24,808 nucleotides of DNA from positions 1 through 24,808 of the IMG/VR virus record IMGVR_UViG_3300025070_000220; one strand, 5' to 3'. Positions 1-24,808 of this stretch are shown one piece after another. Position numbers and translations under genes: made by a program. Every line of letters starts with the position of its first letter. The stretch's first letter is position 1. Origin of the DNA: a virus. Below the pieces are notes generated by a model. That model was given only the letters and a program-made list of their open reading frames with translations, ran no database searches and had not been told where the DNA came from.

Positions 1-2
1 CT

Positions 3-1187
3 GAATTCAAAAGAAATTCAAAAGAAATCATAGATTTAGCTGTTAAGCACAACAAAAGAGATTTAGCTGATAAAGCAATTAGTGATGGTATCTCTGTTGC
101 AGAATTTAGAGGAATTTTATTAGAAAATATTTCTAACAATACTCCTTTAGAAACTCCTTCAGAAATCGGCATGACTAAAGAAGAAGTTAGAGAGTTCAGT
201 CTAGTAAAAGCTATTAGAGCTATGGCTAACCCATCTGACAGACAAGCACAGAAAGATGCAGAATTTGAATTTGAATGTTCTGCTGAAGCTGCTAGACAGT
301 ATGGTAAAGATGCACAAGGTATTATGTTGCCTGCTGAAGTCCTAAGAACTTGGGGCAAAAGAGACATCAATTCATCTGATGATTCAACACTAATAAGTGA
401 AGATTACAGAGGTGGAGATTTTATTGATGTATTAAGAAATGAATCTTCAGTAATGCAAGCTGGAGCAACAATGTTAAGAGGATTACAAGGTAATGTTGTA
501 ATTCCTAAGAAAACTGCTGCTTCATCTGCTGGCTGGATTGCTACAGAAGGAACTGCTGCTTCTGAATCAGAATTTACTTCAGGTTCAGTAACAATGTCTC
601 CTAAAGTAATCGGTGCTTTTACTGATGCAACAAGACTCTTATTACAACAATCTTCATTAGATGTTGAGAACTTAATCAGAGATGATCTAACAAAATCAAT
701 CGCTACTGCAATTGACTTAGGTGCTTTAGCTGGTTCAGGTTCAAGTGGTCAACCAACTGGTATTGCTAACACTTCAGGTATTAACACAACTACATTTGCT
801 GCTGCTAACCCAACATGGGCTGAGATTGTAGCTATGGAAAGTGCTGTTGCTAACGACAATGCTTTAACTGGTTCTTTAGGATATATCTGTAGACCTGCTG
901 ACTTCGGTACTTTAAAAACTACTGAAAAAGCTACTGGTACTGCTCAGTTTGTTGTTTCTCCTGATAACACTATGAATGGTTATAATGTTGTTAGAAGTAA
1001 TCAAGTAACAAGTGGTGATTTCTACTTTGGAAACTTTGCAGACTTATTAATTGGTATGTATGGTGGACTAGATATTACTGTTGATCCTTATGCATTATCA
1101 ACTTCAGGTGGAGTAAGAATTGTTGCTCTACAAACTGTTGATGTTGCTGTAAGACATGCAGTATCTTTCTGTAAATCAAGCGACTAA
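3..1187 (+). CDS. Major capsid protein, HK97 fold, C-terminal part of a probable prohead protease-capsid fusion (5' partial)
   Basis: Forms the icosahedral head shell. The reading frame is open from base 3, so the ATG at 171 is internal and the true start lies left of the window. The first 56 codons (EIIDLAVKHNKRDLADKAIS and on) look like the C-terminal tail of a ClpP-like head maturation protease. They run into a delta/scaffold-like segment (EEVREFSLVKAIRAMANP) and then the capsid body, with MLPAEVL, GGDFIDVLRN and VVIPKKT, a Gly/Ala-rich centre, and a C-terminal GLDITVDPYALSTSGGVRIV typical of HK97-type capsids. Protease-capsid fusions are known in proteobacterial phages. Here the fusion is inferred because only the junction is visible. 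The capsid identity is nearly certain; the protease part is less sure. Confidence 0.9.
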   Translation, partial: EFKRNSKEIIDLAVKHNKRDLADKAISDGISVAEFRGILLENISNNTPLETPSEIGMTKEEVREFSLVKAIRAMANPSDRQAQKDAEFEFECSAEAARQYGKDAQGIMLPAEVLRTWGKRDINSSDDSTLISEDYRGGDFIDVLRNESSVMQAGATMLRGLQGNVVIPKKTAASSAGWIATEGTAASESEFTSGSVTMSPKVIGAFTDATRLLLQQSSLDVENLIRDDLTKSIATAIDLGALAGSGSSGQPTGIANTSGINTTTFAAANPTWAEIVAMESAVANDNALTGSLGYICRPADFGTLKTTEKATGTAQFVVSPDNTMNGYNVVRSNQVTSGDFYFGNFADLLIGMYGGLDITVDPYALSTSGGVRIVALQTVDVAVRHAVSFCKSSD

Positions 1188-1208
1188 TTAACTGATGCTT
1201 AAATGGAA

Positions 1209-1228
1209 TGGGGGTAGTAATACCCCCA
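1209..1228 (+). promoter_or_regulatory. Perfect hairpin just after the capsid gene
   Basis: TGGGGGTA and TACCCCCA form a perfect 8-bp stem around a GTAA loop. It starts 21 bases after the capsid stop and lies before the likely ATG of the next gene. There is no run of T behind it (ACTTAAAT follows), so it is not a textbook intrinsic terminator. It may be an mRNA 3'-end stabiliser or partial attenuator that separates abundant capsid message from the downstream genes. The structure is directly visible; its function is inferred. Confidence 0.6.
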
Positions 1229-1236
1229 ACTTAAAT

Positions 1237-1452
1237 ATGAAAAAATACAAAATATTAACAGATACAATGGCTGGTGGTTCTAAGGTTCATGCTGGCGATA
1301 TAGTTGAACTACACGAGCATGAAGGTCATGCTTTATGTGGTTATGGAAAAGCTGAAGTTCATACAGCTAAACCTAAAGCAAAAAAAGAAGATAGAAGCGT
1401 AGGTTTAGAAACTTCAAAAGTAAAAGCTCCTAAGACTAGAGCTAAAAAATAA
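1237..1452 (+). CDS. Small Lys-rich head-region protein, unknown function
   Basis: A 71-aa protein with a short folded-looking N-terminal half (residues 1-43, KVHAGDIVELHEHEGHALCG) and a highly basic Lys/Ala/Pro tail (residues 44-71). An in-frame ATG at 1195 exists, but it would place the 1209-1228 hairpin inside the coding sequence and add a low-complexity WNGGSNTPNLN leader. I therefore prefer the ATG at 1237, although neither start has a clear Shine-Dalgarno sequence. The position between capsid and head-tail joining genes is where small head-completion or decoration proteins often sit. No family was recognised. Confidence 0.65.
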   Translation: MKKYKILTDTMAGGSKVHAGDIVELHEHEGHALCGYGKAEVHTAKPKAKKEDRSVGLETSKVKAPKTRAKK

Positions 1453-1455
1453 ATC

Positions 1456-1860
1456 ATGCCTTTAGAGAGTGCATTAGATTTTAACGCCTATGTTGATACA
1501 ACAACAGGTCATGGTGTTACTGCCACTTTCTTTGAGGTTCAATCATCACTATGGGATGCAAGACAAGGATTAATTGATACTTGGTTTGATATTGATTCAG
1601 GTGATGCCTATAGTATAAATATTATAATTGATCAAGAATATTTCAATATAGAAGGTGGTACTGTTCCTGTTGCTGGTTATCAACCAAGAGCAATAGTCAA
1701 AGCATCTGATGTACCCTATATATCTCAAGAAGATAGATTAATTGTTGATGCAATAACAACTGATAAAGGTAATGTTCTTAAATCTGAAACTACCTTTTTA
1801 GTAAAAACAGTAGAACCTGATAATACAGGTTTAGTTTCATTGGTTTTAGAGGAGCAATAA
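1456..1860 (+). CDS. Head-tail joining protein, lambda FII-like (copy 1)
   Basis: A 134-aa protein probably placed at the head-tail interface. Its C-terminal half follows the lambda FII pattern: a PRAIVKASDV strand, then DRLIVDAI, a hairpin (GNVLKSETTFLVKTV) and a final PDNTGLVSLVLEEQ resembling the end of the FII fold. It is clearly paralogous to the next gene; shared blocks are LD...Y.D...GHGV, the INII strand, DVP and RLxVxAI. It carries an extra segment (about residues 27-51, FEVQSSLWDARQGLIDTW) that its neighbour lacks. It ends TAATG with the next start, so the two are translationally coupled. Family assignment is by pattern recognition and is moderately sure. Confidence 0.7.
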   Translation: MPLESALDFNAYVDTTTGHGVTATFFEVQSSLWDARQGLIDTWFDIDSGDAYSINIIIDQEYFNIEGGTVPVAGYQPRAIVKASDVPYISQEDRLIVDAITTDKGNVLKSETTFLVKTVEPDNTGLVSLVLEEQ

Positions 1861-2210
1861 TGTCTCAATTTAGATTAGAAACTGAATTAGATATGGCTGG
1901 ATATTTAGATATTAATTTTGGTCATGGGGTTTCTGCTGTCTATACAAATTCAGGTACTTCTACAACAATCAATATTATTTTAAATAATGAATATGTAGAA
2001 CAAGAAGAGGGTATTGGTGTTGAAGCATTAAAACCAATAGCCTATTGCAGAACTATAGATGTTCCCAATATTGCATTCGGAAATAGATTAGATGTATCTG
2101 CAATAAAAGATACAAATGGTAATATACTCAAAGCAGCACAAAGCTATACTGTTGTTAATATACAAGCAGATAGAACAGGTTTTAGTGCATTAATGTTAGA
2201 GGAAATATAA
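1860..2210 (+). CDS. Head-tail joining protein, lambda FII-like (copy 2)
   Basis: A 116-aa paralogue of the upstream protein. It has the same order of elements: LDMAGYLDINFGHGVSAVY, a TINIILNNEY strand, PIAYCRTIDVP, NRLDVSAI, an NGNILKAAQSYTVV hairpin and a C-terminal GFSALMLEEI. The copies are well diverged, so the duplication is old and both have probably been kept for distinct places in the connector, such as head-closure ring and adaptor or a mixed ring. The start overlaps the previous stop by one base (TAATG) and the end does the same with the tail terminator gene. Confidence 0.7.
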   Translation: MSQFRLETELDMAGYLDINFGHGVSAVYTNSGTSTTINIILNNEYVEQEEGIGVEALKPIAYCRTIDVPNIAFGNRLDVSAIKDTNGNILKAAQSYTVVNIQADRTGFSALMLEEI

Positions 2211-2650
2211 TGGCAAATCATATAAGACAACAAATTAGAGAAAAGTTTGGTACTACTTTAACTGGTCTAACTACAACTGGATCAAGAGTCTATGAGTCAA
2301 GGGTTTATCCATTAGAAACAGTACCAGCATTAGTTATCTATACTAAGTCAGAAACATCTGAACCTATAGTGATAGGTACTGATAGAGTTATGAGTAGAGA
2401 ATTGTCAGTAGTAGTAGAAGGATATGCAAAAGCTACTAGTGACTTTGATGATACTATTGATACAATATCAAAAGAAGTTGAGGAAGCAATAGCAGCAGAT
2501 AGAACTTTAGATGGATTAACTAAAGATTGCTATTTAGAATCAACAGAAATAGAGTTTAATGGTGAAGGTGAGAAACCACTAGGATATGTGAGTTTAACCT
2601 TCTTAGCAAATTACTATGTTCAGGAAACTAATCCTGACGTAGCAGTATAG
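2210..2650 (+). CDS. Tail terminator protein, lambda gpU-like
   Basis: A 146-aa protein of the size and layout of the gpU / minor tail protein U family, which forms a ring capping the growing tail tube and later binds the head. Seen here: an N-terminal helix (IRQQIREKFGTTLTGL), a PALVIYTKSE strand, a central RELSVVVEGYAK strand, a helix (DTISKEVEEAIAAD), and a C-terminal GYVSLTFLANYYV strand that closes the usual alpha/beta fold. The position between head-tail joining and tail tube genes fits the conserved siphovirus order, which adds confidence to the call. Confidence 0.8.
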   Translation: MANHIRQQIREKFGTTLTGLTTTGSRVYESRVYPLETVPALVIYTKSETSEPIVIGTDRVMSRELSVVVEGYAKATSDFDDTIDTISKEVEEAIAADRTLDGLTKDCYLESTEIEFNGEGEKPLGYVSLTFLANYYVQETNPDVAV

Positions 2651-2659
2651 GAGACAGTT

Positions 2660-2827
2660 ATGAAAATGATTAGTCCTGATGGCAAAGTTTCTATAGAAGC
2701 TCATCCTTCTAAGGTTGAGTCTTTATTGAATATGGGTTGGAAAGAGGAAGCAGTCCATTCGCAAGATAAAATTAAATCTTCTTCTAAGAAAAAGTCGAAA
2801 GACGAGGTAGAAAATGGCAACACATAA
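2660..2827 (+). CDS. Small basic tail-module protein (55 aa)
   Basis: A short gene with a good ribosome-binding site (GGAGA, 2649-2653) seven bases before its ATG. The protein begins MKMISPDGKVSIEAHPSKVE, continues LLNMGWKEE and ends in a Lys/Ser-rich tail. Its last 14 bases overlap the start of the tail tube gene. The form '-P-D-G-K-V-x-x-x-x-H-P-S-K-V-x-x-L-L-x-x-G-W' recalls small proteins that sit beside head or tail connector genes in other phages, but I cannot assign a function. Reading frame, ribosome site and snug spacing make it a real gene. Confidence 0.7.
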   Translation: MKMISPDGKVSIEAHPSKVESLLNMGWKEEAVHSQDKIKSSSKKKSKDEVENGNT

Positions 2828-3203
2828 AGGAAGTGAAGGAACTGTAAAAGTCGGTTCTAATGCTGTAGCTGAAATAAGGTCTTATTCTATTGAAGAATCA
2901 GCAGACACATTGGAAGATACTTCAATGGGAGATACTGCTCGTTCATATAAGTCATCATTGACTTCTTTCTCAGGAAGTTTAGATGTATTTTGGGATGAGA
3001 CTGATACTAGTGGTCAAGGTGCTTTAACCATTGGCTCAGAAGTAACTCTTAATGTATATCCTGAAGGAGATGCATCAGGTGATACTTATTATACTGGTTC
3101 AGCTATTGTTACTGGTGTTTCAAGAAGTGCATCATTTGATGGACTGGTTGAAGCTAGCATTTCAGTACAAGGTAATGGTGCATTAACATCAACAACAGTA
3201 TAA
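2814..3203 (+). CDS. Major tail tube protein
   Basis: A 129-aa protein that would polymerise into the tail tube around the tape measure. The sequence has the tail-tube pattern: an N-terminal GSEGTVKVGSNAVAEIRSYSIEES strand pair, the DTLEDTSMGDTARSYKSSLTSFSGSLDV stretch (threonine/serine-rich inserted loop and 'sGsl-v' strand), then VTLNVYPEG and a final SISVQGNGALT. The length is typical for a compact tube protein without an Ig-like C-terminal domain. It is followed at once by the gpG/gpGT chaperone and tape measure, the standard order. Confidence 0.85.
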   Translation: MATHKGSEGTVKVGSNAVAEIRSYSIEESADTLEDTSMGDTARSYKSSLTSFSGSLDVFWDETDTSGQGALTIGSEVTLNVYPEGDASGDTYYTGSAIVTGVSRSASFDGLVEASISVQGNGALTSTTV

Positions 3204-3207
3204 GAAC

Positions 3208-3543
3208 ATGAAACTTATAGATAAGGCAAAAGCTCATTTTGATTCTTTAGAAATCAAAGAGATAGAGATACCTGAATGGAGTGATGGAGATGAGGTTCTT
3301 AAAGTATATGCAAAGCCATTAACGCTAGCAGAAATGTCTAAATTGCAACGATATGCAAAAGACGATGATGTAGCATTGATGGCTTATTGCTTAATATATA
3401 AAGCCTTAGATTCTGATGGTGAAAAAGTATTTGATCTATCAGATAAACATACGCTTATGAATGGTGTAGATAAAGATGTACTTGCAAGAGTCGCAACTGA
3501 AATAATGTCTGCTCCAAGTGTAGAACAACAAGCAAAAAAGTAG
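3208..3543 (+). CDS. Tail assembly chaperone, short form (gpG-like)
   Basis: A 111-aa protein placed between tail tube and tape measure, the position of lambda gpG. It opens with a strand-rich region (KEIEIPEWSDGDEVLKVYAKPLTLAEMSKLQRYA), continues DDVALMAYCLIYKALDSDGEKVF and finishes with a helix before the TAG at 3541. Such proteins bind the tape measure and recruit tube subunits but are not in the mature virion. The final codons GCA AAA AAG contain a frameshift site that yields the longer gpGT form described separately. Confidence 0.85.
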   Translation: MKLIDKAKAHFDSLEIKEIEIPEWSDGDEVLKVYAKPLTLAEMSKLQRYAKDDDVALMAYCLIYKALDSDGEKVFDLSDKHTLMNGVDKDVLARVATEIMSAPSVEQQAKK

Positions 3544-3695
3544 TAGAGGATAAGGACTTATTTGCTAAATACTATCTAGCTGAAATGTTGCATTGCACAC
3601 TTCAGGAACTAGAAGAAAAGATGACCTTATCCGAATTTACAGGATGGTTAGCATATTTAGAGGAAAAGAATAGGCAGATAAGAAATGGCAACTGA
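3208..3695 (+). CDS. Tail assembly chaperone, long form by programmed -1 frameshift (gpGT-like)
   Basis: If ribosomes slip back one base at A AAA AAG (3534-3540), translation leaves the gpG frame before its stop. It continues VVEDKDLFAKYYLAEMLHCT, then LQELEEKMTLSEFTGWLAYLEEKN, to a TGA at 3693-3695. The product would be 162 aa. The extension has the usual gpT signature: a helix followed by 'T-L-x-E-L-x-x-x-x-(T/S)-x-x-E-(F/L)-x-x-W-x-A-Y'. It has no ATG and ribosome site of its own suited to independent expression, and it overlaps the tape measure start by 11 bases. In lambda and relatives a small fraction of chaperone is made this way and the G:GT ratio matters for tail assembly. Confidence 0.88.
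3534..3540 (+). promoter_or_regulatory. Slippery heptamer A AAA AAG for -1 frameshifting
   Basis: In the gpG frame the codons are GCA AAA AAG TAG, giving the heptamer A AAA AAG. This is one of the most efficient bacterial -1 slip sites and is also used in E. coli dnaX. It lies directly before the zero-frame stop, and a second stop follows in tandem (TAG TAG). I see no strong stem-loop immediately downstream; the nearby TAG TAG and CTATCTA give only weak pairing. Confidence 0.88.
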
Positions 3696-5199
3696 TTATA
3701 AATTAAGAATTACAGCCCAAGATAAAAGTAAAAAGGGTTTTAATTCAGTAAATAAAAATATCAACAGTACACAATCAGCTATGAAAAAATTAGCTGGTGC
3801 TTTTGCTGGTGTATTTGCTGTTAGACAGCTTGTTCAATTTGGTAATCAAGCATTACAAGTTGCTGATGATATTGGTAAACTTGCCGATTCTGTAAATGTA
3901 AGCACAACATTCTTACAGCAATATCAATTTGCTGCTGAGCAATCAGGAATAAGCACAGAAGGTTTTACTAAAGCTCTTAGATTCTTTGCTAAGGGTGTTG
4001 GTGAAGCTACTATGGGTACTGGTTTAGCTAAAAGAGCTTTTGAAGAAATGGGAATTTCTTTAGAAGATGCTGGTGGTCAAACTAAAAGTACTGAAGATTT
4101 ATTCAAAGAATTTTTCCATACCTTAGAATCTATACAAGACCCTTTACAGAGAAGTGGATTATTAGCTCAAGTCTTTGGCTCAAGAGTTGGTATTCAAATG
4201 GCTAATCTTATAAAAAGTGGTGCTATGGCTATGGATGATTTAGCTGAATCTGCTACTGGCATCATAGATGAAGAAACAATTAGAAATGCTGAAGCATTTA
4301 ACGACACTATGAATAGATTAAAACGACAAGTTTTAGTTCCATTACAAAGTGCATTTGTTAATACATCAAAAGCTATTCTTGATTTCGCAGAAGCTATGGG
4401 TTTAATAAAGCCTGATTTATTTACAAAATCTTTAGATGAATTAAATACATCTTTAGATGAGCAAAATGCTAAATTGCAGAGAAATACAGAACTTGTAGAA
4501 AGATTTGGTGCGATCCCTCAATATACAAGACCATTAGAAGCAGCAAAAAAACAAATTGAATTATTGGAAGATGCAATAACAAAAAGAGAAAAGCAGATTG
4601 AAATAGAGAAAAAATTACAAGCGACACAGACTGAAGGTGTTACTGCTCAAGAAAATATTAATAATTCAATAAAAGAAAATATAACTGTAGTAAAACAATT
4701 TGCAGATACAGTTGAGGGTGAATTAACAAGAGCATTTACAGATTTTTTTGATTCTACAAGCAAACAATTTTTAGATTTTAAAAATTTATCTCGTTCAGTA
4801 GCTAGAGCAGTTATAAATGAGTTAATGAATATATTTGTAGTTCAAAAATTAGTTGGAATGGCAACAACTGCTATAACTAATGCTGCAACAGTTGGTAGTG
4901 GTGGTTTAGGTGATGCAGTAGATGGAATACAAAGTTTAAATGGTGGTGGTTATACAGGTAATGGTATTAGAGCAGGTGGTTTAGATGGCAAGGGTGGTCG
5001 TTTAGCTATGATACATCCTCAAGAAACTGTTATAGACCATACTAAAGGGCAAGCTATTCAATCAGCACCAACAGTAAACTTTAATATATCAACAGTAGAT
5101 GCTGCTGGATTTGATCAGTTATTAGCATCAAGAAAAGGATTGATAACATCAATCATAAACAATGCCATGAATAATCAAGGCAAAATGGGAGTCGTATAA
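3685..5199 (+). CDS. Tail tape measure protein
   Basis: A 504-aa protein that sets tail length and is packed inside the tube. The N-terminus (LRITAQDKSKKGFNSVNKNI) and the segment DDIGKLADSVNVSTTFLQQY with QFAAEQSGIS are typical of phage tape measure proteins. So is the FGSRVGIQMANLIKSG block near residue 165-180. A helical, Gln/Lys/Glu-rich section follows (about residues 245-320). The C-terminus holds a Gly-rich stretch and RLAMIHPQETVIDHTKG (about residues 433-452), the conserved lambda-type tape measure tail. At roughly 1.5 angstrom per residue this implies a short tail, around 75 nm; that figure is an inference from family behaviour. The start overlaps the gpGT end. Confidence 0.92.
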   Translation: MATDYKLRITAQDKSKKGFNSVNKNINSTQSAMKKLAGAFAGVFAVRQLVQFGNQALQVADDIGKLADSVNVSTTFLQQYQFAAEQSGISTEGFTKALRFFAKGVGEATMGTGLAKRAFEEMGISLEDAGGQTKSTEDLFKEFFHTLESIQDPLQRSGLLAQVFGSRVGIQMANLIKSGAMAMDDLAESATGIIDEETIRNAEAFNDTMNRLKRQVLVPLQSAFVNTSKAILDFAEAMGLIKPDLFTKSLDELNTSLDEQNAKLQRNTELVERFGAIPQYTRPLEAAKKQIELLEDAITKREKQIEIEKKLQATQTEGVTAQENINNSIKENITVVKQFADTVEGELTRAFTDFFDSTSKQFLDFKNLSRSVARAVINELMNIFVVQKLVGMATTAITNAATVGSGGLGDAVDGIQSLNGGGYTGNGIRAGGLDGKGGRLAMIHPQETVIDHTKGQAIQSAPTVNFNISTVDAAGFDQLLASRKGLITSIINNAMNNQGKMGVV

Positions 5200-5804
5200 T
5201 GTCAGGACAATTTCCAACATCTCCTAATTTTAGAAGTTTAAATTTTAAAGATAATAGACCCACTTTAATAAATCAGACTTTATCAGGTAAAAAACAAGTC
5301 AGACAAATAGGTAGTCAATATTTTTCTTTTACAGTTCAAATGCCACCTTTACAACAAGAAAAAGCCCAAGAAGTATTTGCATTTTTACAAAAACAAAAAG
5401 GTTCTTTTGAGGACTTTACTATAGTCGCACCATTAGATAATTTAGGTGCAGGTAAGGCAGAAACAGATATACAGGTAGTTGGATCACATATATCAGGAGA
5501 TGCTTCTATTGCTTTAGATGGCTTTTCAGCTAGTCAAACAGGTGCATTAAAAGCTGGTGATCTGATTAAGTTTGCCAATCATAGTAAAGTTTATATGGTG
5601 CAATCAGATATTGATTCTGATAGTGGTGGAGCATTAACTGTTCTTATATCACCTAACCTAGTAGCATCTCTAGCAGATAATGAAGCTGTTACTGTAAACA
5701 AGCCTAGCTTTACTGTTTATCTTGAAAATAATGAGATTATGTATTCAACAGATGCTAGTGGTTTTTATAGTATTTCATTTGATGTTAGAGAGGTTATAAC
5801 CTAA
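5199..5804 (+). CDS. Minor tail protein, probable distal tail / gpM-like
   Basis: A 201-aa protein immediately after the tape measure, where the distal tail hub proteins are encoded. It starts with a conserved-looking PNFRSLNFKDNRPTLINQTLSG, followed by GSQYFSFTVQMPPLQQEKAQEVFAFLQKQKG, a pattern of a strand and helix shared by baseplate-hub minor tail proteins. The middle (residues 90-165) is a beta-rich insertion (TDIQVVGSHISGDAS to LTVLISPNL), and it closes with FYSISFDVREVI. It probably forms a ring joining tube to tip. The precise family (gpM-like or Dit-like) is uncertain; the tail role is well supported by order and TAATG coupling on both sides. Confidence 0.65.
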   Translation: MSGQFPTSPNFRSLNFKDNRPTLINQTLSGKKQVRQIGSQYFSFTVQMPPLQQEKAQEVFAFLQKQKGSFEDFTIVAPLDNLGAGKAETDIQVVGSHISGDASIALDGFSASQTGALKAGDLIKFANHSKVYMVQSDIDSDSGGALTVLISPNLVASLADNEAVTVNKPSFTVYLENNEIMYSTDASGFYSISFDVREVIT

Positions 5805-6352
5805 TGCCTAGAAGTTTATCTACTGATTTACAAACTCAAGTATCATCAACAGCAACTAAGACAGCTTTTTTAGTTGAGCTTAATTTATCTTCTACTATTA
5901 GATTAACTGATTGGTATTCTAATGTAACCTATGATTCAAACAGTTATCAGGCTGGTGGTTCTTTTTTAACTATTGATTCTACAACTGAAACAGGTCAATT
6001 ACAGGTAGATGAAATTAATTTAGGTTTTTCTAATGTTACAGATCAAGTAAGGTCTTTAGTTCAAGATGGTGCATTTACAGATAAAACAGTAGATATCTAT
6101 TTAGCTTACTTTAATACAGACGAAACTATTGTAGGTGCAATAAGTTTTTTTAAGGGTCAAATAAGAAATGTAGCTATTATTGAAAACATAAATGGATGTA
6201 CTTTAAATATGAATGTTGCATCTCATTGGTCTAATTGGAATTTAACTAAAGGTAGACATTTTTCAGTAGAATCACAACAAGCATTTAGTGCAGGTGATGA
6301 TGGTATGGAATATGCAACTCAGGTTAAATCAGATGTTAGGTGGGGTAAATAA
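5804..6352 (+). CDS. Minor tail protein, lambda gpL / DUF2163-like
   Basis: A 182-aa beta-rich protein. Motifs seen are FLVELNLSSTIRLTDWYSNV and 'Y-D-S-N-S-Y-Q-A-G-G-S-F-L-T-I' near residues 43-57. These match the opening of hub proteins of the gpL and DUF2163 type, where a strand is followed by LTD and a SYxAGG turn. A further conserved-type block is VDEINLGFSNV, then VDIYLAYFNTDE and FFKGQIRN. It probably forms the hub between distal tail ring and tail tip. The C-terminus (NWNLTKGRHFSVESQQAF) retains the residual shape of the BR0599-like domain but lacks its paired cysteines, so no metal site is expected. Confidence 0.68.
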   Translation: MPRSLSTDLQTQVSSTATKTAFLVELNLSSTIRLTDWYSNVTYDSNSYQAGGSFLTIDSTTETGQLQVDEINLGFSNVTDQVRSLVQDGAFTDKTVDIYLAYFNTDETIVGAISFFKGQIRNVAIIENINGCTLNMNVASHWSNWNLTKGRHFSVESQQAFSAGDDGMEYATQVKSDVRWGK

Positions 6353-9300
6353 TGGTTTGGCAAGCTGTTGTTGATTTCTTTGTAAGGGTTGGAGCATGGA
6401 TTGCAGCCAACCCTGTAACTGCTGCTTTAACAGCTTATAGTACCTATAGTGGAGTCAAGGGTTATAGACAAGCTAAAGATATGCAGGCTAAAGCTGCTCA
6501 AATATTGGCTAATAAAACTTCTGCTGGTGGCAAGATTCCAGTTGTATATGGCACAAGAAGGGTAGGTGCTCAAGTTGTTTATATGGATGTCTCTAACAAT
6601 GATTCAAGACATTTATTTATGGTCTATGCATTATCTGTTGGAGAATGTGATGAAATTCTTTATAGAACAATTGAATTAGATGGTACTCCCCTAACAGACC
6701 CTAATAAATTTAGATATGGTAGTTATGTTGGTTCAGATAGAAACAATCAAACTGGTTACAATGGGCATCAGCCTTTAAATACAGTTTCTCAAGTAGGTTC
6801 TACTATAAGTGCTGGAGCAGGACAATTTGGCACTAATCAAAACGCAAGATATAGAATTACTTTAAATCTTCATCATGGTAATCCAAGTCAATCAGCAGAC
6901 CCTATGCTTGTTGCATCTATGCCTAATTGGACATCAACACATAGACTGGATGGGGTTTGTTACATAGCAGCCCATTTTAAGTTTGATGTTGATGGTATGT
7001 GGTCAGGTGTACCAAGATTAACAGTTCAAGTAAAAGGAAAAAGGGTTTATGATCCAAGAGATACAAATCAACAATTTGGTACTCCAACTACCTATAAACA
7101 TTCTGATAATCCAGCTTTAGTTTTTTTAGATTACATTACAAATAATGAATATGGCAAAGGTTTAACTGCATCTCAAATTAATATGTCTACATATAGCTCG
7201 GCTGCTAATGTTTGTGATACTCAGGTTGACCAGCCTTATTTTAATGGTTCAGCACAATCATTAACTTGGTCTGCTAATAGTGGAGATGATTTTTTTACGA
7301 TTACAGGTACAGGTGCAAATGCTGCTTGGTGGCAAAACAAAATAGGTGAGCTTTTAGATTTATATGATGCTAATGGTAATGGTGTATTAGATGAGGTAGA
7401 AATAAAAGAGATACAAAGAACCGAATATTTTGATACAACTCAAGAATTTATCGTTTTTATAAATGGATATTTTAGTAGTAATTATTCTTCGCAAAATGGT
7501 TCTTCATTATTAAAAGTTAAACGATTCACTACTAATGGCTGGGTAGATACTAATAATAATGTAATGGATAATGCCCAAGAGCTTCTCGCTAATATGAGGG
7601 GTATTTTTCTGTATATTGATGGCAAATATGAATTATCAATAGAAGATACAGGTACATCGTCATTTAGTATTAATGATAATCATATTATTGCTGATGCTGG
7701 TATATCAGTTGATTATGGCAATAAAGATAAAAAAGCAAATAAAGTAGTAGTTGAATTTTTTAATGCAAATAAAAAATACGAATTAGATACAGTTACAGTA
7801 TTGCACGATGCTAGTCCTGAATATTACTCAGATGATAATGATGAAGTATTAGAAATTAAAGTCGAATTTCCATATTGTAATGATCCTTATATTGCTTACA
7901 ACATGGGTAAAGCAATTCTAACTAGAAGCAGAAATCAAACAACTATGCAGTTCTTAGGAACTCCTGAAATGTATAAGTTAAATGTAGGAGATATAGTAGA
8001 TTTAACTTATGCACCTTTAGGATTTTCAGGAAAAATTTGTAGAGTAGAAGCATTAGAATTACAAGCAAGGGGTTTGGTTGCAGTCAGCTTAATAGAATAC
8101 TTTGATGTTTATACATGGGAAGTACCACCTCAAGAACCAGTAGAAGAATTAGCTAACCTACCTTCTGCTTATGCAGTTAAAGCACCAACAGGATTATCAT
8201 TTACTGATACTGATTCTAGTTCTACAGGTAGACCATTCTTATCTTGGAATGAGCCAACAGATTTTCCTGAGTATGAGTATAGGGTTAATGTTGTAGATAG
8301 TTCAGGCAATCAAGTTTTAAATAGAATAGTTGATGTAACAAATTGTGATCTTAACTTTGTACCTACTGCTTCTAATTATGTAGCTAGTGTAAGTTCATTA
8401 AATGTATTAGGTTCTGAATCTGATGCAGCTACTTTAACATTTACAATTGGTGATGCACCTACAGGAAGTGCTGATATTAAAGATGGAGCAGTGATAACAG
8501 ACAAACTTCCTGATTCAACAGGAACAACGGATGGTGTTACAGGGGTTAAGATAGCAGACTTAGCTATTACTAATGCAAAGATAAATGATTTAAATGCTGT
8601 AAAAATAACAGCAGGAACTATAGATACTGCTAGATTAAATGTTAATGACATCATATCTACAGGTAGCATTATAGTAAGTGGAGATAATGTTTCTGATTTA
8701 ACCAATGATGCAAGTTATGTTGATGCATCAGGAGCAGCTTCAGCAGCACCAGTACAATCAGTTGCAGGAGCTACAGGAGCAGTATCAGCTTCAACTATTA
8801 TTACTGCTGGTAATATTGTTGTTCAAGGTGACAATATATCTACTCTAACTAATAATGAAAACTTTATAGATGGTACTCAAGTTAATTCAAATGTTACATC
8901 TATATCAGGTGGTGCTATTACTACTGGAACTGTAGCAGCAGCAAGAATAGATGTATCAGGAATTATAACAGCAGGAAGCATTATTGTTAGTGGAGATAAT
9001 ATATCTTCTTTAACAAATGATGAATCTTTTATAGATGGTACTCAAGTTAATTCAAATGTTACATCTATATCAGGTGGTGCTATTACTACTGGAACTATCA
9101 ATGCTTCAGTTGTAAATGTTACTAATATAAATGCAGACAATGTTTCTACAGGAACTTTAAACGCTAATAGAATACAAATAGATAACGTCACTATTGATAC
9201 TGATGGAAGTGGTAATCTAATTATTAAATCAGGTGGTGTAGATACAACTCAAATAGCAGATAACGCTGTTAATAATGATAAGATTGATAGTATATCAGCA

Positions 9301-9795
9301 ACCAAGATTACTGCTGATCAATTAGATTCAGCAAGAATTAATGTTGATACTTTAAATGTTAAGAGCTTTGATAATGTAAGTTCAACTATTGTTAGTCATG
9401 TAACAGCAGGAACAAAGTTCCCATTAGCTAGAGAAAGTCAGGCTTATGTACAAAGAACATCACCATATACAGGTAGTAATGCTTCATTTGTACCAGTAAC
9501 TATAACTCAGGTTAGAGACAATGCAGGTTATGTTGCTATCTTCTCAGGAGTTTTAGGTGATGTAAGTGGTGGTAGAGTTCAATATTCTTTAGATAATTCT
9601 ACTTGGGTTAATGCAAGTGGTAATACTAATATCTCTTGGACTGCTGGAACTTATAGAGGATATACTTATGTTTATACAGGACAGATAACTACATTATCTG
9701 CATCACAATCAACTGTTTATTGGAGAGTATATTTTTCAGGAGCTTATAATCATACTCAGCTTTCACTTAATGTAATGATGGATAATACAAGATAA
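6352..9795 (+). CDS. Tail tip / host-specificity protein, lambda J-like, with EF-hand loop and C-terminal repeats
   Basis: A 1147-aa central tip protein, the likely receptor-contacting hub. A hydrophobic N-terminus (residues 1-35) precedes a J-like core: KIPVVYGTRRVGAQVVY, FMVYALSVGECDEI, then ADPMLVAS and GVPRLTVQVKGKRVYDPRD (about residues 59-242). Residues 339-350, DANGNGVLDEVE, match the EF-hand calcium-binding loop at every key place (D1, N3, N5, G6, L8, E12). A fibronectin-type-III-like domain lies around 611-705. Residues about 707-1010 are repetitive 'AGSIIVSGDNIS' units, probably a trimeric stalk, including an exact 69-bp DNA duplication. A beta-rich tip domain (about 1015-1147) ends the protein. 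J identity is sure; calcium binding is a hypothesis. Confidence 0.88.
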   Translation: MVWQAVVDFFVRVGAWIAANPVTAALTAYSTYSGVKGYRQAKDMQAKAAQILANKTSAGGKIPVVYGTRRVGAQVVYMDVSNNDSRHLFMVYALSVGECDEILYRTIELDGTPLTDPNKFRYGSYVGSDRNNQTGYNGHQPLNTVSQVGSTISAGAGQFGTNQNARYRITLNLHHGNPSQSADPMLVASMPNWTSTHRLDGVCYIAAHFKFDVDGMWSGVPRLTVQVKGKRVYDPRDTNQQFGTPTTYKHSDNPALVFLDYITNNEYGKGLTASQINMSTYSSAANVCDTQVDQPYFNGSAQSLTWSANSGDDFFTITGTGANAAWWQNKIGELLDLYDANGNGVLDEVEIKEIQRTEYFDTTQEFIVFINGYFSSNYSSQNGSSLLKVKRFTTNGWVDTNNNVMDNAQELLANMRGIFLYIDGKYELSIEDTGTSSFSINDNHIIADAGISVDYGNKDKKANKVVVEFFNANKKYELDTVTVLHDASPEYYSDDNDEVLEIKVEFPYCNDPYIAYNMGKAILTRSRNQTTMQFLGTPEMYKLNVGDIVDLTYAPLGFSGKICRVEALELQARGLVAVSLIEYFDVYTWEVPPQEPVEELANLPSAYAVKAPTGLSFTDTDSSSTGRPFLSWNEPTDFPEYEYRVNVVDSSGNQVLNRIVDVTNCDLNFVPTASNYVASVSSLNVLGSESDAATLTFTIGDAPTGSADIKDGAVITDKLPDSTGTTDGVTGVKIADLAITNAKINDLNAVKITAGTIDTARLNVNDIISTGSIIVSGDNVSDLTNDASYVDASGAASAAPVQSVAGATGAVSASTIITAGNIVVQGDNISTLTNNENFIDGTQVNSNVTSISGGAITTGTVAAARIDVSGIITAGSIIVSGDNISSLTNDESFIDGTQVNSNVTSISGGAITTGTINASVVNVTNINADNVSTGTLNANRIQIDNVTIDTDGSGNLIIKSGGVDTTQIADNAVNNDKIDSISATKITADQLDSARINVDTLNVKSFDNVSSTIVSHVTAGTKFPLARESQAYVQRTSPYTGSNASFVPVTITQVRDNAGYVAIFSGVLGDVSGGRVQYSLDNSTWVNASGNTNISWTAGTYRGYTYVYTGQITTLSASQSTVYWRVYFSGAYNHTQLSLNVMMDNTR
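8863..8931. repeat. Exact 69-bp direct repeat, copy 1 (inside tail tip gene)
   Basis: This segment, encoding the IDGTQVNSNVTSISGG and AITTGT region, is identical base for base to 9028-9096. The spacing is 165 bp, exactly 55 codons, so the duplication keeps frame. Flanking residues are also similar (IITAGNIVVQGDNIS versus IITAGSIIVSGDNIS), and a third, more diverged unit lies upstream around 8650-8720. Confidence 0.93.
9028..9096. repeat. Exact 69-bp direct repeat, copy 2 (inside tail tip gene)
   Basis: Second copy of 8863-8931. Complete identity, including at third codon positions, points to a recent duplication or ongoing gene conversion within the stalk region. Confidence 0.93.
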
Positions 9796-10163
9796 TGAAT
9801 ATATTTAGTATATATAATTTAGATACAGGAGAAATACAATATTCTACTTCTACTGTTGCAGAAATAAATGAAGTAGGTTTAACAGAAGGACAGGGTATTA
9901 TTGAGGGTAGTTATCAACCTAACGAATATAGAATAGTTGATGGTGAAGCTGTAGTTAGAACTGATAATGTATTAGAGATATTAAGAAACAAAAGAAACGA
10001 ACTATTAAAAGGATCAGATTGGACTCAAGTAAATGACTGTCCTTTATCTGATTCTAAAAAACAAGAATGGGCAACATATAGACAATCATTAAGGGATTTA
10101 CCATCTACACATCAGTCAGTCAATAATATTGCTGATGTTATATTTCCAACTATCCCTGAATGA
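9795..10163 (+). CDS. Tail fibre assembly chaperone-like protein
   Basis: A 122-aa protein between the tail tip and the long fibre. The C-terminal half carries the phage tail assembly chaperone signature: LRNKRNELLKGSDWTQVNDC, then PLSDSKKQEWATYRQSLRDLPS. In this family 'R-N-x-L-L-x-x-S-D-W-T-Q' and 'E-W-x-x-Y-R-Q-x-L-R-D-L' are hallmark blocks. The N-terminal half (MNIFSIYNLDTGEIQYSTST) has the short beta-domain often seen on these proteins. It probably helps fold or attach the fibre encoded next, though some homologues are virion parts. Its ATG overlaps the tail tip stop (TAATG). Confidence 0.75.
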   Translation: MNIFSIYNLDTGEIQYSTSTVAEINEVGLTEGQGIIEGSYQPNEYRIVDGEAVVRTDNVLEILRNKRNELLKGSDWTQVNDCPLSDSKKQEWATYRQSLRDLPSTHQSVNNIADVIFPTIPE

Positions 10164-10191
10164 TTTAAGATATATAAAATAGGATTTTATT

Positions 10192-13100
10192 ATGGCACAA
10201 CACGATTACAACATAGCAAACCAGTCAGGTGCAGATTTTAGAGCAGACTTAAACAATGCTCTTTTAGCTATTGCAACAGTCAATAGTGGAGCAACTGAAC
10301 CATCAACTACATTTGCTCATCAATTATGGGTAGATACATCTAGCAGTGTATTAAAGATCAGAAACGCTGCTGATAATGCTTGGATTACTACAGGTGTTAG
10401 TATTACTGCATCTAATACATTTACAGGCAATTTAACAGGAGATGTTACTGGTAATGTAACAGGTAATGTTACAGGTAATGTAACTGGTGATCTTACAGGT
10501 AATGCTGATTCTGCTGATACTTTAAGTACAGCAAGAACTATATCTTTATCAGGAGATGTTGTAGGTTCAGCTTCTTTTGATGGTAGTGCTAACATAGATA
10601 TAGATACACTAGTTCAAATTAATTCAATTACTTTAGGTACTGATACTACTGGTGATTATGTTGAATCTATGTCAGGTGGAACTGGTGTAACAGTAACAGG
10701 TGGAACTGGTGAAGGTTCTACTCCTAGTATTGCTATAGGACAAGCTGTAGCTACAACTGATGATGTTACTTTTAATATTATTACAGCTTCAGAAGAATTT
10801 ATAGGAGATTTAGAAGGTGGTATAAGATTTAATGCTAAAGCTGATGGTGCTTTATCAAAAGGTGATGTAGTTTATATATCAGGCGTATCAGGTGATGTGC
10901 CAACAGTTGGTCAAGCTAAAGCTGATGATGCTTCTAAAATGCCTGCATTTGGATTAGCTTTATCTGATGCTAATGATAATGCTGCATTACAAGTAGTTAC
11001 TTTTGGTACTATTGAAGAATTAGATACTTCAGGTGTATCAGAAGGACAAATACTTTATGTATCTACAACAGCAGGTGCTTATACAACTACAGCTCCAACA
11101 GGTGAATCCAGTCAAATACAAAACATAGGTAAGGTAATTAGAAGTCATGCAAGTGCTGGTTCTATTAAAGTAGGTGGTGCTGGAAGAAGCAACGCTACTC
11201 CTAACTTAGATAATGGAAAGATATTTATAGGTAATGGTTCTAATCAAGCAACTACATCAACACTTGATACTTCTATAGTTGTTGAGAATACTAATTTATA
11301 TTATACGCAAGCACGATTTGATACAGCATTTGGCAATAAAGATACTGATGATCTTAGTGAAGGATCAACAAATCTTTACTATACATCTACAAGAGCAAAT
11401 ACAGATTTTGATACAAGATTAGCTACTAAAGATACAGGTGATTTAAGTGAAGGTACTAATCTTTATTACACAACAGCTAGAGTTAATTCAGATTTTGATA
11501 CTAGACTTGCAACTAAGTCTACATCTGATTTAGCAGAAGGCACAAATTTATATTACACAACAGCAAGATTTGATTCTGCATTTAACAACAAAGATACCGA
11601 TGATTTAAGCGAAGGTTCTACTAATCTTTATTACACTGATGCAAGAGCTAACTCAGCTATAGATGCTAGAGTTACTAAAGCATTTGTTGATGCATTAAAT
11701 GTACAAGCTGCAAGCGTAGATGCTAATTCAGTAGCACTAGGAACTGATACTACAGGTAACTATGTGCAAACAATTACTGGAACTGCTAATAAGATTTCAG
11801 TGTCAGGAAGTGGTAGTGAGTCTGCTGATATAACACTATCGCTACCTGATGATGTTCAGATTGCATCTGATTTAACAGTAGCAGGTAATCTTACTGTTAA
11901 TGGAACTCTTACATCTCTTGATACTACTAACCTAGATATAGAAGATAACTTATTTCAGCTTAATGCAGGATTAACAGGTAGTCCTGTAAATGACTCAGGT
12001 ATGCTTATAAACAGAGGTACTGCTGATAATGGTATCTTTATGTGGGATGAATCTGTTGATAAATTCACACTAGGATTAACAACAGCAGATGGTAGTGCTA
12101 CAGGTAACATAACTCTTAATTCACTTGGTACTTTAGTTGCTAATATTGAAGGAGCAGTTACAGGTACAGTTTCTAGCTTATCTAATCACAATACTGGAGA
12201 TTTAGCAGAAGGGTCAAATTTGTATTATACAGATGCAAGGTCAAGAAGTGCTATATCTGCAACTGGTGATATTTCTTATAATAGTTCAACTGGTGTTATT
12301 AGCTTTACTCAAGCTACTGCTCCAGTAACAAGTGTTAATACACAAACTGGTGCTGTTGTATTAGATACTGATGATATAGGAGAAGGATCAACTAATATTT
12401 ATTTCACCAATGCAAGAGCAGATACTAGAATCAATTTACAAACAGGAGCTAATCTTGATTTAAGCTCTAAATCTACATCAGATTTATCTGAAGGGTCAAA
12501 CCTTTATTATACTGATGCTAGGGCAAGAGCTTCTATAAGCGAAGATTCAACACAATTATCCTATAACTCAACAACAGGTGTTTTATCTTATACTCAAGGC
12601 GATACTGATACAGTCAGCGAAGGAACAACTAACCTTTACTATACAGATACAAGATCAAATAGTGCTATTGATACAAGAGTCACAAAAACATTTGTTGATG
12701 CTTTAAATGTGGTTGCAGCTTCAGCTACAGGTAATGCAGGAACAGCAACAGCTTTAGCTACAGCAAGAGATTTTAGTATTTCAGGAGATATTACAGCTTC
12801 AGCAGTTTCTTTTGATGGAACTGGTAATGTTGCTTTATCAGCTTCTATTGATGCAAATACAGTTGGTATCTCAGAAATAAATGTAACTGATGGTACAAGT
12901 GGTCAAGTTCTAACAACTGATGGTGCTGGTAATTTATCTTTTTCATCAGTTTCAGGAACTACTATTAATAACAATGCTGATAATAGAGTTATTACAGGTA
13001 GTGGTACTGCAAATACATTAAATGGTGAAGCTAATTTTACTTTTGATGGTTCAACATTAACTGTAAATGGTAACCTCTCAGTAGACGGTGGAACAATTAA

Positions 13101-14856
13101 ACTTGATGGTAATTATCCAACTGGTACAAACAACGTAGCTTTAGGTGATACGGCTTTATCTAATGGTTCTCTTAGTGGTGGTAACAACACCGCAGTCGGT
13201 GCATCTGCTTTAAATGCAAACACTACAGGTACATCAAATGTAGCTATTGGTGCTTTAGCATCTGATGCATCAACAACTGCTAGTGAAAATACTGCTGTTG
13301 GCTATGCTTCATTAAGTACCTGTACTACTGGTGGTGCAAATACTGCTATTGGTTATGTAGCAATGCAAAATTTAACTACAGGAACTTTAAATACTGCTGT
13401 TGGTAATCAAGCTATGACTGCTATAACAACAGGAACAGGTAATGTTGCTATTGGTAGAGAGGCACTTGATGCCAATACCACAGCAAGTAACAACACAGCA
13501 GTCGGTTATCTATCACTATCAGCAAACACTACAGGTACAAGAAACGTAGCAGTAGGTACTCAATCATTAGATGCTAACACTACAGCAGATGATAACACAG
13601 CAGTTGGTTATCAAGCATTATCAGCAAACACGACTGGTGCAAGTAATACAGCTGTTGGAAGAGCATCATTAATAAATAATACAACAGGTACAGAACTTTC
13701 CGCAGTTGGTTTTTATTCACTTTTAGGCAATACAACTGGTAATAGTAATACAGCTTTAGGTTATAACTCTTTATTTGCAAACACAACTGCTTCTAACAAC
13801 ACAGCAGTAGGTACAAGTTCTTTGGCAGCAAACACTACAGGTTCTGAAAATACAGCAGTAGGTTCTTTAGCATTAGATGCGAATACAAGTGGCATTATGA
13901 ATAATGCTCTAGGATATAGTGCTTTATCAGCCAATTCAGGAGGTTCATACAATAATGCTTTTGGTAGAAGTGCATTAGCTTCTAATAGTTCTGCTAGTAA
14001 CAATTCAGCATTTGGTCATGGTGCTTTATCAGCAAACACTACAGGTCACGATAACAATGCTTTTGGCTCTGGTGCATTAGATGCTAATACAACAGGTTCA
14101 GACAATAATGCTTTTGGTAGAAATGCTTTAGGAGTTTTAACAACAGGTGTTGGTAATACAGCTATGGGACATGGTGCATTAGATGCTTGTACAACAGCAA
14201 ATAGTAATACAGCTTTTGGGCGTATAGCATTAACAGACCTTACAACAGGTGCAAGCAATGTTGCAGTAGGAGCAAGTGCTGGTGTAAATTTAACAACAGG
14301 TAATTATAATGTATTAGTTGGTGCTGAAACTGGTGAAGATTCTACAACACAAACAGAAAGCACATTTGTTGGTAGATTAGCAGGACAAAATGCAACTACT
14401 GGTAGTAATAATTTATGTTTAGGTAATAGAGCTGGTAGAATTGGCTCTTCTCCACTTAGTCTTACATCTCAAAGCAACAGAATTATTTTAGGAAACACTT
14501 CTATTACTAACGCTTATATTCAAGTAGCTTGGACAGTAACTTCTGACCAAAGAGATAAAACAGAAATACAAGACATACCAGTTGGATTAGATTTAGTTAA
14601 TAATTTAAGACCAGTATCTTATAAATTTAGAGAAAATAGGGATAGCGATACAGCAGTTGGCAGAACTAAATATGGCTTTTTAGCACAAGAAGTTATTACT
14701 GCTGAAGGTGATAATCCTGTAATAGCTGACAATGAAGAAACAGATAAATTAAAAATGACTACTGATAATTTAGTTGCAGTTTTAACCAAAGCTATACAAG
14801 AACAACAAACAATAATTGATGATTTAAAATCAAGAATAGAAACCCTAGAAGGATAA
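10192..14856 (+). CDS. Long tail fibre with NLYYT and NTAVG repeats and C-terminal S74 intramolecular chaperone
   Basis: A 1554-aa receptor-binding fibre. The N-terminus (YNIANQSGADFRADLNNALL, then LWVDTSSSVLKIRNAADNAW) is the attachment domain common in marine phage fibres. Residues about 80-105 are a VTGN run. About 205-350 is a beta domain with KGDVVYISGVSGDVPTVGQA and MPAFGLALSDANDNAA. Residues about 368-830 hold nine NLYYT/NIYFT-xxR units, and about 980-1415 hold some 26 repeats of 17 residues (NTAVGYQALSANTTGAS type), predicted as a trimeric beta-helix shaft. The end is a peptidase S74 chaperone: SDQRDK has the catalytic Ser1451 and Lys1456, followed by LDLVNNLRPVSYKFR, YGFLAQEV and a coiled coil. 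Self-cleavage before Ser1451 would free a 104-aa chaperone after trimer folding. Confidence 0.9.
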   Translation: MAQHDYNIANQSGADFRADLNNALLAIATVNSGATEPSTTFAHQLWVDTSSSVLKIRNAADNAWITTGVSITASNTFTGNLTGDVTGNVTGNVTGNVTGDLTGNADSADTLSTARTISLSGDVVGSASFDGSANIDIDTLVQINSITLGTDTTGDYVESMSGGTGVTVTGGTGEGSTPSIAIGQAVATTDDVTFNIITASEEFIGDLEGGIRFNAKADGALSKGDVVYISGVSGDVPTVGQAKADDASKMPAFGLALSDANDNAALQVVTFGTIEELDTSGVSEGQILYVSTTAGAYTTTAPTGESSQIQNIGKVIRSHASAGSIKVGGAGRSNATPNLDNGKIFIGNGSNQATTSTLDTSIVVENTNLYYTQARFDTAFGNKDTDDLSEGSTNLYYTSTRANTDFDTRLATKDTGDLSEGTNLYYTTARVNSDFDTRLATKSTSDLAEGTNLYYTTARFDSAFNNKDTDDLSEGSTNLYYTDARANSAIDARVTKAFVDALNVQAASVDANSVALGTDTTGNYVQTITGTANKISVSGSGSESADITLSLPDDVQIASDLTVAGNLTVNGTLTSLDTTNLDIEDNLFQLNAGLTGSPVNDSGMLINRGTADNGIFMWDESVDKFTLGLTTADGSATGNITLNSLGTLVANIEGAVTGTVSSLSNHNTGDLAEGSNLYYTDARSRSAISATGDISYNSSTGVISFTQATAPVTSVNTQTGAVVLDTDDIGEGSTNIYFTNARADTRINLQTGANLDLSSKSTSDLSEGSNLYYTDARARASISEDSTQLSYNSTTGVLSYTQGDTDTVSEGTTNLYYTDTRSNSAIDTRVTKTFVDALNVVAASATGNAGTATALATARDFSISGDITASAVSFDGTGNVALSASIDANTVGISEINVTDGTSGQVLTTDGAGNLSFSSVSGTTINNNADNRVITGSGTANTLNGEANFTFDGSTLTVNGNLSVDGGTIKLDGNYPTGTNNVALGDTALSNGSLSGGNNTAVGASALNANTTGTSNVAIGALASDASTTASENTAVGYASLSTCTTGGANTAIGYVAMQNLTTGTLNTAVGNQAMTAITTGTGNVAIGREALDANTTASNNTAVGYLSLSANTTGTRNVAVGTQSLDANTTADDNTAVGYQALSANTTGASNTAVGRASLINNTTGTELSAVGFYSLLGNTTGNSNTALGYNSLFANTTASNNTAVGTSSLAANTTGSENTAVGSLALDANTSGIMNNALGYSALSANSGGSYNNAFGRSALASNSSASNNSAFGHGALSANTTGHDNNAFGSGALDANTTGSDNNAFGRNALGVLTTGVGNTAMGHGALDACTTANSNTAFGRIALTDLTTGASNVAVGASAGVNLTTGNYNVLVGAETGEDSTTQTESTFVGRLAGQNATTGSNNLCLGNRAGRIGSSPLSLTSQSNRIILGNTSITNAYIQVAWTVTSDQRDKTEIQDIPVGLDLVNNLRPVSYKFRENRDSDTAVGRTKYGFLAQEVITAEGDNPVIADNEETDKLKMTTDNLVAVLTKAIQEQQTIIDDLKSRIETLEG
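11293..12669. repeat. NLYYT repeat region of the tail fibre (9 degenerate units)
   Basis: Nine units of the form (D-L-x-E-G-x)-N-L-Y-Y-T-x-x-R-x-x-x-x-(F/I) lie at irregular spacing between residues 368 and about 826; one is the variant NIYFT. The two ends are more closely clustered and the middle (about residues 495-660) carries other beta-rich sequence. These are protein-level repeats with only partial DNA identity. Confidence 0.8.
13129..14436. repeat. 51-bp / 17-residue tandem repeat array in the fibre shaft (about 26 units)
   Basis: Each unit follows N-(T/V/N)-A-(V/I/F/L)-G-x-x-(A/S)-L-x-A-N-T-T-G-x-x, encoded with a 51-bp period. I count about 26 units from residue 980; the last four are degenerate. 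The middle units switch from NTAVG to NNAFG (units 16-20), suggesting block-wise amplification. In-frame 51-bp steps would allow the fibre to lengthen or shorten by slippage without losing the S74 end. Confidence 0.88.
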
Positions 14857-14869
14857 CAAGGAGAATAAT

Positions 14870-15124
14870 ATGGCACAAACAGTAAGCGAAGTCTTAACAG
14901 CAGCAACAGATAGCGTAACACTTATTAACGAAGTAAACGCTGGAAGTTATGATGTTGAAGGCATGGAGCAATCAGAAATTAACGATATGGTACAAAGAAA
15001 CGTAGATCATTTGGAAATCGTTTTAGCGTATACAGATCCTGATGTAGCTGGTAGTGATGAGGATTTATCTTCATATAATGATGCAATTTCTACTGGCAAA
15101 ACTTACATAGAAAATAATTCTTAG
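14870..15124 (+). CDS. Small acidic protein after the fibre, unknown function
   Basis: An 84-aa protein with a good ribosome site (AAGGAGA before the ATG). Two predicted helices (SEVLTAATDSVTLINEVNAG and SEINDMVQRNVDHLEIVLAY) are followed by an acidic loop (DPDVAGSDEDLSS) and a final short helix. It is net acidic and has no signal peptide, membrane segment or metal motif. The place between fibre and lysis genes suggests a late virion or assembly accessory. I recall similar small proteins beside fibres in marine phages but cannot name a family. Confidence 0.65.
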   Translation: MAQTVSEVLTAATDSVTLINEVNAGSYDVEGMEQSEINDMVQRNVDHLEIVLAYTDPDVAGSDEDLSSYNDAISTGKTYIENNS

Positions 15125-15162
15125 TATATAATTTAATTTTAATAAACTTATAGGAGAGTTAA

Positions 15163-15432
15163 ATGAGTAAAGAAGAAAATAAGATGGAAAACCAAGAACC
15201 AGTAATAATCACATTTAATGGCACAGAATACAGAGCTGCTGATCTAAACGAGGATCAAATGGCACTAGCTGCTAAATTAAATATTGCTGGTAAAAAACTA
15301 GCTAGACTTCAAGAATACTATGATGATTATGTGATCACTGATGAATATAAGAATCTATGTATTCAATCATTTGATAGAGCTATCAATGCTACAAATGAAG
15401 AAGCTGAGGTAGAGGATCAAGAGGAAAAATAA
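15163..15432 (+). CDS. Small protein, possibly DUF6447-like, unknown function
   Basis: An 89-aa protein with a strong ribosome site (AGGAGAG six bases before the ATG); the next gene starts at the base after its stop. It opens with a short charged leader and then VIITFNGTEYRAADLNEDQM, a strand-turn-strand that recalls the 'I-x-x-(D/N)-G-x-E-Y-x-x-x-x-L' opening of DUF6447-type small phage proteins. A long helix follows (ALAAKLNIAGKKLARLQEYY), then a Glu-rich tail. The likeness is suggestive only. An internal ATG at 15184 is possible, but the ribosome site favours 15163. Confidence 0.6.
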   Translation: MSKEENKMENQEPVIITFNGTEYRAADLNEDQMALAAKLNIAGKKLARLQEYYDDYVITDEYKNLCIQSFDRAINATNEEAEVEDQEEK

Positions 15433-15633
15433 ATGCCAGCTCGTAAGACTACAGCAGAAGTCCACACACAACTACAAGTACATGAAAAGATGTGCGAAGA
15501 AAGATGGAAAACTATTTATAGAAAAACTGATGATCTACAAGCATCAATAAATAGTATGAGAATGTGGCTTTTAGGTGGTCTTACAACAATAGTGGCATCC
15601 TTGATAACAATTATTATTAGAGGTTTAATCTAA
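15433..15633 (+). CDS. Holin-like protein with one C-terminal membrane segment
   Basis: A 66-aa protein with a charged N-terminal helix (VHEKMCEERWKTIYRKTDDL), a short linker, and one strongly hydrophobic C-terminal segment (residues about 44-66, MWLLGGLTTIVASLITIIIR). The layout resembles XhlA or BhlA-type accessory lysis proteins: a cytoplasmic coiled helix plus a single membrane anchor. It sits directly before the 3TM holin and lysozyme, which supports a lysis role. It could be an antiholin, a co-holin or a membrane anchor for another lysis protein; the sequence does not decide. Confidence 0.65.
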   Translation: MPARKTTAEVHTQLQVHEKMCEERWKTIYRKTDDLQASINSMRMWLLGGLTTIVASLITIIIRGLI

Positions 15634-15646
15634 TAAACACAAACTT

Positions 15647-16018
15647 ATGATAGACAAACTTATCAAGCCTATCAGCGATATCCTAGATAAATTCATTCCT
15701 GATGCTGATGTCAAACAAAAGATTGCACATGAACTTGCAACCATGTCAGAAAAACATATTCACGAAATTGCAAAAGCACAAATAGAAGTAAACAAAGAAG
15801 AAGCTAAAGGTAATTGGTTTCAATCATCTTGGCGACCAGCAACAGCTTGGGTATGTGTTGCAGGTTTTGCAGTCAACTTTCTAATTAGTCCTTTATTAGC
15901 ACCTTTTGGTATTGATGTACCTCAAGCTGATACTTCTACTATGTTACCTGTATTAATGGGTATGCTAGGACTTGGTGGTATGAGAAGCTATGAGAAAACT
16001 AAAGGATTGACAAAGTAA
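15647..16018 (+). CDS. Holin of the 3TM / gene-transfer-agent type
   Basis: A 123-aa inner-membrane pore protein that would time lysis. It has an amphipathic N-terminal half (DKLIKPISDILDKFIPDADV, then KQKIAHELATM and EIAKAQIEVNKEEAKG). This is followed by the family hallmark 'F-Q-S-S-W-R-P-A-T-A-W' around residues 58-68, a hydrophobic segment (VCVAGFAVNFLISPLLAPFG) and a Gly/Met-rich second segment (MLPVLMGMLGLGGMRSYEK). The WRPxxxW motif and 'GGMRSYEK' ending are characteristic of the holin family first noted in gene transfer agents. The stop overlaps the lysozyme start (TAATG), so holin and endolysin are made together. Confidence 0.85.
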   Translation: MIDKLIKPISDILDKFIPDADVKQKIAHELATMSEKHIHEIAKAQIEVNKEEAKGNWFQSSWRPATAWVCVAGFAVNFLISPLLAPFGIDVPQADTSTMLPVLMGMLGLGGMRSYEKTKGLTK

Positions 16019-16464
16019 TGTACGACAACATAAAAGAAATGCTAATCAAGAATGAAGGATTGGTTCTTCAATTGTATAAATGCAAAAATGACAAAAATTC
16101 AATTGGGGTTGGAAGGAATTTGGATGCCAATGGCATATCAGAAGATGAAGCTATGTATCTTTTAGAAAATGACATTCAAAGAGTAGTAGATAACTTAGAT
16201 AAAAATTGGGAAGTATGGAGAAGTTTCCCACCACTTGCTCAAGAAGTATGTATAGATTGTGCTTTTCAAATGGGTATAACTGGTTGGATGAATTTTAGAA
16301 GAACAAGAGCATTAATGGAAATGGGAGCATGGCTTGAAGCATCTGAAGAGATTTTACGTTCAAAATATGCAACTGTAGATACACCAAATAGGGCAGCTAG
16401 GAATTCAAGAAAACTAGCTTTGTGTAAAAGTGCCAAGAAAAACATCAGACCAACATCAAGCTAA
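16018..16464 (+). CDS. Endolysin, T4-type lysozyme (GH24) with Glu-Cys-Ser catalytic set
   Basis: A 148-aa muramidase that cuts the peptidoglycan MurNAc-GlcNAc bond. The active-site block is MLIKNEGLVLQLYKCKND and then KNSIGVGRNL. Aligned with T4 lysozyme, E13 equals E11, C22 stands where D20 is, and S28 where T26 is. Downstream marks of GH24 are FQMGITGWMNFRRTRALM and DTPNRAARNSRKL. The 'E-x8-(D/C)-x5-T' motif is known to accept Cys in the second place; Ser in the third is a conservative but less usual change. There is no signal peptide or signal-anchor, so export must rely on the holin. Confidence 0.9.
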   Translation: MYDNIKEMLIKNEGLVLQLYKCKNDKNSIGVGRNLDANGISEDEAMYLLENDIQRVVDNLDKNWEVWRSFPPLAQEVCIDCAFQMGITGWMNFRRTRALMEMGAWLEASEEILRSKYATVDTPNRAARNSRKLALCKSAKKNIRPTSS

Positions 16465-16876
16465 TTCTAGACTTGGTGCTTTAGGAGAATCATTAGTTCA
16501 AACCTTCTTGCTTGAGTACGCTGACTTTTGTTACCCAACCCAAGAAAAACATCCTGCTGATCTTATGGTTGAGTTTGGATCAGCTAAATATACAGTGCAA
16601 GTAAAAAGCAGAAGAGCCACTAAAGAAAAGAAGTTTGTATTTGCTGCTGAGAACTCAAGGTCACAATCTGAAACCTATAAACATTACACTTGCGATATTC
16701 TAGCTTTTGTATTCTTTGATGGAGAAGATAAACGAATCATGTTCAAAGCAAATACATCATCACAAAACTATTTTACTTTTGACAAGAAAGTTATCACCGA
16801 ATCTATGGAATTAGATTCTCTAAAAGAAACACTAGACAATTTAAGCTCAGTACCAGTTCTAAATCCTTTAATTTAG
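16430..16876 (+). CDS. PD-(D/E)XK nuclease-like protein overlapping the lysozyme
   Basis: A 148-aa protein with a plausible PD-(D/E)XK core: E20 in a helix (GALGESLVQTFLLEY), D44 in HPADLMVEF, and Q57-V-K59 in YTVQVKSRR, i.e. the Q-x-K variant of the third motif. This is the arrangement of Holliday-junction-resolvase-like and related DNA nucleases. The likely start is GTG at 16430, inside the last 35 bases of the lysozyme; no ATG is available before the motifs. It has no neighbour of obvious related function, being the last gene before the intergenic promoter. It may act on host DNA or late replication intermediates. Fold likely; target unknown. Confidence 0.68.
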   Translation: MPRKTSDQHQANSRLGALGESLVQTFLLEYADFCYPTQEKHPADLMVEFGSAKYTVQVKSRRATKEKKFVFAAENSRSQSETYKHYTCDILAFVFFDGEDKRIMFKANTSSQNYFTFDKKVITESMELDSLKETLDNLSSVPVLNPLI

Positions 16877-16912
16877 CACCTAAAAATAAATTAAAATATT
16901 TTCATATAACTA

Positions 16913-16940
16913 TATACATTTATATATTTTTATATATAAT
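16913..16940 (+). promoter_or_regulatory. Probable sigma70-type promoter for the right-hand gene block
   Basis: In the 101-base gap after the late genes, TATAAT at 16935-16940 is a perfect -10 box. TATACA at 16913-16918 matches the -35 consensus at four of six places, with a 16-base spacer. The surroundings are almost pure A/T. It lies 38 bases before the ATG of a gene with a strong AAGGAG ribosome site, and it separates lysis genes from the small-gene and replication block. AT-rich genomes contain chance TATAAT, so this is moderate. Confidence 0.5.
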
Positions 16941-16977
16941 GGGTAGTATGTTAATTAAAAATAAGGAGTTAAATAAC

Positions 16978-17184
16978 ATGACAAATAAAGTAAATTGTAA
17001 TAAATGCAATAAAAAATTCAAACTAGGTAAACCAAAAGCCTATCGTTATTTTTGGGATAATAAGTGGGAGTTTTATGAATGTGGTGGCTCACAATTTTGG
17101 GACGCAGATTATACAATCCCACCTAAACATTATTGTAGCGAATGCCACACCGGTGGGGATGAGGGTATACCATATAAGAATTAA
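16978..17184 (+). CDS. Small zinc-ribbon-like protein
   Basis: A 68-aa protein with two cysteine pairs, CNKC (residues 7-10) and CSEC (about residues 55-58), and one further Cys in WEFYECGGSQFW. The paired CxxC motifs, one near each end, suggest a zinc-binding ribbon. The interior is rich in aromatic residues (YRYFWDNKWEFYE). An upstream in-frame ATG at 16939 exists, but it overlaps the -10 box. AAGGAG at 16963-16968 fits the ATG at 16978, so I use that. It is first in the putative early operon, a common place for small host-interaction proteins. The function is unknown. Confidence 0.65.
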   Translation: MTNKVNCNKCNKKFKLGKPKAYRYFWDNKWEFYECGGSQFWDADYTIPPKHYCSECHTGGDEGIPYKN

Positions 17185-17203
17185 AACTTAAGGAGCAAGT
17201 ATT

Positions 17204-17350
17204 ATGACTAGATACACACTACAAGTTCAACTACCTAGCTTAGGCTGGGTGGTTGCTATCAAGACTAGCGACTTATTCTACATGGCTAGTAAGAGAGCAA
17301 GATTAATTGCTCAAGGGCATAAGGTTAAATTAACTAAGGAGAAGAAGTAA
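17204..17350 (+). CDS. Small basic protein (48 aa), unknown
   Basis: It has a strong AAGGAG ribosome site (17190-17195) before the ATG. The protein begins MTRYTLQVQLPSLGWVVAIK, continues SDLFYMASKRARLIAQGHKV and ends LTKEKK. It looks like a tiny beta-hairpin followed by a basic helix. The stop TAA overlaps the next ATG (TAATG at 17348-17352). It has no recognised family. The ribosome site and coupling make it a believable gene despite its size. Confidence 0.6.
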   Translation: MTRYTLQVQLPSLGWVVAIKTSDLFYMASKRARLIAQGHKVKLTKEKK

Positions 17351-17607
17351 TGAACCTAATGTGCAATACCAAGCATGGTGCTATTGAATGGAGATGGAAA
17401 GATACAGGTCAACCATCTCCTGAATACAAATCATTGAATCATCAATGGTGGATTCCTAAGAAGTCTGAGTTTGAATTAGTAACTAAAGTTGATGCTTCTA
17501 TCAAACAAGAACTCAAAGATGAGATTTGGGAAGATATGCAATCTGATTTTGAGTATCAGAAAAGCATTTATAAATTACATAAATTAAATAAAAAGGAGAA
17601 GAAATAA
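17350..17607 (+). CDS. Small protein (85 aa), unknown
   Basis: An unrecognised protein coupled to its neighbours by TAATG at both ends. The N-terminal half is rich in Trp (IEWRWKDTG, HQWWIPKKSE), while the C-terminal half is a long charged helix (ASIKQELKDEIWEDMQSDFE and on) ending in KLNKKEKK. One Cys at residue 5 has no partner. No membrane segment or catalytic motif is visible. Confidence 0.6.
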   Translation: MNLMCNTKHGAIEWRWKDTGQPSPEYKSLNHQWWIPKKSEFELVTKVDASIKQELKDEIWEDMQSDFEYQKSIYKLHKLNKKEKK

Positions 17608-17699
17608 TGGACTTTCAATTATTAATATTAGTAGCTGCTGTAGCTTACCTATCATATGGTGCTGCACTTTTAATCAACGACAGGAATAACAGAAAATGA
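17607..17699 (+). CDS. Tiny single-membrane-segment protein (30 aa)
   Basis: The ATG overlaps the upstream stop (TAATG), and AAGGAG (17593-17598) lies before it. The product is a hydrophobic helix (LLILVAAVAYLSYGAALLI) followed by a polar NDRNNRK tail, so it would sit in the inner membrane with a positively charged C-terminal end inside. Its TGA overlaps the following ATG. Proteins this small in early phage blocks can modify host membrane functions or exclude other phages, but nothing here shows which. Confidence 0.55.
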   Translation: MDFQLLILVAAVAYLSYGAALLINDRNNRK

Positions 17700-17872
17700 A
17701 TGTAACATTTAATTTATTAGGTGGTGGTGAATTAAATATCCCACCAAGAGCAATCAGTGGTTTCTATAAAGACCAGTTCACCAGTGAAGTTATTGTTGAG
17801 GTTGGTGAAGATGAATACAAAGTCAGGGATTCACTTGATGAAGTTAAATACATATTAGGATTAGCAAGATGA
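17696..17872 (+). CDS. Small beta-rich protein (58 aa), unknown
   Basis: It starts at ATG 17696, overlapping the previous TGA (ATGA), and ends with ATGA at the RecE-like gene start. The sequence opens MNVTFNLLGGGELNIPPRAI, continues TSEVIVEVGEDEYKVRDSLD and ends EVKYILGLAR. Alternating hydrophobic strands and a short C-terminal helix suggest a compact beta fold. It lacks cysteines and membrane segments. Coupling to the exonuclease gene hints at, but does not prove, a role in the same process. Confidence 0.58.
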   Translation: MNVTFNLLGGGELNIPPRAISGFYKDQFTSEVIVEVGEDEYKVRDSLDEVKYILGLAR

Positions 17873-18699
17873 AAATAGAATCACTAAAGAAGTTTGAATC
17901 TAAGCAAAAGGGTCAGGCTCTTATTTATAAAGATATACCTAATCAGGACTATCATGCTGGCGTAGGAGTTAGCTCTAGTTACATCAGAAGGTTTGGTCAG
18001 TCTCAGCTTCATGCTGTTGAGCATAAGCAAGAGGAATCACCAGCATTAAAGTTTGGAACAGCAGCTCATGCTTTATTAGTAGAAGGACAAGAAGCATTTG
18101 ATAAAGAGGTCAGAGTAATTACAGGATCACCTTATACCAAAGCATATAAAGAAGAAAAGGCTGAATATGAAGAAGCTGGTTATATCGTGCTTAAAGAAGA
18201 TGATGCAAAAGTTATACAGGGCATGAAGGACAACATGATCTATGAGGGTAATGCCTATCTAAATGCAAAAGGTAAGATAGCAGAAGCTAGTGTTTACTGG
18301 TATGAAGATGATGTGCTTTGTAAGTGTAGACCTGATTTAATGTGCCCACCTTTAGATGCACCTAATTCAGATAACAAGATTGTGATAGTAGATTATAAAA
18401 CTACACAATCATGCGAACCTCATGCTTTTAATTATTCAGTTAAAAAGTATAGCTACGACTTACAAGCATCATTTTATAGAAGGGGAATGGAGATGGCAGG
18501 ATATGAAGTTACTGATTTCTTATTCATAGCTCAAGAGAAAGTACATCCTTATGCATCTAAAGTATTTAGGATCACTAAAGAACAAATGGATTATGGCTGG
18601 ACTATGATGGAAACTTATTTGGATCAGTATAAAGAATATCAAAAGGGTAAACCTTTAAGTATTTACAATAGTCCTAATGTTGTGGATTTGGTGTTGTAA
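17869..18699 (+). CDS. RecE-like PD-(D/E)XK exonuclease
   Basis: A 276-aa nuclease probably resecting double-stranded ends for phage recombination. The motif order matches the RecB/RecE superfamily: H67 in KFGTAAHALLVEG, E139 in the strand before it (AEASVYW), D156 in RPDLMCP, D175-Y-K177 in IVIVDYKTT, and Q199-x3-Y203 in DLQASFYRRGM, the RecB-type 'QxxxY' signature. The N-terminal YHAGVGVSSSYIRRFGQS block resembles the DUF3799/RecE C-terminal nuclease core. It is far shorter than E. coli RecE and equals just its nuclease domain. No annealing protein of known family follows directly, though the 207-aa SSB-tailed protein further on is a candidate partner. Confidence 0.87.
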   Translation: MKIESLKKFESKQKGQALIYKDIPNQDYHAGVGVSSSYIRRFGQSQLHAVEHKQEESPALKFGTAAHALLVEGQEAFDKEVRVITGSPYTKAYKEEKAEYEEAGYIVLKEDDAKVIQGMKDNMIYEGNAYLNAKGKIAEASVYWYEDDVLCKCRPDLMCPPLDAPNSDNKIVIVDYKTTQSCEPHAFNYSVKKYSYDLQASFYRRGMEMAGYEVTDFLFIAQEKVHPYASKVFRITKEQMDYGWTMMETYLDQYKEYQKGKPLSIYNSPNVVDLVL

Positions 18700-18701
18700 G
18701 T

Positions 18702-18758
18702 AAGGGCAATAGATATATGAGAGTATTTAGATTTATGGAGAGTTTATCATTTGCCCTT
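18702..18758. repeat. Inverted repeat AAGGGCAA ... TTGCCCTT
   Basis: Perfect 8-bp arms at 18702-18709 and 18751-18758, separated by 41 bases, in the 149-base gap after the exonuclease gene. The arms could bind a dimeric regulator or form a long-loop hairpin. The AAGGG of the first arm recurs at 18769-18773. No T-run follows, so it is not an intrinsic terminator of the usual sort. Confidence 0.45.
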
Positions 18759-18821
18759 GAGATTAGTATAAGGGTTTTTGGAAGAGTAGGTAATAAAGTT
18801 CTAGCTTTATTATCAAATTAA
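18717..18821 (+). CDS. Possible tiny protein (34 aa)
   Basis: An open frame fills the gap between the exonuclease and the ribbon-helix-helix gene: MRVFRFMESLSFALEISIRV, then FGRVGNKVLALLSN. It is amphipathic and basic. There is no good ribosome site, and it lies across the AAGGGCAA inverted repeat. It may therefore be chance reading through a regulatory region. Listed because otherwise the gap would be unexplained. Confidence 0.25.
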   Translation: MRVFRFMESLSFALEISIRVFGRVGNKVLALLSN

Positions 18822-18848
18822 TATTAATATAAAAAACGGAGAGTCATT

Positions 18849-19010
18849 ATGGACGAAAAAACAAAAAAGGCACTTTGGATTCCTGAAGAATTACATAAGG
18901 ATATCAAAGTGTTTGCAATCACAAATAATATGAATATCGAATCTGCTACTCAGCTACTGCTGAAGCTAGGCATGGTTTCTTATAAGGAGAATAATCATGG
19001 GTCAAAATAG
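18849..19010 (+). CDS. Ribbon-helix-helix DNA-binding protein (53 aa)
   Basis: A small regulator candidate with a CGGAGAG ribosome site. The sequence KALWIPEELHKDIKVFAITN and then MNIESATQLLLKLGM follows the Arc/CopG-type pattern: one strand with basic and hydrophobic residues (LWIP), a first helix (EELHKDIKVFAITN), a turn, and a second helix (ESATQLLLKLGM). Such proteins act as dimers on short operators. It is the clearest candidate transcription regulator in the window, and the inverted repeat just upstream could be its operator. Its 3' end overlaps the next gene by 14 bases. Confidence 0.68.
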   Translation: MDEKTKKALWIPEELHKDIKVFAITNNMNIESATQLLLKLGMVSYKENNHGSK

Positions 19011-19161
19011 TGCAGCAGTAGAGAAGCGTAGAAAAGAACTAGAACAAGAAAAACTAGATAAGCAGATCAAAACATATTATTTCCAAAAAGGTGCTGGCAA
19101 GCATTACAGAGAAGTAACATATATGAGTGGCAAAGTAGTAAGGACTGATTACGATGCTTGA
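18997..19161 (+). CDS. Small charged protein (54 aa), unknown
   Basis: AAGGAGA lies before the ATG, inside the end of the ribbon-helix-helix gene. The product is a charged helix (AVEKRRKELEQEKLDKQIK) followed by a short strand-rich end (TYYFQKGAGKHYREVTYMSG, VVRTDYDA). It has the look of small conserved phage proteins but no family I can name. Its stop overlaps the next gene by eight bases. Confidence 0.55.
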   Translation: MGQNSAAVEKRRKELEQEKLDKQIKTYYFQKGAGKHYREVTYMSGKVVRTDYDA

Positions 19162-19261
19162 GTGGATTCTATATTTTATTGCAGGAATATTTGGATTAGT
19201 ATTTATAGGTGGATTAATAAGTGTATTAGCATTTATATACATGATTAACGAGTTAGATTAA
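19154..19261 (+). CDS. Tiny single-membrane-segment protein (35 aa)
   Basis: MLEWILYFIAGIFGLVFIGG, then LISVLAFIYMINELD: nearly the whole protein is one long hydrophobic, Gly-containing helix with acidic caps. It starts inside the previous gene and ends TAATG with the resolvase-like gene, so it is part of a coupled string. This is the second membrane micro-protein of the early block. There is no lysis gene next to it, so a holin role is unlikely but not excluded. Confidence 0.55.
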   Translation: MLEWILYFIAGIFGLVFIGGLISVLAFIYMINELD

Positions 19262-19695
19262 TGGTAAATGGTAGAAATAAAGGTGCAGCTTTTGAGAGAC
19301 TTATAGTCAACAAGCTCAATACAGTTTTGGAAGAAAAAGGTTTAGAAGAGAGAGTTAAAAGAAATTTGGATCAGTATCAAACTAAAGGCATGGCTGACAT
19401 TTATTTCAGGAACTTTGCGATTGAATGTAAAAGATATAAGAACAATGGCAAGCAAAACATTTACAAGAACGAATGGTGGCAACAAGCAGTAGATAGTGCT
19501 GGTGATAACTTGATACCTATATTGATCTATAAGTTTGATAGAAGAAGCATTATGGCTGTAGTGCCACTATTTTTAATGAACAACTTTGATAAAGCTAATT
19601 GGGAATGCATATATATGTGTCCTTTATCAGATATATGCGAAAGGTTAGATGAAATCATACAAAAGGCAGATGGATTTAAACAGCTACCTGCTTGA
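19261..19695 (+). CDS. Holliday-junction-resolvase-like PD-(D/E)XK nuclease
   Basis: A 144-aa nuclease, likely resolving branched DNA before packaging. The pattern is NKGAAFERLIVNKLN (E12), GMADIYF (D46) and FAIECKRYKN (E55-C-K57). A conserved-looking WWQQAV helix follows, as in phage and archaeal Hjc-type resolvases where an aromatic helix closes the fold. The N-terminal 'N-x-G-x-x-F-E-R' is the common start of this family in phages. It lies between recombination and replication genes. The identity as a PD-(D/E)XK enzyme is strong; junction resolution is inferred from family and context. Confidence 0.78.
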   Translation: MVNGRNKGAAFERLIVNKLNTVLEEKGLEERVKRNLDQYQTKGMADIYFRNFAIECKRYKNNGKQNIYKNEWWQQAVDSAGDNLIPILIYKFDRRSIMAVVPLFLMNNFDKANWECIYMCPLSDICERLDEIIQKADGFKQLPA

Positions 19696-19858
19696 GCAGG
19701 ACTTTGAGGATTATTGTAGGTTCGCCTATGAAAAGATACAAAGTGCTTGCGAATTTCTTGGCATTATAAATGACGAGGATTTTGAAAGTTTTAAGGAAAG
19801 GTGTTATACCCAACTTGAAGCTGATTATTTAAACAGTATTGAGAAAACAATACATTAA
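19649..19858 (+). CDS. Small acidic protein (69 aa), unknown
   Basis: An acidic, helix-rich protein: LLEQDFEDYCRFAYEKIQSA, then CEFLGIINDEDFESFKERC and a C-terminal YLNSIEKTIH. It overlaps the 3' end of the resolvase-like gene by 47 bases if ATG 19649 is used; ATG 19670 would shorten it by seven residues. Both are preceded by weak AAGG-type ribosome sites, so the start is open. There are no recognised domains. Confidence 0.5.
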   Translation: MKSYKRQMDLNSYLLEQDFEDYCRFAYEKIQSACEFLGIINDEDFESFKERCYTQLEADYLNSIEKTIH

Positions 19859-19872
19859 CCATAGGAGAGTAT

Positions 19873-20496
19873 ATGGATATATTAGGTGGAATGAGTAGTT
19901 CCAACAGTGAGAGTCAGCAAGTTTATCTTGCTTTTAAAACCATGCAGCAGAAGTTTTTTGCTAATGGTGAAACTCCTCTTGATTTTCAATATCTACAGCT
20001 TGATCCTGCTTCCTTTAAAAGTGGCTGGGGTCGTTATACAAAAGCTGAAGGTTTTGAATATCACTGGGATGATAAATTTGGTGTAGTTAGTTCTAAACCA
20101 GCAGAGGATTTTAAAAGAGCATTTAGTGCTTGGGTATTTCCTCAAGGAGCACAACATGCTTACTTATGGCAAAGATTTACCTACGCAGAAACAAGTGCAT
20201 TTAATAGCCTATTAGCTACATTTTGGAATCAAATGGATACATCATCTGATTCTCTTCCAGTAGTTAAGTTTGAAGGATCAAAACCAATTCAGGTTGGTAT
20301 GGGTAATTCTTCTGAGCTAACTTTTAGCTTTGCTAAATTTGCACCAAGAAGTCCTGAGTTTGTAATACCAAGTTGGTATACAGATCAGGAAGCACCAGTA
20401 GAAGACACATTTAAGAGTCCTAATGATGGTCTTAGCGATAAAGTAGCTGAGATGGTAAGTCAGAATGAATTAACAGATGATGATATACCATTCTGA
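19873..20496 (+). CDS. Putative single-strand DNA-binding protein with SSB-type C-terminal tail
   Basis: A 207-aa protein of no family I recognise that ends in NELTDDDIPF. The last six residues, DDDIPF, equal the end of E. coli SSB, the acidic peptide by which SSB recruits its partners. Before it comes an acidic linker (about residues 174-200: DQEAPVEDTFKSPNDG and on). The body (residues 15-170) is rich in aromatic and basic residues (SGWGRYTKAEGFEYHWDDKF, YLWQRFTYAE, WNQM), as expected of ssDNA-binding surfaces. It has its own AGGAGAG ribosome site and ends TGATG with the primase-helicase, so the two are co-translated. It could equally be a single-strand annealing protein working with the RecE-like nuclease. 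Confidence 0.6.
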   Translation: MDILGGMSSSNSESQQVYLAFKTMQQKFFANGETPLDFQYLQLDPASFKSGWGRYTKAEGFEYHWDDKFGVVSSKPAEDFKRAFSAWVFPQGAQHAYLWQRFTYAETSAFNSLLATFWNQMDTSSDSLPVVKFEGSKPIQVGMGNSSELTFSFAKFAPRSPEFVIPSWYTDQEAPVEDTFKSPNDGLSDKVAEMVSQNELTDDDIPF

Positions 20497-22442
20497 TGCA
20501 ATCAGTAGATTGGCAAAGAATAGCACCTGAAGTTGCAAAGCAATTACTAGGTGAACCTACTAGCACCTCATCTAATGAATTAAGATGGGGTCGCAAGGGT
20601 TCTTTTGTTCTTAACTTAGAAGCAGGAACTTGGTTTGATTTTGAGAATGATACTGGTGGTGGATTAATAGATTTAATCAAACACTTGAATCAAGATGTCA
20701 ATACAGTTTTAAAACAGTTTGGTTATGACTTAGCATTACAATCAAATGACTCCTTATTAAGTGGTTTTTCTCCCCCTAAAAGCAAAACCACAAGTAATGC
20801 TAGGTCATTCTCTAGAGAGCAGATGATTGATCTTTACAAACAAGCAATTGTGAAGGTCAAGTATGCTGATAATTTTATGGTGATGCGATTTCCTGAAGGA
20901 CACTTTATTAAGCAAAAATACGCACCATTTACAGCCAACAATGATCAAACTTGGTCTATGAAGCGACCTGAAGGCTCTCTTCCTATTTATTACACAAATA
21001 AGTACCCTACTAAACCTATTATCATAAATGAAGGTGAGAAGGCTCTAAGGGGCTGTGAAGCGATTTATGAGGGTGATAGCTGTACTTGGCATGGTGGAGT
21101 TAATAGCTGGGAGAAAGCAGATTGGAGTCCTATATTTGGTAGGGAAGTTTGGGTATTTCCTGATAATGATGAAGCTGGTATTAAGTGTGCAAATGACATA
21201 GCTAAGATGCTAAAGAAGAATGGATGTAAAGTAAAAGTAGCACAACCACCTGAAACATTTTATGAAAAAGATGATTTATATGATGCATATACAAGGGGTG
21301 ATTTTAAAGAGTCAAAAGATTTAGAAGAATACATAATTAATTGTACTGAGAAGAAACCTAAAGGTGCTGTTACCTTTACAAGAGCAGATGAGGTGTTAAG
21401 ACAGGTAGATAACCCTGATTGGCTCATAGAAGATGTAGTAGAAAAGGAATCATTGATGTGCATCTTTGGAGCTCCTAAGAGTGGTAAGTCGTTTATTGCT
21501 ATAGCTATGGCAGCTTCTATTGCTAAAGGTGAAAGATTTTATGGCAATAAAGCATACGCTAAACCAGTAATGTATGTATGTGGTGAGGGTCAGAGAGGTG
21601 TTAAAAGAAGATTAGCAGCTTGGCAACAAGGTATGTTTGATCTAAACAACGTACCTTTATATCTATCTGATAGAGCAGTTAGAGTTAATGATCCTGATGA
21701 TTTTAAGATGCTAGAAGATGAGATAGAAGCATTAGTACAAGAAGTAGGTGATATAGGCATGATTGTTATTGATACATTCCAGCGTAACTTTGTAGGTAAT
21801 GAGAATAGTGCAGAAGATGTGGGTAACTTTATTAATAAATTAGATGGACTTATTTCACATTATAAGTGTTGTGTATGTTTAGTGCATCATACTGGTCATG
21901 GCAACTCTACAAGAGGTAGAGGATCAAGTGTAATGGGTGCATCTCTAGATTATGAATTTAAAGTAGAAAGAGATGATCAATTAGTTAATGGTTTTGTTGA
22001 TGAGCAGATGCTTGTATCTTTTGAGCAGACATTAAATAAAGATGGTCAAGGTATGGCTGTTAAAAACTTTATGTTTAAAGAAGTACAAATTATAGGCGAA
22101 GGATTGAATCTTACATCAGGATTTTTAGAAGAAACTGATGTTGAAATAAAAGTCAAAAAGAAAACTGGCTTACCACCTATGCAAAAAAGAACCTCAGATG
22201 CATTAAAAATTGTAGCTATGCAAAAAGATATTGCTTCTCCACAAAGTGTATATTTGCAACCAGCAGATTTAGTAGGTCATGTAAAAAATACTAAGGGTGA
22301 AGACTCAAATGCAAATGACATAAATAAGCATTTAAGTGAATTAAAGAAAAAAGATGCAGTTGTATATGATCCTGATTGGGGTTATCAGCATGAAGATTTT
22401 AAGGATATGCCACCTAATTTTCCTAAAACAAATGATAATTAG
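20496..22442 (+). CDS. Primase-helicase: TOPRIM domain plus RepA-like hexameric helicase
   Basis: A 648-aa replication protein. The N-terminal region (about 28-65, RWGRKGSFVLNLEAGTWFDF then NDTGGGLIDLI) is the primase DNA-recognition type but lacks zinc-binding cysteines. A TOPRIM domain (about 170-285) shows IIINEGEKA (E179) and VWVFPDNDEAGIK (D223, D225). The C-terminal AAA_25 / RepA-like helicase has Walker A GAPKSGKS (325-332), Walker B in MIVIDTFQR (D426) and a VHHTGHG motif at 463-469. It would prime and unwind phage DNA; no polymerase is in the window, so host or unseen phage polymerase is needed. The missing zinc finger may mean that it primes with relaxed sequence choice or only acts as helicase. 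Confidence 0.88.
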   Translation: MQSVDWQRIAPEVAKQLLGEPTSTSSNELRWGRKGSFVLNLEAGTWFDFENDTGGGLIDLIKHLNQDVNTVLKQFGYDLALQSNDSLLSGFSPPKSKTTSNARSFSREQMIDLYKQAIVKVKYADNFMVMRFPEGHFIKQKYAPFTANNDQTWSMKRPEGSLPIYYTNKYPTKPIIINEGEKALRGCEAIYEGDSCTWHGGVNSWEKADWSPIFGREVWVFPDNDEAGIKCANDIAKMLKKNGCKVKVAQPPETFYEKDDLYDAYTRGDFKESKDLEEYIINCTEKKPKGAVTFTRADEVLRQVDNPDWLIEDVVEKESLMCIFGAPKSGKSFIAIAMAASIAKGERFYGNKAYAKPVMYVCGEGQRGVKRRLAAWQQGMFDLNNVPLYLSDRAVRVNDPDDFKMLEDEIEALVQEVGDIGMIVIDTFQRNFVGNENSAEDVGNFINKLDGLISHYKCCVCLVHHTGHGNSTRGRGSSVMGASLDYEFKVERDDQLVNGFVDEQMLVSFEQTLNKDGQGMAVKNFMFKEVQIIGEGLNLTSGFLEETDVEIKVKKKTGLPPMQKRTSDALKIVAMQKDIASPQSVYLQPADLVGHVKNTKGEDSNANDINKHLSELKKKDAVVYDPDWGYQHEDFKDMPPNFPKTNDN

Positions 22443-22515
22443 GTCGGAAGTGTCGGAAGGAAGTGTCGGAAGTTTTAAGGAAGTTTTTGGTGAAAAACAA
22501 TAAATAGGTCGGAAG
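22443..22515. repeat. GTCGGAAG iteron-like direct repeats (possible origin)
   Basis: Four copies of GTCGGAAG at 22443-22450, 22452-22459, 22465-22472 and 22508-22515, with a relative (GTTCGGAG) at 22560-22567. They lie in the 129-base gap directly after the primase-helicase gene, which is otherwise purine-rich on this strand. Short, similarly oriented repeats next to a replication gene resemble initiator-binding iterons. They could instead be operator sites or a target of slippage. The bases are certain; the role is not. Confidence 0.6.
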
Positions 22516-22516
22516 G

Positions 22517-22545
22517 AAGGGAAGGAAGTATGTAATACTTCCCTT
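22517..22545. promoter_or_regulatory. Hairpin with alternative pairings beside the repeats
   Basis: GGAAGTAT (22524-22531) and ATACTTCC (22535-22542) make a perfect 8-bp stem with a GTA loop. Alternatively, AAGGGAA (22517-22523) can pair with TTCCCTT (22539-22545), with GTAT/ATAC inside and GGAA bulged out. Either form is stable for such AT-rich DNA. It may be part of an origin, or an attenuator before the 164-aa gene. No T-run follows, so it is not a standard terminator. Confidence 0.6.
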
Positions 22546-22571
22546 ACTTCCTACTAAATGTTCGGAGTTTT

Positions 22572-23066
22572 ATGAAAACATATTTAGATGAAACATTAGA
22601 AGATAAATTAAAAGAACTTAGGGTTTATGAATTAGAAACTTTTGTGAAGTGGGGTAATCGTAAACGAATCTTTAAGATGGTTGGTGTTCAGTTTGAGATT
22701 AAATTTTGTAAAGCAGAACAATTACTAAAAGATTCTTTACATAATGATACGACTGCTCAAAAACTTAAAATGGTTGAGATGATGATCAGAGCTTATGAGC
22801 AGTTAAATATTAAATGCGAAGAAAGTGGTTACATTATGATCCAGCCAAATGTTAAGTGCTTTAACTTTGATAACAAGACTGCATTAGTTTGTGATACTGA
22901 TGATGAGAAACCAGCACTTGAAATGATACATAAAGATGAAAATGACATAATGATATTTAGTATTGAAGAATTATTACGATGTATTCCTGATGATTTTATG
23001 AAAGCAAAAGAACTGTTATCTAAATTAGATAAGTCAGTTAATTTTCAGAAGGTTAATTATGTCTAA
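22572..23066 (+). CDS. Protein of unknown function (164 aa)
   Basis: The first gene after the repeat region, with GGAG just before its ATG. The N-terminal third is basic and helical (DETLEDKLKELRVYELETFV, WGNRKRIFKMVGVQFEIKFC). The middle includes a helix (AQKLKMVEMMIRAYEQLNIK) and two cysteines, and the end is acidic and strand/helix mixed (CFNFDNKTALVCDTDDEKPA then IFSIEELLRCIPDDF). There are no metal pairs, membrane segments or nucleotide motifs. Context suggests DNA metabolism. It is not recognised. Confidence 0.62.
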   Translation: MKTYLDETLEDKLKELRVYELETFVKWGNRKRIFKMVGVQFEIKFCKAEQLLKDSLHNDTTAQKLKMVEMMIRAYEQLNIKCEESGYIMIQPNVKCFNFDNKTALVCDTDDEKPALEMIHKDENDIMIFSIEELLRCIPDDFMKAKELLSKLDKSVNFQKVNYV

Positions 23067-23184
23067 GTGGAATGATGTTAAAGATGGTGGGAAGGGTAGT
23101 AAAAGAAGGAAAGAAGATAAGAAGAAGATAGATGCTAATTGGGATAAGGTATTTGGTAAGAAGAAAAAGGATAAAAAGAAATGA
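23059..23184 (+). CDS. Lys-rich micro-protein (41 aa)
   Basis: MSKWNDVKDGGKGSKRRKED, then KKKIDANWDKVFGKKKKDKKK: about half the residues are Lys or Arg, with two Trp. It overlaps the upstream stop by eight bases and ends ATGA with the next gene, so it is part of a coupled string and probably real. Such a charge suggests nucleic-acid or membrane-surface binding, or a role as an inhibitor of a host protein. No family is known to me. Confidence 0.55.
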   Translation: MSKWNDVKDGGKGSKRRKEDKKKIDANWDKVFGKKKKDKKK

Positions 23185-23612
23185 GTACATTTCATAGAGA
23201 CTTGGATCAGGGCAAGAAAGTAGAAGATATAGTTCTTGCAAAAATACATGAGAAATATCCTCTTGCAACTAAATTAGAAGGAAAAGTAAAACCTTATGAT
23301 ATTTATATACCTGAATTAAATATTTATGTAGAAGTAAAATCAGATAAAAAAAGTCAGGAGACAGGTAATATTGTTATAGAAGTTGAGATGTACGATAAAC
23401 CTAGTGGTTTAAATTCTACAAGATCAGATGTATGGGTTATCTATACTGGAATAGAATTTATTTACATAACTCCTATGAGAATATGGGAATGTGTAAGTAG
23501 GAATATGTTAGCACCTGCAAAATTTATAGGTAAAGGTGATGATCAATTCAAGAAAGCATATTTAGTCAAGATAGATCAATTAAAAGAATATAGAACAAGA
23601 GGAGTTTTTTAA
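23181..23612 (+). CDS. PD-(D/E)XK nuclease-like protein
   Basis: A 143-aa protein with a short PD-(D/E)XK core: E15 in a helix (GKKVEDIVLAKIHEKYP), D40 in PYDIYIPELN, and E51-V-K53 in IYVEVKSDKK. A following strand with Glu (NIVIEVEMYDKPSGLN) is as expected for resolvase/restriction-like nucleases. It has a different motif spacing from the 19261 and 16430 proteins, so it is not a recent copy. It lies between a Lys-rich micro-protein and a small conserved phage protein. The target could be branched DNA, nicked DNA or host DNA. Confidence 0.68.
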   Translation: MSTFHRDLDQGKKVEDIVLAKIHEKYPLATKLEGKVKPYDIYIPELNIYVEVKSDKKSQETGNIVIEVEMYDKPSGLNSTRSDVWVIYTGIEFIYITPMRIWECVSRNMLAPAKFIGKGDDQFKKAYLVKIDQLKEYRTRGVF

Positions 23613-23794
23613 TGCCAATAAAACTAAAACCAAGTGCAAAGATTAGAGATAGAGCTACAGGTAAGATAACTACTGAGCATTACTATCTAAAGTGTATGAC
23701 ACTAAAAGAACTGAATGATTATATTGAATCATCAAGTGCAAAGAAAAAGGTCATACAAAAATGTAAGAATGAAATAATAAGGAGAGAGAAATGA
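23612..23794 (+). CDS. Small conserved phage protein (60 aa), unknown
   Basis: MPIKLKPSAKIRDRATGKIT, TEHYYLKCMTLKELNDYIES and a basic C-terminal helix (KKVIQKCKNEIIRREK). I recall similar proteins of the form 'I-K-L-K-P-S-x-K-x-R-D-R-x-T-G-K' in marine and T7-like phages, always small and with no known function. The ATG overlaps the upstream stop (TAATG), and the end forms ATGA with the DUF3310 gene. Confidence 0.65.
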   Translation: MPIKLKPSAKIRDRATGKITTEHYYLKCMTLKELNDYIESSSAKKKVIQKCKNEIIRREK

Positions 23795-24018
23795 AGAAAG
23801 TAGATATGGTAAATTCACCACCACATTATAGAAAAGGGTCTATTGAATGTATTGATGCAATCAAAGCTGCATTAACTCAAGATGAATATAAGGGATATTT
23901 AAAAGGTGCAGCACTAAAATACATTTGGAGAGAATCTTACAAAGATAGCAATATACAAGACTTACAGAAGTCTGTTTGGTATATTAATAAGTTAATAGAA
24001 CATTACGAGAACTTATGA
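23791..24018 (+). CDS. DUF3310 / nucleotide-kinase-like protein
   Basis: A 75-aa protein with the DUF3310 signature: VNSPPHYRKGSIECIDAIKA at the start, then KGYLKGAALKYIWRES and DLQKSVWYINKLIEHYE. The conserved features 'H-Y-x-x-G-x-I-E-x-I-D-A-I', 'G-x-x-x-K-Y-x-W-R' and the 'D-L-x-K-x-x-W-Y-I-x-x-L' helix are all present. Members occur widely in phages and have been linked to nucleotide-kinase-type proteins, so a role in phage nucleotide metabolism is likely but unproved. GGAGAGA lies just before the ATG. Confidence 0.85.
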   Translation: MKKVDMVNSPPHYRKGSIECIDAIKAALTQDEYKGYLKGAALKYIWRESYKDSNIQDLQKSVWYINKLIEHYENL

Positions 24019-24173
24019 AGATAGATAAACAAAAATTAGAACAGAAGATTAAGGAAGGCAAATCATCACATGATATTGCTATGACTTATGATGTACATCC
24101 ATCTACGATCAGAAGGAAAGCTAAGGCATTAGGTCTAAAGTTTCAAACACAATCACATTGGAGAAAGGGATGA
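24015..24173 (+). CDS. Small helix-turn-helix protein (52 aa)
   Basis: MKIDKQKLEQKIKEGKSSHD, then IAMTYDVHPSTIRRKAKALG and LKFQTQSHWRKG. This is a clear HTH: helix one KLEQKIKEGKS, helix two HDIAMTYD, turn VHP, recognition helix STIRRKAKALG. It resembles the homeodomain-like HTH of small terminase or Myb-like phage proteins. The start overlaps the DUF3310 stop (ATGA), and the end overlaps the next gene the same way. The likely role is DNA binding as a local regulator or part of the packaging machinery; nearness to the structural genes favours the latter slightly. Confidence 0.65.
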   Translation: MKIDKQKLEQKIKEGKSSHDIAMTYDVHPSTIRRKAKALGLKFQTQSHWRKG

Positions 24174-24769
24174 CTGTAAGTATAGACATCAAGACTAACG
24201 CTAAAGAATTAGAAAAGAAGTTAGGTATGTTTCAGAAGAAGCATATGCCTGAGATAGTTTCTGATTCTATTAATGAGGTTGGTGTTAAGTCAGTTAATGC
24301 TATGAGAGCTCAATTACTGAAGAAGCTAGATAAACCAACTAAGTTTACATATACAGGTGTTAAGTTATTTAAAGCTAAAGCAAGAGACTTATCTGCATTG
24401 GTATTTATACCTGATATACAAGCAAAGTATTTAGAGAAACAATTTGAAGGTGGTTTGCGATTACCTGAGAAGAATAAGATACCAGTACCAGTAGACAAGG
24501 CTAAGATAAATGCATTTGGTAATATTAAAGGAAAAAGAACTGGACTGATCAAAAGGAATACTGAGTTTATGGGTAATGTTAAAGGTATTGATGGTGTATG
24601 GAGAAGAGTAGGTGGAAAACGTAATCCAAAGCTGAAGCTGATTGTGGCTCTTGAAAGTTCAGTCTTTTACAGAAAGCGTATTGAGTTCTATAAAACAGTT
24701 AGGGGTGTTGTGCAAAAGAATATGGATAAGATATTAAACAAGAACCTGAAGAGGGTAGTTGGCAGATGA
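24170..24769 (+). CDS. Prophage minor tail protein Z-like (tail completion)
   Basis: A 199-aa basic protein. An in-frame TTG lies at 24158, but the ATG at 24170 forms an ATGA overlap with the HTH gene and follows GGAGAAAGGG, so it is preferred. The pattern SIDIKTNAKELEKKLGMFQK, then PEIVSDSINEVGVKSVNAMR, and LDKPTKFTYTGVKLFKAKAR follows the gpZ family, where a helix with alternating Asn/Ala residues is followed by 'P-T-x-F-T'. A YLEKQFEGGLRLPEKNKIPV block is likewise usual. Such proteins are virion minor tail or head-tail completion parts. Being at the far end of the early block, it probably marks the return to structural genes. Confidence 0.72.
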   Translation: MTVSIDIKTNAKELEKKLGMFQKKHMPEIVSDSINEVGVKSVNAMRAQLLKKLDKPTKFTYTGVKLFKAKARDLSALVFIPDIQAKYLEKQFEGGLRLPEKNKIPVPVDKAKINAFGNIKGKRTGLIKRNTEFMGNVKGIDGVWRRVGGKRNPKLKLIVALESSVFYRKRIEFYKTVRGVVQKNMDKILNKNLKRVVGR

Positions 24770-24808
24770 TAGGTTCTTCTACAGCATTCAACGTGGGTTA
24801 TTCGCGAC
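24766..24808 (+). CDS. Start of a further gene (3' partial)
   Basis: An ATG at 24766 overlaps the upstream TGA (ATGA), and 14 codons are readable before the edge: MIGSSTAFNVGYSR. Too short to assign. By usual phage order it could belong to the packaging or portal group that should lie between here and the capsid gene. Confidence 0.5.
   Translation, partial: MIGSSTAFNVGYSR

Follow-up and report, generated by a model that had tools for sequence, protein, structure and literature searches.

Gene organization of the locus

The stretch of DNA analysed here (hereafter, the window) is a marine virus record of 24,808 bases (IMG/VR IMGVR_UViG_3300025070_000220; 34% GC), in which capsid and tail genes come first and a replication module follows. 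The record is a fragment because the capsid open frame (1-1187; 394 aa without a stop) extends beyond its left end; no terminase or portal genes were seen in the window. Within the replication module, the plus strand carries a gene for a PDDEXK exonuclease VIII-like protein (17869-18699; DUF3799, PHROG 412, with a homologue in phage CRP-406), a PDDEXK_15/RusA-like nuclease gene (19261-19695), both recognized by Pfam and PHROG matches, a 207-aa open reading frame (ORF; 19873-20496) and, next to it, a gene for a 648-aa primase-helicase (20496-22442) with Toprim-like and AAA_25 domains identified by Pfam. The 207-aa ORF encodes a putative phage single-stranded DNA-binding protein (SSB), for which the exonuclease is a candidate functional partner.

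The gene is preceded by a Shine-Dalgarno-like AGGAGAG (19863-19869), the GGAG core of which is preserved in nearly all homologues, and its stop codon TGA (20494-20496) shares one A with the ATG of the primase-helicase, forming a TGATG overlap (20494-20498). In most of the homologues, the two genes overlap in TGATG or TAATG; wherever the sequence extends far enough downstream (83 distinct cases), the next gene encodes an AAA_25 helicase. A RusA-like gene is located upstream in all 47 cases in which that side is visible, and the exonuclease is seen as well in 32 of these. The overlap with the primase-helicase is thus present, and the translational coupling named in the first-pass annotation may be its effect.

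The 207-aa protein can be divided into four parts. Residues 1-14 (19873-19914) consist of a conserved (M)DILGGM followed by a part rich in S and N, modelled with low confidence. The DILGGM peptide (19873-19893) is invariant in 105 aligned genes, which were chosen by that very peptide, and the model is disordered there; for those homologues that seem to start with GTA or GTT, the real ATG is found one codon earlier, giving the N-terminus MVDILGGM. The core (residues 15-170; 19915-20382) is predicted to be beta-rich with a single helix and encompasses an invariant GW as well as conserved LPVV and G-K motifs. Aromatic residues (F, W, Y) account for 31 of 170 positions, and the net charge of the core is -3, unlike that of the slightly positive Gp2.5-like relatives. 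The linker (residues 171-201; 20383-20475) is acidic, varies among relatives and is modelled with low confidence. The protein ends with ...NELTDDDIPF, where the last six residues (202-207; 20476-20493) make up a tip of the SSB-Ct type. The identity of this tip to that of E. coli SSB, and its location after an acidic linker, had been pointed out from the sequence at the outset and are borne out, with a net charge of -9 over the last 37 residues (171-207).

Conservation of the SSB-type tip

The first scan of IMG/VR yielded 80 relatives of the 207-aa protein, and later scans added more. Among 106 distinct homologous genes, the tip is DDDIPF in 81, DEDIPF in 21, EEDIPF in 3 and DDDVPF in one, so that 105 of the 106 end with [DE][DE]DIPF, the exception being DDDVPF, and every close homologue retains the tip. 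In three homologues (L137, L144 and L185), the linker is wholly different and the tip is preserved. The codons of the tip differ synonymously among homologues (CCA, CCT, CCC or CCG; ATA, ATT or ATC; TTC or TTT), and the relative synonymous entropy is 0.95 for the last six codons compared with a gene mean of 0.69. Because synonymous codons vary freely at the tip, it is the peptide that is conserved, and constraint at the DNA level was rejected as an explanation of the tail. On one 65,678-bp contig (IMGVR_UViG_3300050343_000089), two copies of the family gene (L116 and L123) are located about 34 kb apart; the contig may be an assembly artefact in which the genomes of two related phages were fused.

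SSB-tip-like ends are present on 18 of the 8,834 ORFs outside the family in the same loci. Those of the 18 that were examined are real genes, namely, a Gp2.5-like SSB that enters the count twice, a different family of about 190 aa and AAA_25 helicases; given this low count and the recognizable identity of the genes, a chance origin of the tail was rejected. The ~190-aa family is found in freshwater relatives (L165:3787-4362, L157:8320-8913, L174:5989-6558 and L175:2628-3251), ends with DDDIPF, DDEIPF or DELPF and has no Pfam match; it appears to be helical and may be another user of the SSB-Ct peptide. The AAA_25 primase-helicases, likewise from freshwater relatives, adjoin superfamily members (see below) downstream and end with DDMPF (L172:5606-7966) and DDIPF (L173:5622-7967). 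Since such tips occur on proteins outside the known SSB families, the tip alone is no proof of ssDNA binding, and we rejected the assignment of SSB function from the tail alone.

These observations bear on an alternative under which the protein does not bind ssDNA, and is instead an adaptor or decoy whose exposed SSB-Ct peptide would attract the host partners of SSB to the phage helicase or tie them up there. The presence of similar tips on other phage proteins, including the AAA_25 helicases and the ~190-aa family that lacks a Pfam match, fits this explanation, as does a net negative core that matches no ssDNA-binding fold. Left unexplained are the slot held in common with Gp2.5-type SSBs, the lack of another SSB in 28 records and the existence of superfamily members without any SSB-Ct tip, all described below; we therefore consider the adaptor explanation rather improbable.

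A superfamily extending to giant Caulobacter phages

The 207-aa protein has no match in Pfam (including PF00436, the canonical SSB) or PHROGs, in agreement with the original impression that its body does not resemble that of the usual SSB. A sequence search of the PDB produced nothing informative, and tblastn against phages and plasmids gave no match. The scan of bacterial genomes returned a single match, in a 32-kb contig (L150; PAHA01000004.1) of a Flavobacteriaceae MAG, which probably is a phage contig in the bin and is not usable for host assignment.

More distant relationships were detected at the profile level. UOF80894, encoded in MW202711 directly upstream of a related helicase, shows a weak but colinear alignment to the marine family, and the profile of its own family (27 loci) matches that of the marine family (hhalign 85.7%, E 5.5e-6) and Gurke UTC28352 (hhalign 96%, E 2e-9), the latter being a member of PHROG 9528 (1e-82). 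A 15-member superfamily profile aligns with the marine family over 145 columns of the core (hhalign 88.5%, E 2.7e-6), compared with 0.3% and 1.6% in the negative comparisons. The freshwater intermediates are needed for the link to phage phiCbK because the direct search of phiCbK with the marine-family profile alone came back empty. Independently of the profiles, a Foldseek search of predicted viral proteins matched phiCbK K4JPM6 (E 2.9e-6), the length of which (359 aa) is that of gp119. Judging from these profile and model comparisons, the 207-aa protein belongs to a previously unrecognized phage superfamily that includes gp119 of the giant Caulobacter phage phiCbK.

The basic, RG/RR-rich C-terminal region of the phiCbK-type members is absent from the window protein, which ends acidic and is therefore a relative, not a member, of the PHROG 9528/gp119 subfamily. 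Homologues that lack the acidic tail, a finding named in advance as one that would count against the first-pass annotation, are thus encountered only at superfamily distance.

PHROG 9528, phiCbK gp119 (L231:4965-6044) and their relatives are labelled nucleotidyltransferase or polyribonucleotide nucleotidyltransferase in several phage records, with no supporting Pfam domain. Taken at face value, these PHROGs and GenBank labels would make the entire superfamily one of nucleotidyltransferases. Six distant members that were scanned contain no such Pfam domain, a conserved acidic catalytic pattern is not seen in the alignment inspected, and the labels given to a single family conflict (nucleotidyltransferase, polymerase III alpha subunit, peptidoglycan synthetase, hypothetical). 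This identity is very improbable, and the label on PHROG 9528 is probably a propagated misannotation.

Structure prediction produced two AlphaFold2 models with mean pLDDT of 70 and 77; in the second, the blocks of the core are mostly at 76-93, and the tail is of low confidence. The modelled strands span residues 18-22, 27-30, 34-36, 40-43, 49-56, 60-65, 81-90 and 97-101, followed by a helix (104-123) and two long strands (127-141 and 144-158). The strand-helix-strand order of the model is compatible with an OB fold. Neither model has a significant Foldseek match in the PDB, so that an OB fold is not claimed.

A genomic slot shared with Gp2.5 and DUF2815 SSBs

The closest cultured relative found for the window is CRP-406, with a common gene order and distant homology (15 window ORFs match). 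In both CRP-406 and CRP-822, the slot of the 207-aa gene is occupied by an annotated ssDNA-binding protein: CRP406_4, which is Gp2.5-like (PHROG 112, 5e-16) and ends with DDEIPF, and CRP822_8, which ends with DDALPF. No match of the 207-aa protein to the Gp2.5/DUF2815 body was detected (PHROG 112, PF10991, PF21265; hhalign 0.3%), and remote homology to these SSBs was rejected for lack of profile similarity. Thus, as far as sequence comparison goes, the slot and the tip are retained between the window and CRP-406/CRP-822 while the body is unrelated.

The slot typical of Gp2.5-type SSBs, within the replication module and beside an exonuclease and a primase/helicase or polymerase, is the one in which the 207-aa gene resides. 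Comparable surroundings are found for distant members of the superfamily: in phiCbK, Mwe-JY26, Lacusarx, DSS3P8, L02 and Gurke, the gene is located between those for a nuclease-like protein of about 350-380 aa and a RecD/Dda-like helicase, in some cases with small genes in between; none of the five upstream proteins scanned has a Pfam match, and the nuclease reading is our own. In ctNMl277, a DUF2800/PDDEXK gene is directly upstream of the superfamily member, and in Nostoc phage JY18, DUF2800 is upstream with two small genes intervening. The gene that follows DUF2800 in three phages of the DUF2800 type (SAL_R1, Vibrio 1.037.O and Erwinia SNUABM_08) is annotated as Gp2.5-like or as DUF2815, the latter being an established SSB family (PMC5686142), and two other phages of this type encode in that position, before the polymerase, an unannotated protein of similar size. 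The two superfamily members found near DUF2800 are thus in or close to the place that SSBs of the Gp2.5/DUF2815 type take up in other phages.

The 28 superfamily-bearing records (the window record, 10 relatives of 31-35 kb and 17 others) gave no match to PF00436 or PHROG 112, a result that covers recognizable SSBs only, in records many of which may be fragments. The same searches detected PHROG 112 in CRP-406 and PF00436 in a MAG and in control genomes. The authors of the phiCbK study reported no detectable SSB in that phage (PMC3556154), which carries the superfamily member gp119. Among the CRP-822-type phages, an SSB is reported chiefly from subgroups II and III, and a low-GC subgroup V may infect SAR86 (PMC12629253); the window probably lies near this low-GC branch.

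The same genomic context raises the possibility that the protein functions mainly in single-strand annealing and recombination, together with the exonuclease VIII-like nuclease, as RecT does with RecE, the tip then recruiting host repair proteins. The exonuclease indeed lies upstream in the module, the slot protein of the relatives falls in the 'Gp2.5-like ssDNA binding and annealing' group, and neither RecT (PF03837) nor ERF (PF04404) matched the 207-aa protein or anything in the window record or its relatives. However, the tight coupling is with the primase-helicase rather than with the exonuclease, and the protein shows no profile similarity to Gp2.5. A primarily recombinational role thus seems unlikely.

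A putative SSB with a host-type tip

Considered together, the slot, the lack of another recognizable SSB and the superfamily relationship suggest that the 207-aa protein is the SSB of this phage, one whose sequence is related neither to canonical SSB nor to Gp2.5 and that is equipped with a host-type tip. We assign to this interpretation, in which ssDNA binding is deduced from context, a probability of roughly 0.72; the net charge of the core, the lack of a PDB fold match, the SSB-type tips on other proteins and the basic tails of the distant members count against it. The proposal that the gene represents a distinct phage family for ssDNA binding or annealing draws good support from its slot, its neighbours and the lack of another recognizable SSB; structure prediction gave a beta-rich model that has no significant match in the PDB.

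If this is the phage SSB, its aromatic-rich core would coat the ssDNA generated by the phage helicase and exonuclease, and the acidic linker, predicted to be flexible, would hold the tip clear of the core. The SSB-Ct hexapeptide of E. coli SSB docks into DnaG, Pol III chi, PriA and ExoI (PMC5872125). The phage tip might likewise dock into the SSB-Ct pockets of host proteins such as Pol III chi, DnaG, PriA, RecO or ExoI, and perhaps into one on the phage primase-helicase; the host replisome would in this way be brought to the DNA of a phage for which the searches revealed no polymerase. The start/stop overlap would couple synthesis of the protein to that of the helicase, and the protein may also help to anneal strands resected by the adjoining exonuclease, in the manner of T7 Gp2.5. 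Use of the host SSB-interaction network is plausible because the tip is an exact SSB-Ct and no polymerase of the three families searched for was found.

Tip type and polymerase

Family A, B and C polymerases (PF00476, PF00136 and PF07733) were not detected in 11 marine records (the window and 10 relatives), nor was PF00476 in 9 freshwater MW202711-type records; the members in both sets have acidic ends with F or FG. The 8 phiCbK-type records, in which the protein has a basic or RG-rich end (with an acidic or neutral last residue in two), all have PF00476 matches, the one in Nostoc JY18 being below the curated cut-off and annotated as DNA polymerase. Thus, a family-A polymerase accompanies 0 of the 20 acidic-tip records and all 8 basic-tail records, an association that is confounded because the records essentially represent two clades. 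It is tempting to speculate that a superfamily of SSBs with a novel sequence, spanning small marine and freshwater phages and giant Caulobacter phages, switches its tip with the replisome, an SSB-Ct accompanying reliance on the polymerase of the host, and an RG-rich basic end accompanying a T7-like polymerase encoded by the phage; we regard this generalization as tentative and somewhat doubtful, and the link between tip type and polymerase ownership is directly testable.

Should the SSB assignment hold, a gene of no catalogued family from a marine phage, and the newly recognized superfamily to which it leads, would account for the SSB that phiCbK-like phages were reported to lack, would probably do the same for CRP-822-type phages that fall outside subgroups II and III, and would correct a misleading nucleotidyltransferase label. 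A single lineage of phages combines this slot and tip with two different bodies that share no sequence relationship, a clean example of a docking peptide and its genomic location outlasting the DNA-binding body.

Comparison with known systems

The Gp2.5/DUF2815 (Enc34-type) SSBs, such as CRP406_4 and CRP822_8, resemble the 207-aa protein in genomic slot, size and the acidic C-terminal tail, and differ from it in the body, where sequence and profile similarity are lacking. In the model of the 207-aa protein, the helix is placed between strands 97-101 and 127-141, whereas the capping helix of T7-type SSBs is placed differently (PMC5686142). The PHROG 9528 family (phiCbK gp119, Gurke UTC28352) is related at the superfamily level by profile and predicted structure and is likewise encoded near nuclease-like and helicase genes, but its members have long RG/RR-rich basic tails without the SSB-Ct tip, in phages that encode a family-A polymerase. 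With canonical bacterial SSB (PF00436, E. coli SSB), the protein shares the identical C-terminal hexapeptide after an acidic linker (PMC5872125) on a body that is unrelated in sequence. The SSB of phage HK620, which we compare by description only and which differs in being an E. coli-like tetrameric SSB, provides the phage precedent for a partner-recruiting six-residue tail: its last six residues (NDYPPF) recruit Sak4, as demonstrated by deletion (PMC5928155).
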